Shown here: positions 1-64,000 of the stretch, piece after piece
Position numbering within the stretch: the stretch's first letter is position 1
How the letters are laid out: each line of letters starts with the position of its first letter
Assembly (NCBI RefSeq): GCF_002563675.1
Contig: NZ_PDJC01000001.1
Location: forward strand, 310,001 to 374,000
From: Propionicimonas paludicola
Lineage (GTDB): Bacteria > Actinomycetota > Actinomycetes > Propionibacteriales > Propionibacteriaceae
DNA: 64,000 bases
Reading direction: 5' to 3'
Notes under the pieces: generated by a model
Seen by the model: the letters and a program-made list of their open reading frames with translations, nothing else
Told to the model about the DNA's origin: nothing
Databases searched by the model: none
Program-made: the position numbers and the translations under genes

Positions 1-1084
1 CCTCGTCGACCTCGTTGAAGTGCGGCAGGGCCTTGCCCTCGTAGAGGACCCGGGCGCCGTCGCGGGAGGTGACCGGAGGCCGGTGCGGATCGTTGAGCAG
101 CCCCTCGGCCAGGTCGGAGGCCGGAACCATGTCCTTGAGCCCCTGCTGGTACTGGATGCCGACCGCATCGGCGCCGAAGTCGTCGGCGATCCGAAGCGCG
201 GCGATGTACATCTTGAACTGGCTGGTGAGCTGCTCGTCGGTGAGGCACTCGGTCCAGTCGCCGTCATTGTCGACGTGGAAGGTCATGCCGGCCTCATCGA
301 GCCAGGCGCGAACTGCTGCGGCCTCGGCGTCGCTGACCTTGTTCATCTCGGCCACCAGAGCGCTCTGGCTGAGCCGCTCTTTGTAGATGCCGGCCGGGTT
401 GAGCAACTCGTCGTCGATGATCGCGTTGTACATGCCCATGCAGCCCTCGTCGAAGACCGCGAGGATGGCCTTCTTCGCGGCGAGTTCGGCGGCCAGCGCG
501 ACACCGAGTTCACGCTCGGGCGAGTCCGGCAGGCTGGGCAGGTCGCGGACGTGTGAGGTGTCGTGGACGATCTGGCCGGTGGTCAGCCACTCGTTCAGCT
601 TCTCGGTGAACCACTCATCGGTGAAGTCCTCGCTCCAGATCGTCGAGTGGGCGATCCCGGCCTTGGTCAGCGATGCGTGCAGATTGGCCATGCCGACCAG
701 TCCCGGGAAGTCGCCGGCGAAGTTGGCGGCCAGCAGGATCGGGCCGCGGTGGTCGCGCAGCCCGGCCAGCACATGGTGGCTGTACTGCCAGACCGCCTCG
801 ATCACCACCAGTGGAGCCTCGGCGGGGATCGCGCCCAGCACGTCCATGCCCTTGCGCTGGCTGTCGATGAAGCCGTGGCCGGTCGCCGGATCCTCCTGGT
901 GGGCCCGGGTGACCGTCCAGCCGAAAGCGGCGGCGGCCGCAGCGAAGCGGCGCTCGACCTCCTGCTGCATCGACCAGGTCTTCAGGTTGGCCGTCAGCCG
1001 CAGATCCCCGCTGGCGACGCTGTAGAGAGTTTTGGGGGCAAGTGCCGGTCGAGGTGCGACGGTCGGCAACTGGTAGCTGATCAC
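1..1084 (-). CDS. L-fucose/L-arabinose isomerase-like protein (partial, C-terminus off window)
   Basis: The reading frame is open on the minus strand from GTG at 1084 to the window edge, giving about 361 residues without a stop. The protein looks like the fucose isomerase-like family (COG2407-type ketol isomerases that interconvert aldose and ketose sugars in the cytoplasm with a metal ion). Visible features are an alpha/beta N-terminal half and the acidic segments FDEGCMGMYNA and NDGDWTECLTDEQ, which suit metal-dependent sugar isomerases. The exact substrate cannot be read from this part. It lies 137 bp downstream of a LacI-type regulator on the same strand, with a candidate operator between them, so it is probably the regulator's target. 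An AGGGA about 12 nt upstream is a weak ribosome site. The family assignment is from remembered sequence character, so confidence is moderate. Confidence 0.6.
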   Translation of the reverse strand, partial: MISYQLPTVAPRPALAPKTLYSVASGDLRLTANLKTWSMQQEVERRFAAAAAAFGWTVTRAHQEDPATGHGFIDSQRKGMDVLGAIPAEAPLVVIEAVWQYSHHVLAGLRDHRGPILLAANFAGDFPGLVGMANLHASLTKAGIAHSTIWSEDFTDEWFTEKLNEWLTTGQIVHDTSHVRDLPSLPDSPERELGVALAAELAAKKAILAVFDEGCMGMYNAIIDDELLNPAGIYKERLSQSALVAEMNKVSDAEAAAVRAWLDEAGMTFHVDNDGDWTECLTDEQLTSQFKMYIAALRIADDFGADAVGIQYQQGLKDMVPASDLAEGLLNDPHRPPVTSRDGARVLYEGKALPHFNEVDE

Positions 1085-1162
1085 ACGCGGTCCAATCCCT
1101 GTGGTGGCTGATCGCCGATCGAGCACCGGGCGGTCCGGTCGTCGTCGACGGATGACTCCAGC

Positions 1163-1190
1163 ATTGCAGCAATCGATTTCAGAATGCAAT
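1163..1190. promoter_or_regulatory. Candidate LacI-family operator
   Basis: ATTGCA at 1163-1168 is matched by TGCAAT at 1185-1190, and the perfect palindrome AATCGATT with a central CG lies between them at 1171-1178. A CG-centred palindrome is typical of LacI-family operators. The site lies between the LacI-type gene and the isomerase-like gene, where the isomerase promoter must be. The outer and inner palindromes are offset by 2 bp, so which one is the true operator is open. Confidence 0.5.
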
Positions 1191-1221
1191 AGGCCTAGTC
1201 AGAGAGATTGCTTGGAGGCAG

Positions 1222-2217
1222 CTACACGCGCTCGAGATCGCTGGGTTGCTGGGTGGCGGAGTCGATCGGCACGACGGTCTCCCGGGGTGGCGTGGCCAGC
1301 CCACGAATCCGCTCCAGCAGCATCTCGGTGGCCGTCGTTCCGAGCTCCCGGGCCGGCAGATGGACCTGGATCACCTCCGGCGGTAGGAGAACCAGGGGCA
1401 GCCCACCCAGCGAGGCGACCCCGATCTGCGGCGGAAGCAGGCCCGCCTCGGACAGCTCGCGGATGACGCCGGTGGCCAGCTTGTTGCTGGCAGCCAGGAT
1501 GGCCTCCGGCGGGTGAGGCAGGCTCATCAGCTGTCGCGCCGCGCTCGCTCCGCCGCTGACGGTGAAGCTCGAGCGGACCAGCAACTCTGCGGCCGGCGGC
1601 TCACCGTTGCGGGTCAGATACTCCTTCGCCCAGCCGTCCACCCGCTCGTCGGCGGTGTCCACGCCGACCGGGCCGGAGATGCAGGCGATCCGCCGGTGGC
1701 CCTGCTCGACCAGCAGCCGGGTGGCCAGGGCGCCGCCGCTGACGTTGTCAGCCACCACCGAGTCGGCGGCCCGGCCCGGGGCTCGGCGGTCAACGCAGAC
1801 CAGCGGGACGCCACGCTCCACGGCCAGGTCGAGCTGTGACTGCGGGCTGGCTGGGACCAGGATGATCCCGGCCACCGGGTCGCTGACCGCGACTCGCAGG
1901 TAGTCCTGCTCGCGCTCGGCCTCCTCGTCGGTGTTGCCGAGCATCACCGAGTAGCCGGCCGACCGGGCCACGTCCTCGACCCCGCGCGCCATGGCCGTGA
2001 AGAAGGGGTTCTCGATGTCGGGGATCAGCATGGCGATGATCTCCGAGGAACTGGTCCGCAGCCGGCGCGCGTTCCGGTTGGGCACGAAGCCGAGTTCGGC
2101 GGCGGCCCGGTGCACGGCCGCGGCGCGCTCGGGGGTCACCTTGATCCCGTTGAACACCCGAGAGACGGTGGCCGCGGAGACTCCGGCGCGGTCGGCGACG
2201 TCGTAGATGGTGACCAT
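1222..2217 (-). CDS. LacI-family transcriptional regulator
   Basis: The 331-residue protein has the LacI layout: an N-terminal helix-turn-helix (TIYDVADRAGVSAATVSRVFNG, residues about 3-24), a hinge helix near residues 45-60 (NRNARRLR), and a periplasmic-binding-protein-like sugar domain to the C-terminus. Such proteins repress sugar genes until an effector binds. The ATG has a good ribosome site, GGAGG 5 nt upstream. The gene precedes the isomerase-like gene on the same strand, so it probably controls that gene and what follows beyond the window edge. The effector is unknown; a pentose, fucose-like sugar or derivative is an inference from the neighbour. Confidence 0.92.
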   Translation of the reverse strand: MVTIYDVADRAGVSAATVSRVFNGIKVTPERAAAVHRAAAELGFVPNRNARRLRTSSSEIIAMLIPDIENPFFTAMARGVEDVARSAGYSVMLGNTDEEAEREQDYLRVAVSDPVAGIILVPASPQSQLDLAVERGVPLVCVDRRAPGRAADSVVADNVSGGALATRLLVEQGHRRIACISGPVGVDTADERVDGWAKEYLTRNGEPPAAELLVRSSFTVSGGASAARQLMSLPHPPEAILAASNKLATGVIRELSEAGLLPPQIGVASLGGLPLVLLPPEVIQVHLPARELGTTATEMLLERIRGLATPPRETVVPIDSATQQPSDLERV

Positions 2218-2397
2218 CCGAGCCTCCGTCCTGCCCCGCCCCGGCCTGTGCGTGCGGCCGCGGGCCGCCGGTGGGAGCCACGCCCCTGGGCAGAGAGCTT
2301 AGGGGAGTCAGGACCGATTCCCGCCAGCCAACCGTCACCGGGGTTGGTTAGGCTCAGCCACCTGCGGTCGACGGCATCGTGGGGCAAGGAGTGTGGG

Positions 2398-3318
2398 ATG
2401 CGGCGTTCGATCGCTGTGCAGTTCGTGCTGCTGGCCCTGGTCTGGGGGTCGAGCTTCCTGTTCGTGAAGATCGCCCTGACCGAACTGCATCCCGGCCAGC
2501 TGGTGTTCGGCCGGCTCCTGATCGGTGCGCTGACCTTGGTCGTGCTGGCGGCGTGGCGGCGTCCACGGTTGCCGCAGACGTTGGCCGGCTGGGGGCATCT
2601 GACCGTCTTGGGCGCGTTGTGGTGCGTGATCCCGTTCAACCTGTTCGCATGGGCGCAGCAGCAGGTGGCGTCCAGCTTGGCGTCGATCCTGAACGCCACT
2701 ACGCCGCTGATGACAGCACTTGCCGCGTGGCTGCTGCTCCGGGATCGGCCCGGGGCCTCGCGAGCTCTCGGCTTGGTGCTCGGCGTTCTCGGCGTGGTGG
2801 TGATCGCCCAGCCCTGGACGGGTGGGCTGGACGGCAGCCTGGCCGGTCAGCTCGGCTGCTTGGGAGCGACCGCGTGCTACGGGCTGGGCTTCGCCTACCA
2901 CCGCCGGTTCATCGCGCCGCTCGAGCTGTCCGCCCTGGCGACCGCACTGGTCCAGATCGTCTCTGCCGCGGTGCTCTCCGGCCTGATCCTGCCGTTCGCC
3001 GGCGGGCTGCCGGCCGCACCTGGTTGGCCGGTCTTCGGAGCGTTGCTCGGCATCGGAGCGCTGGGCACCGGTGCGGCCTACGTCTGGAACGCGAGCGTGG
3101 TCAACGCCTGGGGGCCGACTAGGGCGTCCACGGTCACCTACCTGATCCCGGTGGTCGGCGTCCTGCTGGGCGTCCTGGTGCTCGGCGAGCCACTGTCCTG
3201 GGCCGAGCCGGTCGGCGGGCTGGTGGTGCTGGCCGGTGTGTCGATCGTGCAGGGTCGATGGTCGCTCGGATTGGCCCGCGCTAGTAGGGTCGAACTCGTA
3301 GCGAGCGAGGAGGAATGA
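2398..3318 (+). CDS. EamA/DMT-family transporter
   Basis: A 306-residue integral membrane protein with about ten hydrophobic segments arranged as two EamA repeats, the layout of drug/metabolite exporters of the DMT superfamily. The N-terminus reads RRSIAVQFVLLALVWGSSF, where WGSSF is the usual first-helix motif of the family. I chose ATG 2398 because AAGGAG lies 6 nt upstream; the frame stays open further upstream but has no comparable signal. The stop codon overlaps the next gene's first ATG (ATGA), so the two are probably co-translated. Substrate unknown; amino-acid or metabolite export is the commonest role. Confidence 0.88.
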   Translation: MRRSIAVQFVLLALVWGSSFLFVKIALTELHPGQLVFGRLLIGALTLVVLAAWRRPRLPQTLAGWGHLTVLGALWCVIPFNLFAWAQQQVASSLASILNATTPLMTALAAWLLLRDRPGASRALGLVLGVLGVVVIAQPWTGGLDGSLAGQLGCLGATACYGLGFAYHRRFIAPLELSALATALVQIVSAAVLSGLILPFAGGLPAAPGWPVFGALLGIGALGTGAAYVWNASVVNAWGPTRASTVTYLIPVVGVLLGVLVLGEPLSWAEPVGGLVVLAGVSIVQGRWSLGLARASRVELVASEEE

Positions 3319-3860
3319 TGGCCGATCTGAGCGGCAAGAAGGTGGCTTTCCTGCTGAAGCGCGGGGTTGAGCAGCCGGAGCTGACCGAGCCGTGGGCAGT
3401 GCTGGAGAGTGCCGGCGCCGAGCCGGTCCTGGTCAGCGAAGAGCCCGGGACGATCACCGCGCTGATCCACGACTGGGATCGTGGCGACGACTTCGACGTC
3501 GACATCACCCTGGACGACGCCGACCCGGCCGACTACGACGCGCTGGTCCTGCCCGGCGGCACCCTGAACTCCGACAAGATCCGGACGAACCCGAAGGCCA
3601 TCGCCTTCGTGAAGGCCTTCTTCGATGCCGGCAAGCCGGTCGCTTCGATCTGCCACGGCCCGTGGATCCTGATCGAGGCCGGCGTGGTGCCCGGTCGCAA
3701 GATCACCTCCACCACCCGGATCTCCACCGACTTGAAGAACGCCGGCGCCGACTGGGTGGACGCCGAGGTGGTCGTCGACGGCAACCTGGTGACCAGCCGC
3801 AGCCCGCGGGATCTGCCGGCGTTCAACGCCGCTCTGGTCGAGGCGGTCGCCGGAGCCTGA
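3318..3860 (+). CDS. DJ-1/PfpI-family protein (type 1 glutamine amidotransferase-like)
   Basis: The protein of 180 residues has the flavodoxin-like DJ-1/PfpI fold: the strand KKVAFLLKRGVEQPEL, LVLPGG, and the nucleophile elbow ASICHGPW with the reactive cysteine near residue 112, followed by histidine. PfpI-type members are reported as cysteine peptidases or glyoxal/protein deglycases. Two ATG codons stand in tandem (3315 and 3318); the second is better spaced from the AGGAGG site, the first overlaps the upstream stop as ATGA. The gene is the second cistron after the EamA exporter. A role in carbonyl or oxidative stress is inference from the family. Confidence 0.88.
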   Translation: MADLSGKKVAFLLKRGVEQPELTEPWAVLESAGAEPVLVSEEPGTITALIHDWDRGDDFDVDITLDDADPADYDALVLPGGTLNSDKIRTNPKAIAFVKAFFDAGKPVASICHGPWILIEAGVVPGRKITSTTRISTDLKNAGADWVDAEVVVDGNLVTSRSPRDLPAFNAALVEAVAGA

Positions 3861-3874
3861 TCCGGCCGTCCCTT

Positions 3875-3894
3875 GGCCGGTCTACTGACCGGCC
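3875..3894. terminator. Hairpin between convergent genes
   Basis: GGCCGGTC (3875-3882) and GACCGGCC (3887-3894) form a perfect 8-bp stem with a TACT loop. It includes the stop codon of the TrmB-like gene and lies just after the PfpI gene, so it can end transcription from both sides. There is no T-run. Confidence 0.5.
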
Positions 3895-4694
3895 AGCGGG
3901 GCGTACTTGTCCCGCAGCCGCTGCAGGCCCGGCCCGAAGCTGGCCTCCAGCACGTCGGCATGGCGATCGAGCATCTCGATCTTGTACAGGTCGTGGCGAA
4001 CCAGCTCGGTGACCGGCACCACCAGCCCGGGATGTGACGTCCACGCCGCACGGGAATGGGCGCCGGCCGAGACATTGCCCGCGACGATCTCACGGTCGTC
4101 GACCGAGATCACCAGCCAGCGTCCGCCCAGCCCGGAGGTGACCACATCGGTGCCCGGGTGCCGATGGATTACCGCCCCGGGAAGTTCCAGCTCGCCATAG
4201 CCGATCACGATCACCGTGACCCCACGCGCGATCGCCGCGATCAGCTGCTCGTGCAGGGCCGGGACGTCCTGAGCCCAGATCTCGGCCAGAATCCGCGACT
4301 TGGCCACGCTGATCAGCTGGTTGGCTCGCTCGATGATGGCGCTGCGCCCTTGTAGATCCCAGATCTCCCCACCGGACTCGGCGGCGTTGGCGTAGACGGT
4401 GAGGGCGTCCTCGGCGGCGTCCAGGTTGTCGTTGAACTGGGCGCGAAGCCGTGAGATCAGTTCGCGCGGCGGCAGCGGACCGTACTTCTGGGGCTCACCG
4501 CGGGAGACCTGGACGATGTTGCGCGCGGTCAGTGAGGCCAGGACCTCATAGATCTTGGCCCGCGCGATTCCAGCGCGCTTGGCGATCGCGTAGCCGGTGG
4601 CCGGAGCCTCTTCGAGCAGGGCCAGGTAGGCCCTGGACTCCCACTCGGTCAGGCCGAGGGTTTGCAGGGCTGCGGTGACTTCGGATGTCGCCAA
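3882..4694 (-). CDS. TrmB-like transcriptional regulator
   Basis: The 270-residue protein starts with a winged helix of the TrmB type (LQTLGLTEWESRAYLALLEEAPATGYAIAKRAG, residues about 11-43; recognition region ARAKIYEVLASL), then a short coiled segment (residues about 80-105), then a TrmB-type C-terminal effector domain. The start is a TTG with a strong AGGAGG six nt upstream. It is divergent from the EamA exporter at 4781 with an 86-bp gap containing repeated AACTAC motifs, so it likely controls that exporter and itself. In archaea TrmB proteins sense sugars; the ligand here is unknown. Confidence 0.85.
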   Translation of the reverse strand: MATSEVTAALQTLGLTEWESRAYLALLEEAPATGYAIAKRAGIARAKIYEVLASLTARNIVQVSRGEPQKYGPLPPRELISRLRAQFNDNLDAAEDALTVYANAAESGGEIWDLQGRSAIIERANQLISVAKSRILAEIWAQDVPALHEQLIAAIARGVTVIVIGYGELELPGAVIHRHPGTDVVTSGLGGRWLVISVDDREIVAGNVSAGAHSRAAWTSHPGLVVPVTELVRHDLYKIEMLDRHADVLEASFGPGLQRLRDKYAPLAGQ

Positions 4695-4735
4695 GGTGTC
4701 CTCCTCGGGCCAGAAGCCTAGCGCTCGCCTGACGA

Positions 4736-4766
4736 AACTACTATGCGTAACTACCTGGGTAACTAC
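4736..4766. promoter_or_regulatory. Triple AACTAC repeat in the TrmB/EamA divergent promoter
   Basis: AACTAC occurs at 4736-4741, 4749-4754 and 4761-4766 (steps of 13 and 12 bp). The last two are part of a longer GTAACTAC repeat, and TACC-TG-GGTA forms a small inverted repeat between them. A TACGCT box at 4767-4772 lies 8 nt before the EamA ATG and may be its -10. The repeats would therefore lie just upstream of and over the core promoter. Assignment to the TrmB-like protein is inference from adjacency. Confidence 0.5.
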
Positions 4767-4780
4767 TACGCTCTGGCGTC

Positions 4781-5674
4781 ATGTCCGATCGACTCTCCGC
4801 CCTGTTGGCCCTGATCGCCTCGACGATGCTCTTCGCCGCCAGCTACACCCTGACCAAGGTCGCTCTGGTCGATCTGCCGCCGTTCACTCTCGGCCTGGCC
4901 CGGTTCGTTCTGGCCGGAGCCATCCTCGCCCTGTGGGCGGTGGTCACCCGGCAGCCACGACCCAGTCGGGCGGACCGGCGTCGGCTGCTCGCTGCCGGGC
5001 TCCTCGGGGTGACGGCGTACTTCGCCGTGGAGAACGTGGCCTTGCAGTGGGCCAATGCCACCGATGCAGCGTTGTTGGTGGCGTCCTACCCGGCGCTGAC
5101 AGCGCTGGCTGATGCAGCGGTGAACCGCCGTCGCACCTCCGCTGTCGCCTGGCTCGGGATCGCCTTGGCCGGGCTGGGGGTGAGCGTCATCGTGGTGGCG
5201 GTCCCGGACGCGTCCGCCATGACGCCGATGCGGCTGTGGGGTGACCTGCTCCTCCTGGTCCCGGGAGTCTTGTGGGCGTTTTACACCTTCATCACCACAG
5301 AGGTGACGACTTCGCCGCTGCTCACCATCACCTGGCAGGACGCGATTGGCGGGCTCGCCTTCGTGCCGTTGGCGCTGCTGGAGCTGCCCCGTTGGCATTG
5401 GCCGACCCAGCCGTCGTCCACGTTGGCAGCCCTCGCCGGGCTCACCCTGCTGTGCTCGATCGCCGCCATGGTGACCTACGCCCGGGCCTTGCGCGGGCTG
5501 TCCAGCACCACGGTCGTCACCGGGCTGAACCTGGTGCCGCTATGGGGGCTGGTGATTGCCGCCAGCTTCCTGCACGAGCAGGTTCACCTGCTGCAGCTGG
5601 CCGGCGGCCTCATCGTCTGCCTGGGGGTCACCCTGACGGCGCTCAAGCCCGCCGGAGTTGTGGTCGGCGCGTAG
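4781..5674 (+). CDS. EamA/DMT-family transporter
   Basis: A 297-residue membrane protein with about ten transmembrane segments in two EamA halves (ALLALIASTMLFAASYTLTK at the start; second half begins near residue 150). It is a second DMT exporter paralogous in type to the one at 2398. No Shine-Dalgarno sequence precedes ATG 4781, but TACGCT lies 8 nt upstream, so the mRNA may be leaderless. The adjacent divergent TrmB-like regulator suggests ligand-induced expression of the exporter. Substrate unknown. Confidence 0.88.
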   Translation: MSDRLSALLALIASTMLFAASYTLTKVALVDLPPFTLGLARFVLAGAILALWAVVTRQPRPSRADRRRLLAAGLLGVTAYFAVENVALQWANATDAALLVASYPALTALADAAVNRRRTSAVAWLGIALAGLGVSVIVVAVPDASAMTPMRLWGDLLLLVPGVLWAFYTFITTEVTTSPLLTITWQDAIGGLAFVPLALLELPRWHWPTQPSSTLAALAGLTLLCSIAAMVTYARALRGLSSTTVVTGLNLVPLWGLVIAASFLHEQVHLLQLAGGLIVCLGVTLTALKPAGVVVGA

Positions 5675-5780
5675 CCGGAGACTCGCCAAGGTCGTCGATG
5701 CGATTTGCGGACTCGATGGGTCTGCGCGCGTCCCTGATGGTCCTGCGGCGAATCGAGACGGCACATCGCGTCAGCGCAAA

Positions 5781-5815
5781 GGGCGAGCGGACGGAAGGGG
5801 TCCGTCCACTCGCCC
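5781..5815. terminator. Bidirectional terminator hairpin
   Basis: GGGCGAG/CTCGCCC (5781-5787 and 5809-5815) continue into GGACGG/CCGTCC (5789-5794 and 5802-5807) with one C-A mismatch, giving a 13-bp stem and a 7-nt loop. It sits between the convergent EamA exporter and cytochrome b5-like gene. Confidence 0.75.
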
Positions 5816-5829
5816 TGAAGGGTGCTGGC

Positions 5830-6222
5830 TCAGGCCAGCTTGCCGATCTTGTACTTGGCCAACGCGCGGGCGGCCGCACCGGTGCTGCCGTGCTGAGCGC
5901 GGAAAGCCTTGGTGCCGTTCTTGCCGCACAGCGACAGGATCGCCCGGGAACCGCCTGGGTGCTTCTTGATCCACTTGGTCAGGTCGTAGACGCCGGTGCC
6001 GACGACGGTCCAGCACGACTTGGCGGTCTTGTGCTTCTTGACCGTCGCCATCTTGTACTTCTTGACCGCGGCCACGTGCACCTGGCTGGTGCTGACGGTG
6101 GCGGAGGCGGAGACGGGTGCGGCCACGGCCGGGGCCACGGCGGGGCCCCAGGCGACCAGGGATAGTGCGGTGGCCAGCGGGATCAGGATGACTTTGGCGA
6201 GGGTCGTCGTGAGGGAAGACAT
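5830..6222 (-). CDS. Secreted cytochrome b5-like heme-binding protein
   Basis: The 130-residue protein has an N-terminal signal peptide (hydrophobic residues about 9-30, small-residue cleavage region near 33-38), a short Lys-rich linker, and a cytochrome b5 fold. The b5 signature is clear: CWTVVGTGVYDLTKWIKKHPGG (residues 70-91) with His88 as first heme ligand, and His111 in FRAQHGS in the place of the second. Cytochrome b5 domains carry a single b heme and pass electrons. Here the protein would act outside the membrane; no transmembrane anchor follows the signal peptide. Cys70 and Cys99 could form a disulfide. AAAGG 6 nt upstream supports the ATG. Partner unknown; no reductase is next to it. 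Confidence 0.85.
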   Translation of the reverse strand: MSSLTTTLAKVILIPLATALSLVAWGPAVAPAVAAPVSASATVSTSQVHVAAVKKYKMATVKKHKTAKSCWTVVGTGVYDLTKWIKKHPGGSRAILSLCGKNGTKAFRAQHGSTGAAARALAKYKIGKLA

Positions 6223-6242
6223 TCACGGCCTTTCGTTCGGGT

Positions 6243-6266
6243 CTGTGGAGCCGGACGGCTCCACAG
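6243..6266 (-). other. Perfect hairpin at the 5' end of the cytochrome b5-like transcript
   Basis: CTGTGGAGCC (6243-6252) pairs perfectly with GGCTCCACAG (6257-6266) around a 4-nt loop. It lies 20 nt upstream of the start codon and just downstream of the TAGCGT -10 box, so the predicted transcript would begin inside its first arm. It may be an operator or an mRNA-stabilising structure; the sequence does not decide. Confidence 0.5.
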
Positions 6267-6269
6267 CCG

Positions 6270-6325
6270 ACGCTAGGTCGGGCCGTCTCAGAACGTCCTC
6301 AAGCCAACCTCAAGTCCACCTCAAG
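6270..6325 (-). promoter_or_regulatory. Cytochrome b5-like gene promoter with three 11-bp-spaced heptamers
   Basis: Reading along the minus strand, CTTGAGG occurs three times (plus-strand CCTCAAG at 6297-6303, 6308-6314 and 6319-6325), each step exactly 11 bp. A TAGCGT box follows at 6275-6270. The expected -35 position (6293-6298) has no consensus and is abutted by the first heptamer. Heptamers on an 11-bp period beside a poor -35 are the known geometry of OmpR/PhoB-type activator sites. No OmpR-type regulator gene lies in the window. Confidence 0.65.
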
Positions 6326-6356
6326 GAGCCGAAGTGATCGGCTCCGTGAGGTGGAC
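6314..6356 (-). terminator. Terminator-like hairpin after the sigma/membrane-partner operon
   Basis: GTCCACCTCA (6314-6323) pairs with TGAGGTGGAC (6347-6356), continuing after one mismatch into GGAGCCGA/TCGGCTCC with an AGTGA loop. This 18-bp stem lies just downstream of the stop of the gene at 6378. Its left arm includes part of the heptamer repeats of the next gene. Confidence 0.65.
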
Positions 6357-6377
6357 GGTTCGGGGTGCGGTTGCGCT

Positions 6378-7223
6378 TCAGAAGAGCTTGACGGCGGACT
6401 GGCTGATCCGGAAGCCATGCTTGGTGCGAGCGTTGGTGCACGTCACTCCGCTCGTCTCCGGAGTGCAGCTGAAGTCGCCCGCGGTCAGCGTCTTGCCGTA
6501 GGGCAAGACCGCCAGCGTGTAAGACGGATCTTGCAGACCGGGACGGGTCTGGCCGAACTGCGCGTCCCACCACAGCGTGCCGTCAACGCTCATCCCCCAC
6601 CCGTTCGGGTCATTCAACTGAGGGTACTGGGTCTGATCGCTGCCGCACCACCAGGCGCCGCGGCCTACGGTGTTCACCTCAACGCCTTCCACCACCCCGT
6701 CGTCGCAGCCGAGCTGCTCGCGGGTGGGTTCGATCCCGGGCATCTCAACGTTGTTGTCGCAGTTGGCGAACTCGGTGCTGATGCTGCACCAGAACTTGCC
6801 GCTCGGCGAGGAGAAGAAGCTCACTCGCGTCTCTCGCAGTTTGATGTCAGCCGCCGAGTACTCGATCTGCTCACCCACGCTCGAGACATCTCGAGTGGTC
6901 GCCGTCGGGTCCCAGTTCGGACGGACGAGCGTGGTACTCGGCGTCTGCGACGGCGACGGCGGCGCACTGCTCGTGGGGCTGGAGCTGGACGGAACCGGGC
7001 TCGGTGATGCCGCGATCCCCGGCTGTGCGGGGTGGGGGAGCAGGGTGGCTCCCCAGCCCAGCCCGGCCACGGCGACCAGGCTCGCGGTGATGCCGGCCAC
7101 CCGCCGCTGACGGCGGATCCGGCGGCCGGTCGCTTCGACGCGCTCGGCCAAGGTGTCATCGGGGGTCCCGGCCGAGGTGTGCTCGACCAGGGAGGTGCGG
7201 ATGAGATCGTCCAGGTCGTTCAT
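6378..7223 (-). CDS. Membrane-anchored protein with six-Cys extracellular domain, partner of ECF sigma factor
   Basis: The 281-residue protein has a cytoplasmic N-terminus (residues 1-42), one transmembrane helix (about 43-62), a Ser/Pro/Thr-rich linker (about 70-98) and an extracellular domain with six cysteines (146, 155, 173, 193, 253, 262). The repeated SGKFWCS and GDFSCTPETSGVTC elements resemble DUF6636-type domains. Its start overlaps the stop of the sigma gene (ATGA), so it is co-translated and topologically suited to be an anti-sigma factor. However, no zinc-containing anti-sigma motif (HxxxCxxC) is seen. Calling it an anti-sigma factor is therefore inference from position. Confidence 0.7.
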   Translation of the reverse strand: MNDLDDLIRTSLVEHTSAGTPDDTLAERVEATGRRIRRQRRVAGITASLVAVAGLGWGATLLPHPAQPGIAASPSPVPSSSSPTSSAPPSPSQTPSTTLVRPNWDPTATTRDVSSVGEQIEYSAADIKLRETRVSFFSSPSGKFWCSISTEFANCDNNVEMPGIEPTREQLGCDDGVVEGVEVNTVGRGAWWCGSDQTQYPQLNDPNGWGMSVDGTLWWDAQFGQTRPGLQDPSYTLAVLPYGKTLTAGDFSCTPETSGVTCTNARTKHGFRISQSAVKLF

Positions 7224-7819
7224 GATTGGTCACTTCCCAGGTAGTCGCGAAGGTTGTCGAGGGCGCGGGAGAGTTGGCTCTTCACCGTTCCGGTCGAGAT
7301 GCCGAGGATCTCGGCGATCGCGGAGAGTTCGAGGTCTTCGAGGTAGCGCAGGACGACGACGGCGCGCTGGCGGCGTCCGAGGCGGTCCAGGCCCCGCCAG
7401 ATCAGGTCGCGGTCAGCGAGTGGGTCGGTACCGGGGGACGGCCTGTCCGGCAGATCGGCGATGGGGGCCTCGTGGCGTCCCCATCGGCGCCAGGCCGACA
7501 CGTAGCTACGCGACATGGTGGTGCGGGCGAAGGCGACGACCTGGGCAGGGTCTTCGATGCGGTGCCAGGCCAGGTAGACCTTGACCAGAGTCGTCTGCAG
7601 CAGATCGTCCGCATCCGTGGGGTTGCGGGTCAGGGCCAGGGCGTAGCGCCGCAGCCGCACCTGGTGATCGGCGACGAAGGACTCGAAGCTGAGTTCGGCG
7701 TCCAACTGCACCGGGGTGGATGAGACGGTCATATCCGGTAGACGCCCGGCGCTCGCCGAAGGTTGCATGGCTTCGGGCGGAGAATGCGGATCAGCGTCCG
7801 GCCGTGGCTCGCTGGTCAC
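7220..7819 (-). CDS. ECF RNA polymerase sigma factor (SigE family)
   Basis: The 199-residue protein has sigma region 2 (FESFVADHQVRLRRYALALTRNPTDADDLLQTTLVKVY, about residues 45-82) and region 4 (LDRLGRRQRAVVVLRYLEDLELSAIAEILGISTGTVKSQLSRAL, about 147-190), the two-domain layout of SigE-family ECF sigma factors. It directs RNA polymerase to a stress or envelope regulon. GTG 7819 is chosen because a TAGAGT box ends 6 nt upstream, which fits a leaderless transcript. A downstream ATG (7732) would remove about 29 unconserved residues and is the alternative. It is followed by an overlapping membrane protein gene. Confidence 0.9.
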   Translation of the reverse strand: MTSEPRPDADPHSPPEAMQPSASAGRLPDMTVSSTPVQLDAELSFESFVADHQVRLRRYALALTRNPTDADDLLQTTLVKVYLAWHRIEDPAQVVAFARTTMSRSYVSAWRRWGRHEAPIADLPDRPSPGTDPLADRDLIWRGLDRLGRRQRAVVVLRYLEDLELSAIAEILGISTGTVKSQLSRALDNLRDYLGSDQS

Positions 7820-7825
7820 GGCACG

Positions 7826-7831
7826 ACTCTA
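7826..7831 (-). promoter_or_regulatory. -10 box of leaderless sigma gene
   Basis: TAGAGT on the minus strand, 6 nt before the GTG start at 7819. No usable ribosome site is closer than GGAGG 14 nt away. Confidence 0.55.
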
Positions 7832-7859
7832 GGCCTCCGGGGACGAACCCGGTCGGAGA

Positions 7860-8828
7860 TCAGCCGCGGCTGCGGCTGATCTCGTACAGCGCGATCGAGG
7901 CGGCCACCGACGCGTTCAGCGACTCGACGGCCGAATCGATCGGAATCGAGATCAGCACGTCGCAGTTCTCCCGGACCAGTCGAGCCAGCCCCTCGCCTTC
8001 GGAGCCGATCACCACCAGCACCGGACCGTCGATGCCGGGGAAGCCGGCCACGTCGATCTCGGACTCGCCGGCCAGGCCCACGATGGTGAAGCCGGCATCG
8101 GCATAGCGCTTGAGGGTCCGGTTGAGGTTGGTCACCTGGGCCACCGGGATGCGCGCGGCTGCTCCGGCTGAGGTCTTCCAGGCCGCGGCGGTGAGCTGGG
8201 CCGAGCGGCGTTCCGGAATGATCACTCCGGACGCCCCGAAGGCGGCCGCGCTGCGGATGATCGCGCCCAGGTTGCGGGGGTCGGTGATCGAGTCACAGGC
8301 CACCACGATCGGTGCAGTCTCCGAGCCCAGCGCGTCGTCCAGGACGTCCTCGGCGTCGGCGTACTCGAACGGAGGCAGCTGCAGAGCCACGCCCTGATGC
8401 ACGGCGCCACCGGTGAGCCGGTCGAGCTCGGTGCGGGTGGCTTGGAGCAGCGGAATGCCGTTCTCGGCGGCGAACTTCAAGATGTCGCGCAGCCGGTCAT
8501 CGCGATCGACGCCGTCGGCCACGTAGGCGCGACGCACCGGCAGGCCGGCCTGCAGCGCCTCGAAGACCGGGTTGCGTCCGATCACCCAGTCCGAGCCGGC
8601 CGCGACCGAGTTGGCCGCCCGGGTGCCCGGACGGGTCCGCGGCTTGCCGCTGGTCTTGCCCGGCTCGTCCGGCCCGCGCCGGCGATATGCCTTGTGGTAG
8701 GGACGATCCTCGGCCTTGGGGGTCGGGCCCTTGCCCTCCAGTCCGCGGCGGACGCGTCCGCCGGAACCGGCCGGAGTGGTCTTGCCCTTCTTGCGGACGG
8801 CGCCCTTGCGCTGGCTGTTTCCTGGCAT
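7860..8828 (-). CDS. rlmB: 23S rRNA (guanosine(2251)-2'-O)-methyltransferase RlmB
   Basis: This SpoU/TrmH-family enzyme methylates a ribose in 23S rRNA using S-adenosylmethionine. After a basic Gly/Lys-rich N-terminal tail (residues about 1-75) it has the substrate-binding domain (WVIGRNPVFEALQAG) and the knotted SPOUT domain: motif 1 DSITDPRNLGAIIRSAAAFGASGVI, motif 2 LVVIGSEGEGLARL, motif 3 IPIDSAVESLNASVAASIALYE. ATG 8828 is chosen over the upstream ATG 8864 because GAGGA lies 5 nt before it. It starts 7 bp after the cysS stop, an order common in actinobacteria. Confidence 0.93.
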   Translation of the reverse strand: MPGNSQRKGAVRKKGKTTPAGSGGRVRRGLEGKGPTPKAEDRPYHKAYRRRGPDEPGKTSGKPRTRPGTRAANSVAAGSDWVIGRNPVFEALQAGLPVRRAYVADGVDRDDRLRDILKFAAENGIPLLQATRTELDRLTGGAVHQGVALQLPPFEYADAEDVLDDALGSETAPIVVACDSITDPRNLGAIIRSAAAFGASGVIIPERRSAQLTAAAWKTSAGAAARIPVAQVTNLNRTLKRYADAGFTIVGLAGESEIDVAGFPGIDGPVLVVIGSEGEGLARLVRENCDVLISIPIDSAVESLNASVAASIALYEISRSRG

Positions 8829-8835
8829 CAGGTCC

Positions 8836-10245
8836 TCACTTCTCGATGGACCATCGTGGCCCATCGGGGGTGTCAGTGACCTTCAGGCCGAGGTCGGCCA
8901 GTTGGTCGCGGATGGCATCGGCGGCGGCCCAGTCCTTGCGGGCTCGGGCCTGGGTGCGCTGGTCGAGCAGGGCCTGAACCAGGCCGTCGACCACCGGGGT
9001 CAGATCACTGGAGGCGCCGGTCTCATGCGCCCACTCCGGGGCGTCCGGGTTCAGCCCGAAGACGTCCAGCATGGCCAGCACCTGCGCATAGGCGGCCACA
9101 GCCGCATCGGGGTTGCCGGCGTCCAGGGCGATGTTGCCCTGCTTGACGGTGTTGAAGACCGTGGCCAGCGCGGTCGGGGTGCCCAGATCGTCGTTCATGG
9201 CGGCCACGAACTCGGCCGGCAGCTCGGCAGTGGCCGTGGCGGGCCTGAGCGCCTTCACCCGGGACAGGAAACCGTCGATCCGGGCCAGCTGGGCGGCAGC
9301 CTCGGCCAGCGAGGCGTCGGACAGCTCGATTGCTGAGCGATAGTGCGGTCCGGCCAGGTAGAGCCGAACGGCGCGTCCGCCGTGGGCGGCGACTGCGGCG
9401 AGCACGTCGGCGGTGTTGCCCAGCGACTTGCTCATCTTCTCCCCGGCCATGGTCACCCAGGCGTTGTGCAGCCAGTAGTTGGCGAAGGGACGTCCGGCCG
9501 CCTTGGACTGGGCGATCTCGTTCTCGTGGTGCGGGAACCGCAGGTCGATGCCGCCGCCGTGGATGTCGAAGGCGTCACCCAGGTACTTGCCGGCCATGGC
9601 CGAGCACTCCAGGTGCCAGCCCGGACGGCCGCGCCCCCACGGGGTGTCCCAGGAAGCCGAAGCCGGTTCGCCGGGCTTGACGCCCTTCCACAGCGCGAAG
9701 TCTCGCGGATCGCGCTTGCCGCGCGGGTCGGCGTCCTCTGCTGGCGACATGTCATCGATCTTCATCCCGGACAGCTCGCCGTAGCTGGGCCAGGAGCGCA
9801 CATCGAAGTAGACATCACCGGACTCGTCCTCGGCGGCGTAGGCGTGGCCCCGCTCGATCAGGGTGGCCATCAGCTCGATCATCTCGGGGACGTGGCCGGT
9901 GGCGCGCGGCTCGTAGGTCGGCGGACGGACCCCGAGGGCGCGGAACGCATCGTGGAAAGCCGCCTCGAACAGGAAGGCGTGCGCCCACCACGGACGACCG
10001 GCCGCCTCGGCCTTGGCCAGGATCTTGTCGTCGATGTCGGTGACGTTGGTGAGCATGGTGACCTGGTAGCCGCTCACCTCCAGCCAGCGGCGCAGGACGT
10101 CGAAGTTGACTTCCTTCCGCACATGGCCCAGGTGGGGAGCTGACTGCACCGTGGCGCCACAGCAGTAGATCGAGACCTCGCCGGGAACCAGCGGGACAAA
10201 CTCGACCACCTCGCGTCGGGCGGTATCAAATAGGTGCAGACTCAC
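8836..10245 (-). CDS. cysS: Cysteinyl-tRNA synthetase
   Basis: The 469-residue class I synthetase charges tRNA-Cys. The HIGH-type motif is HLGH (38-41), preceded by the zinc ligand region YCCG (27-30). Zinc-binding residues continue in GWHLECSAM (209-217) and HHENE (239-243), and KMSKS is at 270-274. The length is normal. The start is a GTG with a TAGACT box ending 6 nt upstream and no Shine-Dalgarno site, so it is probably leaderless. It lies upstream of rlmB on the same strand. Confidence 0.97.
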
Positions 10246-10251
10246 TGCAGC

Positions 10252-10257
10252 AGTCTA
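10252..10257 (-). promoter_or_regulatory. -10 box of leaderless cysS, overlapping the GntR stop codon
   Basis: TAGACT on the minus strand is 6 nt before the cysS GTG. Its first three bases are the TAG stop codon of the upstream GntR gene. Confidence 0.65.
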
Positions 10258-10614
10258 TCGACCGCCGGCACCGCCCAGGCTGCGCTCCACCAGGGCCAGC
10301 GCTTCGGCGGGGCTGAGGCCCAGTTCCCGGGTCCGCCGGACGTACTCGGCGGCGGCTTTGCGGGCGCTGGCGGCGGCACCGTCCCCGCTGACGAAGGTGC
10401 CAGCCCGGCCCCGGGTGTCGATCAGTCCGGCGGCTTCCAGCTCGCGGTAGGCCTTGGCCACGGTGTTGGGGGCCAGTCCGAGCTGGTCGGCCAAGGCCCG
10501 GACCGTCGGCAGCCGAGTTCCGGCAGCCAGCTCGCCGGCCGCGATCTGCTCGGTCAGCTGCCGTTTCACCTGGTCGAAGGGTGGTTCGGCAGAACCGGAC
10601 TCGATCCGGATCAT
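10255..10614 (-). CDS. GntR-family (YtrA-type) transcriptional regulator
   Basis: The 119-residue protein has only the GntR winged helix (PPFDQVKRQLTEQIAAGELAAGTRLPTVRALADQLGLAPNTVAKAYRELEAAGLI, about residues 11-65) and a short C-terminal helical region, the compact YtrA layout. YtrA-type regulators usually control ABC exporters, but none is adjacent. Its start overlaps the stop of the DUF4032 gene by ATGA, so the two are co-translated. Target unknown. Confidence 0.88.
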   Translation of the reverse strand: MIRIESGSAEPPFDQVKRQLTEQIAAGELAAGTRLPTVRALADQLGLAPNTVAKAYRELEAAGLIDTRGRAGTFVSGDGAAASARKAAAEYVRRTRELGLSPAEALALVERSLGGAGGR

Positions 10615-11984
10615 CCGCGTTTGCGGGCTCGAAGCGCGTCGATGTCGAGGAAGCCCTGCGGGGTCACCGGGTCACCGGCCGCCGCGGCTTCCTCCCAAGG
10701 ATCGACCGGCATCGGGCCCTCGTCGTCGATGAAGCCCTGGGACGGGTCGTAGGGGTTGGCCAGCTGGCGTCCGTCGACCGGTCGGGTGTCCGACATGGCC
10801 TCGTCCGGCAGCGCCCGCAGCACGTCGTTGATGTAGCCGTGGGTGGCCTCCAGCAGCGGCACCTCGCGTTGCGCGCGCTGGGAGGCGTACCAGCGGTAGT
10901 CGAGCACCTCGTGGTAGATCTGCGCCGCATCCCGCTTCCCGCGCAGGTCGGACGGCACCGCGGAGGTCACCGGCTGGAAGCACTGGGTCAACCACTCGTG
11001 GGCCACCACGGCCTCGTCCATGTGTCCCTGGTTGGAGCGGGCCCGGAAGGTGTCCAGATCGTTGAGCAGGCGGCGGGCCTGGTTCTCTTCGACGTCCAAG
11101 CCGGTCAGCCGGAGCAGTCGCCGGGTGTGGTGGCCGGCGTCGACGACCTTGGGCTGGATCCGGATCCGGGAGCCGTCCTCGATGGTGTCGATGGCCAACT
11201 CGGCCACGTCGAAGCCCAGCGCGTTCAGTCGGCGGACCCGCTTCTCGATCCGGAACACCTCCTGGTCGGAGAACTCCTCGGCCCCGGTCAGCTCGGCCCA
11301 CAGTTCGCGGTACCTTGCCAGGATCGAATCGACCAGCCGTTGCGGGTTCAGCGACTCGTCCAGCAGGCCGCCGGCCTCCAGGTCGCAGAACTCGCCGAAC
11401 AGGTTGGTGGTGGCGATCATCAGGTCGTGCTCGCGCTGACCCTTGGTCAAGGTGTCATGCATCTCGGCGGTCTCGGCGTCGACCAGGTAGGCGGCGAACT
11501 CACCGGCGTCGCGCCGGAACAGCACGTTGGACAGCGAGACGTCGCCCCACAGGAAGCCGACCAGGTGCAGGCGAGCCAGCAGCAGCACCATGGCGTCCAG
11601 CAGGCGTCCGACGGTTTCGGGGCGGACGCCCTGGGCGAACAGCGAGCGGTAGGGCAGCGAGAACTCCAGGTGCCGAGTGATCAGCACCGGGTCCAGCGGC
11701 TCACCGTCCGGGCCGACCCGTCCGGTGACCACAGCCAGCGGCTCGACGGCCGGAGTGTTCGTCCGGTGCAGATCGGTGAGCATGCGGTACTCGTGGATGG
11801 CCAGTGCCTCGAGCACTTCCTTGGCCGCGTACACCGAGTTGCCCACCTTGATGAAGCGGACGACGTGGCGGGAGATGCCACGGGGGAGTGCGACCAGGTA
11901 CTCCGGCGGCCACTCGGCCAGCGGCACCTCCCACGGCAGCGGAATCAGCCGTGAGTCGGGGCGCGAAGACAGAAACCGAGGCAC
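10611..11984 (-). CDS. DUF4032 domain-containing protein
   Basis: A 457-residue cytoplasmic protein matching the actinobacterial DUF4032 family by length and layout. The N-terminal half resembles lipopolysaccharide-kinase-like protein-kinase folds: VRFIKVGNSVYAAKEVLE in place of the nucleotide-binding lysine region, then LHLVGFLWGDVSLSNVLF as a degenerate catalytic-loop-like segment, and YLVDAETAEM in place of the DFG region. The C-terminal half (about 280-400) is the DUF4032 part. Function is unknown; kinase-like activity is inference. The start is GTG 11984. It is divergent from the groES operon and co-translated with the GntR gene. Confidence 0.85.
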   Translation of the reverse strand: MPRFLSSRPDSRLIPLPWEVPLAEWPPEYLVALPRGISRHVVRFIKVGNSVYAAKEVLEALAIHEYRMLTDLHRTNTPAVEPLAVVTGRVGPDGEPLDPVLITRHLEFSLPYRSLFAQGVRPETVGRLLDAMVLLLARLHLVGFLWGDVSLSNVLFRRDAGEFAAYLVDAETAEMHDTLTKGQREHDLMIATTNLFGEFCDLEAGGLLDESLNPQRLVDSILARYRELWAELTGAEEFSDQEVFRIEKRVRRLNALGFDVAELAIDTIEDGSRIRIQPKVVDAGHHTRRLLRLTGLDVEENQARRLLNDLDTFRARSNQGHMDEAVVAHEWLTQCFQPVTSAVPSDLRGKRDAAQIYHEVLDYRWYASQRAQREVPLLEATHGYINDVLRALPDEAMSDTRPVDGRQLANPYDPSQGFIDDEGPMPVDPWEEAAAAGDPVTPQGFLDIDALRARKRG

Positions 11985-12059
11985 AGTTCAGTTTCGCACA
12001 AGCCGCCGCCGCACCCGCACCGAGCCGGGCCTGCCGCGCCGGGACACCCTGCGCAGCGA

Positions 12060-12086
12060 TTGGCACTCGGCTTGATCGAGTGCTAA
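12060..12086 (+). promoter_or_regulatory. CIRCE element 1 (HrcA operator)
   Basis: TTGGCACTC-N9-GAGTGCTAA, one mismatch from the CIRCE consensus TTAGCACTC-N9-GAGTGCTAA. It overlaps the -35 region of the groES promoter. Confidence 0.92.
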
Positions 12087-12100
12087 GGGCGGTATACATT
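12072..12100 (+). promoter_or_regulatory. groESL core promoter
   Basis: TTGATC (12072-12077) and a TATACATT region (12093-12100) suit -35 and -10 boxes; TACATT gives 17-bp spacing. The promoter lies between and partly inside the two CIRCE elements. Confidence 0.65.
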
Positions 12101-12105
12101 CGCTG

Positions 12106-12132
12106 TTAGCACTCTCGGTGTGAGGGTGCCAA
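12106..12132 (+). promoter_or_regulatory. CIRCE element 2 (HrcA operator)
   Basis: TTAGCACTC-N9-GGGTGCCAA, with a perfect left arm and two changes in the right arm. It lies just downstream of the expected transcription start, in the 5' leader of groES. Confidence 0.92.
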
Positions 12133-12222
12133 TCAGCCTACGGCGGCACCGCGACGACGCCGGGGGCTCGGAACACCTGACCCTGATGGGCCGAAAGGCC
12201 CGCGCAACGAAAGGTTTTTGAC

Positions 12223-12519
12223 GTGGCAGTCACGATCAAGCCGCTGGAGGACCGGATCCTCGTTCAGCCGCTGGAAGCCGAGCAGACCACCGCTTCCGGG
12301 CTGGTCATCCCCGATACCGCCAAGGAGAAGCCCCAGGAGGGCAAGGTGCTCGCCACCGGCCCCGGGCGCATCGACGACAACGGCAACCGCGTCCCGCTGG
12401 ACGTCGCTGAGGGCGACATCGTCATCTTCAGCAAGTACGGCGGCACCGAGGTCAAGTACAACGGCCAGGAGTACCTGCTGCTGAACGCCCGCGACATCCT
12501 CGCTGTCGTCACCAAGTAA
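12223..12519 (+). CDS. groES: Co-chaperonin GroES
   Basis: The 98-residue protein is a full-length Gro[39 protein letters not shown] with the mobile loop at about residues 17-35, and the C-terminal [19 protein letters not shown]. It caps the GroEL barrel in the cytoplasm. The start is GTG with AAAGG 7-8 nt upstream. It heads a two-gene operon with groEL 9 bp downstream. Two CIRCE elements upstream indicate heat-shock repression by HrcA. Confidence 0.97.
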
Positions 12520-14133
<1,614 letters not shown>

Positions 14134-14146
14134 GTGAGTTCGCCAC

Positions 14147-14180
14147 AAGCGGGCCTCCACCTACCGGTGGGGGCCCGCTT
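14147..14180 (+). terminator. Terminator after groEL
   Basis: AAGCGGGCC (14147-14155) and GGCCCGCTT (14172-14180) enclose a second stem CCACC/GGTGG with a TACC loop. The stem is followed by TGCG, with no long T-run. Confidence 0.8.
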
Positions 14181-14256
14181 TGCGTCGTAGGCCACCTCGT
14201 CCCAGGGGATGACCGAGTCTGCCGATCAGGATGATGTCGCCGCGGTCCGGGCTTCC

Positions 14257-14262
14257 TAGGCT
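14257..14262 (+). promoter_or_regulatory. -10 box of leaderless ABC transporter gene
   Basis: TAGGCT ends 6 nt before ATG 14269. There is no Shine-Dalgarno site in the gap. Confidence 0.65.
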
Positions 14263-14268
14263 CGGGCC

Positions 14269-15237
14269 ATGACCATAGAAGAGTTGGCACCGGCGCAGCC
14301 GCCTCGCGCGGTGCCGCCGGGAATCGAGGCCCACGGGCTGCGGCGGTGGTTCGGCGATGTGCACGCCGTGGACGGGGTCAGCTTCGAGGCCCCAGCCGGT
14401 GCGGTGACCGCCCTGATCGGCCCCAACGGCTCGGGCAAGACCACCTTGCTGCTGTTGCTGGCCGGACTGCTGGCTCCCGACGACGGACGGGCCATGGTGG
14501 CCGGCCACGACCTGGGCACCGAGTCGCTGGCGGCGCGGGCAGCGACCGGCTGGATGCCGGACAGCTTCGGCACCTGGGACGCGCTGACCTGCACCGAGAT
14601 CCTGACCGCGTTCGCGCACGCCTACGCCATCGATCGGCGGGTGGCGGCCACTCCGGCGAAGGTGGCCGACCTGCTGGCGCGGGTCCACCTCGACGAGTTC
14701 GCCCAGCGGCCGGCTCGGGTGCTCAGCCGCGGCCAGAAGCAGCGGCTCGGCCTGGCCCGGGCGCTGATCCACGATCCGCAGGTGCTGCTGCTGGACGAGC
14801 CGGCCTCCGGGCTGGACCCGCGCTCCCGAATCGAACTGCGCGACCTGCTGCGCGAGCTGGCGGCCGAGGGCAAGACCGTGCTGGTCTCCAGCCACGTCCT
14901 GTCCGAGCTGGAGGAGGTCTACGACCACGCGGTGTTCCTGTCCAAGGGACGCACGGTCGACGTGGCCGCCTCCGCCCAGGCGTCCGCGCCGACCATGCGT
15001 GGTTGGCGACTGGAGGCGCTGGATCCCGCCGGCTTGCGCACCTACCTCGACTCGATCGCCGTCCCCTGGACCCAGGGCAGCTCGGCCGGCGAGGTTGTGG
15101 TGTCCCTGGCCGGCTATGACTCGGCAGCCGATCTGGCCCGCTCGGCGATCAGTGCCGGCGTGAGCCTGCACACCATCGCCCCGATCGCCGGACGCCTGGA
15201 GCAGACCTACCTGGCCTTGAACGAGGAGCGGATATGA
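14269..15237 (+). CDS. ABC transporter ATP-binding protein
   Basis: The 322-residue ATPase has Walker A GPNGSGKT (51-58), signature LSRGQ (152-156), Walker B VLLLDEP (172-178) and a switch histidine in SSHVLSELEE. A C-terminal extension of about 90 residues follows. This is the CcmA/NatA-like class that drives exporters with a separately encoded permease. It is the first gene of an operon with the permease at 15234 (ATGA overlap). The start is an ATG 6 nt after a TAGGCT box. Substrate unknown; the convergent two-component system may sense a related signal. Confidence 0.93.
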   Translation: MTIEELAPAQPPRAVPPGIEAHGLRRWFGDVHAVDGVSFEAPAGAVTALIGPNGSGKTTLLLLLAGLLAPDDGRAMVAGHDLGTESLAARAATGWMPDSFGTWDALTCTEILTAFAHAYAIDRRVAATPAKVADLLARVHLDEFAQRPARVLSRGQKQRLGLARALIHDPQVLLLDEPASGLDPRSRIELRDLLRELAAEGKTVLVSSHVLSELEEVYDHAVFLSKGRTVDVAASAQASAPTMRGWRLEALDPAGLRTYLDSIAVPWTQGSSAGEVVVSLAGYDSAADLARSAISAGVSLHTIAPIAGRLEQTYLALNEERI

Positions 15238-16469
15238 ACACCTGGCAGTTGACCTGGAACGGCATCCGCACCGTCACCGGTCTGGAGTTGCGGCAGCGGA
15301 TCCGATCCAAGCGATGGATCTGGGTGCTGGCGCTGTGGTTCGTGGTGATCGGCGCGGTGACCTGGCTGATTCTGGCCGCGGTGCCGATGCTGCTGGGCTT
15401 CAACTCACCGGGCGAACATGGTCCTGGGGCTGGGCCGCTGGCCTTCGGCACGATCACCTTCTTCGTGCTCGGCATGGGGCTGATCATCGCGCCGGCCTTC
15501 ACTGCCACCTCGATCAACGGTGACCGATCGGCGGGCACCCTCGCGCTCCTCCAGGCCACCCGGTTGAGCGCCCTGGAGATCGCGCTGGGCAAGTTGATCG
15601 CCGCCTGGCTGACCGCAGCGTTGTTCCTGGTGGTCGCGCTGCCGTTCATCGCGTTGTCGATGATCTGGGGCGACATCTCGATCGTCCAGGTGCTAGTCAC
15701 CTTCGTTGTGGTCTTCGCCGAGGTCGCCGTGATCTGCGCCATCGGGATCGGCTGGTCGGCGCTGCTGAACCGGACGGCCATGTCAACGATGATGACCTAT
15801 CTGAGCGTGGTCTTCCTGACCGTGATCAGCCTGATCATCATGGCGCTGCTGGCACCGCTGGTGATCCGGGATGAGCCGGTCCGAGTGTGGGGGTTGCCGC
15901 CGACCGTCCAGGCTGAGTACGACGCCCAGACCGAGAAGTTCTGGAATGAGAACCCGGACGCCACCTACGGCCCGCTGCCGCCGGTCGCCCAATGCGCCTG
16001 GTACGACGGTGAGCAGCGAGTGCCCCATCTGGACCGGATCTGGTGGATCAGTGTGGCCAACCCGTTCGTGATCGTTGCCGATGCGGCCCCGCTACCACCG
16101 GCCGCCACCAAGGATCTCGGCGACTACGCCAACCGCTCCTCCGACCCGCTGGCCCTGATCCGTTACGGCATCCGCAGGATGGCCCAACCGGAGACCGGAG
16201 AGCGGGACGACTGCACCCAGCTGTACGGCTCGATCCCCGGATACCAGGTCAACTGGAACGATGCCGGGGAGTTGGTGGTGACCACTAACGCGGGTGCCCC
16301 CGTGGACGTGAAGAGCCCGGTGAAGGTCCGCAAGGTCGGCGTGGACTCGCCGATCTGGCCCTGGGGGCTGGGCGTGAACGTTCTGATCGGCGGCGTGATG
16401 TTCTGGCTGGCCGTGCGGCGGCTGTCGGTGCCCTACCGCAAGCTGGCGCCGGGCACTCGGGTCGCCTGA
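15234..16469 (+). CDS. ABC-2-type transporter permease
   Basis: The 411-residue membrane protein has transmembrane segments near residues 30-55, 75-100, 120-150, 155-180 and 190-215, then a long extracytoplasmic insertion (about 215-370) and a final helix near 375-395. This large hydrophilic domain before the last helix is typical of ABC-2/DUF3526-like exporters. It is co-translated with the ATPase at 14269. The cargo is unknown. Confidence 0.85.
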   Translation: MNTWQLTWNGIRTVTGLELRQRIRSKRWIWVLALWFVVIGAVTWLILAAVPMLLGFNSPGEHGPGAGPLAFGTITFFVLGMGLIIAPAFTATSINGDRSAGTLALLQATRLSALEIALGKLIAAWLTAALFLVVALPFIALSMIWGDISIVQVLVTFVVVFAEVAVICAIGIGWSALLNRTAMSTMMTYLSVVFLTVISLIIMALLAPLVIRDEPVRVWGLPPTVQAEYDAQTEKFWNENPDATYGPLPPVAQCAWYDGEQRVPHLDRIWWISVANPFVIVADAAPLPPAATKDLGDYANRSSDPLALIRYGIRRMAQPETGERDDCTQLYGSIPGYQVNWNDAGELVVTTNAGAPVDVKSPVKVRKVGVDSPIWPWGLGVNVLIGGVMFWLAVRRLSVPYRKLAPGTRVA

Positions 16470-16475
16470 GTCGGA

Positions 16476-16502
16476 CCGGCGGTCGGGCTTCCTGGCCGCC
16501 GG
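16476..16502. terminator. Possible terminator between convergent operons
   Basis: CCGGCGG (16476-16482) and CCGCCGG (16496-16502) form a 7-bp stem with a 13-nt loop between the ABC permease and the response regulator. Weak evidence alone. Confidence 0.4.
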
Positions 16503-16503
16503 C

Positions 16504-17190
16504 TCAGCCGCCGTTGCGACCGCGCAGCAGCCCGGACTCGTGGGCGAAGACCACGGCCTGCACCCGGTCGCGCACCTCGAGTTTGGCCAGCAGATGGCGG
16601 ACGTGGGTCTTCACCGTGGTCTCGGACAAGAACAGTTCGGCGCCGATCTCCGCGTTCGACAGACCGCGGGCGATCAGCATCAGCACTTCGGCCTCCCGCT
16701 CAGTCAGGCAGTCCAGCCTCGGATCGGCGGCCACCGGCTCGGGCGAACCGTTGGCCACGTGATCGAGCAGCCGCCGGGTCGCCGAGGGTGCGATCACGGC
16801 ATCACCGGTGAACACCGTCCGGATCGCGGAGAGCAGATCCTCCGGCGGTGTGTTCTTCAGCAGGAAGCCGGACGCCCCGGCCCGGATCGCGGTGAGCAGG
16901 TACTCGTCCAGGTCGTAGGTGGTCAGCATCACGATCCGGGGCGGCGTCCGGCCGGCTCGGTCGGCGTCGGCCAGGATCCGCCGGGTGGCCTCCAGGCCGT
17001 CCAGGCCGGGCATCCGGACGTCCATCAGCACCACATCGCAGGGCTGAGTGGCGATCAGCCGGAGTGCCTCCAGGCCGTCGCCGGCCTGACCGACCACTCG
17101 CAGATCGGGCTGGGAGTCGATCACCATGGCCAGCCCGGCCCGGACCAGCTGCTGATCGTCGACCAGGACCACCCGGATCTGCTCGGTCAT
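16504..17190 (-). CDS. NarL/LuxR-family response regulator
   Basis: The 228-residue protein has an N-terminal receiver (IRVVLVDDQQLVRAGL; phospho-acceptor Asp57 in VVLMDVRMPG; conserved Thr and Lys in LLTTYD and GFLLKN) and a C-terminal LuxR helix-turn-helix (LTEREAEVLMLIARGLSNAEIGAELFLSETTVKTHVRHLLAKL, about 160-203). It is co-translated with the sensor kinase (overlap at 17187-17190). A likely target is the convergent ABC exporter at 14269-16469, which is inference. Confidence 0.95.
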   Translation of the reverse strand: MTEQIRVVLVDDQQLVRAGLAMVIDSQPDLRVVGQAGDGLEALRLIATQPCDVVLMDVRMPGLDGLEATRRILADADRAGRTPPRIVMLTTYDLDEYLLTAIRAGASGFLLKNTPPEDLLSAIRTVFTGDAVIAPSATRRLLDHVANGSPEPVAADPRLDCLTEREAEVLMLIARGLSNAEIGAELFLSETTVKTHVRHLLAKLEVRDRVQAVVFAHESGLLRGRNGG

Positions 17191-17999
17191 TCGGTTTCCT
17201 CCCCGGGAAGCCGGAACGGCAGGACGGCACGCACCTGGTAGCCGTCCTCGGTGGGTCCAGCCTGACAGCTGCCGCCGACCAGTTCGGCGCGCTCCCGCAT
17301 CCCGACCAGGCCCAGGCCCAGCGCGGCCAGCGGCTCGCCGTCCAAGGCGACCACCGATCCGCGATCTCCACCGGCGTCGGTGATGGTCAGGGCCAGATCC
17401 TCGGCCCGCCAGCTTTCGGTGATGGTGACCCGGGCGCCGGTTCCGGCATGCTTCATCACGTTGGTCAGCGCCTCCTGGCAGATCCGATAGTGGGCCATCT
17501 GCGTCCCCGAGGGCAGCGGACGGGACTCGCCGACTCGGACCAGGGACACCTCCACGCCGGCCGCGCGGGCCTGAGCGACCAGGTCGTCGATCCGGCCATC
17601 CCCGGCCGGGGCCAGCACCGGATCGTCCGGCTCACCGTGGCGCAGGATGCCCAGGATCCGCCGGGTGTCGGCCAGCGCGGCGCGTCCGGTCTCGGCGATT
17701 GTGGTCAGCGCCCGCTTGGCGGCGGCCTGGTCGGCGACCACATAGCTGCCGCCGTCGGCTTGGGCGATCATGATGGCCAGCGAGTGGGCGATCACGTCGT
17801 GCATCTCGCGCAGGATCCGAATCCGCTCGTTGCCGGCGGCCAGCTCGGCGACCCGCTCCCGAGCGTCCAGCGCGGCAGCCCGGGACGCCAATGCGGCCCG
17901 GCGCTCCAGTTGGGATCGGCGCAGCACGATCACCAAGACCACCAGCAGCGCCACCAGCGCGAACACGGCCAGCGCCAGCGCCACCTCCAGCTTGGTCAT
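17187..17999 (-). CDS. Sensor histidine kinase (HisKA_3 type)
   Basis: The 270-residue kinase has one N-terminal membrane segment (about residues 5-26), a coiled segment, the HisKA_3 dimerisation domain with phospho-acceptor His67 in LREMHDVIAHSLAIM, and a HATPase_c domain (MKHAGTGARVTI, GLGLVGMRERAEL, C-terminal 100 residues). It is unusually short at the N-terminus with no extracellular sensor loop, so it probably senses within the membrane or through a partner. ATG 17999 lies 6 nt after a TAGGTT box, giving a leaderless start. Confidence 0.93.
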   Translation of the reverse strand: MTKLEVALALAVFALVALLVVLVIVLRRSQLERRAALASRAAALDARERVAELAAGNERIRILREMHDVIAHSLAIMIAQADGGSYVVADQAAAKRALTTIAETGRAALADTRRILGILRHGEPDDPVLAPAGDGRIDDLVAQARAAGVEVSLVRVGESRPLPSGTQMAHYRICQEALTNVMKHAGTGARVTITESWRAEDLALTITDAGGDRGSVVALDGEPLAALGLGLVGMRERAELVGGSCQAGPTEDGYQVRAVLPFRLPGEETE

Positions 18000-18005
18000 G
18001 GGGCC

Positions 18006-18011
18006 AACCTA
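18006..18011 (-). promoter_or_regulatory. -10 box of leaderless sensor kinase, overlapping the guaB3 stop
   Basis: TAGGTT on the minus strand ends 6 nt before the kinase ATG. Its first three bases are the TAG stop of the upstream IMPDH-like gene, the same arrangement as at cysS. Confidence 0.6.
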
Positions 18012-19115
18012 CTGGTGGACGACGATCTCCACTCGCTGGAACTCCTTGACGTCGGAGTACCCGGTGGTGGCCAGCGCCCGGCGCAGCGCGCCTACCAAGT
18101 TCATGGTCCCGTCAGCCACATGGGACGGGCCGAGCAGGATCTCCTCCAGGCTGCCGACCCGGGAGAACTTGACCCGCTCGCCACGCGGCAGGGTCGGGTG
18201 CCAGGCCTCCGGGCCCCAGTGGTAGCCGCGGCCGGGCGCCTCGGTGGCCCGGGCCAGCGGAGAGCCGACCATGACGGCGTCCGCGCCACAGGCAAGTGCC
18301 TTGGTGATGTCGCCGGAGCGGCCCAGGGCGCCGTCGGCGATCACGTGGACGTAGCGGCCGCCGGACTCGTCCAGGTAGTCGCGGCGGGCCTCGGCCACGT
18401 CCGCCAGAGCCGAAGCCATCGGCACCTCGACACCCAGCACATTGCGGGTCCGCTTGGTGGCGCCACCGCCGAAACCGACCAGCACGCCGGCCGCACCGGT
18501 GCGCATCAGGTGCAGCGCCGACTGGTAGGTCGCGCAGCCGCCGACAATCACCGGGACGTCGAGTTCGTAGATGAACTTCTTCAGGTTCAGCGGCTCACTG
18601 ACGCTGGACACATGCTCGGCCGACACCGTGGTGCCGCGGATCACGAAGAAGTCCACTCCGGCCTTCTCGACCACGGCGGCGAACTCGGCGCAGGTCTGCG
18701 GAGACAGCGAGCCGGCCACCGGAACCCCGGCTTCGCGGACCTGCCGCATCCGCTCGGTGATCAGCTCGGCCTTGATCGGCTCGGCGTAGATCTCCTGCAT
18801 CCGCCGGGTGGCGGCCAGCTGGTCGTCGATCCGGGACAGCTCGTCCAGCAGCGGCTCGGGGTCGGCGTAGCGCGTCCACAGGCCTTCGAGGTTGAGCACG
18901 CCCAGGCCGCCGAGCTTGCCCACGGTGATCGCCGTGTCCGGGCTCATCACCGAATCCATCGGAGCGGCCAGGATCGGGAAGTCGAAGGTGAGTGCGTCGA
19001 TCCGCCAGGACAGGTTCACCTCTTCCAGGCCGCGGGTACGCCGGGTGGGGACGATCGCGATGTCGTCGAAGCCGAAGACTTCCACGGCGCGCTTGGAACG
19101 CCCGATTTCGATCAT
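18009..19115 (-). CDS. guaB3: IMP dehydrogenase-related protein GuaB3
   Basis: The 368-residue TIM-barrel protein belongs to the actinobacterial GuaB3 group: IMPDH-like core (FDDIAIVPTRRTRG, ILAAPMDSVMSP, GADAVMVGSPLARATEAPG) but no CBS domains. The catalytic-loop cysteine segment of true IMPDH is replaced (AGVLVGFGGGATKRTRNVLGV). Function in purine nucleotide metabolism is presumed; reported activities differ between species, so I do not assign one. ATG 19115 has AAGG/GGCAGGA upstream. A GTG at 19131-19133 overlapping the guaB stop is the alternative, adding 6 residues. It follows guaB directly. Confidence 0.93.
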   Translation of the reverse strand: MIEIGRSKRAVEVFGFDDIAIVPTRRTRGLEEVNLSWRIDALTFDFPILAAPMDSVMSPDTAITVGKLGGLGVLNLEGLWTRYADPEPLLDELSRIDDQLAATRRMQEIYAEPIKAELITERMRQVREAGVPVAGSLSPQTCAEFAAVVEKAGVDFFVIRGTTVSAEHVSSVSEPLNLKKFIYELDVPVIVGGCATYQSALHLMRTGAAGVLVGFGGGATKRTRNVLGVEVPMASALADVAEARRDYLDESGGRYVHVIADGALGRSGDITKALACGADAVMVGSPLARATEAPGRGYHWGPEAWHPTLPRGERVKFSRVGSLEEILLGPSHVADGTMNLVGALRRALATTGYSDVKEFQRVEIVVHQ

Positions 19116-19129
19116 CCTTGATCCTGCCT

Positions 19130-20683
<1,554 letters not shown>

Positions 20684-20688
20684 TCAGT

Positions 20689-21582
20689 CTATCCCCGTGA
20701 TGTGGGCTCGATTGCGGCCAGCGCCTGTTGAACGGTCAAGTGTTCGAAGGTGAAGCCGTCGGCGAGCAGTTGTGCCGGACGAGCCCGCTGGCCGAACCGC
20801 AGGGCCTCGGTGACGAACTCTCGTCCGAACAGCACGCGCATCGGGGTCAGCGGCATCGGGATGGCTGTGGGCCGGTTCAGCCGGTCGCCCAAGGCTTGGG
20901 TGAACTCGGCATTGCTGACTGGCACCGGGGCAGTCAGGTTCACCGGCCCGGTGAGCTCGGAGGTGAGCAGGTGCTCCATGGCCCGGACTTGGTCGGCCAG
21001 GCTGATCCAGCTCAGGAACTGTCGGCCGTCGCCGATCCGTCCGCCCATTCCGGCAGCGAAGATCGGCCACAGCCGGGCCAGGAAGCCGCCTTCGCGGGCC
21101 AGCACCTGTCCGGTGCGCAGCGTGACCGTTGGCACCGGAGAATGACTGGCTGCCGCCTCCCAGTCGGCGACAAGGCCGGCCAGGAAGCCCCGGCCTTGCG
21201 GCCAGGTTTCGTCCACGACCTCGATCCCGGTGTCGCCGTAGTAGCCCACGGCCGAACCGTTGAGCAGCCGCTGGCAACGTCCGTCCGGGCTGAGTGAGGT
21301 GACGATGGTGAGCGTGGCCGTGACCCGAGAGCGGCGCAGTTCAGCCTTGCGCTCCTTGGTCCAGCGGCCGGCCGCGATCGGGCCGCCGGCCAGGTTGACC
21401 ACCGCGTCCACGTCGTCCAGGCCGGCGCCGAAGATGCGTCCGGCGTCGGGATCCCAGCGCCGCTGGTCCGCGGCCGCCGGACGTCCGCGTACCAGCCGGA
21501 CCACTTCGTGCCCGTTGCGCAACAGCCGACGAGCAAGCGCGCTCCCCAGGAACCCGCTGCTGCCACCGATTGCTACTCGCAT
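20689..21582 (-). CDS. TIGR01777-family NAD(P)-binding epimerase/oxidoreductase
   Basis: The 297-residue protein is an extended short-chain dehydrogenase: Rossmann motif MRVAIGGSSGFLGSALARRL at the N-terminus, VVNLAGGPI, a YYG motif (NGSAVGYYGDTG) in the catalytic region, and a C-terminal DUF1731-like segment (PLTPMRVLFGREFVTEALRFGQRARPAQLLADGFTF). Such SulA/YfcH-like proteins are widespread but of unclear reaction. I start at ATG 21582, with AGGA 8 nt upstream, just before the Rossmann strand. It is downstream of the mannosyltransferase gene with 37 bp between. Confidence 0.9.
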   Translation of the reverse strand: MRVAIGGSSGFLGSALARRLLRNGHEVVRLVRGRPAAADQRRWDPDAGRIFGAGLDDVDAVVNLAGGPIAAGRWTKERKAELRRSRVTATLTIVTSLSPDGRCQRLLNGSAVGYYGDTGIEVVDETWPQGRGFLAGLVADWEAAASHSPVPTVTLRTGQVLAREGGFLARLWPIFAAGMGGRIGDGRQFLSWISLADQVRAMEHLLTSELTGPVNLTAPVPVSNAEFTQALGDRLNRPTAIPMPLTPMRVLFGREFVTEALRFGQRARPAQLLADGFTFEHLTVQQALAAIEPTSRG

Positions 21583-21619
21583 ACTGTTGATCCTGCCACT
21601 GAGGCCCAACTGGACCGGT

Positions 21620-22975
21620 TCAGACGCTGCCATGCCAGATCGCGGTCTGGATCCCGTTCCAGGCAGCGAACGTGATCGTCAGGCCGATCACCAGCCGCTG
21701 CTGGCGCCGCGTCATTGGGCACAGGGCGAGTAGGGCCAGGCTCCACGGGACGTACCAGGGATGGACGGCTTGGCCCAGGACGACCAGGACCGCCGAGCCC
21801 CAGGCCAGCGCTGGCAGCGGCCGGTCGGCGAAGTGGACCAGGGTCCAGGCCACCGCGACGATCAGGATCACCGTGGTCACCCGGCCGGCCACCACCAGGA
21901 AGGCTGTCGGGTCACCGCCGCCGAGGCCCCACAGCAAGGCGCCGCCCTTGCTCAGCCAGGCCAGCGGGGCCGGAGTGTGGGCCAGCCCCATCAGATCCAG
22001 CCAGCGCGTCCAGCCGAAGCCCAGCCCGCTGAGCAGGCTGACCGCCACGAAGGTCGCGACCGCCACCGCTGTGGCCACCGCCGTGCGCCAGCCGAGCAGC
22101 CACAGTCGGCGGCCCAGCGGCAGCGCTGCCAACGTGGCCGCCACCGGCAGACCGGCCACCGCGATCACGGTCAGTCCGCCCTGTTGCTTGGCGGCCATGG
22201 CCAGCCCGACCAGAACCGGCGCGGCGATCAGTGACATCCACCAGCTCGGGCGCCGGACGACCAGCCAGATCGCGGCCAGGCTGAGCGCGGCCATGGGCGC
22301 GTCGTTGTGGGCACCGCCGATGAAGTGCAGCACGAGCAGGGGGTTGAGCACGCCCAGCCAGGTGGCCTGCGAGCCGGATCGGCCCAGCGCCGCGGCCAGC
22401 CGCGGCACCAGGAAGAGCATGGCGACCACGGCCAGGATGGCCGGCAGCCGCATCGCCACCACCGACCAGTACGGGTCGGCACCGGTGGCCCAGACCACGG
22501 CCTGGTCCAGGCGTAGCGTGAGTGGGGGATAGGCGACACCGTGGCCGGCCCACAAGGGGTCGACCCGGGCCGCGAACGGGCCGCCACTGCTGGCCAACCC
22601 GACGTCGTAGGGGTTGGCCCCGGTGCCCAGCGTCCAGCCGAGATCGGCGTAGAGGACGGCGTCCGGGCTGAGCACGGGCGGGACGAGCAGGAGCGGCAGG
22701 CTCCACAGGCTCAGGATCAGCGCAGCCGAGTGATTCCGGCCCGGCTGGGGCCGGATCAGCCACCAGGCCCAGGTCAGTCCCAGGCAGCCGGCGATCAGCA
22801 GGATCCGGTCGGCCGGGATCGGGGCGGTCCGGCCGAGCTGGTCGATCCAGTCCGCACCCCAGGTGCCGGTGAGGGCGAACTCGGGATGGCTCGAGCCCCA
22901 GCCCACCAGGACGCTGCCCAGCACACCGAGCCACACTGCCGGTGATCGCAGCGTGGCCTGAAGGCCGGACATCAT
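21620..22975 (-). CDS. Polyprenol-phosphomannose-dependent alpha-1,6-mannosyltransferase-like (MptB-type)
   Basis: The 451-residue protein has about 11-13 transmembrane helices and the GT-C layout. An early acidic loop SPDAVLYADLGWTLGTGANPYDVG (about 103-126) is characteristic of actinobacterial polyprenol-phosphate mannose mannosyltransferases, and HNDAPMAALSLAAIWL and HPWYVPW follow. MptB-type enzymes extend the mannan core of lipomannan or lipoglycans at the outer membrane face. AGGAG 5 nt upstream supports ATG 22975. The gene precedes the TIGR01777 gene. The precise linkage made is not decided by sequence. Confidence 0.8.
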   Translation of the reverse strand: MMSGLQATLRSPAVWLGVLGSVLVGWGSSHPEFALTGTWGADWIDQLGRTAPIPADRILLIAGCLGLTWAWWLIRPQPGRNHSAALILSLWSLPLLLVPPVLSPDAVLYADLGWTLGTGANPYDVGLASSGGPFAARVDPLWAGHGVAYPPLTLRLDQAVVWATGADPYWSVVAMRLPAILAVVAMLFLVPRLAAALGRSGSQATWLGVLNPLLVLHFIGGAHNDAPMAALSLAAIWLVVRRPSWWMSLIAAPVLVGLAMAAKQQGGLTVIAVAGLPVAATLAALPLGRRLWLLGWRTAVATAVAVATFVAVSLLSGLGFGWTRWLDLMGLAHTPAPLAWLSKGGALLWGLGGGDPTAFLVVAGRVTTVILIVAVAWTLVHFADRPLPALAWGSAVLVVLGQAVHPWYVPWSLALLALCPMTRRQQRLVIGLTITFAAWNGIQTAIWHGSV

Positions 22976-23046
22976 CGCGTCTCCTGAGAGTTGGGCGCTG
23001 CCAGTCTAGGGACGCCCACCGCGAGAGCGAGGATGCGCCCGCCTGG

Positions 23047-23973
23047 TCAGCCCTTCACCGCGCCGCTCATTCCCGCTCCATGCAGGAACGAACGCTGGAA
23101 GACCAGGAACAGCAGGACCGGCACCAGGGTGGAGATGGCCAGGGCCGCCAGGAAGACGCCCAGGTCGGTCTGTGCCTGAATCGCCGGCAGCCGTACCGAC
23201 AGCGGCTGGATGGCCGGCTGCTTGAGGACCAGTAGTGGCCACAGGAAGTCCTTCCAGCTCGCGATGATCGCGAACACCGAGGCAACGCCGAGGATCGGCT
23301 TCGACATCGGAAGGACGATCGACCAGAACAGCCGGAAGGGCCCGGCACCGTCCACTCGGGCCGCTTCGAAGATCTCACGCGGCAGGGAGTCGAAGAAGCG
23401 GCTGATGATCACCACGTTGAAGGCGCTGGCCGCCGACGGCAGCCACACGGCCCAGTAGGTGTTCAGCAGGGAGTGCCCGAGTAGAGGCGGGTTCAGCACG
23501 GTCAGATACAGCGGGACGAGCAGCACCACGGCCGGGACGAACAAGGTCGAGATGACCAGCGCGTTGAGGATCGGGGCGTACTTGGGGCGGAGCACGGACA
23601 AGACGTAGCCCCCGGTGGTCCCGACCAGCATCTGGAAGAACCAGGAGCCGGCGGCGATGACGACGGTGTTCAGGAAGTAGCGGTTGATCTGGACGTCGTT
23701 CCACGCGTGTGCCAGGTTCTCCCACCGAACCCCGTTCGGGAACAGCGCCATCGGGGTGCGCAGGATGTCCTGGGTGGGCGTGATGGAGAACTTCAGCAGC
23801 AGGAACAGCGGGCCGAAGCAGGCCAGGGCCAGCACCACGAACAGCCCCACGTTGATCAGGGCCAGTACGGCCCGGACGGACGGACGACGCCGCTCCAGCG
23901 GGGAGATGGCGGCCCGATCGCCGGGCACAAGTGGATCGCGGCGACGGTGTCGAAGGGTGCTCACAATGCTCAT
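23047..23973 (-). CDS. Carbohydrate ABC transporter permease (MalG type)
   Basis: The 308-residue inner-membrane permease has six transmembrane helices and the EAA loop of importers (EIFEAARVDGAGPFRLFWSIVLPMSKPI, about residues 200-227), which docks the ATPase. It starts inside the preceding permease's end (overlap 23970-23973). No ATPase gene is present here, so like many actinobacterial sugar importers it probably uses a shared MsiK-type ATPase encoded elsewhere. It is the last gene of the GH13 operon. Confidence 0.92.
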   Translation of the reverse strand: MSIVSTLRHRRRDPLVPGDRAAISPLERRRPSVRAVLALINVGLFVVLALACFGPLFLLLKFSITPTQDILRTPMALFPNGVRWENLAHAWNDVQINRYFLNTVVIAAGSWFFQMLVGTTGGYVLSVLRPKYAPILNALVISTLFVPAVVLLVPLYLTVLNPPLLGHSLLNTYWAVWLPSAASAFNVVIISRFFDSLPREIFEAARVDGAGPFRLFWSIVLPMSKPILGVASVFAIIASWKDFLWPLLVLKQPAIQPLSVRLPAIQAQTDLGVFLAALAISTLVPVLLFLVFQRSFLHGAGMSGAVKG

Positions 23974-24893
23974 GATTGGCTCCAGGATCGAGTGAGCCGG
24001 AAGTAGATCAGCGAGAAGATCGCCAAGAAGGCGGCCAGCATCATGCTCAGCGCCGTCGCCGCGCCGTAGTCGGAGCCCAGCGAAGCCCCGAATGCGTAGT
24101 TGTAGATCATCAGAAGGATGGTCAGCGTCGCCTTGTTCGGACCGCCTCCAGTGAACAGATAGGGCTCAAGGAAGACCTGCGCGGTGGCGATCAGCTGCAG
24201 GATCAAGGTGATGAACAGCACGCCCCGCAGCTGGGGCAGGGTCACGTGCCAGATCTTGCGCCAGATGCCGGCTCCGTCGAGTTCGGCGGCCTCGTAGAGC
24301 TCACCGGGCACCCCGACCAGAGCAGCCAGGTAGATGATCACCGTTCCGCCGGCACCGGCCCAGGTTGCTTCCAGCACCAGGGACGGCATGGCCCACCAGC
24401 GGTCATTCAGCCACGGGAACGGACCGAGCCCGATCCAGCCGAGCAGTTGGTTGAACACACCGGTCGGAGCACCGTCGTAGAAGAACCGCCACAGCAGCAC
24501 CGACACCACCGGCGGGATCACTGCGGGAAGGTAGGCCAGGGTGGTGAAGAACCCCTTGAGCCGCTTCACCTCGCTCATCAGCACGGCGCCGATCAGCGGG
24601 ATGGGGAAGCCGAAGACCAGGGCCAGCAAGGCGAAGTAGGCGGTGTTGCCGATAGCCAGCGGCAGATCAGGATCGCTGAGCACCCAGGCGAAGTTGTCCA
24701 GGCCCACCCACTTCGCGGTGCCGGTGAGGTTCGTCTCCTGGAAGGCCATCACCACCGAGCGCAGGATGGGCCAGACCGAGAAGACGCCGAAGATGACGAT
24801 CATCGGCAGGGCGAAGAGCAGCGTGGTGGGGCCGCCGCCGCGCACCCACGTCAGTGGGCTGCGGCGCCGCGCTGGGGGAAGAGCCGGATCCAT
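23970..24893 (-). CDS. Carbohydrate ABC transporter permease (MalF type)
   Basis: A 307-residue permease with six or seven membrane segments and an EAA loop (ELYEAAELDGAGIWRKIWHVTLPQLRGV, about 216-243). It lacks the large periplasmic loop of enteric MalF, as is usual in Gram-positives. GGAG 6 nt upstream supports ATG 24893. It follows the solute-binding protein after a strong intercistronic hairpin and is co-translated with the MalG-type permease. Confidence 0.92.
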   Translation of the reverse strand: MDPALPPARRRSPLTWVRGGGPTTLLFALPMIVIFGVFSVWPILRSVVMAFQETNLTGTAKWVGLDNFAWVLSDPDLPLAIGNTAYFALLALVFGFPIPLIGAVLMSEVKRLKGFFTTLAYLPAVIPPVVSVLLWRFFYDGAPTGVFNQLLGWIGLGPFPWLNDRWWAMPSLVLEATWAGAGGTVIIYLAALVGVPGELYEAAELDGAGIWRKIWHVTLPQLRGVLFITLILQLIATAQVFLEPYLFTGGGPNKATLTILLMIYNYAFGASLGSDYGAATALSMMLAAFLAIFSLIYFRLTRSWSQS

Positions 24894-24916
24894 GAACTTC
24901 TCCAGGATGAGGTTGG

Positions 24917-24959
24917 GCCGGCCGGCCCGGGCTCGGGAGTAGAGCCTGGGCCGGCCGGC
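24917..24959 (-). terminator. Strong intercistronic hairpin between binding protein and permease
   Basis: GCCGGCCGGCCC (24917-24928) pairs with GGGCCGGCCGGC (24948-24959), extended inward by GGCTC/GAGCC around a 7-nt loop. It lies right after the solute-binding protein stop. It would protect the upstream mRNA or partly stop transcription, giving more binding protein than permease. No T-run follows. Confidence 0.7.
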
Positions 24960-24965
24960 AGCTGG

Positions 24966-26378
24966 CTAGCGCTGTGCCTTGTCGATCGCTCGCTGCGCGG
25001 TCTTGTTGGCCGCTGCCAGGAGAGCGTCGATGTCGGCGTTCTTGTCGGTGAAGACTGCCTGAACCACCGGGTCGAGGGCGGCGTAGACGTCCTGGGTGGC
25101 CACCGGGGGCTCATTCAGAATCTTCGCGGAACCGATCTGGCTGGTGAAGGCGGTCATGTGATCCAGCGGGACGTTGATCAGCGGCTTGATCCAGGCTCGG
25201 TACTGCTCGAGATTGGCGTCGGAGAACATCGGTAGCTCCGGAGTCCCGACCGGCTGCTTGTCGTCGAAGGCCTGCTGGTTGAAGGCCAGGGCGGCCTTCT
25301 CGCTGGTGTAGCGCGACAGGTACCAGTGCGAGATCCACTTCGCTGCGGCCCGTCGGACGTCGTCCGACGCACCCGACTTCACCGCAGCCATCGTGCCACC
25401 GCCCAGGATGCCGGAGTTGGCACCCTCCAGCGGGATCATGGCCAGGCCGTAGATGTCGGGCTTGATCGCGTTGGCTTGGACCAGCGAGGTGTAGACGTCC
25501 TGACCGGAGGTGTACATCCCGATCTGGCCCGCGGCGAAGGCCTGGTTGATGGTGCCCCAGTCGAGGTTGAAGTTGGAGCCGGCGGCATTGTCGGTCCAGC
25601 GGACGTCCTTCAGGAACTGCAGGGCCGCCTTGGTGGCCGCGTTGTCGAGGGTCGCGGTGGCCTTGCCGTCGGCACCGATGGTCTCCATCTGGCCGCCGCG
25701 GGCGTAGGTGGCGACGGTCAGCTGCCAGCCACCGGTGTTCGACTGGGTCATCTGCACGTAGCCGGCCGCCTTGGTCTTGTCGGCGATCTGCTTGGCGTAG
25801 CTGCGGACCTCGTCCCAGGTCGTCGGGGGCTTGTTCGGGTCGAGCCCGGCCTTGGTGAACAGCTCACGGTTGTAGTGCAGGCCGATGCCATAGACCGACT
25901 TGGCCGGGATGGCGTAGGCGTGACCGTCCGGGCCCTGGCCGTACTGAAGGACGTTCGGGTTGAAGGCGCCGCCGAACGGGAACTCACCGAGCATGTCGTT
26001 CATGTCGGAGATCTGGCCGTTGGCGATCAGCGTCTTGGCGTCGGTGAAGGGGATCTCGAAGACATCGGGAAGGGTGCCTCCGGCGAGATCGGCCGCGAAG
26101 GTGGTGGCCTTCCACTCGTACTCCTTGGTGGTCACCGTGATGTTCGGGTTGGCCTCCTCGAACAGCTTCACCTGGTTGGCCAGGTTCTTCTGCGCCTCGG
26201 GAGTCGCGCCGGGAAGCAGGCCGACCACGGTCAGATTGACCGGGGCGGCGGGAGCCGAGCTGGAAGGGGCTGTGGAAGCGGAAGGGCTGGACGCCGAGGG
26301 GCTGGCGCAGGCGACTGCGGTGGTGGCGAGTGCGACCACCCCAAGGCCTGCGATGGCCCTGCGGATTGTTGCGGACAT
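24966..26378 (-). CDS. Extracellular sugar-binding protein of ABC importer
   Basis: The 470-residue protein has a lipoprotein signal peptide (positive N-terminus, hydrophobic core, lipobox TAVACAS with Cys near residue 24) and a Ser/Ala/Pro linker, then the type 1 sugar-binding fold (VVGLLPGATPEAQKNLANQVKLFEEANPNITVTTKEYEW). It captures an oligosaccharide outside the membrane for the two permeases. GGA 9 nt upstream fits ATG 26378. It follows the alpha-glucosidase gene by 34 bp, so an alpha-glucoside such as maltose, trehalose or sucrose-like sugars is the likely ligand. Confidence 0.92.
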   Translation of the reverse strand: MSATIRRAIAGLGVVALATTAVACASPSASSPSASTAPSSSAPAAPVNLTVVGLLPGATPEAQKNLANQVKLFEEANPNITVTTKEYEWKATTFAADLAGGTLPDVFEIPFTDAKTLIANGQISDMNDMLGEFPFGGAFNPNVLQYGQGPDGHAYAIPAKSVYGIGLHYNRELFTKAGLDPNKPPTTWDEVRSYAKQIADKTKAAGYVQMTQSNTGGWQLTVATYARGGQMETIGADGKATATLDNAATKAALQFLKDVRWTDNAAGSNFNLDWGTINQAFAAGQIGMYTSGQDVYTSLVQANAIKPDIYGLAMIPLEGANSGILGGGTMAAVKSGASDDVRRAAAKWISHWYLSRYTSEKAALAFNQQAFDDKQPVGTPELPMFSDANLEQYRAWIKPLINVPLDHMTAFTSQIGSAKILNEPPVATQDVYAALDPVVQAVFTDKNADIDALLAAANKTAQRAIDKAQR

Positions 26379-26412
26379 CTTTGTCGTTTCCTTTCTGGCG
26401 TTGTTCCTCGGC

Positions 26413-28080
26413 TCAGCCGAGGATCTTGCGGTGGTCTTGTGAAGAGTCGGTCGGCGGGAGGTGCAGCCACACCGCGCAGTCCGGTGCGAGCCGGTGCTGG
26501 TGGAGCGGCTGGCTGGCGAGGATCACCGAGGCGGCAGGGAGGTCCAGGTCGTGTGCGCTGAGGTTGGCGATACAGACCAACCGGCCACGGCTGAATGCGA
26601 CCACGTCGTCGCCTAGGTTCAGCCAGTCGAGGGGAGCCAGAGGATCTATGGCGCTGCGGCGCAGCCGGAGAGCGTCGCGATACAGCCACAGCATCGAGGA
26701 CGGATCGTCGGCCTGCGCCCATGCGGCGTACCGGCCCCACCAGTCCGGCTGGGGCAACCAGGCCGGGGCCGGATCCTCGGGATCGGAGAACCCGAAGTTC
26801 GCCGCCGGATCGGAGGTCCAGGGCAACGGCACTCGACAACCGTCTCGGCCAGGGTCGGTTCCGCCGGACCGGAAGTGCATGGGGTCCTGAATGCAGGCCA
26901 GGGGCAGTTCCTCGTCTTCGGGAAGGCCGAGTTCGTCGCCCTGGTAGAGGTACAGGCAGCCGGGCAGCGCCGCGGTGATCAGGCAGGCGGCGCGGGCCCG
27001 CCGAGTGCCGAGCGCCAGGTCGGTCGGGGTGCCGAACCGCTTGGCGAGGAAGGCGAAGGAGCTCTCCTCGCGTCCGTAGCGAGTCACCGGGCGGGTCACG
27101 TCATGGTTGGACAGCACCCAGGTTGTGGGCGCTCCGACGCTCGCGTGTGCAGCCAGCGTGGTCTGGATCGACTGGCGCAGTGCCGGGGCGGACCAGGGCT
27201 GAGCCATGAAGTCGAAGTTGAACGCCGTGTGCATCTCCTGATCGCCGAGGTATGCGGCGAAGCGCTGCGTGTCCGGCAGCCAGATCTCGCCGACCAGCAC
27301 CCGCGGCGGATCGTAGGAGTCGGCGATCGTGCGCCACGAGCGGTAGACCTCGTGGATCGCGTCTCGATCGATGAAGGGGTGCCCACCGGGTGCGATCGCA
27401 GCCTCGTCGGCCGGCACCTCCGGGAGGTCGGGGTCCTTGATGATCACTGCGGCCGAGTCGATCCGGATCCCGGCGACGCCGCGGTCGAACCAGAACTTCA
27501 GGACGGCCTCGTGCTCGGCACGGACGTCCGGGTGGTTCCAGTTCAGGTCGGGCTGCTCCGGGGTGAACAGGTGCAGGTACCAGTCGCCGGGGGTGCCATC
27601 GGGGTTGGTGGTCCGCGTCCACGTGCTCCCCTGGAAGCTGGAGACCCAGTTGGTGGGCAGTTCGTCGCCGCCCGGGCCGCGCCCAGGCCGGAACCAGAAC
27701 CGGTCCCGCTCCGGAGCGCCGGGGCCGGCCGCGAGCGCGGCCTGGAACCACTCATGGGCAGAGGAGATGTGATTGGGGACGATGTCGATGATCGTCCGGA
27801 TGCCGAGGGCGTCCGCCTCCCGGATGAACGCCTCCGCCTGGGCCAGGTCGCCGAAGGCCGGATCGATCTGCCGGTAGTCGGCGACGTCGTAGCCGCCATC
27901 GGCGAGGGGCGAGAGGTACCACGGGGTGAGCCAGACCGCGTCCACGCCGAGGTCGTGGAGATAGGGGAGCCGACTGCGCGCACCGGCCAGGTCGCCGGTG
28001 CCGTCACCGTTTCCGTCCGCGAAGCTGCGCGGATAGATCTGGTAGATGACGGCACTTCGCCACCAATCAGCGGTCGGCAT
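26413..28080 (-). CDS. GH13 alpha-glucosidase (oligo-1,6-glucosidase type)
   Basis: The 555-residue cytoplasmic enzyme has the GH13 barrel: VIYQIYPRSFADGNGDGTGDLAG at the start, DIVPNH (99-104), the nucleophile Asp208 in GIRIDSA, acid/base Glu265 in LVGEIW, and the third acid Asp327 in SNHDVTR. QIYPRSF and the missing signal peptide fit intracellular alpha-glucosidases that hydrolyse imported alpha-glucosides. GAGGAGG about 10 nt upstream of ATG 28080 is a strong site. It is the first gene of the operon with the ABC importer and lies downstream of a LacI regulator. Confidence 0.94.
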   Translation of the reverse strand: MPTADWWRSAVIYQIYPRSFADGNGDGTGDLAGARSRLPYLHDLGVDAVWLTPWYLSPLADGGYDVADYRQIDPAFGDLAQAEAFIREADALGIRTIIDIVPNHISSAHEWFQAALAAGPGAPERDRFWFRPGRGPGGDELPTNWVSSFQGSTWTRTTNPDGTPGDWYLHLFTPEQPDLNWNHPDVRAEHEAVLKFWFDRGVAGIRIDSAAVIIKDPDLPEVPADEAAIAPGGHPFIDRDAIHEVYRSWRTIADSYDPPRVLVGEIWLPDTQRFAAYLGDQEMHTAFNFDFMAQPWSAPALRQSIQTTLAAHASVGAPTTWVLSNHDVTRPVTRYGREESSFAFLAKRFGTPTDLALGTRRARAACLITAALPGCLYLYQGDELGLPEDEELPLACIQDPMHFRSGGTDPGRDGCRVPLPWTSDPAANFGFSDPEDPAPAWLPQPDWWGRYAAWAQADDPSSMLWLYRDALRLRRSAIDPLAPLDWLNLGDDVVAFSRGRLVCIANLSAHDLDLPAASVILASQPLHQHRLAPDCAVWLHLPPTDSSQDHRKILG

Positions 28081-28110
28081 GACCTAGGGACCTCCTCGTC
28101 CAGAGCGACC

Positions 28111-28128
28111 GCACCCTCCGTTGGGTGC
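28111..28128. other. Inverted repeat in the alpha-glucosidase leader
   Basis: GCACCC-N6-GGGTGC, perfect arms, 31-48 nt upstream of the start codon. It could be an operator half of the regulatory region or a small leader hairpin. Confidence 0.4.
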
Positions 28129-28164
28129 GCAGCAAGATCAACGTAAGGGAACGACTGAAAGAAC

Positions 28165-28173
28165 GCAAGAACT
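28165..28173. promoter_or_regulatory. Candidate LacI operator half-site upstream of the alpha-glucosidase operon
   Basis: GCAAGAACT is identical to the 9-mer at 29266-29274 inside the palindrome at the LacI gene start. It lies about 90 nt upstream of the alpha-glucosidase ATG. Confidence 0.45.
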
Positions 28174-28208
28174 GGACAGTCACGTTATCAAATCGCGACA
28201 TGGCTCAG

Positions 28209-28234
28209 CGCGGGTCCAATGCAGTGGACCCGCG
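28209..28234 (-). terminator. Terminator after the LacI-type gene
   Basis: CGCGGGTCCA (28209-28218) and TGGACCCGCG (28225-28234) form a perfect 10-bp stem with a 6-nt loop just after the LacI stop at 28247. It separates the regulator from the downstream operon promoter. Confidence 0.75.
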
Positions 28235-28246
28235 GGACGGGGTGGA

Positions 28247-29269
28247 TCAGCGCTGGGCTGCGGTGGACGCGCGCACCACGAGCTCGGGCTCGAACAGCAG
28301 CGCCGGGCTGGTGCTCCCTGAGCCGAGGATCAGCTGGGAGAGGATCTCGACCGCTGCCCGACCCATCGGTTCGATGGGCTGACGGACGGTGGTCAGTGCG
28401 GGTTCGGTGGAGTTCATCAGTGCGGAGTCGTCATAGCCGACGACCGAGATCTGTTCGGGGACCTTCAGGCCGGCTCGCCTGGCCGCGCGAATGGCGCCCA
28501 GGGCGAGCATGTCGGACGCGCAGGCGATACCGGTCGCCCCGGCGTCGAGGAGCTGTGCGCAGGAGGCCTGCCCGGCCTCGAGCGAGTACTGGCTGTGCAC
28601 GATCAGCCGTGGGTCGACCTGGAGATGGTTTCGCTGCCAGTACTTCCGCGCCGCATCCAGCTTCAGCTGGGAGGGGACGTGGTCGGACGGGCCGAGCAGG
28701 ACGCCCACTCGCTCGTGCCCCAGCGAGTACAAATGGCCTAGTGCCTGCTCCATTGCCAGGGCGTCATCGCAGGCGACCTTGGCAAAGGGCATCGACTCGA
28801 TCGCCGCATTGACCAGCACCACGGGGAGGCCGAGGGAATGCAATCGGTCGTAGTGGCTGTGATCTGCCGCCCGCTCGGAGAACAGCCCGCCGACGAAGAT
28901 CACCCCGGACACCTGCTGGTCGAGGAGCAGGTCCACGTACTCGGCCTCGGTGATTCCGCCCGCTGAGCGAGTGCACAGCACAGGGGTGAACCGCTGTTGG
29001 GCCAAGGCGCCGCCGATCACCTCTGCGAAGGCCGGAAAGATCGGGTTGCCCAGCTCGGGCAGCACCAAGCCGACCAGCCGGTTGCGATCACCGCGAAGCT
29101 TGGTCGGTCGCTCGTAGCCCAGGACATCCAACGCGGTCAGGACGGCGTTGCGCGTTGCCTCCGAGACTCCCGGTCGCCCGTTGAGCACTCTGGAGACCGT
29201 TGCCTCGCTCACGCCGACTTTGTCGGCGACCACGGAAAGTCGACCAGCCATGGCCGACATCATATGCAA
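28247..29269 (-). CDS. LacI-family regulator of the alpha-glucoside operon
   Basis: The protein (up to 340 residues) has the LacI helix-turn-helix (LSVVADKVGVSEATVSRVLNGRPGVSEATRNAV), hinge and sugar-binding domain (GLVLPELGNPIFPAFAEVIGGAL). The start is uncertain: TTG 29269, ATG 29263, ATG 29260 and ATG 29251 are in frame and none has a good ribosome site. The ATG at 29251, right before GRLSVVADKVGVS, gives the most typical N-terminus. It is upstream of the GH13/ABC operon on the same strand and shares a 9-bp motif with that operon's promoter, so it is the probable repressor. Confidence 0.9.
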   Translation of the reverse strand: MHMMSAMAGRLSVVADKVGVSEATVSRVLNGRPGVSEATRNAVLTALDVLGYERPTKLRGDRNRLVGLVLPELGNPIFPAFAEVIGGALAQQRFTPVLCTRSAGGITEAEYVDLLLDQQVSGVIFVGGLFSERAADHSHYDRLHSLGLPVVLVNAAIESMPFAKVACDDALAMEQALGHLYSLGHERVGVLLGPSDHVPSQLKLDAARKYWQRNHLQVDPRLIVHSQYSLEAGQASCAQLLDAGATGIACASDMLALGAIRAARRAGLKVPEQISVVGYDDSALMNSTEPALTTVRQPIEPMGRAAVEILSQLILGSGSTSPALLFEPELVVRASTAAQR

Positions 29270-29277
29270 GAACTTGC
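29266..29277. promoter_or_regulatory. Palindromic operator candidate at the LacI gene start
   Basis: GCAAG-AA-CTTGC overlaps the earliest possible start codon of the LacI-type gene. Binding here would block transcription or initiation, which suits autorepression. Confidence 0.5.
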
Positions 29278-29317
29278 GCAGACTTTCGCAGTTGTGCTCA
29301 ACGAGGCGGTCTGTGGC

Positions 29318-29698
29318 TCAGGCGCCGGCCCGACACAGGCAGAACGGGTGGCCGGCCGGATCCAGGAAGACCCGGAAGCCGGTGCCCGGTTGATGCGGGT
29401 GCGTGCGGGCGCCGAGTAGGACGGCTGCGGACTCGGCGGCGTCCAGGTCGTCGACGGTGAAGTCGAGGTGCGCCTGTTGCGGCTGCAGCTGGCCGGGCCA
29501 GTCGGGCGGCTGGTAGTCGGACACCTGCTGGAAGGCCAGGGTGGTCGGCTGGCCGCTGTCCAGCTCGACCCAGTCGCTGTCGGCGTCCGGGTCGACGGCG
29601 ACCGGCCAGCCGGTCAGCGCTGAGTAGAACGAAGCAAGGCCGGCTGCGTCCGGGCAGTCCAGGACGAAGATCGGCGAACGTGCGATCGGAGTTGCCAT
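29318..29698 (-). CDS. VOC-family (glyoxalase-like) protein
   Basis: The 126-residue protein has a single vicinal-oxygen-chelate module pair: IFVLDCPDAAGLASFYSALTGWPV at the start and AHLDFTVDDLDAAESAAVLLGA followed by FRVFLDPAGHPFCL at the end, the usual glyoxalase/bleomycin-resistance-like signature of actinobacteria. Function unknown; metal binding is possible through His77 and the acidic residues. ATG 29698 lies 6 nt after a TAGCGT box, so it is leaderless. It is not clearly part of either flanking operon. Confidence 0.85.
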   Translation of the reverse strand: MATPIARSPIFVLDCPDAAGLASFYSALTGWPVAVDPDADSDWVELDSGQPTTLAFQQVSDYQPPDWPGQLQPQQAHLDFTVDDLDAAESAAVLLGARTHPHQPGTGFRVFLDPAGHPFCLCRAGA

Positions 29699-29704
29699 GG
29701 CCTC

Positions 29705-29710
29705 ACGCTA
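29705..29710 (-). promoter_or_regulatory. -10 box of leaderless VOC gene
   Basis: TAGCGT on the minus strand, 6 nt before ATG 29698. Confidence 0.65.
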
Positions 29711-29754
29711 GGCCGGAGTCAGCCGGTCCGGAAGAGCCGGTGAGGAGTTGCCGG

Positions 29755-30570
29755 TCAGCCCTCGGCTCGGACGCGATCCTCGGGCGTTTGCGGCCAGCCG
29801 CCGGTGTAGGTGCAAGCGAACGCACCCCGGCGCACTCCTGTGTCCAGAGCGGCCGCGACCTCTCCGGTGGCCAGGAAGCCGGAGATGTAGCCGGCCATGA
29901 AGGCGTCCCCGGCTCCGGTGGCATCCTTCGGTTGGATCGGCTGTGCCGGAAGTTGCCAGTGGCCCTCCCCGTCGCTGGCGTAGACCCCGTCGCCGCCCAT
30001 GGTGACCACGGCCAGCTGAGCGCCCCCTTCCAGCGCTCGTGTCGCGGCAGCTTCGACCGTGTCGGCCACCATCGCCGCAGAGAGGAAGGCGACCTCAAGG
30101 TGTTCGAAGCCCCGCGCCACCGAGCAATCCTGGCTGATCGGAAGCAGTGGGGCGATGTCGAACAGGCGCTGACGGAACGCCTCGGCCCGGGGCAGCATGC
30201 CGATGTGCACCCAGTCGGCCGAGGCGATCCGGAGCAGCGCCGCCTCATCGGGAACATACTCAGCGGTGACTCCGAAGTCTTCGTTTTCGAAGTGGCGGTC
30301 GCCGTTCGGAAGCACCCGAATCGTGGTCAAGGCGGTGACACCGGGCATCGTGACCACCGAGGCGACGTCCACGCCGCAGCGCTGCGCTTCGGCGATGACC
30401 AGCCGTCCGGGCTCGTCATCGCCGATCGCGCCGAAGTAGCTGACCTCGGCACCGAGCATCGCCAGCTGGACGGCGGTGTTCAGCGCGTCACCGCCGATCA
30501 GGTCGATGCCGGTGTCGAGGAAGCGATCGACGGTGTTGTCGCCGACCACAGCTACTTTGGCGCGAGGCAT
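29755..30570 (-). CDS. PfkB-family sugar kinase, fructoselysine 6-kinase (FrlD)-like
   Basis: The 271-residue ribokinase-fold enzyme begins KVAVVGDNTVDRFLDTG and has GGDALNTAVQLAMLGAEVSYFGAIGDD, ending with the PfkB catalytic motif DATGAGDAFMAGYISG (about residues 224-239) with its base Asp. The GDN...D start and small size resemble FrlD, which phosphorylates fructoselysine at O6. It is 17 bp downstream of the SIS-domain gene on the same strand and faces an ABC importer operon with a GntR/UTRA regulator, the gene set of Amadori-product catabolism. Another ketosamine or sugar is possible. Confidence 0.85.
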   Translation of the reverse strand: MPRAKVAVVGDNTVDRFLDTGIDLIGGDALNTAVQLAMLGAEVSYFGAIGDDEPGRLVIAEAQRCGVDVASVVTMPGVTALTTIRVLPNGDRHFENEDFGVTAEYVPDEAALLRIASADWVHIGMLPRAEAFRQRLFDIAPLLPISQDCSVARGFEHLEVAFLSAAMVADTVEAAATRALEGGAQLAVVTMGGDGVYASDGEGHWQLPAQPIQPKDATGAGDAFMAGYISGFLATGEVAAALDTGVRRGAFACTYTGGWPQTPEDRVRAEG

Positions 30571-30587
30571 GGGCTGGTGCTTTCGGT

Positions 30588-31595
30588 TCAGTAGGCGATC
30601 CGACGGTAGTACCGCCGCACGGTGAGCGGGTGACGGCGCTCATGCTCGATGTACACGCTGAGCCGCTCGCAGACGGTGGCCAGCACGGCCGGCGAGACCA
30701 GTGCGCGAGTCTCCGCATCGAGGCCGTCGAGGGCGAACTCGGCGGTGTCGATCACGACCAGCGAGTCGGTCACCTGGGGAGCGAACGCCTCGACCCGCTC
30801 GACGACGGCACGAGTCGCGTCCTCACCCTTGAGGGCGATCACGCTGACCCCCTTCTCCACCAGCTCGAGGGTGCCGTGGAAGAAGTCGGACGCATGAACC
30901 GGACGAGTCCGGATCCACTGCATCTCTTCCAGGATGCACATGGCGAAGTAGTATGCCTCGGCCCAGGTGTTGCCGGCGCTGGTGAAGATGTGGAAGTTCT
31001 CGTGATCGGCGAAGTGAACGCTCAGTTCCTGGGCCCGGGGCTCGAACTGGCGCTTGGCTTCCAGCAGCGCGTTCGGCAGTGCGTCCAGCTGGAGTACCAG
31101 CTTGTCGTAGTCGGCGTCGTCGGAAATGACGGCCTTGGCCAGCAGCAGGGACTGCACGTAGAAGGACTCGCTGGAGGTGTCGTCCGCGGCGAAGTTCACG
31201 ATGGAGTAGTCCGCGGCCTGGGCGACCGGGCTGTCGGCATGGCCGGTCATGGCCAGCACCTTCGCTCCAGCGGCATGGGCGTAGTCGATGATCTCGACTG
31301 CTTCCTTGGTCGTCCCGGACAGTGACGGGAGGACTACCAGCGAACCTGCACCGAGGTTCGGGGCGCCCTGGACGACCACCTCGGCGGGATACGCGAGGAA
31401 GCAGGGGACCGTGGACTCGCGTGTGATCAGGTCTGCAGCGGGCTGCATCAGAATCCCGGCGCCACCGGCGCCCAGGAAGTACACGTTACGAAGCCCGGTC
31501 GTCTGGAGTTCGCGCACCGCTGCACGAATCGGAGCGGCCTGAGCCACGGCGCCTGACTGGATCGCCAAGAAGCGATCCTCGTCCAGATTCAGCAT
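30588..31595 (-). CDS. Double-SIS-domain protein, fructosamine-6-phosphate deglycase (FrlB)-like
   Basis: The 335-residue protein has two SIS sugar-isomerase domains: the first with NVYFLGAGGAGILMQPAADL and VLPSLSGTTKEAVEIID, the second with FHIFTSAGNTWAEAYYFAMCILEEMQWI. This is the layout of FrlB/GfrF deglycases, which split phosphorylated Amadori compounds into glucose 6-phosphate and amine, and of GlmS-type isomerase halves. I start at ATG 31595 because AAAGG lies 6 nt upstream and the alignment with FrlB starts there; ATG 31640, 5 nt after a TAGGCT box, would add 15 residues. Confidence 0.83.
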   Translation of the reverse strand: MLNLDEDRFLAIQSGAVAQAAPIRAAVRELQTTGLRNVYFLGAGGAGILMQPAADLITRESTVPCFLAYPAEVVVQGAPNLGAGSLVVLPSLSGTTKEAVEIIDYAHAAGAKVLAMTGHADSPVAQAADYSIVNFAADDTSSESFYVQSLLLAKAVISDDADYDKLVLQLDALPNALLEAKRQFEPRAQELSVHFADHENFHIFTSAGNTWAEAYYFAMCILEEMQWIRTRPVHASDFFHGTLELVEKGVSVIALKGEDATRAVVERVEAFAPQVTDSLVVIDTAEFALDGLDAETRALVSPAVLATVCERLSVYIEHERRHPLTVRRYYRRIAY

Positions 31596-31640
31596 CTCTT
31601 GCCTTTCTGCATCAACTTGTCTGAGGACTGAATGAGTCAT

Positions 31641-31660
31641 CGGTGAGCCTAGGCTCGCCG
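31641..31660. promoter_or_regulatory. 20-bp palindrome over the FrlB-like gene promoter
   Basis: CGGTGAGCCTAGGCTCGCCG: arms CGG/CCG and GAGCCT/AGGCTC match perfectly with one mismatched pair. On the minus strand it contains TAGGCT, the probable -10. A regulator bound here would cover the promoter; the GntR/UTRA protein at 35656 is the obvious candidate. Confidence 0.5.
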
Positions 31661-31832
31661 AGGTCGGGTGTCAACGCTTCCACCCTTGATTACCGCGTGA
31701 TGTAACGATCTGGAGACTGTTGGTTGCAACTTTGTTCCGGGGTCTAGCGCGATGAGTTTCGAGGTGCAATCCTAGGCCGTGCGGCCAACTCATCAGAGTG
31801 CCAAGGTATGCATCAGAGGAATGGAGATACGG

Positions 31833-32537
31833 ATGAAGGCTGTGGTCACTGGATCGGCGAGCGGCATCGGCGCCGCCTGCGTGCAGGCCCTGGCTGAGGC
31901 CGGTTACGAGGTCCTTGGCTGGGATCTGAACTCGCCCGAACGGGTGGACGTGGCTTCGTCCGCCTCGGTTGCACAGGCTGCTGCGGGCGTCGGTGAACTC
32001 GATGCGGTGGTGCTGGCCGCCGGCGTCTCTCGGATGGCCCCGCTGCTGGAGACCACGGACGAGGACTGGAACTTCCAGATGGGAGTGAACGCCTTCGGCG
32101 TCTTCAACTGCGTGCGCGCATTGGCGCCCAAGGTTCGTCGCGGCGGATCGATCGTGATCATCGACTCGATGGGTGGCCTGCGTGGGGCTCCGTTCTTGAG
32201 CGCGTACTGCGCGTCCAAGTTCGCCGTGAGTGGGCTGATCGAGTCGGCAACCCCGGAACTCGCGGTTCACGGCATCCGGATCAACGGGGTATGCCCGATG
32301 TACGTGCGCACTCCGATGGAAACCAGGGAGCTGGCCTGGGAGGCCGAGCTGACCCACAAGACCCCTGAGCAGGTCTTCGCTGACTATGAGCGGACCACCC
32401 CCCTCGGCCGTGTGGCCGAGCCTGCCGAGGTCGCCAGCGTCGTCCGCTTCCTTGCGGGCGAGGAGAGCAGTTACCTGACCGGCGTCCTGCTGCCGGTCAG
32501 TGGTGGGGCGCATCTCGGCTTCACCGTGGACAACTAA
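31833..32537 (+). CDS. Short-chain dehydrogenase/reductase
   Basis: The 234-residue classical SDR has the cofactor motif TGSASGIG (residues 6-13), AAGVS, and the catalytic Ser/Tyr/Lys with YCASKFAVSGL. An NAD(P)-dependent alcohol or ketone oxidoreductase is expected. I chose ATG 31833 because GGAG lies 6 nt upstream; ATG 31821 is in frame just before it. It heads the plus-strand operon with a binding protein and two permeases, 23 bp before the binding protein gene. In E. coli frl the accessory enzyme is an epimerase, so an SDR here suggests a different modified substrate. Confidence 0.88.
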   Translation: MKAVVTGSASGIGAACVQALAEAGYEVLGWDLNSPERVDVASSASVAQAAAGVGELDAVVLAAGVSRMAPLLETTDEDWNFQMGVNAFGVFNCVRALAPKVRRGGSIVIIDSMGGLRGAPFLSAYCASKFAVSGLIESATPELAVHGIRINGVCPMYVRTPMETRELAWEAELTHKTPEQVFADYERTTPLGRVAEPAEVASVVRFLAGEESSYLTGVLLPVSGGAHLGFTVDN

Positions 32538-32560
32538 CGATTACCGAGGAAGGAACGCAG

Positions 32561-33838
32561 ATGGAGATAAGGCGCATGGGATCCTTCGGGTCCCGCGCGA
32601 TGGTCGCCCTCGGCTTGGCGGCCGCGTTGTCGCTGAGCGGCTGTGCGGTGTCGGCCAAATCGGAGACGCAAGACACGATCCGGGTGGTCGCTCAGGCTGG
32701 TGGCCCCGGTGAAGCACTCAAGGCGGCCGCTGAGGCCTACACCGCGGCTGGCAAGGGCAAGGTCGAGGTCGACCTCTACGACTACGACGCGGTCCGCGAG
32801 CGCACCGTCCTCGGCTTCAGCTCCGGCAAGGACAGCTACGACGTGATCGGCTTCGACTACCTGTGGATGCCGCAGTACATCAAGGACGGCTACCTCAGTC
32901 CGCTGGGCGACATGATCTCGGCCAAGAAGGACCTCAACGCCGCGGACTTCGTCCCCGCCTACACCAAGTGGGCCACCGTGGACGGCAAGCAGTACGGCAT
33001 CCCGTGGTTCGGCGCGGTCTACATGCTCTACTACCGCACCGACCTACTGAAGCAGGCCGGTGTGGAGGTCCCGAAGACGTGGGACGAGTACCTGGCTGCC
33101 GCGAAGAAGCTGCAGGAGAAGACCGGAGTCACCGGCACCACCCTGATCGGCAAGCGCGATGATCCCCTGATGTGCGAGTACTGGAGCCTGGCCTGGTCCT
33201 ACGGCGCCTCGATCCTGAACGCGGACGGCAAGGCCTCGACCATCAACTCGCCGGAGGCCACGAAGGCACTGGACGCCTGGAAGCAGGTGCTCGCCTACGC
33301 GCCCAAGGACGCTCTGGCCGCCGACTGGCCGGCCGCGGCCGCCGCCTTCTCCGAGGGCAAGACCGCGATGATGATCAACTTCTCCGACACCTCGGACGCA
33401 CTGATCGCCGACACGTCCGCGGTCAAGGGCAAGGTCGGCTTCGCCGCCTTGCCGGCTGGACCGACCGGCAAGAGCACCCCGAACCTGGGTGGCTGGGGCC
33501 TGGGTATCTCGGCCAAGGCCAAGAACCAGCAGGCCGCCTTCGACTTCGTCTCCTGGGTGACCAGCGCCGAGCAGCAGAATGCGGCCCTGGCCAAGGGAGG
33601 CTCGCCGAGCCGGGTGTCGGTGCTCAGTGATCCGGCCAACCAGCAGAGCCACCCGTACTTCGCGGCAGCTCTGCAGAACTACCAGAACGCGATCTACTTC
33701 CCGGTCACCCCGGCGTGGGTCGACTGGGAGGCGGCCATCGCGCCGGCACTGTCGGAAGGGATGAGCGGCAAGGTCTCGACGCAGGAGGCAGTCAAGAGCG
33801 CCTCTGAGCGCCTCGACGCGGAGCTCGCCAAGGGCTGA
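32561..33838 (+). CDS. Extracellular solute-binding lipoprotein of ABC importer
   Basis: The 425-residue protein has a lipoprotein signal (MVALGLAAALSLSGCAVS, lipobox LSGC with Cys near residue 28) and a type 1 sugar-binding fold (VVAQAGGPGEALKAAAEAYTAAG; FDYLWMPQYIKDGYL; FGAVYMLYYRTDLLKQAGV). AAGGA 6 nt upstream fits ATG 32561. It ends overlapping the next permease start by 1 nt. The ligand is probably the same compound processed by the FrlB/FrlD-like enzymes across the divergent promoter. Confidence 0.92.
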   Translation: MEIRRMGSFGSRAMVALGLAAALSLSGCAVSAKSETQDTIRVVAQAGGPGEALKAAAEAYTAAGKGKVEVDLYDYDAVRERTVLGFSSGKDSYDVIGFDYLWMPQYIKDGYLSPLGDMISAKKDLNAADFVPAYTKWATVDGKQYGIPWFGAVYMLYYRTDLLKQAGVEVPKTWDEYLAAAKKLQEKTGVTGTTLIGKRDDPLMCEYWSLAWSYGASILNADGKASTINSPEATKALDAWKQVLAYAPKDALAADWPAAAAAFSEGKTAMMINFSDTSDALIADTSAVKGKVGFAALPAGPTGKSTPNLGGWGLGISAKAKNQQAAFDFVSWVTSAEQQNAALAKGGSPSRVSVLSDPANQQSHPYFAAALQNYQNAIYFPVTPAWVDWEAAIAPALSEGMSGKVSTQEAVKSASERLDAELAKG

Positions 33839-34764
33839 TGGTGGAGTCTGTGACAGGACGGGACTTGGTGCGCCGCAAGCGGCGCACCAAGTCCGCCATC
33901 GCCGCCTGGGGCCTGCTCGGACCAGCCCTGCTGTTGATCCTGCTGCTGCGCTTGGTGCCCATGCTGATGGCGGTCGGGCTGAGCTTCACCGACACCAACT
34001 TCACCAGCACGGCAGCGGCCCAGTTCGTCGGTCTGCAGAACTACGCGACGGTGCTCGGCTCGGAGGACTTCCAGTCTGCGTTGGTGGTCACAGTGGCCAT
34101 CGTGCTGCCGGCCCTGGTGCTCGAGATGGGCATCGGTCTGGCCATCGCGCTGTGGCTCAACCGTCCCACGGCCGGACGAAAGGCGGCCCGCGCCGTCATG
34201 TTGGTGCCCTATCTGCTGGTGCCGGTGGTCATCGGCAACTTCTTCCGGATGTTCTTCAGCGCCCAGTTCGGCCAACTGAACTACTACCTGGCACTGCTCG
34301 GCCTGGACCCGCATGCCTGGCTGACCGACACCGGCACGGTGCGTTGGGCCGTGGTCGGAATGGAGGTCTGGCACACCACTCCCTTCGTGGCGCTGGTCAC
34401 CCTGGCCGGTCTGATGGGGCTCAGCAAGGACGTGATGGAGGCCGCCCTGGTCGACGGCGCGAACGCCTGGCAGCGCTTCACGCACATTCTGTTGCCGGCG
34501 CTGCTGCCGATTCTGGGAGCGGTGCTCGTCCTGCGCGGCATGGATGCGATTCAGCTCTTCGATGAGGTCTACGTGCTCACCGGCGGCGGACCGGGTCGGG
34601 AGACCTCGGTGATCAACCTGTACCTGTACCAGTTCGGCTTCCGGCAGTTCCGGATGGGGGAGACCTCCTCGGCGATCACATTGCTGATGGGGGCGATCAT
34701 CATGGTTGCCCTGATCGTCACGGTGATCCGTCGGCTGAACGAAGCGAAGGCGGTGCGGCGATGA
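33838..34764 (+). CDS. Sugar ABC transporter permease (MalF type)
   Basis: The 308-residue permease has six membrane helices and the EAA loop VMEAALVDGANAWQRFTHILLPALLPI (about residues 200-226). Its ATG shares an A with the binding protein stop (TGATG). It pairs with the permease at 34761. No ATPase is encoded nearby, so a shared ATPase is expected. Confidence 0.92.
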   Translation: MVESVTGRDLVRRKRRTKSAIAAWGLLGPALLLILLLRLVPMLMAVGLSFTDTNFTSTAAAQFVGLQNYATVLGSEDFQSALVVTVAIVLPALVLEMGIGLAIALWLNRPTAGRKAARAVMLVPYLLVPVVIGNFFRMFFSAQFGQLNYYLALLGLDPHAWLTDTGTVRWAVVGMEVWHTTPFVALVTLAGLMGLSKDVMEAALVDGANAWQRFTHILLPALLPILGAVLVLRGMDAIQLFDEVYVLTGGGPGRETSVINLYLYQFGFRQFRMGETSSAITLLMGAIIMVALIVTVIRRLNEAKAVRR

Positions 34765-35591
34765 GAAGGACCCTGCAGGTACTGCGACGGATCGGCAACG
34801 GCATCGTCGCCGTCGTGCTGGTCGTGGCCAGCCTGTATCCGGTGGCCTGGCTGGTGGCGATCTCGCTGCAGCCGGCCAAGAGTGCCTACACGATGCCGAC
34901 TCGGTGGCTCTTCGTCCCCGACTTCAGCACCTACGCGGAGCTGTTCGCCGACCCCGACTTCGTCGCAGCGCTGGTGAACACCATCCAACTGACGGTCTTC
35001 GGCACAGCCTTGTGCGTGATCCTCGGCGCGCTGGCGGCCTACTCGCTCTCGCGGTATCGAACCCGCTGGAGTGGGCTGCTCACCGGCTCGATCGCGATGT
35101 CGCGGGTGGTGCCGTCCTTCGCGGTCGTGCTGCCGATCTTCTTCATCTATCGCAGCCTGAATCTGCTCGACTCGATGGCGGGCCTGGTGCTGGCGCTGAC
35201 CGCCTTCCAGCTGCCGCTGTCGATTCTGATCCTGCTGAATGTGATGAACGACATCCCGAAGTCGATCGACGAGGCCGCCGAGATCGATGGCGCAGGGGCC
35301 TTCGCCACCTTCCGGCGGGTGATCCTGCCGATCTCGCGTCCGGGCCTGGCGGCAACGGCGGTGCTCACCTTCGTGCTGATCTGGAACGAGTTCCTGTTCG
35401 TCCTGGTGTTGGCCGGCGACCGGCTGGTCACCATGCCGATGCTGATCTCCACCTTCCAGACCGACAAGCAGATCCTGTGGACCGAGATCGCCGCCTCCAG
35501 CGTGATCTCACTACTGCCGGTGGGTCTGCTGATCGTCCTCGCCCAGCGGCACCTGCTGGCCGGGCTGGGGGCAGGGGCGGTGCGCGAGTGA
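34761..35591 (+). CDS. Sugar ABC transporter permease (MalG type)
   Basis: The 276-residue permease has six helices and the EAA loop SIDEAAEIDGAGAFATFRRVILPISRPG (about residues 172-199). It overlaps the preceding permease by ATGA. It is the last transport gene before the GntR/UTRA regulator on the same strand. Confidence 0.92.
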   Translation: MRRTLQVLRRIGNGIVAVVLVVASLYPVAWLVAISLQPAKSAYTMPTRWLFVPDFSTYAELFADPDFVAALVNTIQLTVFGTALCVILGALAAYSLSRYRTRWSGLLTGSIAMSRVVPSFAVVLPIFFIYRSLNLLDSMAGLVLALTAFQLPLSILILLNVMNDIPKSIDEAAEIDGAGAFATFRRVILPISRPGLAATAVLTFVLIWNEFLFVLVLAGDRLVTMPMLISTFQTDKQILWTEIAASSVISLLPVGLLIVLAQRHLLAGLGAGAVRE

Positions 35592-35655
35592 TGCCGAATC
35601 TTCCGGGACCCCGATCCAACCGCCGGACGGCCAGCTGGATTAGACTCCTGCTGTC

Positions 35656-36477
35656 GTGCGTCAGTCCCCTCGGGTTGCCGCGATGACCACCAAGCCGATC
35701 ACGTCCACCCCCAAACCGACGAGGGGCAACTTGACTTCGTCCAGTAGCTCACCCGCCCGCCGCTACGCCTCCCGAACTGACGAGGCGCTGGCACTGATCC
35801 GCGCCCTGATCAAGGATCAGAGCCTGATCTCCGGCGACCGGCTGCCCAGCGAGAGCGAGTTGGCCGAGTCGTTGGCCATCTCCCGCTCGAGCGTGCGAGA
35901 GGCGCTCAAACTCCTGGAACAGGAGGGCATGGCCATTGCCATCCAGGGCAAGGGCCGGTTCATCTCCGCATCTGCGGCACTGAGCCTGGAACGGCCGGTG
36001 ACCAAGTACGAGAGCACCACGGAGATGCTGGAGAGCCTCGGCTTCGAGGTGTCGACGGTCGTCCTGGACGTCCGTGAGCGCGCGGCCACGGCGCCGGAGG
36101 CGAAGGCGCTGGATCTGGCACCCGGAGAGCCGGTGATCGCGATTCAGCGTCTGCGCTGTGGCGATGACGAGCCCATGGTGTTCAGTACGGACGCCGTCCC
36201 GCGGCGACTGCTGCCGGGGCCGATCGAGTTCCGGGACTGGAGCGTCTCGGTGACCTCGATGCTGCAGTCCCATGGCAGCAAGATCGACTCGTCGGTCGCG
36301 CGTATCACCGCAGCGACGCTGCCGACCCAGTACGCCGAGCGCTACAACCTCACTCGGTTCGATCCGTGGCTGCTGGTCGAGGAGACCTGTCTGACCATCG
36401 ACGGGGCTCGCGCGCTCTATGCCCTGGACTACCACCGCGGCGACAAGATCGCCTTCAACGTGCTTCGGAGGCGCTGA
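35656..36477 (+). CDS. GntR-family regulator with UTRA domain
   Basis: A GntR winged helix (ALALIRALIKDQSLISGDRLPSESELAESLAISRSSVREALKLLEQEGM) is followed by a UTRA ligand domain (LAPGEPVIAIQRLRCGDDEPMVFSTDAVPRRLLPG...LDYHRGDKIAFNVLRR), the HutC/FrlR layout in which phosphorylated sugars or amines act as inducers. The start is unsure: GTG 35656 lies 9 nt after a TAGACT box, while ATG 35683 has no ribosome site. It closes the Amadori-type locus and likely represses the divergent promoters at 31.6-31.8 kb. Confidence 0.9.
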   Translation: MRQSPRVAAMTTKPITSTPKPTRGNLTSSSSSPARRYASRTDEALALIRALIKDQSLISGDRLPSESELAESLAISRSSVREALKLLEQEGMAIAIQGKGRFISASAALSLERPVTKYESTTEMLESLGFEVSTVVLDVRERAATAPEAKALDLAPGEPVIAIQRLRCGDDEPMVFSTDAVPRRLLPGPIEFRDWSVSVTSMLQSHGSKIDSSVARITAATLPTQYAERYNLTRFDPWLLVEETCLTIDGARALYALDYHRGDKIAFNVLRRR

Positions 36478-36496
36478 GTCGAGTTGTGCGGCCGGA

Positions 36497-36781
36497 CTAC
36501 TCGGCTGCGATGGCCTCGTGGTGGCGGACCACCTCGGCGACCACGAAGGTCAGCCACTTCTCGGCGAACTCCGGATCGAGGTTGGCCGAGGCGGCCAGCT
36601 GGCGCAGCCGGGCGATCTGCTGATCCTCTCGCTCCGGGTCGGCGGCGGCCAGTCCGTGCTGCTTCTTCAGCAGGCCGACCCGCTGGGTGATCTTGAACCG
36701 CTCGGCGAGCAGGCAGATGATCGCGGCGTCGAGGTTGTCGATCGAGCCGCGGAGGGCAACGAGTTCCGGGTCGCTCTGCAC
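36497..36781 (-). CDS. Chorismate mutase (AroQ type)
   Basis: The 94-residue all-helical protein converts chorismate to prephenate for Phe/Tyr synthesis. It has the AroQ signature: LRGSIDNLDAAIICLLAERFKITQRVGLLKKQHGL (Arg11, Arg/Lys residues of the active site), the DPEREDQQIARL segment, and a C-terminal helix WLTFVVAEVVRHHEAI. GTG 36781 is 6 nt after a TAGGCT box, giving a leaderless start. It is convergent with the GntR/UTRA gene. A lone cytoplasmic form without a fused dehydratase or dehydrogenase. Confidence 0.9.
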   Translation of the reverse strand: MQSDPELVALRGSIDNLDAAIICLLAERFKITQRVGLLKKQHGLAAADPEREDQQIARLRQLAASANLDPEFAEKWLTFVVAEVVRHHEAIAAE

Positions 36782-36787
36782 GCTGAC

Positions 36788-36793
36788 AGCCTA
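36788..36793 (-). promoter_or_regulatory. -10 box of leaderless chorismate mutase gene
   Basis: TAGGCT on the minus strand, 6 nt before GTG 36781. Confidence 0.6.
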
Positions 36794-36841
36794 CGGGGGA
36801 TCGCCCGCCGCGTCGCTGGGCACGTCCCCACTTCGGACGCC

Positions 36842-36949
36842 CCGTCCCCACCACCCCGTTCCCCTCCGTCCCCACCACCCCGCTCCCGCTACCGAAGGGA
36901 ACTCCCGCTACCGAAGTTTCGGCAGCAAAGGTTGCGCTCGGTAGCGCGA
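36842..36949. repeat. Structured 108-bp intergenic repeat, copy A
   Basis: First of two 108-bp direct copies in the 524-bp gap between chorismate mutase and cysK; by eye 101 of 108 positions match copy B, 205 bp away. Each copy has CCGTCCCCACC runs, two direct CGCTACCGA units (36887-36895, 36906-36914) and an inverted TCGGTAGCG (36938-36946). The second CGCTACCGA and TCGGTAGCG form a 9-bp stem. No convincing protein is encoded in the gap; apart from these repeats, the aroQ -10 box and a hairpin near cysK I see nothing in it. Confidence 0.85.
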
Positions 36950-37046
36950 GGTTCGAGGGGAGCGCGGCGGGAGCTCCCGGGGCGGACGCTGGGGCCTGAA
37001 CTCTCCGCTTTCGGTGCGTCCCCGGACACGCGCCGCGCCGACCCGT

Positions 37047-37154
37047 CCGTCCCCACCAAACCGTCCCCCTCCGTCCCCACCACCCCGTTCCCGCTACCGA
37101 AGGCAACTCCCGCTACCGATGTTTCGGCAGCAAAGGTTGCGATCGGTAGCGCGA
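37047..37154. repeat. Structured 108-bp intergenic repeat, copy B
   Basis: Second copy, same orientation. CGCTACCGA units are at 37092-37100 and 37111-37119, and TCGGTAGCG at 37143-37151. Relative to copy A, two of the four differences in the last 84 bp sit opposite each other next to the stem: T37120 and A37142 pair here, where copy A has A and C. This copy thus has a 10-bp stem. Confidence 0.85.
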
Positions 37155-37250
37155 ACCGAGGAGGGGGGCGGACGGCACCCTGCGTGGCCTCCGAACCGGG
37201 ACGGAGCCCGAGACGGCGCAGGGAGGGGGACGGACGGAGCCGGACACAGC

Positions 37251-37282
37251 GATGGGTCCCGGGGAAGACCCCGGGACCCATC
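37251..37282 (-). terminator. Terminator-like hairpin after cysK
   Basis: GATGGGTCCCGGGG (37251-37264) pairs perfectly with CCCCGGGACCCATC (37269-37282) around AAGA, 23 bp beyond the cysK stop. A 14-bp GC-rich stem; no T-run. Confidence 0.75.
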
Positions 37283-37305
37283 TCGTCCGTGGCTGGGACG
37301 ACTAC

Positions 37306-38238
37306 TCAGTCGAGCAGGTCTGCATACAGCGGGGTGGACAGGTAGCGCTCGCCCCACGACGGGATGATCGCCACGATGGTCTTGCCCGCGTTGGCCGGAT
37401 CGTTGGCCAGCTCGGCGGCGGCACGCAGCGCGGCGCCGGAAGAGATGCCGACCAGCAGGCCCTCCTCCTTGGCGGCCCGGCGAGCCCAGTCCAGGGCGTC
37501 GTCCGAGGTCACCTTGATGATCTTGTCGATCAGCGACACGTCCAGGATCTCCGGGATGAAGCCAGGGGAGATGCCCTGGATCTTGTGCGGGCCCTTCGGC
37601 TCGCCGGAGAGGACGGCCGACTCGGCCGACTCGACCGCGACCAGCTGGACGCCCGGCTTGCGCTCCTTGAGCACCTGGCCGACGCCGGTGATGGTGCCGC
37701 CGGTGCCCACGCCGGAGACGAAGAAGTCGATGTTGCCCTCGGTGTCGGCCCAGATCTCCTCGGCCGTGGTCTTCTTGTGGATGGCCACATTGGCCGGGTT
37801 GGTGAACTGGCTGGCCAGGATCGCACCCGGGGTGTTCGCCACGATCTCCGCGGCGCGCGCGTTGGCACCGGGGACGCCCTCAGCGGCCGGGGTCAGCACC
37901 AGCTCGGCACCGAAGGCGCGCAGCAGAGCGCGGCGCTCCTTGGAGAAGGACTCCGGCAAGGTGATGATCACCTTGTAGCCACGGGCCGCGCCGACCCAGG
38001 CCAGGGCGATGCCGGTGTTCCCGGAGGTGCCCTCGACGATGGTCCCGCCCGGCTTGAGCGAGCCGTCGGCTTCAGCGGCGTCGATGATCGAGACCCCGAT
38101 CCGGTCCTTCACTGAGGCGGCCGGGTTGTAGTACTCCAGCTTGGCCAGCACGGTCGCCTTGCTGTCGCCGTAGAGGCGGTTGATCCGCACCAGCGGGGTA
38201 CGACCGATCAGCTGGGTCGCATCTTCGTAAATGGGCAT
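37306..38238 (-). CDS. cysK: Cysteine synthase A (O-acetylserine sulfhydrylase)
   Basis: The 310-residue PLP enzyme makes cysteine from O-acetylserine and sulfide. It has the PLP lysine Lys44 in [11 protein letters not shown], the substrate loop [20 protein letters not shown] (about 70-89), the phosphate-binding [10 protein letters not shown] and the C-terminal PLP serine region [15 protein letters not shown] 9 nt upstream fits ATG 38238. It is the third gene of the DUF4395-thioredoxin-cysK operon, which begins with a Cys-rich leader ORF, implying repression when cysteine is abundant. Confidence 0.96.
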
Positions 38239-38272
38239 CTGAGATATCTCCGGTTTCTTCTACTCGTTCAAC

Positions 38273-38695
38273 TCAGGCGGCCACAGCGCGGTCGACCTGT
38301 TGCAGTGCGTTCACTACTTCGGACTTGCGGGCGGCGCCGACGATCCGGTTACGGACCACGCCATCGGCGTCGAGGAGCAGGACGGTGGGCGTCCTGGTGA
38401 TGCCGAACTTCTCGACCAGGTCAAGACGCGTTTCGGCATTGAGGTCAATGTGCCGTACCCCTTCGGTGCCGGCCACAACCTCGGACAGCACGCGGTGGGT
38501 GGCTCGGCATGGGGCGCACACAGTGGATGAGAACTGGACGAAGGTGGCCTGGCTGCCCAACGGGGCACCCAGCGTGGCCTCATTCAGGCTCGGTGCCGTC
38601 CGCACCGTCTTGGCCCGGCCGTCGGTCAGCCGGCGGTAGCCGCCGAAGCCGAGGGCCAGCGCCAGCGCTGCGAGAGCGATCCACACACCAGTCAT
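38273..38695 (-). CDS. Membrane-anchored thioredoxin-like protein
   Basis: The 140-residue protein has one N-terminal membrane helix (about residues 3-20) and a thioredoxin fold with the redox motif CAPC (Cys60 and Cys63) in FSSTVCAPCRATHRVL, and the cis-Pro region GITRTPTVLLLDADG. Topology suggests the domain follows the helix; the side of the membrane is not certain. Its gene lies between DUF4395 and cysK, and thioredoxin-like plus DUF4395 pairs recur in actinobacterial sulfur operons. A role in reducing sulfur carriers or sulfurtransferases is inference. Confidence 0.87.
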   Translation of the reverse strand: MTGVWIALAALALALGFGGYRRLTDGRAKTVRTAPSLNEATLGAPLGSQATFVQFSSTVCAPCRATHRVLSEVVAGTEGVRHIDLNAETRLDLVEKFGITRTPTVLLLDADGVVRNRIVGAARKSEVVNALQQVDRAVAA

Positions 38696-38703
38696 GATCC
38701 CGC

Positions 38704-39183
38704 TCAGCTCGCTGCGCCGGTAGCCGGCTTGTTGAACAGGCGCTTGCCAAGCAGGTAGACCTCGCAGCCGAGGCAGAAGTCGAAGATGGCGTTGAGGAGG
38801 GCGGCGACCAATGCGAAGCCGACTGCGATCCAGAACAGCAGGGCCACATTGAAGATCCAGCCGGCCAACCCGGCCAGGGCGAAGACCAGGCCGACGCCCT
38901 GGGCGAACCGCGGCGGCTCCGACGCCTCCAGCTCGGCGGGAGCGCCCAGCCGCGGCCGGACGAACTTGCGGTAGATCAGCCCCCAGGGCTGTGCCTGCAG
39001 GCCCAACAGCGAACCGGCCGCGAAGGCCAGGGTCTGCACCAGGAGGACGACCAGGCCGGCCACCGAGGTGGGGCCGAGGATCAGCACCACGATGAGCAAC
39101 ACCGAGGTGATCGCCGCGCCGAAGCGCGGCCCGCGCGGATCGATCAGCCCGGCGCTGGCCGGGGAGGGAACAGGATTGGACAT
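38704..39183 (-). CDS. DUF4395 membrane protein
   Basis: The 159-residue protein has four predicted membrane helices in two pairs (about 22-45, 45-65, 95-120, 115-140) and the family's conserved end DFCLGCEVYLLGKRLFN with two cysteines three residues apart. The CxxC pair facing the thioredoxin-like neighbour suggests redox or sulfur-carrier chemistry at the membrane; the function is not established. I start at ATG 39183; an in-frame GTG at 39240 would add 19 unconserved residues. It is the first full gene after the Cys-rich leader ORF. Confidence 0.85.
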   Translation of the reverse strand: MSNPVPSPASAGLIDPRGPRFGAAITSVLLIVVLILGPTSVAGLVVLLVQTLAFAAGSLLGLQAQPWGLIYRKFVRPRLGAPAELEASEPPRFAQGVGLVFALAGLAGWIFNVALLFWIAVGFALVAALLNAIFDFCLGCEVYLLGKRLFNKPATGAAS

Positions 39184-39297
39184 TACGTCTCGATTCGGGT
39201 CGGCGGGTGGGAGCTTTGGGGAGCTCGAACGGTTGGCCACGGTGGCATCGGCGGATCAGTCAACGCTCGTATCCACGGGTCAGGTGTCGTCCGGCAG

Positions 39298-39366
39298 TCA
39301 GCGGGGACAACACATTCGCGTCACCACGACGGCTCGACCTGAGCCAGTGTATCCACGCGCGAACAT
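39298..39366 (-). CDS. Cysteine-rich leaderless leader peptide (22 aa) of the DUF4395-thioredoxin-cysK operon
   Basis: ATG 39366 opens a 22-codon ORF ending RMCCPR then TGA. Two tandem cysteine codons lie near its end. TACCGT, a good actinobacterial -10, ends exactly 6 nt before the ATG and there is no ribosome site, so the transcript should begin at the ATG. Leaderless short ORFs with tandem cysteines before sulfur operons are described in mycobacteria as cysteine-responsive attenuators. Ribosome pausing at the Cys codons when Cys-tRNA is scarce would let the downstream genes be expressed. The function is inferred from this precedent. Confidence 0.8.
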   Translation of the reverse strand: MFARGYTGSGRAVVVTRMCCPR

Positions 39367-39372
39367 GTGACT

Positions 39373-39378
39373 ACGGTA
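39373..39378 (-). promoter_or_regulatory. -10 box of the DUF4395 operon leader ORF
   Basis: TACCGT on the minus strand, 6 nt before the leader ATG at 39366. No good -35 is seen. Confidence 0.65.
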
Positions 39379-39425
39379 GCACGCAGGTCCGTCTGTTCCC
39401 AGCCCGATCCGCAATTTCCGACCGG

Positions 39426-40649
39426 TCAGTGAGCCGACAGTGCCCGGTCCAGCCCGGCAGCCACATCGGCCACCAGGTCGGACGTCTCCTCAACACCCAG
39501 ACTCAGCCGCAGCATTCCGGCGGTGATCCCGGCCGCCTGCTGCGCTTCGGCTGACATTGCGGCGTGCGTCATCGTGGCCGGGAGCGACACCAGGGACTCG
39601 ACTCCGCCCAGGCTCTCGGCCAGGCAGAAGCACCGCAGCCCCTCGGCGAAGGCGTGAGCGGCGGACGCGTCGGCCAACTCGAAGGTGACGATGGCGCCGA
39701 AGCCGTCCATCTGGCGAGCGGCCAGTTCGTGTTGCGGGTGTTGCGGCAGGCCGGGGTAGTGGACGGCACGGACGGCCGGGTGCCCAGCCAGGAGCTCGGC
39801 CACCGCGGCCGCATTGCGCTGAGCGGCGGCCACTCGCAGGTGCAGTGTGCGCAACCCGCGCAGGGCCAGGTAGGAGTCGAAGGCCCCGGCCGGAACGCCC
39901 AGGGTGTTGGCCCACCAGGCCAGTTCGGCGCCGCGCTCGGCGTCCGCGCTGACCACCACGCCGGCGATCACATCGGAGTGTCCGTTGAGGTACTTGGTGG
40001 CCGAATGGACGACCACGTCCGCGCCGTGCTCGATCGGCCGCTGCAGGATCGGGCTGGCGAAGGTGTTGTCGGCCACCACCAGCGCCCCGGACGCGTGGGC
40101 GGCCCGGCTGAGCTGGTCGAGGTCGGCGATCCTCAGCAGCGGATTGGACGGGGTCTCCAACCAGACCAGGTCCGGGCCGGTGGCGATCGCGGCCAGGGCG
40201 GCCGCGGTGTCGCTGAAGTCGACGTAGTCAATGCGTCCGATGCGCCCGGTGCGGCGCAGCGCCTCGAAGAGTCGCCAGGTGCCGCCGTAGCAGTCGGACG
40301 GGGCCAGCAGGGTGCCGTTGGCCGGGAGGAGGCCCATCACGGTGGTGGTGATCGCGCCCATCCCGGAGGCGGTCACGCACCCGGTGGCGCCGCCTTCCAA
40401 GTCGGCCACGGCTTGGCCGAAGAGATCACGCGTGGGGTTGCCGGATCGCCCGTAGTCGTAGCGACCGGGCTGGCTCGGGTCGGTGAACTCGTAGGAGACC
40501 GACAGATGCACGGGAGCGACCACAGCGCCGAAGGCGGGATCGCTGGACAGGCCGGCCCGGACGGCGCGAGTGCTGGGGTGCAGGCCCGGAGCCGGCGGAC
40601 AGGAAGGGTCGGAGGAGGGGTTGTTCACTTCGGGCACCTGATCTGACAT
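39426..40649 (-). CDS. metB: Cystathionine gamma-synthase-type PLP enzyme
   Basis: A 407-residue Cys/Met-metabolism PLP enzyme with the family lysine Lys219 in VVHSATKYLNGHSDVIAG, the Tyr/Arg phosphate site RYDYGRSGNPTR (63-74) and the PLP-stacking SGMGAITT region. The N-terminal 25 residues are unconserved. MetB joins cysteine to an acylhomoserine; cystathionine gamma-lyase has the same fold, so the direction is inferred from metY next door. AGGAG is 15 nt from ATG 40649 but only 7 nt from a mini-ORF that overlaps this start; GTG 40628 is therefore a possible true start. Confidence 0.87.
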   Translation of the reverse strand: MSDQVPEVNNPSSDPSCPPAPGLHPSTRAVRAGLSSDPAFGAVVAPVHLSVSYEFTDPSQPGRYDYGRSGNPTRDLFGQAVADLEGGATGCVTASGMGAITTTVMGLLPANGTLLAPSDCYGGTWRLFEALRRTGRIGRIDYVDFSDTAAALAAIATGPDLVWLETPSNPLLRIADLDQLSRAAHASGALVVADNTFASPILQRPIEHGADVVVHSATKYLNGHSDVIAGVVVSADAERGAELAWWANTLGVPAGAFDSYLALRGLRTLHLRVAAAQRNAAAVAELLAGHPAVRAVHYPGLPQHPQHELAARQMDGFGAIVTFELADASAAHAFAEGLRCFCLAESLGGVESLVSLPATMTHAAMSAEAQQAAGITAGMLRLSLGVEETSDLVADVAAGLDRALSAH

Positions 40650-40657
40650 CGGCTCAT
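40625..40657 (-). CDS. Mini-ORF MSRCQIRCPK overlapping the metB start
   Basis: This 10-codon ORF has a better ribosome site (AGGAG, 7 nt spacing) than annotated metB. Its TGA overlaps a GTG of the metB frame (GTGA at 40628-40625), so reading the mini-ORF could deliver ribosomes to metB. It contains two Cys codons (4 and 8). Real translation is unproven. Confidence 0.45.
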   Translation of the reverse strand: MSRCQIRCPK

Positions 40658-40680
40658 TGCGGGACTCCTGTTAGTGGGAA

Positions 40681-40710
40681 GCCCGGGCCGCCGCAGTGGA
40701 CGGCCCGGGC
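40681..40710 (-). terminator. Hairpin between metY and metB
   Basis: GCCCGGGCCG (40681-40690) pairs perfectly with CGGCCCGGGC (40701-40710) around a 10-nt loop, 12 bp after the metY stop. It is either a partial terminator or an mRNA-protecting structure between the two genes. No T-run. Confidence 0.65.
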
Positions 40711-40722
40711 GAGGTCATTCGA

Positions 40723-42006
40723 TCAGAGCTGGGCGAGCGCCTGATCCAGGTCGGCGATCAGGTCATCGACATTCTCGATGCCGAGGCTGAGTCGCACCGC
40801 CTCCGGCGGCACCCCGGCTGCGGCGAGTTCCTCCTCGTTCAGCTGGGAGTGGGTGGTGGTGGCGTTGTGGATGGCCAGGCTCTTGGCGTCCCCGATGTTG
40901 GCCAGGTGGCTGAACAGGTTCAGGGCCTCGATGAACTTCGCACCGGCCGCGCGTCCGTCCTTCAGGCCGAAGGCGAGGATGCCGCCGTAGCCACGGCCGT
41001 TGAAGATACGGTCGGCGACCTGCTTGTAGGGCGAGGACTCCAGGCCCGGGTAGCTCACCCAGGACACCTTGTCGTGGCCTTCCAGGTACTTCGCCACGGC
41101 CAGCGCGTTGGCCGAGTGACGCTCGATTCGCAGGTGCAGGGTCTCCAGGCCCTGTAGGAACAGCCAGGCGTTGAACGGGCTGACCGCGGCACCGGTGTTG
41201 CGCAGCAGGACGGTGCGCGCCCGGATGATGTAGGCGGCCGGGCCGGCGGCGTCGGTCCAGACCACGCCGTGGTAGGCCGGGTCCGGCTTGGTCAGGCCGG
41301 GGAACCGGTCGGCGTGGGCGGCCCAGTCGAACTTGCCGGAGTCGACGATGATGCCGCCGACTGAGGTGCCGTGACCGCCGATGTACTTGGTAGCCGAGTG
41401 GACCACCACATCGACGCCGTGGTCGAAGGCCTTGGACAGGATCGGGGTCGGCACGGTGTGGTCGACGATGAACGGCAGACCGAGGGCATGCGCCGCCTCG
41501 CTCCAGGCGTCCAGGTCGACCACGTTGATGGCCGGGTTGCCGATGGTCTCGCCGAAGACCAGCTTGGTCTTGTCATCGACGTGCTGGGCCAGCTCCTCGG
41601 GCTTCTCCGGATCGACGAAGCGGGCCTCGATCCCGTACTGGGCCAAGGTGTGAGCGAACAGGGCGTAGGTGCCGCCGTACAGCGTCGACAGGGCGACGAT
41701 GTTGTCCCCGGCGTAGGTCAGGTTGAGCACGGCGTAGGTGATGGCGGCCGCACCGGACGCAGTGGCCAGCGCGCCGACGCCACCCTCCAGGGCGGTCAGT
41801 CGGGTCTCGAAGACCGACTGGGTCGGGTTCATGATCCGGGTGTAGATGTTGCCCGGCACCCGTAGTGCGAACAGGTCGGCGGCGTGCTCGGTGTCATCGA
41901 AGACGTAGCTGGTGGTCTGGTAGATCGGGACGGCGCGAGCGTTGGTGGCCGAGTCGGCCTCTTCCTGGCCGGCGTGAACCGCGAGGGTGTCGGGATGCAG
42001 GGACAT
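40723..42006 (-). CDS. metY: O-acetylhomoserine sulfhydrylase
   Basis: The 427-residue PLP enzyme has Lys207 in VVHSATKYIGGHGTSVGG, the phosphate site YTRIMNPTQSVFE (55-67), and the long form (about 430 residues, with the insertion DRFPGLTKPDPAYHGVVW) that separates MetY from MetB. It makes homocysteine from O-acetylhomoserine and sulfide. AGGAGA lies 3-4 nt before ATG 42006. It is preceded by a leaderless Cys/Met-rich ORF 134 nt upstream and followed by metB. Confidence 0.94.
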   Translation of the reverse strand: MSLHPDTLAVHAGQEEADSATNARAVPIYQTTSYVFDDTEHAADLFALRVPGNIYTRIMNPTQSVFETRLTALEGGVGALATASGAAAITYAVLNLTYAGDNIVALSTLYGGTYALFAHTLAQYGIEARFVDPEKPEELAQHVDDKTKLVFGETIGNPAINVVDLDAWSEAAHALGLPFIVDHTVPTPILSKAFDHGVDVVVHSATKYIGGHGTSVGGIIVDSGKFDWAAHADRFPGLTKPDPAYHGVVWTDAAGPAAYIIRARTVLLRNTGAAVSPFNAWLFLQGLETLHLRIERHSANALAVAKYLEGHDKVSWVSYPGLESSPYKQVADRIFNGRGYGGILAFGLKDGRAAGAKFIEALNLFSHLANIGDAKSLAIHNATTTHSQLNEEELAAAGVPPEAVRLSLGIENVDDLIADLDQALAQL

Positions 42007-42048
42007 TTCTCTCCTAGGTGGGCTGATACTGCTGAGTGCGTCTTGGCT

Positions 42049-42063
42049 GGCCCAGAACGGGCC
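42049..42063 (-). promoter_or_regulatory. Hairpin in the metY leader
   Basis: GGCCC-AGAAC-GGGCC between the Cys/Met-rich ORF and metY, with an outer GCCAG/CTGGC pairing possible. It may be one arm of an attenuation fold; a CTCTC upstream could also pair with the metY ribosome site. Confidence 0.4.
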
Positions 42064-42140
42064 GGGTGGGTTCGATGAGAGCCAGTGCGAGCGTGCGCAG
42101 CGGCGTCAGGAAATGGCGTTGGGTCGAGGTGAGGCTGGGG

Positions 42141-42212
42141 TCAGCACATTCGACAACGCGCCATCGACGGCATACAGCAGCAACCCATGGTCGCGGTGCT
42201 CGTCGAGGTCAT
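42141..42212 (-). CDS. Cysteine/methionine-rich leaderless leader peptide (23 aa) of the metY-metB operon
   Basis: ATG 42212 opens a 23-codon ORF. It encodes Cys-Cys-Cys at codons 11-13 and Cys at 20 and 23, plus Met at 1, 9, 14, 17 and 22: ten of 23 residues contain sulfur. TAGCGT ends 7 nt before the ATG with no ribosome site, so the mRNA should start at the ATG. This is the layout of cysteine-responsive attenuators in mycobacteria; the many Met codons suggest methionine may be sensed as well, which is my inference. The rest of the 349-bp gap to guaA holds promoters and the leader only. Confidence 0.8.
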   Translation of the reverse strand: MTSTSTATMGCCCMPSMARCRMC

Positions 42213-42219
42213 GGCTGGA

Positions 42220-42250
42220 ACGCTAGCAGGTGCGTCCACGTGGTGGTCAA
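42220..42250 (-). promoter_or_regulatory. Promoter of the metY leader
   Basis: TAGCGT (42225-42220) is the -10, 7 nt before the leader ATG. TTGACC (42250-42245) suits a -35 but with 19-bp spacing, 1-2 bp long. Confidence 0.6.
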
Positions 42251-42342
42251 GGAGTCTCAGCGCTGTTGCGTATTCACCCGGGTCCGGACGTCCACTCGGC
42301 TCACCGGCGGACGCTGAGCGAGCCGGAACGGCCGCTCAGCCC

Positions 42343-42348
42343 TAGACT
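42343..42348 (+). promoter_or_regulatory. -10 box of leaderless guaA
   Basis: TAGACT, 7 nt before ATG 42356. No ribosome site precedes the ATG. Confidence 0.7.
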
Positions 42349-42355
42349 GCGGCCC

Positions 42356-43909
42356 ATGAGTCCTGACCACGATCTGGTGTTGGTCGTCGACTACGGAGCC
42401 CAGTACGCCCAGCTGATCGCCCGCCGGGTGCGCGAGGCTCGGGTCTACTCCGAAATCGTGCCGCACACCATGCCGGTTACCGAGCTGCTGGCCAAGCAGC
42501 CTTCGGCCGTCATCCTCTCCGGTGGCCCCAGCTCGGTCTACGAGCCCGGTGCTCCGCAGCTGGACGTCGCCCTCCTCGAAGCCGGGGTGCCGGTGTTCGG
42601 CATCTGCTACGGCTTCATGGCCATGGCCCAGGCGCTCGGCGGACGCGTGGCCCGCACCGGCCAGCGCGAGTACGGACGTACCCGAGTGGAGATCACCGAT
42701 CCCGGTCGGCTGCTCGAGGGCCTGCCGCCGGTGCTCACCTCGTGGATGTCCCACGGCGATGAGGTCACTGCGGCGCCGTCCGGCTTCCGGGTGAACGCGC
42801 GCTCACCGCGAGCCACCGTGGCCGCCTTCGAAGACCCGGCGCGCCGGCTGGCCGGCGTCCAGTGGCACCCCGAGGTGCTGCACTCCGAGCACGGCCAGCA
42901 GGTACTGGAGCGCTTCCTGATCGAGATCGCCGGCTGTCGGCCGACCTGGACCTCGGCGAACATCGTCGAGGAGCAGGTCGAGCGGATCCGCGCCGAGGTG
43001 GGGGACGCCCGGGTTCTGTGCGCGTTGTCCGGCGGCGTCGACTCGGCGGTGGCCGCCGCCTTGGTGCAGCGAGCCATCGGCGATCAGCTCACCTGTGTCT
43101 TCGTCGATCACGGCCTGCTGCGTACCGGCGAGGCCGAACGAGTCGAGCGGGACTTCGTGGCCTCGACCGGCGTCAAGCTGGTGGTGGCCGACGAGGAGAA
43201 GCGCTTCCTGGACGCGCTGGCCGGAGTCAGTGACCCGGAGACCAAGCGCAAGATCATCGGACGCGAGTTCATCCGCACCTTCGAGGACGCGGCCCGCCGG
43301 ATCAACGCCGACGGCCCGATCGACTACCTGGTGCAGGGCACGCTCTACCCCGACGTCGTCGAGTCCGGCGGCGGCGAGGGTGCCTCGACCATCAAGAGCC
43401 ACCACAACGTGGGCGGCCTGCCCGATGACCTGCAGTTCACCCTGATCGAACCGCTGCGCACCCTGTTCAAAGACGAGGTCCGCCAGGTCGGACGTCAGCT
43501 GGGTCTGCCCGAGCACATCGTCAACCGGCACCCGTTCCCCGGCCCCGGCCTGGGCATTCGGATCGTGGGGGCCGTGGACGCCGAGCGGTTGCGGATCCTG
43601 CGGGCCGCCGACCTGATCGTCCGCGAGGAGACGACGGCGGCCGGGCTGGACAGCTCCATCTGGCAGTTCCCGGTGGTGTTGCTGGCCGATGTTCACTCGG
43701 TCGGCGTGCAGGGTGACGGCCGTAGCTACGGGCATCCGATCGTGCTGCGTCCGGTGTCCAGCGAGGACGCCATGACCGCCGACTGGAGCCGGCTGCCTTA
43801 TGAGGTGCTGGAGAAGATGTCGACCCGGATCACCAACGAGGTCCCCGAGGTGAACCGCGTCGTCCTCGACGTGACCAGCAAGCCGCCGGGCACCATCGAG
43901 TGGGAGTGA
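42356..43909 (+). CDS. guaA: GMP synthase (glutamine-hydrolysing)
   Basis: The 517-residue enzyme converts XMP to GMP using glutamine and ATP. It has the class I amidotransferase triad Cys84 (GICYGF), His171 and Glu173 ([10 protein letters not shown]), the PP-loop SGGVDS (225-230), and the C-terminal dimer domain ending KPPGTIEWE. The frame is open well upstream, but ATG 42356 lies 7 nt after TAGACT and starts the conserved region, so a leaderless start is chosen. It completes the guanine pathway begun by guaB at 19-20 kb. Confidence 0.97.
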
Positions 43910-43927
43910 ACCTCCCCTAGAGACGCC

Positions 43928-43975
43928 AGTGGGGCGTCGTCTGCTTCCACCGGACGACGCCCCACTGACCTTTTT
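43928..43975. terminator. Strong terminator after guaA
   Basis: AGTGGGGCGTCGTC (43928-43941) pairs perfectly with GACGACGCCCCACT (43953-43966), 14 bp, followed by GACCTTTTT. It also closes the convergent PspC gene. Confidence 0.92.
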
Positions 43976-44241
43976 CAGCGCAGGTCAGACGGCGGCTGGT
44001 TGGAGCCGTTGCTGCTGAACGCGCGCTTGACCTCGTCCAGTCCGGTGCTGCCACCGTCGATCGGGAGGACCAGCCACAGGACCAGGTAGACCGCGATCGG
44101 GAAGAAGAAGAACACGCTGGTCAGGGCCCACACCACCCGAACCAGAGTCGAGTCGATCCCGAAGGACCGGGCGACGCCGCCGCACACACCGGCGATCATC
44201 TTGTCTGCCGCAGAGCGGGTGAGTTGCTGCTTCATTTTCAT
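43975..44241 (-). CDS. Small PspC-domain membrane protein
   Basis: The 88-residue protein is a single PspC domain: LTRSAADKMIAGVCGGVARSFGIDSTLVRVVWALTSVFFFFPIAVYLVLWLVLPI, with a re-entrant amphipathic part and one membrane helix (about 32-57), then a short polar tail. PspC proteins sense or relay envelope stress in phage-shock-type systems. AAAGGA lies 3 nt before ATG 44241 and 9 nt before an in-frame ATG at 44235; either may be used. It is the last gene of a minus-strand PspC cluster. Confidence 0.88.
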   Translation of the reverse strand: MKMKQQLTRSAADKMIAGVCGGVARSFGIDSTLVRVVWALTSVFFFFPIAVYLVLWLVLPIDGGSTGLDEVKRAFSSNGSNQPPSDLR

Positions 44242-44258
44242 GTTTCCTTTCGTGAAAC

Positions 44259-44432
44259 TCAGTGATGTTGGCGCGAGAGCAGGACCATTCCTGCTCCGAT
44301 GACGATCAGGGCGACCGGGGCGGCGGTTCGGACGAACCCCCAGTCGACGTGGCCGAAGCTCGACCACAGGCCGATCCCGCCGAGCAGGATCGCGGCAAGT
44401 CCGAAGCCGAAGGCCGCACGATCTCGGTTCAC
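44259..44432 (-). CDS. Small two-helix membrane protein (57 aa)
   Basis: GTG 44432 opens a 57-codon ORF overlapping the stop of the PspC gene at 44429 (GTGA), so it is probably co-translated. It encodes two hydrophobic segments (about residues 6-24 and 36-52) separated by a short loop FGHVDWGFV, ending in LLSRQHH. The hydrophobic pattern and tight coupling argue that it is real. It resembles the small LiaI-like (LiaF transmembrane) helical pairs found next to PspC proteins, but I do not recognise it firmly. Confidence 0.65.
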   Translation of the reverse strand: MNRDRAAFGFGLAAILLGGIGLWSSFGHVDWGFVRTAAPVALIVIGAGMVLLSRQHH

Positions 44433-45643
44433 TGGACCACCTTCACTTCTCCGACGCCGACCTTCAGGTTGATGGTCAGGGTGGGTGCATCGGCCGGCGC
44501 ATCGGTGCCCAGCGAGCCGCTGATTCCGGCTCCACTGATGGAGGGCGACCCGGGATCGCTGTACTCGCCTGCTCCGACGCTCCAGACCAGCTGGCTGCGG
44601 ACGTTCTTCGGCAGGACCAGGTCCACCTGGCCGGCCCCGACGTCGATGGTCACGGACTTGTCCTCGGCCAGGCTGAGCTTGCTGAAGTCGAGCCGAACAT
44701 CGCCGGCGGAGTACTGGATCTGGCCGGGGATCTGAGCTCCGGTGGTGTAGCTGTCGCTGAAGCTACCCACCTTGCCCGGATGGACCGGGAACAGGAGCGA
44801 GGTGGTCGCGATGGCTGCGATCAGAGTTGCCGGCAGCAGTAGCGGCGGACGGCGCCGCCGAGACGAGATCACCAGGCCGACCCCGAACCCGGTCAGCACG
44901 GCCGCCACGTAGGGCAGCGGGCCGACACCGCCGAATGCGGCGACCAGGCCGACTCCGAGCGCGGCCAGCGCGAGCGCCGGCAGCCAGCCGGACCAGCGTC
45001 CACGCGGACGGCGCGGATGACTACGCACCTCGGGAGCCGGGTTGTCAGTGACCACCAGGTCGCGGGGTTGATTGGTGTAGGGCTGCTCCCAGCGCTGCTC
45101 GAACGCGGCCGGTTGGGCCGGGGGCATCGCCGTGGTGGCCGAGGGCAGGAGACCCGGGTTCTCGAAGCCGGGGGTCTGCTGTTCGGCCAGCCGCACTCGC
45201 CAGGCGTCCGACGCCCGCTCGAACGGGGTGGGCTCGGCCGGGCGGTGGCCGGAGGCTCCGGGCTGGCGCTTGCGGAAGCCGAAGAACCAGATGGCGAAGA
45301 TGATCAGGGCCGGTCCGATGCCCACTCCGCTGAAGCCGCCGGCATACAGCAGGACGGCCGAGACGGCGAAGACGGCGACCACGACCCCCGCCATCGGCCA
45401 GCTCCGGGTGAACGGCAGCCAGCGCTGCACGGGCATCACCTGCTGGCCATCCTTCGGCATCAGCGCGATCCCGGCCAGGTAGGCGACGATGCCCAGTCCA
45501 CCGAGGAAGATCGCCGCGAGTACGGCAGCCACCCGCACCACGGTGGGGTCGACACCCAAGCGGCGAGCCACGCCGGCGCAGACGCCGGCCAGCATCTTGG
45601 TGTCGGCCGGCCGGGTGATCAGCACGGGCAGGTTGTCTGGCAT
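44429..45643 (-). CDS. PspC-domain protein with C-terminal toast-rack-like domain
   Basis: The 404-residue protein has an N-terminal PspC domain (LITRPADTKMLAGVCAGVARRLGVDPTVVRV, helix to about 60), a second helix pair (about 80-125), a long polar linker, another helix cluster (about 210-290), and a C-terminal beta-rich extracytoplasmic domain (about 300-404; VTIDVGAGQVDLVLPKNVRSQLVWSVGAG) of the LiaF/toast-rack type. This suits an envelope-stress component acting with the PspC-kinase at 50378. ATG 45643 is chosen at the conserved start; upstream sequence is unconserved. Confidence 0.85.
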   Translation of the reverse strand: MPDNLPVLITRPADTKMLAGVCAGVARRLGVDPTVVRVAAVLAAIFLGGLGIVAYLAGIALMPKDGQQVMPVQRWLPFTRSWPMAGVVVAVFAVSAVLLYAGGFSGVGIGPALIIFAIWFFGFRKRQPGASGHRPAEPTPFERASDAWRVRLAEQQTPGFENPGLLPSATTAMPPAQPAAFEQRWEQPYTNQPRDLVVTDNPAPEVRSHPRRPRGRWSGWLPALALAALGVGLVAAFGGVGPLPYVAAVLTGFGVGLVISSRRRRPPLLLPATLIAAIATTSLLFPVHPGKVGSFSDSYTTGAQIPGQIQYSAGDVRLDFSKLSLAEDKSVTIDVGAGQVDLVLPKNVRSQLVWSVGAGEYSDPGSPSISGAGISGSLGTDAPADAPTLTINLKVGVGEVKVVQ

Positions 45644-45678
45644 GCCTCTATTCAACTTTGGACGGGTCGAACGGACCA

Positions 45679-45694
45679 TCGGGGTTGACCCCGA
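45679..45694. promoter_or_regulatory. Inverted repeat upstream of the PspC gene
   Basis: TCGGGGT-TG-ACCCCGA, a perfect 7-bp inverted repeat 36-51 nt upstream of ATG 45643. Its position suits an operator for the PspC cluster. It lies in the 311-bp gap before the sugar operon, which otherwise holds only that operon's promoter and operator. Confidence 0.45.
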
Positions 45695-45832
45695 GCGGCC
45701 CCGTGATCCCCGCAGACGGATCCGTCGGTTCCCCTGAGCCGGACCGTCGGGGATGCCCCTTTCGGCTAGCGAGCCGCAAGATAACCATGTGATAACGAAT
45801 CGCCGGAATCGGAGAGTTCGCGGCTCTTCCAC

Positions 45833-45862
45833 TTGACCATGAGAGCGTTTGCGGTCTTGAAT
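45833..45862 (+). promoter_or_regulatory. Candidate promoter of the cellobiose-type operon
   Basis: TTGACC (45833-45838) and TTGAAT (45857-45862) with 18-bp spacing. The -10 is weak. A LacI-type operator lies 12 bp downstream. Confidence 0.45.
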
Positions 45863-45873
45863 GGGCGAAGGCC

Positions 45874-45887
45874 TAAGAGCGCTCTCA
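45874..45887. promoter_or_regulatory. CebR-type operator upstream of the sugar operon
   Basis: TAAGAGCGCTCTCA contains the perfect palindrome AGAGCGCTCT (45876-45885) and closely resembles the known CebR box TGGGAGCGCTCCCA of Streptomyces cellobiose genes. A related GAGAGCGTTT lies at 45841-45850 and may be a second, weaker site. Confidence 0.75.
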
Positions 45888-45954
45888 GCGCCATGGCCTG
45901 TCACCTATGCATGATCCGCGGGCACCGGGCCCGCAGACTGACGAAGGAGTCCAC

Positions 45955-47271
45955 ATGCGTTCATCCCTGTTGCGAGGAGCGGCGGTCACCGCTGGCCTGG
46001 CGCTGTTGCTGGTCGGGTGCTCGGGCCCGGCGGCTACGCCGTCGGCCAGTGCCCCGGCGTCACCCTCCGCCAGCGCTCCCAGTGAAGAGAAGGTCACTCT
46101 CACTGTCGCGACCTTCAACGAGTTCGGCTACGAAGATCTGTTCGCGGAGTACACCAAGGCTCACCCGAACGTCACCATCACCCCGAAGAAGGCCGCAACC
46201 TCCAACGAGGCTCGCGAGAACTACTTCAACAAGCTGGCTGCCGGCTCCGGTCTGTCCGACATCGAGGCCATCGAGGTCGACTGGCTGCCCGACGTCATGC
46301 AGACCGCTGACAAGCTGTACGACCTCTCCGGCGACGACGTCAAGGGCCGCTGGCTGGACTGGAAGGAAGCCGCTGGCACCGCTCCGGACGGCAAGCTGGT
46401 CGCCTACGGCACTGACATCGGCCCCGAGGGCGTCTGCTACCGCGCCGACCTGTTCAAGAAGGCCGGTCTGCCGACCGACCGCGCAGAGGTCGCCAAGGCT
46501 CTGGGCAGCACCTGGGATGACTACTTCGCGCTGGGCAAGAAGTTCGTTGCCAAGTCCAACGGCGTGGCCTGGTTCGACTCCGCTGACGCGATCATGCAGG
46601 GCCAGATCAACCAGCTGAAGAACGCTTTCTCCTCCACCGAGCCCGAGGAAACCCTCATCCCGCTGGGTGACAACGCTCCGGTCAAGGCTCAGTACGACTC
46701 CATCCTGAAGGCCGCCGTCGACGACAAGCTGTCGGCGCACCTGCAGCAGTGGCAGCCGGACTGGGTGGACGCCTTCCAGAAGGGCAAGTTCGCCACCATG
46801 CTCTGCCCGGGCTGGATGCTCGGTGTCATCGAGGGCAACGCCAAGGGCATCGAGGGCTGGGACATCGCCAACACCTTCCCCGGTGGCGGCGGCAACTGGG
46901 GCGGCTCGTACCTGACCGTTCCGGCGCAGGGTGCGCACACCAAGGAAGCTCGCGACCTGGCTGCGTGGCTGACCGCTCCCGAGCAGCAGATCAAGGCCTT
47001 CAAGGCCAAGGGCACCTTCCCGAGCCAGAAGCAGGCTCTGACCAGCCCCGATCTGCTGAGCGTCACCAATAAGTTCTTCAACAACGCTCCGACCGGCCAG
47101 ATCCTGGCTGACCGGGCGAACGCGGTCCCGTTCAACCCGTTCAAGGGCCCGCAGTACTTCGCAGTACGCCAGGTGATTGCTGATGCGATCAACCGGGTCG
47201 ACGTGACCAAGAAGCAGAATGCTGCTGATTCTTGGGCGCAGGCCATCAAGGAGTTCAACGCTCTCGGCTGA
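45955..47271 (+). CDS. Solute-binding lipoprotein, cellobiose/oligosaccharide ABC importer (CebE-like)
   Basis: The 438-residue protein has a lipoprotein signal (GLALLLVGCSG, lipobox LVGC, Cys about residue 22), a Ser/Pro/Ala linker and a type 1 sugar-binding fold (VATFNEFGYEDLFAEYTKAHPNVTI; IEVDWLPDVMQTADKLYDL; YGTDIGPEGVCYRADLFKKAGL). The IGPEG and TPE-like loop regions resemble beta-glucoside/CebE-type binding proteins. GAAGGAG 7 nt before ATG 45955 decides the start. It heads an operon with two permeases and a LacI regulator under a CebR-like operator. Cellobiose is the likely but unproven ligand. Confidence 0.9.
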   Translation: MRSSLLRGAAVTAGLALLLVGCSGPAATPSASAPASPSASAPSEEKVTLTVATFNEFGYEDLFAEYTKAHPNVTITPKKAATSNEARENYFNKLAAGSGLSDIEAIEVDWLPDVMQTADKLYDLSGDDVKGRWLDWKEAAGTAPDGKLVAYGTDIGPEGVCYRADLFKKAGLPTDRAEVAKALGSTWDDYFALGKKFVAKSNGVAWFDSADAIMQGQINQLKNAFSSTEPEETLIPLGDNAPVKAQYDSILKAAVDDKLSAHLQQWQPDWVDAFQKGKFATMLCPGWMLGVIEGNAKGIEGWDIANTFPGGGGNWGGSYLTVPAQGAHTKEARDLAAWLTAPEQQIKAFKAKGTFPSQKQALTSPDLLSVTNKFFNNAPTGQILADRANAVPFNPFKGPQYFAVRQVIADAINRVDVTKKQNAADSWAQAIKEFNALG

Positions 47272-47287
47272 GCTGATTCCTTCTAGC

Positions 47288-47325
47288 CTTGTGGGCAGGG
47301 CGGTCAATCCCGTCCTGCCCACAAG
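47288..47325 (+). terminator. Intercistronic hairpin after the binding-protein gene
   Basis: CTTGTGGGCAGG (47288-47299) pairs perfectly with CCTGCCCACAAG (47314-47325) in the gap before the first permease. Same position and presumed role as the hairpin at 24917-24959: unequal expression of binding protein and permeases. Confidence 0.7.
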
Positions 47326-47349
47326 TCCGACCCGAGAGGACTTACACAC

Positions 47350-48285
47350 ATGACCTGGCGCCAGCGCCTGAGCCGGTGGGACGTCAAGAGCGCTCCCTAC
47401 CTGTACATCGCACCGTTCTTCCTGCTTTTCGCTCTGGTGGGCCTGTTCCCGCTGCTCTACACCGGCTGGGTGGCCCTGAACAAATGGAGCCTGGTCAAGG
47501 GAAATCAAGGCTTCATCGGCCTCGCGAACTTCCAGTACGTGTTGGCGCAGCCCCGCTTCTGGGACGGCGTGACCAACACCTTCTCGATCTTCCTGCTCTC
47601 CTCGGTACCGCAGATCTTTCTGGCGATCGGAATCGCCGCGGTGCTGAACGCCAACCTGCGCGCCAAGACCTTCTGGCGGATGGGCGTCCTGGTGCCCTAC
47701 GTGGTGGCACCGGTGGCCGTCTCGCTGGTCTTCGGCAAGCTCTTCGCCGACGAGTCCGGCGTGGTCAACGCCATCCTCACCAACATCGGCCTGGATCCGA
47801 TCGGCTGGCACTCGAACCGGTTCTGGTCGCATGTGGCGATCGCCACCATGGTCAACTTCCGGTGGACCGGCTACAACACTTTGATCTTCCTGGCCGCCAT
47901 GCAGGCCATCCCGAACGACGTCATCGAGGCGTCCATCGTGGACGGCGCCAACCGCTGGCAGAGCTTCTTCTCGGTCACGGTCCCGATGTTGCGCCCGACC
48001 ATCATCTTCGTGGTGATCACCTCAACCATCGGTGGCCTGCAGATCTTCGATGAGCCACGGTTGTTCGACAACTTCTCTCTCGGTGGGCCGGATCGGGAGT
48101 GGATGACAGTCACGATGTATCTCTATGAGCTCGGCTGGAACGTCCAGAAGAACCTGGGGAGATCCGCCGCAGTCGCCTGGCTGTTGTTCCTGATCATCGT
48201 GATCTTCGCGCTGATCAACTACGCCATCACTCGCCGGATCGCCAGCAGCGACACCCGCCCGAACCGAAAGGCGCTGGTCAAATGA
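47350..48285 (+). CDS. Sugar ABC transporter permease (CebF/MalF type)
   Basis: The 311-residue permease has six membrane helices and an EAA loop (DVIEASIVDGANRWQSFFSVTVPMLRPT, about residues 194-221). It overlaps the next permease by ATGA. GAGAGGA lies about 9 nt before ATG 47350. An ATPase is not encoded in the operon. Confidence 0.92.
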   Translation: MTWRQRLSRWDVKSAPYLYIAPFFLLFALVGLFPLLYTGWVALNKWSLVKGNQGFIGLANFQYVLAQPRFWDGVTNTFSIFLLSSVPQIFLAIGIAAVLNANLRAKTFWRMGVLVPYVVAPVAVSLVFGKLFADESGVVNAILTNIGLDPIGWHSNRFWSHVAIATMVNFRWTGYNTLIFLAAMQAIPNDVIEASIVDGANRWQSFFSVTVPMLRPTIIFVVITSTIGGLQIFDEPRLFDNFSLGGPDREWMTVTMYLYELGWNVQKNLGRSAAVAWLLFLIIVIFALINYAITRRIASSDTRPNRKALVK

Positions 48286-49196
48286 GCTCCGTCGCATCCG
48301 CCCACCAGTTGGCCGGCGCGGGCGCCGGCCGAGCCGCTGCCCGGCGCCGCCGCCGCTCGCAGATGACCGAGGGTCAGCGCCGTCCGGGTTGGGTGACCTA
48401 CACCCTGCTCAGCCTGGTGATCCTGATCTCGGTGATCCCGCTGTACTACGCGTTCCTGTTGTCCTCCTCGACGGCCGGCGACATCGCGCGCAACCCGATC
48501 CCGTCCCCGATCCCGCAGGGCCACTTCTTCGAGAACGTGATGCGGGTGCTGAACTCCGGCATCGGCTTCTGGGGTGCGATCGGCAACAGCGTCATCGTCA
48601 GCGTGGTGACCGCTTTCCTGGTGGTGTTCTTCTCCACGCTGGCCGGCTACTCGTTCGCCAAGCTGCAGTTCCGCGGACGCAATGGGCTGCTGGCCTTCGT
48701 GATCGGCACCATGGCCGTGCCGACCCAGCTCGGCATCATCCCGCTGTTCATCATCATGTCGAACCTGGGCTGGTCCGGGAAGCTGATCGCGGTCATCGTC
48801 CCCGGCGCAGTCACCGCCTTCGGTGTGTTCTGGATGACCCAGTACCTGTCGGAGGCATTGCCCTACGAGCTGATCGAAGCGGCCCGGGTCGACGGCTGCT
48901 CGATGATCCGGACGTTCTGGCACGTGGCGCTTCCGGCGGCTCGTCCGGCGGCGGCCATGCTCGCTCTGTTCACCTTCGTGGGTAGCTGGACGAACTTCTT
49001 CTGGCCGTTCATCGTGCTCGGCTCGTCCAACCCGACCCTGCCGGTGGCCCTGCAGTTGCTGCAGGCGTCCTACTTCAAGGACATGTCGCTGATCATGGCC
49101 GGTGTGGTTCTGGCCACCTTGCCGCTGTTGGCGCTGTTTGCCGTAGCCGGGCGGCATCTGGTGTCCGGGATCATGGCGGGGGCGGTCAAGGGCTGA
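48282..49196 (+). CDS. Sugar ABC transporter permease (CebG/MalG type)
   Basis: The 304-residue permease has an Arg-rich cytoplasmic N-terminus (about 1-35), six helices, and the EAA loop LIEAARVDGCSMIRTFWHVALPAARPA (about residues 198-224). It is co-translated with the upstream permease and ends 171 bp before the LacI-type regulator. Confidence 0.92.
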   Translation: MSSVASAHQLAGAGAGRAAARRRRRSQMTEGQRRPGWVTYTLLSLVILISVIPLYYAFLLSSSTAGDIARNPIPSPIPQGHFFENVMRVLNSGIGFWGAIGNSVIVSVVTAFLVVFFSTLAGYSFAKLQFRGRNGLLAFVIGTMAVPTQLGIIPLFIIMSNLGWSGKLIAVIVPGAVTAFGVFWMTQYLSEALPYELIEAARVDGCSMIRTFWHVALPAARPAAAMLALFTFVGSWTNFFWPFIVLGSSNPTLPVALQLLQASYFKDMSLIMAGVVLATLPLLALFAVAGRHLVSGIMAGAVKG

Positions 49197-49197
49197 G

Positions 49198-49219
49198 CCT
49201 GCACCCCGCTGGGGGCAGG
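49198..49219 (+). terminator. Possible terminator after the permease genes
   Basis: CCTGC-A-CCCC pairs with GGGG-GCAGG around GCT, 9 bp with one bulge, starting 2 bp after the permease stop. Confidence 0.5.
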
Positions 49220-49367
49220 TGGAGAGGTGTGCTGACCCAGCGGTCTGTCCTGGTGGGCGCTGTCGGGTTGGTTCGGTAGGGTGCTGCTGCCTCGTGGTGG
49301 TGAGCCCCGGCCGGAAACGTAGGTGCGCAGTACCGGATGATCGATGGAACGCTGAGGAGGCGCCAAG

Positions 49368-50381
49368 ATGCCGAGGATGATCGCCGCGGCTGGGGTACCG
49401 ACTCTTGAGGACGTGGCCAAGCTGGCCGGCGTCTCCAGAGCCACTGTGTCGCGCGTCGTGAATGCGGCTCCGCTGGTCGCCGAGGCGACCGTGGTCGCCG
49501 TGCAGCGGGCCATCGACCAACTCGGCTACCAGCCCAACCGGGCGGCCCGGGCCCTGGTCACCCGGCGAACCGGCGTGGTCGCCGTGCTCGTCGTCGAGAC
49601 CGACTATCTGGTGTTCCGCGATCCCTACTTCCCGCAGGCCTATCACGGCGCCTTGCAGGCGTTCCGGGAATCCGACGTCCAGGTTGTGCTGGCCATGGCT
49701 CGTCCCGGCGAGAAGCCGACCGAGATGGTCCGCTACCTCGAGTCGGGGCACCTGGACGGGGCGATCGTGCTGTCTCATCACGGTCCCGAACTGGCTCAGG
49801 CCATGGAGGCGTCCCGGCAGCCGGTGGTCTTCGTCGGCAACCCGGAGACCGAAGGGGTCTGCTACGTCGACCTGGACAACGTCCAGGCCGCCCGGACCGC
49901 TACTCAGCACCTGATCGCCGGTGGCTGCCGCAAGATCGCCACCGTCACCGGCCCGCTGGACATGGTCTCTGGTCGCAACCGCCTGCAGGGTTTCGGGGAG
50001 GCGATGACCGACGCCGGGCTGGATCCGACCTGGTACGTCGAGGGTGACTACTCCGGCGTGTCCGGACGTCGGGTGGCCAAGCTGATCGAGGAACACCCGG
50101 ACATCGACGGGCTGTTCGTGGCCAATGACCTGATGGCGATCGGCGCAATCTCAATGCTGCGGGATACTGGACGTCGGGTCCCCGACGACATTCGGCTGGT
50201 CGGCTTCGACAACTCCGAAGCTGCTGAGCAGGTGTCGCCGCACTTGACCACGATGACCAACCCGTCCGACGAGCACACCAGAATCGCAGCCGAGATGTTG
50301 ATCCAACTGATGGCCGGCGTCCGCCCGGAGCCGCCCACTGTCGTGCTGCCGAGTGAGCTGGTGGTCCGCGAGTCGGCATGA
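49368..50381 (+). CDS. LacI-family regulator (CebR-like)
   Basis: The 337-residue protein has a LacI helix-turn-helix (TLEDVAKLAGVSRATVSRVVNAAPLV, about residues 12-37), hinge (NRAARALVTRRT) and sugar domain (VAVLVVETDYLVFRDPYFPQAYHGALQAF). Position after the permeases and the CebR-like palindrome before the binding protein gene make it the likely repressor of this operon. GAGGAGG lies 9 nt before ATG 49368. Its end overlaps the next gene's start (ATGA), which couples it to the PspC-kinase. Confidence 0.9.
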   Translation: MPRMIAAAGVPTLEDVAKLAGVSRATVSRVVNAAPLVAEATVVAVQRAIDQLGYQPNRAARALVTRRTGVVAVLVVETDYLVFRDPYFPQAYHGALQAFRESDVQVVLAMARPGEKPTEMVRYLESGHLDGAIVLSHHGPELAQAMEASRQPVVFVGNPETEGVCYVDLDNVQAARTATQHLIAGGCRKIATVTGPLDMVSGRNRLQGFGEAMTDAGLDPTWYVEGDYSGVSGRRVAKLIEEHPDIDGLFVANDLMAIGAISMLRDTGRRVPDDIRLVGFDNSEAAEQVSPHLTTMTNPSDEHTRIAAEMLIQLMAGVRPEPPTVVLPSELVVRESA

Positions 50382-51616
50382 GCGAGGAGCAGGTCGTCCG
50401 CTCGACCCGGCCGCTGAGTACGGCATGGATCGGCGGGGTCTGTGCGGGGCTGGCCGACCATCTGGGCTGGCCGGTGCTGCTGGTCCGGCTCGGTTTCGTG
50501 GTGGTCTCGGCCTTCGCGCTGACCGGCCTGTGGGCCTACCTGGTGCTGTGGCTGGCCATGCCGCGGACCGCGGCCGAACGCTCGGCGCCCGGCCTGGAGG
50601 CGAACGCCCGGGCCGGAATGCGCTCAACCTCTGCAGTCAGCTTCAGTGGCGTCGACCTCAGCCTGGCTACGGCATTGGCGCTGCTCGGTATCGGCCTGAC
50701 CTGGATGGTGCAGGTCAGTGGCTGGGGACTGCCGCCCCGCGTGCTGGCCGTCGGTCTGCTCACCGGCGGTGGCCTGGGCATGATCTGGTGGCAGGCCGAC
50801 CACGTCTCCACCCGCGAGGTCGTCCGCGGCACCGGCTGGCGACGGCTGGTGGCCCCACTGGTCCGGCACTGGTCCTCGGTGGTCGGCATCCTGGTCGGGC
50901 TGAGTTCGCTGGCGGCCGCCGTCGCGGTGCTGGTGCTGAGCAGCGGCCTGGACGAGGTGGCCCGGACGATCCTGCTGCTGGGCGCATCGGTGGCAGCGCT
51001 CGTCCTGGCCGTTCTGCCGTGGATCATCCGGGTGCGCCAGACCCTGGCCGAAGCTCGGCAGGAGGCCATGCTGGCCGATGCCCGGGCCGATATGGCCGCC
51101 CACCTGCACGACTCGGTGCTCCAAACCCTGGCCCTGATCCAGCGCCAGGCCGGCGACCCGAAGAAGGTGACTGCGCTAGCTCGCCGCCAGGAGCGGGAGC
51201 TGCGCCAGTGGCTCTACGGCGATGCGCCGACCGGCGGCAGCCTGGTCGAGGCGCTCACCGCTGAACTGCTCGACGTCGAGGACACCCACGGGGTGGATGT
51301 GGAACTGGTGTCGGTCGGCGACACCGAGCTCACCCCCGAACTGGCGGCCGTGGTCCGGGCCAGCCGGGAGGCCATGGTGAACGCCGCCAAGCACTCCGGT
51401 GCCGAGCGCGTGGACGTCTTCGCCGAGGCCGACGAGGATCTGGTCAGCGTCTTCATCAGGGATCGCGGCAAGGGTTTCGACCTGGCCGAGATCGATGACG
51501 ACCGGATGGGAGTGCGGGCTTCGATCGTGGAACGAGTCAAGCGGGCCGGCGGACGGGCCATAATCAGGACAGCGCCCGGAGAGGGCACCGAAGTCAGACT
51601 GGAGTTGCCCCGATGA
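50378..51616 (+). CDS. PspC-domain sensor histidine kinase
   Basis: The 412-residue kinase has an N-terminal PspC domain (STAWIGGVCAGLADHLGWPVLLVRLGF, about residues 14-62), two further helix pairs (about 93-140 and 165-215), a HisKA_3-type domain with phospho-acceptor His244 in MAAHLHDSVLQTLALIQ, and a HATPase_c domain (EAMVNAAKHSGAERVDVF; DRGKGFDLAEIDDDRMGVRASIVERV). It is the membrane sensor of the MacS-like class. Its start overlaps the LacI stop and its stop overlaps the response regulator start. Confidence 0.93.
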   Translation: MSEEQVVRSTRPLSTAWIGGVCAGLADHLGWPVLLVRLGFVVVSAFALTGLWAYLVLWLAMPRTAAERSAPGLEANARAGMRSTSAVSFSGVDLSLATALALLGIGLTWMVQVSGWGLPPRVLAVGLLTGGGLGMIWWQADHVSTREVVRGTGWRRLVAPLVRHWSSVVGILVGLSSLAAAVAVLVLSSGLDEVARTILLLGASVAALVLAVLPWIIRVRQTLAEARQEAMLADARADMAAHLHDSVLQTLALIQRQAGDPKKVTALARRQERELRQWLYGDAPTGGSLVEALTAELLDVEDTHGVDVELVSVGDTELTPELAAVVRASREAMVNAAKHSGAERVDVFAEADEDLVSVFIRDRGKGFDLAEIDDDRMGVRASIVERVKRAGGRAIIRTAPGEGTEVRLELPR

Positions 51617-52275
51617 GTGAGACCGAAACCACACCGGCCGCCTGGCGAGTGGTGGTCGTCGACGACCATGCCATGTTCCGCAGCGGGGTCAAGCACGACA
51701 TCGGCGGACGCGTCCAGCTGGTCGGCGAGGGCGAGGACGTCCCCACCGCCGTGGCGGCCATTCTGGCGGCGATGCCCGATGTGGTGCTGCTGGACGTCCA
51801 CCTGCCCGGCGGGGGCGGCATCGAGGTGATCAAGCAGGTGACCGCCACCGAGCCGAGCATGAAGTTCTTGGCCCTGTCGGTCTCCGACGCCGCCGAGGAC
51901 GTGATCGGCGTGATCCGGGCCGGGGCTAGGGGTTATGTGACCAAGTCGATCTCGGCCGACGAACTGGTCGAGGCCATCGGACGGGTGGCTACCGGTGATG
52001 CGGTGTTCTCGCCGCGGCTGGCCGGCTTCGTCCTGGACGCCTTCTCCGGCGCCATCGACGTGGCCAGCATCGACGAGGATCTGGACCGGCTCTCGGTGCG
52101 CGAGCGCGAGGTGCTTCGGCTGATCGCCCGCGGCTACGCCTACAAGGAGATCGCCAAGGAGCTGTTCATCTCGATCAAGACCGTCGAGACCCACGTGTCG
52201 TCGGTGCTGCGCAAGCTGCAGCTGTCCAACCGCCACCAGCTGACCCGCTGGGCCACCGACCGCAAGCTGGTCTGA
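51613..52275 (+). CDS. LuxR-family response regulator, partner of the PspC kinase
   Basis: The 220-residue protein has a receiver with Asp61 as phospho-acceptor (VVLLDVHLPGG), conserved Ser and Lys (LALSVSD, GYVTKS), and a LuxR helix-turn-helix (LSVREREVLRLIARGYAYKEIAKELFISIKTVETHVSSVLRKL, about 157-200). It is co-translated with the kinase. Likely targets are the PspC genes at 44-45.6 kb, which is inference. Confidence 0.95.
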   Translation: MSETETTPAAWRVVVVDDHAMFRSGVKHDIGGRVQLVGEGEDVPTAVAAILAAMPDVVLLDVHLPGGGGIEVIKQVTATEPSMKFLALSVSDAAEDVIGVIRAGARGYVTKSISADELVEAIGRVATGDAVFSPRLAGFVLDAFSGAIDVASIDEDLDRLSVREREVLRLIARGYAYKEIAKELFISIKTVETHVSSVLRKLQLSNRHQLTRWATDRKLV

Positions 52276-52300
52276 CCGGGCCCAGGGCCCGGCCAGACCA
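52268..52300. terminator. Strong bidirectional hairpin
   Basis: TGGTCTG-A-CCGGGCCC is followed by A and GGGCCCGG-C-CAGACCA, pairing 15 positions with one mismatch. It includes the response regulator stop codon and lies before the convergent GlsB-type gene. Confidence 0.75.
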
Positions 52301-52305
52301 CGCGG

Positions 52306-52560
52306 TCAGCGCTTGCGGCCGGTGATCACTCCGCGCAACCAGAGCACGAGCACCGAGCCACCGATCGCCAACAGCCACGACCACGGCGAGAAGAAGCCAG
52401 TGACGCCGTGATCGAAGATCGCGCTGCCGATCCAGCCGCCGACCACGCCACCGATCAGGCCGGTCAGCAGGCTGGAGAGCCAGCCGCCGCCTTCCTTCAT
52501 GATCGACTTGGCGATCGCACCGGCGATCAGTCCCATCAGGATCCATCCAATGAAGTTCAT
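52306..52560 (-). CDS. GlsB/YeaQ/YmgE-family stress membrane protein
   Basis: The 84-residue protein has three membrane helices and the transglycosylase-associated-protein pattern: IGWILMGLIAGAIAKSIM, then the Gly-rich LLTGLIGGVVGGWIGSAIF, and a last helix WSWLLAIGGSVLVLWL. Such small proteins are linked to stress tolerance, with no defined reaction. ATG 52560 is 7 nt after a TAGCGT box, so it is leaderless; the longer frame upstream is not needed. Confidence 0.9.
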   Translation of the reverse strand: MNFIGWILMGLIAGAIAKSIMKEGGGWLSSLLTGLIGGVVGGWIGSAIFDHGVTGFFSPWSWLLAIGGSVLVLWLRGVITGRKR

Positions 52561-52567
52561 GTGAGCC

Positions 52568-52573
52568 ACGCTA
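52568..52573 (-). promoter_or_regulatory. -10 box of leaderless GlsB-type gene
   Basis: TAGCGT on the minus strand, 7 nt before ATG 52560. Confidence 0.65.
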
Positions 52574-52680
52574 TGCCGATCCACCGCCTGCCGATATCGG
52601 GGGCCTCCACGAGTCGACCCCAGCCCAACCATGGGTCGAGCCGGGTCTTTGAGGGTGGCTCGGCGTAGGCTTTGCGAGCC

Positions 52681-55086
52681 ATGCCTGATTCGATGCTGCC
52701 CAGTCTTTTCGACGACGCCTTCCCGCGACCGGCCGAAGCCACCCCGGTCCCCGCTGCGGCACCGGAGCCCTCGCGGCGTGCGGTGGACGAAGCCGAGCTG
52801 TTGGCCGGGTTGAACCCGCCGCAGCGCGAAGCCGTCCTACACGCCGGATCACCGGTCCTGGTGGTGGCCGGTGCCGGCTCGGGCAAGACCCGGGTCCTGA
52901 CCCGGCGGATCGCCCACCTGGTCAGCCAGCGCGGCGTCCACCCCGGCTCGATCCTGGCCATCACGTTCACCAACAAGGCGGCCGCCGAGATGCGGCACCG
53001 GGTGGTCGACCTGGTCGGCAACCGAGCCCGGATCATGTGGGTGTCCACCTTCCACTCGGCCTGTGTGCGGATCCTGCGCAGCGACATCAATCGGTTCGGA
53101 ATGAACCGGACGTTCTCGATCTACGACGACACCGACGCCAAGCGGCTGATGCAGCTGGTGCTGCGCGACGCCCAGGCCGACCCAAAGCGGTTCCCGCCGC
53201 GGGCCGTACTGAACTGGGTCTCGAACAACAAGAACCAGCTGGTCGACTTCGAGACCGCGCGGGCTCAGGCGTCCACCCCGAACGAGGAGGTGTACGCCGA
53301 CGCCTACGCCGAGTATCAGCGCCGGCTCCGGGCGGCCAATGCGCTGGACTTCGATGACCTGATCATGACCACGGTGCACCTGCTGCAGTCCTTCCCGGAC
53401 CTGCGTGAGCAGTACCGGCGCCGGTTCCGGCACGTCCTGGTGGACGAGTACCAGGACACCAACCATGCCCAGTACGCGCTGATCCGCGAGCTGTGCGGCG
53501 TCCACCCCGCCGAGCCGGACGCCGTGCTGGTCGAACCCCCCGAGCTGCTGGTGGTGGGTGACTCGGACCAGTCGATCTACGCCTTCCGAGGCGCCACCAT
53601 CCGCAACATCCTGGACTTCGAGACCGACTTCCCCGGTGCCCGGACCATCGTGCTCGAGCAGAACTACCGCTCCACCCAGAACATCCTCAGCGCGGCCAAT
53701 GCGGTGATCACCCGCAACCCGGATCGTCCGGCCAAGCGGCTGTGGTCCCAGGCCGGGGACGGGGATTTGCTGGTCGGCTATGTGGCCGACACCGAGCACG
53801 ACGAGGCCCAGTTCGTGGCCGACGAGATCGACCGACTCTCCGATGCCGGGGTGACCAAGCCCGGTCAGGTGGCGGTGTTCTACCGGACCAATGCCCAGTC
53901 CCGAGCCTTTGAAGAGGTGTTCATCCGGGTCGGCATGCCCTACCGGGTGGTCGGCGGCGTCCGGTTCTATGAGCGCAAGGAGATCCGGGACGCGATCTCG
54001 TACCTGCGGGCCATCGCCAACCCCGACGACGATGTCTCGGTGCGCCGGGTGCTGAACGTGCCCAAGCGCGGCATCGGCGACCGCGCCGAGGCCATGATCG
54101 AAGCCTTTGCGGCCAGCCAGCAGCTCTCGTTCGGGGCGGCCGTGGATCGCGCCGATGAGATCCCCGGGCTGGCGGCTCGCTCGCTGACCCAGGTGAAGCT
54201 GTTCGCGGGACTGCTGGCCGAGCAGCGGGCCGCGGTGGCCGCCGGGGTGCCGGCCGACCAGATCCTGGCCGCGATCCTGCAGAGTTCGGGCTACACCGAC
54301 GAGCTGAGTGCATCCTCCGACCCGCAGGACGAGACCCGACTGGAGAACCTGGTCGAGTTGGTCAGTGTGGCCCAGGAGTTCGTGGCAGCCGCCCACGCCG
54401 TCGATCTGCCCGCCGATGGCGGCGAGCTGGCTGCGGCCGCTCCCGAGCCGGACGACTCGCTGCCGGCCTTCCTGGAGCGGATCGCCCTGGTCGCCGACTC
54501 CGATCAGCTGCCCGACAACGACCCGGACGCGGCCGGTGTGGTCACCTTGATGACTCTGCACACCGCCAAGGGCCTGGAGTTCGACACCGTCTTCCTGACC
54601 GGCTTCGAGGAGGGGATCTTCCCCCACGAGCGGGCCATGTTCGACAAGTCCGAGCTCGAGGAGGAGCGCCGCCTGGCCTACGTGGGGATCACCCGCGCCC
54701 GGCAGCGGCTCTACCTCACCCGGGCCACCGTGCGCACCATGTGGGGCTCGCCGAAGTACAACCCGGCCAGCCGGTTCACCGACGAAATCCCCGAGGCGCT
54801 GATCGACTGGCGTCGGCTCGGGCTGGCTCGGACCAGTTTCGTGACCAGTTCCACCCAGCGCCAGGCCGAGGGCCGACGCAGCCTGAGCCCGTCGTTCGGG
54901 AACGCGGCACCGATCAAGACCGTGGCCTCAGTCGAGGTGGGCGATCGGGTGCTGCACACCACCTTCGGACTGGGATCGGTGGTTGCCACCAGCGGAGTCG
55001 GGGACGCGGCCAAGGCCGATGTGGACTTCGGCTCGGCCGGGGTGAAGCGGCTCTCGCTGAAGTACGCGCCGATGGAGAAGCTCTAG
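52681..55086 (+). CDS. pcrA: ATP-dependent DNA helicase PcrA/UvrD
   Basis: The 801-residue superfamily 1 helicase has the Q motif LNPPQREAV, Walker A VAGAGSGKT (62-70), motif Ia ITFTNKAAAEMR, motif II VDEYQDTN, motif III GDSDQSIYAFRGA, motif IV LEQNYRSTQNIL, motif V TLHTAKGLEFDTVFLTG and motif VI VGITRARQRLYL. A C-terminal Tudor-like segment (VGDRVLHTTFGLGSVV) binds RNA polymerase in relatives. It unwinds DNA in repair and replication restart. The start is ATG 52681, 9 nt after TAGGCT. Its end overlaps the end of the convergent ROK gene by 4 bp. Confidence 0.97.
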   Translation: MPDSMLPSLFDDAFPRPAEATPVPAAAPEPSRRAVDEAELLAGLNPPQREAVLHAGSPVLVVAGAGSGKTRVLTRRIAHLVSQRGVHPGSILAITFTNKAAAEMRHRVVDLVGNRARIMWVSTFHSACVRILRSDINRFGMNRTFSIYDDTDAKRLMQLVLRDAQADPKRFPPRAVLNWVSNNKNQLVDFETARAQASTPNEEVYADAYAEYQRRLRAANALDFDDLIMTTVHLLQSFPDLREQYRRRFRHVLVDEYQDTNHAQYALIRELCGVHPAEPDAVLVEPPELLVVGDSDQSIYAFRGATIRNILDFETDFPGARTIVLEQNYRSTQNILSAANAVITRNPDRPAKRLWSQAGDGDLLVGYVADTEHDEAQFVADEIDRLSDAGVTKPGQVAVFYRTNAQSRAFEEVFIRVGMPYRVVGGVRFYERKEIRDAISYLRAIANPDDDVSVRRVLNVPKRGIGDRAEAMIEAFAASQQLSFGAAVDRADEIPGLAARSLTQVKLFAGLLAEQRAAVAAGVPADQILAAILQSSGYTDELSASSDPQDETRLENLVELVSVAQEFVAAAHAVDLPADGGELAAAAPEPDDSLPAFLERIALVADSDQLPDNDPDAAGVVTLMTLHTAKGLEFDTVFLTGFEEGIFPHERAMFDKSELEEERRLAYVGITRARQRLYLTRATVRTMWGSPKYNPASRFTDEIPEALIDWRRLGLARTSFVTSSTQRQAEGRRSLSPSFGNAAPIKTVASVEVGDRVLHTTFGLGSVVATSGVGDAAKADVDFGSAGVKRLSLKYAPMEKL

Positions 55087-56264
55087 TCCTCGCCAGCCCA
55101 TCGGCTCAGGGCCGCCGGGCTGAGCACCTGGTCCAGGGCCAGTTCGACGGCGCCGACCAGGGGGCCGTCCTGGTTCAGGGCGGCGTCGAGGACCGGCGGC
55201 GGGCTGCTGCGCCGGTAGCTCATCAGTGCCTGGGCGAAGGCCGCGTCGAAGTCGCCGGCGGCCAGCCGACGCAACTCGGTGGCCAGCCCGGAGATGGTGA
55301 CCAGTTCGGGATCCAGCGCGTTCACCAGGCCGGCCAGGCCGCGTCCCAGGGAGGCGGCCTGGGCTCGGGTCTCGGCGGCCGGAGCGTCCGGATCCTGACC
55401 GGCCAGCCACTCGCGGACCGCGGTGACCTCCTGCGCAGGTCCGGCCAGCTCGAGTTCGAGGTCGCGGGCCATCGCTCGGGCGCCCAGATCGACGTCCCAG
55501 CAGCCCACGGCGCCGCAGCTGCACTGCAGGCCGGCCCGGCCCAGTGGCAGGTGGCCGTACTCGGCGCTGGCCCCGGTGGCACCCAGGATCGGCTCACCGT
55601 CTTGGCAGCTGCCGCCACCGGCACCACTGAGCACCATCAGGTGGGTGCTCACCCGGGCCTGGCGAGCGGCACCGCGGCGGGCCTCGGCCACGGCTGCCAG
55701 GGTGGCGTCGTTGTTGCAGAGCAGTAGGCCGCCGGCGCCCAGGGCGTCCAGGCTCACCTGCTGCCAGCCGAGGACGGCGGACTGGACGACCGTGGTGCCG
55801 GCCATGGTCCCGGCCAGGGACACCGACGTCGCACCAATCCGATCGCGATAGTGGCGCCGGTAGTCCTCCAGCGCCGCGCCGACCGCGGCCAGGATGGTGG
55901 CGGGGGAGTAGTCCTGATGCTCGCCGCTGTGCTGCTCGGCCAGTCGCCCGTCCACCCCGGCCAGGGCGGTCCGCCAGCCGGTGGCGCTGATCTCGGCGGC
56001 CAGCACAAGCGGTCCGGACGGATGGGGCACCAGCCGGGTGCTCGGCCGTCCGCGCCCGGTCGGGGTGGCCGCCACCTCGTCGATCAGCCGGACCGTTTGT
56101 AGGCGGCTGACCAGGTCGGTCATAGTCCCCGAACTCAGGTGCAGGCTCTTGGTCAGCGCGGCCCGGCTGGCCTCAGGCTCGCGGCGGACGGCCCTCAGGA
56201 CGTCCGCGGCCACCGACCAGCGCAGCTCCTGCCGGCGCCGTACCGGGGGTCGCGAAGATGCCAT
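55083..56264 (-). CDS. ROK-family transcriptional regulator
   Basis: The 393-residue protein has an N-terminal winged helix (WSVAADVLRAVRREPEASRAALTKSLHLSSGTMTDLVSRLQTVRLIDEV, about 15-63) and a ROK sugar-kinase-like domain with the zinc motif LQCSCGAVGCWDVD (about 247-260). The catalytic Asp of ROK kinases is not obvious, so it is probably a sugar-sensing regulator of the NagC/XylR type. ATG 56264 is 7 nt after a perfect TATAAT, so it is leaderless and probably well expressed. The divergent MFS exporter is the likely target. Confidence 0.92.
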   Translation of the reverse strand: MASSRPPVRRRQELRWSVAADVLRAVRREPEASRAALTKSLHLSSGTMTDLVSRLQTVRLIDEVAATPTGRGRPSTRLVPHPSGPLVLAAEISATGWRTALAGVDGRLAEQHSGEHQDYSPATILAAVGAALEDYRRHYRDRIGATSVSLAGTMAGTTVVQSAVLGWQQVSLDALGAGGLLLCNNDATLAAVAEARRGAARQARVSTHLMVLSGAGGGSCQDGEPILGATGASAEYGHLPLGRAGLQCSCGAVGCWDVDLGARAMARDLELELAGPAQEVTAVREWLAGQDPDAPAAETRAQAASLGRGLAGLVNALDPELVTISGLATELRRLAAGDFDAAFAQALMSYRRSSPPPVLDAALNQDGPLVGAVELALDQVLSPAALSRWAGED

Positions 56265-56271
56265 GGACGGG

Positions 56272-56277
56272 ATTATA
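56272..56277 (-). promoter_or_regulatory. -10 box of leaderless ROK gene
   Basis: TATAAT on the minus strand, 7 nt before ATG 56264. It lies 28 bp from the start of the divergent MFS gene, so both promoters overlap in a 41-bp gap. Confidence 0.75.
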
Positions 56278-56305
56278 CTCGCCGGACGAGCTTAAGAATG
56301 GAGTC

Positions 56306-57505
56306 ATGGTGAGTCCCGAAGAAGCGGCCGCCCGTCCCGCCGCGATCGAACCGGCGGGCACGTTCCACCGCGACGGATCGACCTGGCTGATCTACCTGAT
56401 CTGGGCGGCGCTGGGCTTTGCGGTGAACGGACTGGGCAGCGTGCTGCTGCCACTGAAGGAACAACTCGGTCTGACCACTGTGCAGACCAGCCTGTACTCG
56501 GCCTTCTTCGCGATCGGACTGGTGCTGACCGGCCTGGTCGGGCATCGCCTGGTCGAGCGTGTCGGACGCCGTCGGCTGCTGATGATCGTGCTGGCCCTGG
56601 TCGGTGCCGGCGCGCTGGTGATGACCCTCGGCACCGTGGTGACCACCTTCGTCGGCGCGGCCGGAATCGGCTTCGGGGCGGCCCTGATGATCCAGGTCCT
56701 GCCGGTGGAACTCGTCGGGCTCCAGCCGGCGCATGCACCCCGGGCCCTCTCCGAGGCGAACTCGCTGTCCAGCATCGCCGGCATCATCGCTCCGTTCGGC
56801 GTGGCCTGGGCGCTGTCGGCCGGCCTGGGCTGGGCGTTCGGCTACTCGATCCCGTTGGCCGTCGCGGCCGGACTCTCGATGATCGGACTCTTTGTCGCCC
56901 GGCAGCGGGCCGCGGCCCAAGACAACCCGACGGTTCCCGACGCGCCCACCGCGGCAGCGCCGGTGGAGTCGCCGTGGCGACCCTGGATCGAGATGGTCGG
57001 ATCGGTCGCCGTGGAGTTCTGCTTCGTGCTCTGGTCGGCCACGGCCGTGGCCAGCTGGCACCGGGTCGACACCTCGCTGGCGACCCTGATCGCGGGCTGC
57101 TTCCTGGTCGGAATGGGGGTCGGACGCTTCGTCGGCGCACCGCTGGCCGGACGTTTCGGCGTCCGCAACACCACCATCGGCTGTCTGCTGCTGGCTCTGG
57201 TGGGCTCGCTCGCCTTCTGGTTCGCCGGCAACCACTGGATCGCCGCCGGTGCGCTGCTGATCGGCGGGCTGGGGGTATCGCTGCTCTACCCGTTGACGCT
57301 GTCTCGGCTGCTCGCCGCGGACCCGCTGGATACCGATCGGGCCACCTCGCGCAGTGCGCTGGCCTCCGGGGTGGCGATTCTCAGCGTGCCGCCGTTGCTG
57401 GCCGGCCTGGCCGATCTGATCGGCCTGCACCTGGCATTCCTGGTCGCCCCGGGGATTCTGGTGGCCCTGATCGGACGCAACCTGTGGCCGAGGGCGAAGC
57501 GCTGA
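56306..57505 (+). CDS. MFS transporter
   Basis: The 399-residue protein has 12 membrane helices in two halves (helix 1 about residues 28-48; central polar loop about 195-220) and an MFS motif A-like segment GHRLVERVGRRRLL (about 83-96) after helix 2. It is in the sugar/drug exporter-type major facilitator superfamily. I start at ATG 56306, shortly after GGAG; GTG 56309 is equally possible. It is divergent from the ROK regulator across 41 bp and so probably moves a sugar or glycoside that the ROK protein senses. Substrate unknown. Confidence 0.88.
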   Translation: MVSPEEAAARPAAIEPAGTFHRDGSTWLIYLIWAALGFAVNGLGSVLLPLKEQLGLTTVQTSLYSAFFAIGLVLTGLVGHRLVERVGRRRLLMIVLALVGAGALVMTLGTVVTTFVGAAGIGFGAALMIQVLPVELVGLQPAHAPRALSEANSLSSIAGIIAPFGVAWALSAGLGWAFGYSIPLAVAAGLSMIGLFVARQRAAAQDNPTVPDAPTAAAPVESPWRPWIEMVGSVAVEFCFVLWSATAVASWHRVDTSLATLIAGCFLVGMGVGRFVGAPLAGRFGVRNTTIGCLLLALVGSLAFWFAGNHWIAAGALLIGGLGVSLLYPLTLSRLLAADPLDTDRATSRSALASGVAILSVPPLLAGLADLIGLHLAFLVAPGILVALIGRNLWPRAKR

Positions 57506-57579
57506 GCTGACGGCAGCCAGAGCGTCGGGGCGCTGACGCGGTGGAAACAGAAGCCCTGCGCCGAGTGATCCGGGCGGGC

Positions 57580-58461
57580 TCAGTTGTTGGTGGAGGTCTT
57601 CGCGTCCTTGTTGTCGGACGAGGTCTTGGCTTCCTTGTTCCAGCCGATGAACTCCATCGGGTCGGTCCCGCTGCCGTTCTTGTAGGCCGAGAAGTGCAGG
57701 TGGCAGGCGGTGGAGAGGCCGGTGTCGCCCACGTAGCCGACGACGTCGCCCTGGTTCAGGTGCTGGCCGACCGAGACCACGTAGCGAAGCATGTGCAGGT
57801 AGCCGGTCTGGACGTTGACGCCGTTGATGTCGCCGTGATCGATCCGGACGTTGTTGCCCGAGCCGCCGTTGTAGCCCATCTCGGCCTTCACCACGACGCC
57901 GGACTGCGCGGCCCAGATCGGCTGGCCGCACTTGCCGCCGATGTCGTCGCCGTCATGCATCCGCCAGTAGTGGAGGATCGGGTGGAACCGCAGGCCGTAG
58001 CCGGAGGACACGGTGCCATCGGTGGGCCACATGAACTTGGAGAGGTTCTTCAGCCGATCCGACTCGGTGCTGATCGCCTTGGCGTTGGTGGTCAGCTCTT
58101 CGGCGCGGGCGCTGCTGGCTGCCGAAGCCACGGCCTGGTCGAGACCGGCCTTGTCTTCGGCGAGCTTGCGGGCGCGGGCCGCGGCCAGGGCTGGAATGTC
58201 CGGAGTCGCGGTGGCGGAGCTGGTGGCCGGGGCGCTGATCCCCAGCGGGCCGTTGTTGGCGAAGGCCACACCGGCGCTGTTGTTGGCGGACGCGGTGAAA
58301 GTGGCGACTCCGACGGCTGCGATTCCTGAGACCACGACGACTGTGAGGGCGCGTCGCAGGATGCTCTGCAGATGGCTGGCGCCAAGCCTGTGGCTAGGGG
58401 TGGAGCCGGGGCCCGGGAGCGCACGTCGAGGCTTGTCAACCTCGAAGTTCGGATTGCTCAC
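57580..58461 (-). CDS. M23-family peptidase (LysM-less peptidoglycan endopeptidase)
   Basis: The 293-residue protein has a polar N-terminus, one membrane or signal helix (about residues 38-57), an Ala-rich coiled segment (about 88-135) and an M23 metallopeptidase domain (about 144-262). Zinc ligands are visible: His160 or His164 region, His169 and Asp173 in RMHDGDD, His254 and His256 in CHLHFSAY. Cys178 and Cys253 may form a disulfide. It should cut peptidoglycan cross-links outside the cell. It is convergent with the MFS gene. The 206-bp gap upstream to sucC shows no clear regulator site. Confidence 0.92.
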
Positions 58462-58667
58462 TGGTTACCTGTTCACTCTTGCTCGATGGCCGATCCGGCC
58501 GCCTCCGGACCAACGAACAGGAGCTTAGCATTTCTCAGGAACTTTCTCAGGATCCGGTCCAAACTGGGTACTGCTTGGCACTGATTCGGCATCCGGAGGG
58601 CGTCCGCTCCTCCCCACTACTAGGCTCGCCGCAGGTCGGCCCCCGGGCCGCGACGACAGGAGGTCGG

Positions 58668-59843
58668 GTGGATCTTTTCGAGTACCAGGCGCGAGACCTG
58701 TTCCAGGCTTCCGGCGTCCCGGTCCTCCCGGGCCTGGTCGCCAGCACGCCGGAAGAGGCATTCGCTGCGGCCACGAAGCTCGGCGCCGAGCTGGTCGTGG
58801 TCAAGGCTCAGGTGAAGACCGGCGGACGTGGCAAGGCCGGCGGAGTGAGGCTGGCCCGGACCCCCGAAGAGGCGGCTGCCCATGCGTCCGCGATTCTCGG
58901 GATGGACATCAAGGGTCACCTGGTGCGCCGAGTGCTGATCGCGGCCGGCGCGGACATCGCCGAGGAGTACTACTTCTCGCTGCTCCTGGATCGGACCACC
59001 GGCGGCTACCTGGCGATGTGCTCCAAGCAGGGCGGGGTCGAGATCGAGAAGCTCGCCGTCGAACAGCCCGAGGCGCTGGCCAAGCTGACGATCGATCCGC
59101 TGGTCGGGCTCGATCACCCGGCCGCGCGTGAGCTGGCCAAGCGCGCGGGGTTCACCGCCGAAGAGGCCGGGCCGATCGCGGACGTCCTGGTCAAGCTCGG
59201 CGAGGTCTACCGCGATCAGGACGCCACCCTGGTCGAGGTGAATCCCCTGGTGAAGACCACCGACGGCAAGATCATCGCCCTGGACGGCAAGGTCACCTTG
59301 GACGGTAATGCCGCCTTCCGGCACCCGGAGTGGGCGCAGTACGCCGACGACGCCGCCGAGGATCCGCTCGAACTGCGGGCCCGGGAGAAGGGCCTCAACT
59401 ACGTGAAGCTGGACGGCTCGGTCGGCGTGATCGGCAACGGGGCCGGCCTGGTGATGAGCACGCTGGATGTCGTGGCCGGTGCCGGCGCTGATCTGCCGTC
59501 GCAGCCCCGTCCGGCGAACTTCCTGGACATCGGCGGCGGCGCCTCGGCTCAGGTGATGGCCAATGGCCTGGAGATCATCTTGTCCGATACCGACGTCCGG
59601 TCGGTCTTCGTCAACGTCTTCGGCGGGATCACGGCCTGCTCCGAGGTGGCAAAGGGGATCATCGATGCCCTGGCGATCCTGGGTGACCGGGCCACCAAAC
59701 CGATCGTGGTCCGGCTGGACGGCAATGCGGTCGAGATCGGCCGGCACATGCTCACCGAGGCGGCGCACCCGCTGGTCGAGCTGGTGGACACCATGGACGC
59801 TGCGGCCCGCCGGGCCGCCGAACTGGCCGCTGCGGCCGAGTAG
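58668..59843 (+). CDS. sucC: Succinate-CoA ligase, ADP-forming, beta subunit
   Basis: The 391-residue ATP-grasp subunit works with SucD in the TCA cycle, making succinate and ATP from succinyl-CoA. It shows [21 protein letters not shown], the nucleotide site [20 protein letters not shown] (about 47-66), [11 protein letters not shown] and [22 protein letters not shown] with [16 protein letters not shown] at the C-terminus. GTG 58668 has AGGAGG 4-5 nt upstream, which decides the start against the longer open frame. sucD follows 10 bp later. Confidence 0.97.
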
Positions 59844-59853
59844 GAGTTAGCAG

Positions 59854-60732
59854 ATGTCGATCTGGCTCGACCAGCGCGCCAAGGTGATCGTGCAGGGGAT
59901 GACCGGCGGCGAAGGCCGCAAGCACACCCAGCGGATGATCGGAGCCGGCACTCGGATCGTCGCCGGTGTGACCCCGGGCAAGGGCGGACAGTCGGTGGTC
60001 TTCGAAGAAGATCCGGTCTCCGTCTACGACAGTGTGGCCGAGGCCAAGGAGGCCACCGGCGCGAACACGTCGGTGATCTTCGTCCCGGCGGCGCACACGG
60101 CCAAGGCCGTGCTGGACGCCATCGAGGCCGAGCTGGAACTGGTCGTGGTGATCACCGAGGGCGTGGCCGTCCGCGATACCGCCGAGTTCGTGGCCGCCGC
60201 CAAGCGCAGCGGCAAGACCCGGCTGATCGGCCCGAACTGCCCCGGCCTGATCAGCCCCGGGAAGTCGAATGTGGGGATCATTCCGCCCAACATCGCCGGA
60301 CCCGGCCCGATCGGACTGGTCTCCAAGTCCGGCACGCTGACCTATCAGATGATGTTCGAGCTGCGGGATCTGGGCTTCTCGTCGGCGGTCGGCATCGGTG
60401 GCGACCCGGTGAACGGGACCAGCCACATCGACGCCCTCGAGGCATTCGAGGCCGACCCGCAGACTGAGGCCATCGTGCTGATCGGCGAGATCGGCGGCGA
60501 TGCCGAGGAGCGGGCTGCGGCCTTCATCGCCGAGCATGTGACCAAGCCGGTGATCGGTTATGTGGCCGGATTCACGGCCCCGACCGGCAAGACCATGGGT
60601 CACGCCGGCGCCATCGTCACCGGTTCGTCGGGGACGGCGGCAGCCAAGAAGGTGGCTCTGGAGGCAGCCGGCGTCCGGGTCGGACGCACCCCGAGCGAGA
60701 CCGCTGTGCTGGCCCGAGCCGCGCTTCGCTGA
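59854..60732 (+). CDS. sucD: Succinate-CoA ligase, alpha subunit
   Basis: The 292-residue subunit binds CoA ([19 protein letters not shown], residues 11-29; GVTPGKGG) and carries the phospho-histidine His250 in [42 protein letters not shown] is the conserved central motif. It forms the ligase with SucC. GGAG precedes ATG 59854. The operon ends with a hairpin at 60733-60753. Confidence 0.97.
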
Positions 60733-60753
60733 GCCCGTCCGTCACCGACGGGC
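60733..60753. terminator. Terminator after sucD
   Basis: GCCCGTC (60733-60739) and GACGGGC (60747-60753) form a perfect 7-bp stem with a 7-nt loop directly after the sucD stop. Confidence 0.65.
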
Positions 60754-60795
60754 AGGCCCGCAGGAGACTCAAGGAACCGTCCCCACGTCTCCGAC

Positions 60796-62838
60796 TCAGG
60801 GGAGCTGGGTGACCCGCTCCGCGGCGCGCTGGACGACGGCCTTCCAGGACTCGTCACTGAAGTCGAAGTCCTTGGTGGGGTTGGCCAGCAGGTAGACCAG
60901 ACGCTTGCCGACGGTGACCACCCCGACCCGGTAGAGCGGAGTGCTCTGCCCGGTCTTCTGAGTCACGTGGAAGGTGCTCCCGGAGAACTTCAGGCTGTTC
61001 GCGCCCGTGCCGGAGACCTTGGGGCCGCTGTCGACAGTGGCGGTCAGGGTGCGCTCGGCGCAGCTGGCGATGTTGGTGTTGATGGTCTTCGCCGCGGCGG
61101 TGGCCGCCTTGGCGTCGGCATAGGTGTAGGTCACCTGATCGACGCCGAAGCCGGAGGGGGCTTTGGGATCATCGGCCAGCAGCAGGGTGCGCTGGGTGTC
61201 GGCGTTTGCGCCGGACAGCCGGGTCAGGTCGACGCCTTCGCAGCCGCTGCCGAGGCTGTTCACCGGGTTGTCGGTGGAACTCCACCGACCGGAGCCGGGG
61301 GTGATTCGGGGCAGATCGGCGGCCACCAGCCAGCCGGGCTGGTTGCCGGCCGGCGGCAGGCTGGTCTTCACCTGGATGCCGGACGGGCAGGTGCCGTCCC
61401 CGCTGCTGCACTGGCGGGTCACCGAGTTGGACGCCACCGTGGCCACGGCCGTGACCGGCAGCTGGGTGCTGGTGGCCAGATCGATCAGGCTGACCGTGCG
61501 TCCGGTCCGGGAGAGCAACAGGGTGTGGTAGATCGGCTTGGCGTCCTGGACGGTGAGCATCACGGCGTTGGCCGAGTCGGTCATCCCGTCGATGGTCGAT
61601 GCGCCGTTGATCACGGCTACGTCGTCCGCGCAGATGCCGGTCTGCTGCAGGCGCAGCGCGTAGGCCGTGGAGGCGCTGGTCACGTCCGGGTAGACGTCCA
61701 CGATCTGCAGTAGAGAGTCGGTGGCCGAGGTCGTGGAGACGATCCGGCGGGCGCTGGTCCGCTGAGCGGCCGGTAGTCCGTCCGCGGTGGCCGGCAGGCA
61801 GAGCGGACGGGCGGCATTGGCCGCCTCCTGGGTGCCCCAGCTCTGTCCGCCGAGCGTGCCCAGCTCGGTGCTGGTCAGCAGCGGATCGATCGGAGCCTGG
61901 GCCGGGCTGTTGGTACCACTCGGAGCCGCGGAGCGCAGGCTCAGCAGGTAGATGGCCGAGATCACCAGCAGCACCACGATCGTCACGGAAGCGACGATGA
62001 TCACCACCGGGCGGCTCTTCCGCTGCGGCTGCTCGGGCTGCTCCGACCCGGTCGCAGTGGACCGGACCGGGCTGGACGGCGACGTCGGCGGGGCCAGCCG
62101 GGCGGCCGCAGTAGCGGCCAGTTCCTCGGGGCTGACCTTGTGGCCGCGGGATTCCTTGCGTGCGGCCTTCGCCTCGGCCGCGGCCTGCTTGGCTGCGGCC
62201 TGCTCGGCCTTGTGCTGCTCGTCAGCGGCCCGCTTGGCCTCGGCCCGCTCGGCCTTCAGCCGGGCGGCTTCGGCCCGTCGAGCCTGGCGCGGCGACAGCT
62301 CGGGCTCGGCGGCCCGCGGAGGCGTCGGCGCGGTATCGATCGACTTCGGGAACTTGTCGAAGGAGGTCGGACCGACCGGGGCAGCCGGTGCACCCAGCGC
62401 AGACTGGGGCGATCCGGTGACACCGCTCAGCGGCACGGTCACCGACGGCGGCGCGGTCGGACGGTTCGGCGGCGGCAGCACCGGATTGAAGTCCGGGATC
62501 GGCGACAGCGGGCTGGCAGCCGAGCGGCGGGGCGCGGCCCACTCGCCGTAGGGGATGTCATTGGCCGAGAAACGGCGTCCGTGTGCTGGCGGCAGCGCGC
62601 CCTCGGGATCCGGCAGCACCGGACGGGGCGGCGGCACCGGGGTGGTCAGTTTGGCGGGCTCGTCATCGCGGAACGCAGCCAGCCGACGCATCAGCCCGGT
62701 GTCGGTCAGCGGCGAGGGTGGCTCGTAGTGGTGGCCGGCGGGCGAGTCAGGGCTCTGCGGAGAGTCGGCCCAGTCGTCGGGGATGGGCCCGAGCGCCCGC
62801 CTCGGGGTGGACGAATCGTCATTCGCCACGTTTGCCAT
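60796..62838 (-). CDS. Single-pass membrane protein with two PknH_C-like extracellular domains
   Basis: The 680-residue protein has a long Pro/Ala-rich cytoplasmic part (about 1-165), a charged coiled segment rich in Ala/Lys/Glu/Arg (about 180-235), one membrane helix (about 275-297) and an extracellular part holding two similar modules of about 190 residues. Each has an LLTSTELG or LPRITPGS-type start, cysteines and a Val/Thr-rich beta pattern, resembling the PknH C-terminal sensor domain. Without a kinase domain it may be a stand-alone envelope sensor. ATG 62838 is chosen because GAGG lies 6 nt upstream. It is convergent with sucD. The domain match is from pattern only. Confidence 0.72.
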   Translation of the reverse strand: MANVANDDSSTPRRALGPIPDDWADSPQSPDSPAGHHYEPPSPLTDTGLMRRLAAFRDDEPAKLTTPVPPPRPVLPDPEGALPPAHGRRFSANDIPYGEWAAPRRSAASPLSPIPDFNPVLPPPNRPTAPPSVTVPLSGVTGSPQSALGAPAAPVGPTSFDKFPKSIDTAPTPPRAAEPELSPRQARRAEAARLKAERAEAKRAADEQHKAEQAAAKQAAAEAKAARKESRGHKVSPEELAATAAARLAPPTSPSSPVRSTATGSEQPEQPQRKSRPVVIIVASVTIVVLLVISAIYLLSLRSAAPSGTNSPAQAPIDPLLTSTELGTLGGQSWGTQEAANAARPLCLPATADGLPAAQRTSARRIVSTTSATDSLLQIVDVYPDVTSASTAYALRLQQTGICADDVAVINGASTIDGMTDSANAVMLTVQDAKPIYHTLLLSRTGRTVSLIDLATSTQLPVTAVATVASNSVTRQCSSGDGTCPSGIQVKTSLPPAGNQPGWLVAADLPRITPGSGRWSSTDNPVNSLGSGCEGVDLTRLSGANADTQRTLLLADDPKAPSGFGVDQVTYTYADAKAATAAAKTINTNIASCAERTLTATVDSGPKVSGTGANSLKFSGSTFHVTQKTGQSTPLYRVGVVTVGKRLVYLLANPTKDFDFSDESWKAVVQRAAERVTQLP

Positions 62839-62931
62839 CCCTTGCCTCGACACTGGTTGTCCGAGCCAGTGTAGTGGCGTCGGGCGTGTCCGGGACGTAG
62901 GCCGCAGCAGGTTGAGTCAGCATGGGTGGCG

Positions 62932-64000
62932 ATGGCCAGACAGACGAACCGAGGCTCCAGCCGCGTGCAACTGCAGGTGGACAGCGCCCGCACGATTCGA
63001 ATCCCGCACCTCGAAGGCGACCAGCCGCTGCTGCCGTGGCCGGTTGCCGCGATCGGCGGCGGGCTGCTCGCCGCCCTGGCCGGCTGCCTGGTGGTGGCCG
63101 GCATCGTCTTCGTGGGCTGGCTGAGCGCGATCGCCATCCCGGTGGCGGACATGCTCACCTTCGCCGGACGAGGCTGGCTGCTGGTCAACGGCGGACGTCT
63201 CGAACTGGGAGCCGGGGAGATCACCCTGGTCCCGCTCACCCTCAGCCTCGGTGTGGCCGCTCTGGTCGGCTGGATCGGTGCCTTCGGCTACCGGCAAGCT
63301 CGACTGAGCTCGGCCGTCGAGCCGGCGCCGGCCCGACGCTCGCTCCTGATCCTGGCTACCGCGGCCCAGGTCGCCCTGGGCTATACGGCATTCACCACCG
63401 GGGTGGCTTGGGGCGTGGGTGAGCTGACCGACGGCTGGGCCGGGCTGGTCGGTGCCGCCGGGCTGAGCCTGGGTGCGGCGCTGATCGGGGCGGTGACGGC
63501 CGATGGCTACCTGCTGGCTGCCCCGTGGCCGGGCTGGCTGCGGGCCGGTCTCCGCGGCGCCGGCGCCGGAGTCCTCGCTCTGGTGCTGCTGGCCGCAACC
63601 GTGCTGCTGATCGCGGTGATCCAGGGCGGTGGCCGGATCCAGAGCCTGGAGGACAGCATCGGCTTCGATACCGGCGGAGTCGTGGTGTGGGGCGCGCTGT
63701 TGGTCGGCTACCTGCCCAACCTGCTCGGCTGGGCGCTGTCCTGGGTGATCGGTGGGGGCTTCAGCGTCGGAAGCCAGACCCTGGTTTCGCTGTGGACCAC
63801 CCAGCTGGGCATGGTGCCCGCGGTTCCGATCCTCGGAGTCCTGCCCGGCGACGGTCCGGCCGACCCGTGGCTGCTGAGCTGGCTGGCTGCCGGCGTTCTG
63901 GTCGGGCTGATCGCCGGACTGGTCGGAGCGCGATCAGTGATCGGGGGACCGGCATCGGCGGTGGCTGCGGCCGGGTGCGCCGGAGTGTTCGCCGGTGCGG
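62932..64000 (+). CDS. DUF6350 multi-pass membrane protein (partial, C-terminus off window)
   Basis: The frame is open from ATG 62932 to the window edge (356 codons visible). It starts with a polar segment (about residues 1-35), then many hydrophobic helices: VAAIGGGLLAALAGCLVVAGIVFVG (about 38-62), LSLGVAALVGWIGAFGYRQ, and a repeated helix-loop-helix pattern with AWPG- and GFDTGG-type loops. Actinobacterial DUF6350 proteins of this type lie after sucCD and before purN-purH, which fits. Function unknown. GTG 62926, two codons upstream in frame, is an alternative start and neither has a clear ribosome site. Confidence 0.8.
   Translation, partial: MARQTNRGSSRVQLQVDSARTIRIPHLEGDQPLLPWPVAAIGGGLLAALAGCLVVAGIVFVGWLSAIAIPVADMLTFAGRGWLLVNGGRLELGAGEITLVPLTLSLGVAALVGWIGAFGYRQARLSSAVEPAPARRSLLILATAAQVALGYTAFTTGVAWGVGELTDGWAGLVGAAGLSLGAALIGAVTADGYLLAAPWPGWLRAGLRGAGAGVLALVLLAATVLLIAVIQGGGRIQSLEDSIGFDTGGVVVWGALLVGYLPNLLGWALSWVIGGGFSVGSQTLVSLWTTQLGMVPAVPILGVLPGDGPADPWLLSWLAAGVLVGLIAGLVGARSVIGGPASAVAAAGCAGVFAGA

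Follow-up and report, generated by a model that had tools for sequence, protein, structure and literature searches.

A short ORF rich in cysteine and methionine ahead of metY

The window, by which we mean the whole stretch of 64,000 nucleotides analysed here, contains a 23-codon ORF in front of the sulfhydrylase gene metY in which ten residues are either cysteine or methionine. The question that this locus raises is whether such an ORF serves as a sensor and, if so, whether it would read cysteine, methionine or both, as the initial annotation suggested. The most probable answer, to which we give a probability of roughly three in four, is that the leader ORF is the sensing element of a translation attenuator that responds to cysteine and controls the metY operon, a reading based on genome comparison and modelled RNA folds. 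The features of the locus, listed from the promoter side, are as follows.

42245–42250, minus strand, −35 element TTGACC, 19 nt before the TAGCGT box
42220–42225, minus strand, −10 element TAGCGT at leaderless-type spacing, 7 nt ahead of the leader ATG
42141–42212, minus strand, leader ORF MTSTSTATMGCCCMPSMARCRMC, 23 codons plus TGA
42011–42015, minus strand, Shine-Dalgarno (SD) sequence AGGAG of metY, from sequence
40723–42006, minus strand, metY, O-acetylhomoserine/O-acetylserine sulfhydrylase (TIGR01326, score 628.2 bits, cut-off 495.1)
39426–40649, minus strand, metB, cystathionine gamma-synthase (TIGR02080, score 507.2, cut-off 504.55)
38704–39240, minus strand, DUF4395 protein (PF14340)
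38273–38695, minus strand, thioredoxin-like protein (PF00085)
37306–38238, minus strand, cysK, cysteine synthase A (TIGR01139, score 429.9, cut-off 350.95)

The ten sulfur residues out of 23, Cys-Cys-Cys run included, and the TAGCGT box 7 nt ahead of the ATG (42225–42220, minus strand) are both as the initial annotation described them, and the strand, which it did not give, is the minus strand. Five of the residues are Cys (codons 11, 12, 13, 20, and 23) and five are Met (codons 1, 9, 14, 17, and 22). The frame stays open further upstream, giving 32 codons if read from the GTG at 42239, but the spacing of the box and the conservation favour the ATG at 42212 as the start. Among the 302 ATG ORFs of 12–40 codons in the window, a content of at least 10 Cys plus Met in 23 residues, or a CCC run, was seen only in the leader and its own nested inner ATG, and the combination of CCC with a TANNNT box in the leader alone. 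Eight shuffled windows gave no ORF with the Cys plus Met share of the leader, one with CCC in total and none with CCC and box. Conservation (see below) is stronger evidence for the leader ORF than these chance counts, and the genome-wide frequency of TGYTGYTGY (463 matches, compared to 380 for the reversed control pattern) is uninformative. No family match was obtained for the peptide in NCBIfam (four leaders) or Pfam (the window's leader), and Rfam gave no match at gathering score in 38000–48000, hence no SAM riboswitch match at the locus.

A TANNNT box lies 6–7 nt before the leader ATG in all 16 rows of the locus alignment, and TTGACC is kept in 13 of them, being TTGCCA in L027 and L030 and neither of the two in L004. 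A sigma-70 consensus scan of 41900–42400 returned no promoter, its spacing limit of 16–18 nt excluding the 19 nt found here. On the other side, a divergent gene (42356–43909, plus strand), whose product we take to resemble GMP synthase, begins some 140 nt away from the leader ATG, which would place both promoters in one short intergenic region.

The operon had been described as metY-metB. Both genes are indeed present, but the row is longer, metY-metB-DUF4395-thioredoxin-cysK, all on the minus strand and possibly on a single transcript. In the genus, cysK is found behind metY in 14 of the 16 assessable leader-bearing metY operons, immediately after it in 12, and closing the same five-gene row in two (the window and G028). 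In G025 and G022 cysK sits on a different contig from metY, in G009 the cysK match adjoining metY is partial, reaching the contig end, and G007, cut by a contig end, stands outside this count. Just downstream of the window's cysK there are two direct repeats of 108 nt (36842–36949 and 37047–37154), 94% identical and 205 nt apart.

Distribution and codon conservation of the leader

A search of 30 genomes of the genus with the leader profile A1 recovered the leader ahead of metY in 17 (E ≤ 3.1e-9) and a relative ahead of cysK in two more (G014 and G016, E 4.6e-4 and 1.1e-3), with no convincing copy in the other 11. Duplicate loci within one genome were excluded, the second copy of G002 (L127) is not counted in the 17, and four loci were left out, three for want of a start codon (L014, L054, and L096) and one with too short an upstream region (L065). 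One further locus (L112) is counted in the codon table and absent from the 16-locus folds described below. All 17 metY leaders have exactly 23 codons.

The initial annotation asked whether the Cys and Met codons would be conserved in related genomes, and the outcome differs between the two. Every metY leader has at least three Cys within codons 10–13 (Cys10 in 15 of 17, Cys11 in 17, Cys12 in 14, and Cys13 in 15), and Cys20 is present in 16. Among the Met codons, Met17 is found in all 17 leaders and Met22 in 15, but Met9 is kept in only 13 (Leu in the other four) and Met14 in six, being otherwise Leu, Ala, or Val. The lack of Met conservation that the initial annotation named as refuting its proposal is therefore seen for only half of these codons. 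Ser16 and Arg21 are invariant. Both profile-matching cysK leaders (MFKTAVASVCCCAMPSAACCRMR and MFSTARIPMCCCGLPSAGCCRTF) retain the Cys run, have Cys19-Cys20 and carry Ala at position 17; Met14 and Met22 are present in one of them and Met9 in the other. It follows from the codon tables of both kinds of leader that cysteine is the common theme and that methionine is shared in part only.

Ser16-Met17 falls within nine nucleotides that are constant in the 17 metY leaders, synonymous site included, which points to a constraint on the RNA or on the peptide. A candidate hairpin inside the leader, between codons 2–4 and 15–17, is able to pair in 96.8% of the cells of the alignment, and since no pair changes on both sides it is neither supported nor refuted as the explanation.

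Other short ORFs behind a TANNNT box precede metY in four genomes that lack the leader: MFSTRATCRCLGVPSMTR (L095), MSHQDCLCFARCGVTLMCLRMR (L109), MNLVAVGRCCPGTPTLRDKTR (L097), and MILMSKPESC (L094). The first of these is a degenerate leader with the Cys run broken and TCGACG plus CCGTCGATG retained, a pattern that may reflect a function of the Pro-Ser-Met codons at the RNA or peptide level. Short ORFs of this type before metY in L055, L062, and L109 end in SCRMR, CCRML, or CLRMR, resembling the CRMC/CCRMR ends of the leader. In G021 (L005) metY-cysK is present with no short ORF behind a TANNNT box, and in G017 another ORF, MITMRFATMCCCRASMACPAC (L150), precedes a second cysK.

In a MetY comparison (best 80 of 532 loci), the window is placed near Propionibacteriaceae records, several of them named Propionicimonas, the MetY of LUYM01000006 being 99% identical. 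At the family level, profile A3, which itself includes both cysK leaders, matched 38 of 198 genomes at E ≤ 0.05; the strong matches (E ≤ 2.1e-8) come from just 19 genomes, all in the genus, and the remaining 19 have E values of 0.01–0.05. Inspection of 11 of the 19 weak-match loci (L204–L214) led to no accepted leader: nine had no TANNNT box before the start and no sulfur gene recognised by eye, L213 has a stop codon inside, and L206, of odd length, was left unread.

Predicted pairing of the Cys codons with the metY ribosome-binding site

The codons that would do the sensing are also predicted to form one strand of a long-range helix in front of metY, made up of the following two segments.

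42175–42186, minus strand, Cys-codon tract GGGTTGCTGCTG, 5′ strand of the predicted helix
42020–42034, minus strand, CAGCAG-TAT-CAGCCC, the partner (3′) strand, which stops 4 nt short of the SD AGGAG

In the window a helix with GGGTTGCTGCTG as strong as this one appeared in 2 of 500 shuffles. Across 16 loci, in which the stretch between leader and metY start (112 to 150 nt long and poorly alignable) was shuffled as control, codons 9–14 have a mean of 9.54 expected paired nucleotides with the −40 to +3 region of metY, compared to 1.87 (sd 0.75) in the shuffles, none of 60 reaching the real value. This is the pairing peak of the leader, codons 1–6 giving 1.0 vs. 0.89 (27 of 60 shuffles) and codons 15–20 giving 2.37 vs. 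1.86 (16 of 60). Taken singly, nine of the 16 loci reach ≤1 of 60 shuffles, and in five (L001, which is the sister of the window, L089, L010, L101, and L103) no pair exceeds a probability of 0.3. At the other end, L027 and L030 have sixteen consecutive predicted pairs, and in L002 and L087 the predicted pairs extend over the SD and the start codon. At the variable leader letters 28, 36, 39, 40, and 41 the facing nucleotides change correspondingly; for example, at codon 10 the window has GGT opposite a C, in the place of a T-A pair in L009. The sister L001 shares this GGT and lacks the C.

Other measures of the same pairing give a more mixed picture. Plain duplex energy compared to shuffled tails reached p ≤ 0.02 in only three of the 16 loci (p 0.21 in the window), and the whole-fold pairing with shuffles was adopted after this result was known. 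The 16 leader-bearing metY ribosome-binding site (RBS) segments bind the fixed Cys tract TGTTGCTGCTGC better than 75 segments without leader (−14.4 vs. −9.4 kcal/mol, p 1.6e-5), a comparison that ignores the kinship of the loci and in which the leader-bearing segments also have the higher A content (0.33 vs. 0.24). Eight of the 75 leader-less segments match the window's own segment in their binding to the window's tract, and the cognate partner is often not the best binder of the Cys tract.

A stalled ribosome as the proposed switch

The mechanism that we propose runs as follows. Transcription would probably start at the leader AUG. With plentiful Cys-tRNA, a ribosome translating the leader would pass the Cys codons, terminate at the UGA and leave, and the free Cys-codon tract could then pair with its proposed helix partner, the segment CAGCAGTATCAGCCC, just upstream of the metY SD (over the SD in some relatives), resulting in poor translation of metY, with termination by Rho, in the C-rich stretch left untranslated, as a possible sequel. 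When Cys-tRNA becomes scarce the ribosome would stall at codons 11–13 and cover the tract, and with the helix blocked metY and the genes down to cysK would be expressed.

We modelled this step by placing a ribosome footprint on each leader codon of the 16 loci and computing how open the metY RBS becomes. The mean openness is 0.49 for the free RNA, 0.59–0.60 with the ribosome at codons 9–13, and 0.48–0.50 at codons 20–24, and for the window the corresponding change is from 0.52 to 0.64–0.70 at codons 6–17, with 0.52 again from codon 19 onward. The RBS opens upon modelled stalling in eight of the 16 loci; in this footprint model it is unchanged in L004, L027, L030, L089, and L101, drops slightly in L009 (0.72 to 0.65), and drops at some codons in L001 and L103.

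Cysteine sensing is well supported by the conjunction of a conserved Cys run, a likewise conserved leaderless-type box, cysK in the operon, and the predicted pairing with the RBS. The attenuator reading is weakened by the five loci of 16 without the helix, by the weak single-locus tests, and by the 11 of 30 genomes without leader.

Alternative readings of the leader

Not all of the alternatives exclude a translational attenuator. The one that survives best, although we consider it rather unlikely, is that cysteine-responsive stalling or release in the leader determines whether transcription terminates, through Rho or intrinsically, or continues into metY, a control that could also operate jointly with the translational version. 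The sequence that follows the leader, rich in C and poor in G, would suit Rho, its C-over-G skew being 0.19–0.41 (mean 0.34) in all 16 loci, compared to an average of 0.02 (sd 0.13) for the −140 to −20 region of metY genes without leader, a control that may reach into the neighbouring gene. Rho was moreover proposed for cys leaders in the sections of a 2005 study that treat them (PMC1262725). Behind the two profile-matching cysK leaders (L128 in G014 and L129 in G016) there are terminator-like hairpins followed by 7 and 6 T, so that the genus may also contain a version acting on transcription. However, a simple scan found no terminator-like site at 41900–42400 of the window, the L128 hairpin is hardly affected by the modelled ribosome (0.92 vs. 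0.96), and the L129 hairpin is predicted to be weaker only with the ribosome at codons 18–21, which include Cys19-Cys20, and at codons 6–7.

Less probable still is a dual sensor, in which Cys and Met codons would both stall the ribosome and shortage of either amino acid would derepress the operon. The conservation of Met17 and Met22 speaks for it, as does the window's fold, where modelled stalls at codons 9, 14, and 17 open the RBS as much as those at 11–13. The replacement of Met17 by Ala in both profile-matching cysK leaders is also what one would expect if Met matters only for metY, although the cysK-associated L150 retains Ser-Met. SAM-I and SAM-IV riboswitches were not found among the candidates scored in the genome (150 of the 207 first-look candidates for SAM-I and 150 of the 1615 for SAM-IV). 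Against the dual sensor, Met14 and Met9 are poorly kept, codon 22 is beyond reach in the window's model (a stall there opens nothing), and the 16-locus average at codon 17 is 0.52, with 0.49 for the free RNA and 0.60 at codon 11. The constancy of Met17 may also owe to the RNA or peptide constraint on its nine nucleotides. The original proposal of a leader measuring both amino acids thus keeps its cysteine half, well supported within the limits of these models, and its methionine half is weak; a cysteine sensor suffices, with methionine sensing as a possible but improbable addition.

That the leader is instead a small functional Cys-rich protein is highly improbable, since for all its conservation (four to six Cys, with Ser16 and Arg21 invariant) some leaders have Arg, Gly, Ile, or Asn in place of Cys 10, 12, 13, 19, or 23 as the run persists, the peptide has no family match, 19 genomes (E ≤ 1.2e-3) carry it ahead of metY or cysK, and its codons pair with the RBS region in the folds.

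Significance and comparison with known systems

The cysteine-responsive translation attenuator, if it operates as proposed, would extend cysteine-codon attenuation to a non-mycobacterial lineage and to direct sulfhydrylation. Its mechanism is a readable one, as the sensor codons themselves would be one strand of the blocking helix, and the cysK relatives with a terminator-like hairpin would make translational and transcriptional versions comparable. Were the dual reading true, a single leader peptide would integrate cysteine and methionine shortage for an operon that serves both, and the conserved Met codons allow a clean test of this. The initial annotation knew of no dual Cys/Met attenuator, and the literature agrees insofar as no Cys/Met or Met leader attenuator appears among the matches listed; polycysteine leaderless attenuators are, however, described.

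In the classical trp, his, and ilv attenuators the sensor is a ribosome that stalls at codons for the end product, and the same kind of sensing is proposed here. Unlike them, the window has no intrinsic terminator before metY (41900–42400). Polycysteine-encoding leaderless short ORFs of mycobacteria were reportedly studied by Canestrari and co-workers in 2020. Three later papers, in the passages that mention that work, credit it with cysteine-responsive regulation by such ORFs (PMC13236596, PMC9094748, and PMC9031893), and one of them describes translation attenuation in which the ORF pairs with downstream sequence, the SD being hidden until a stalled ribosome disrupts the pairing (PMC13236596, same passages). 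Mycobacterial leaderless upstream ORFs rich in Cys are also reported in a further paper (PMC4633059). The sections on cysteine leaders in the 2005 study (PMC1262725) predicted peptides with Cys runs ahead of the cys operons in Mycobacterium and Propionibacterium acnes and ahead of cbs in Bifidobacterium longum; conserved terminators were absent, and Rho was suggested.

The window's leader resembles those 2005 predictions in being a short ORF with a Cys run and no conserved terminator. It differs from them in having a predicted pairing partner at the RBS; in the sections concerned the run lies near the stop codon and metY goes unmentioned. With the mycobacterial polycysteine ORFs it shares contiguous Cys codons (CCC in the window) in a short ORF, whose transcript may here likewise begin at the AUG, sulfur genes downstream (here metY to cysK), and a predicted structure at the RBS whose formation would be prevented by a ribosome on the Cys tract. 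In contrast to them, it belongs to the Propionibacteriaceae and to a metY to cysK operon, and its run stands in the middle of the ORF, followed by a conserved tail (PSM..CRM) and extra Met codons. Overall, we regard it as a probable cysteine-responsive leader of the polycysteine, leaderless type that is, as far as our searches go, new in this lineage and at this operon, and that, going by the folding models, most likely acts on translation, its sensor codons blocking the RBS region by base-pairing.
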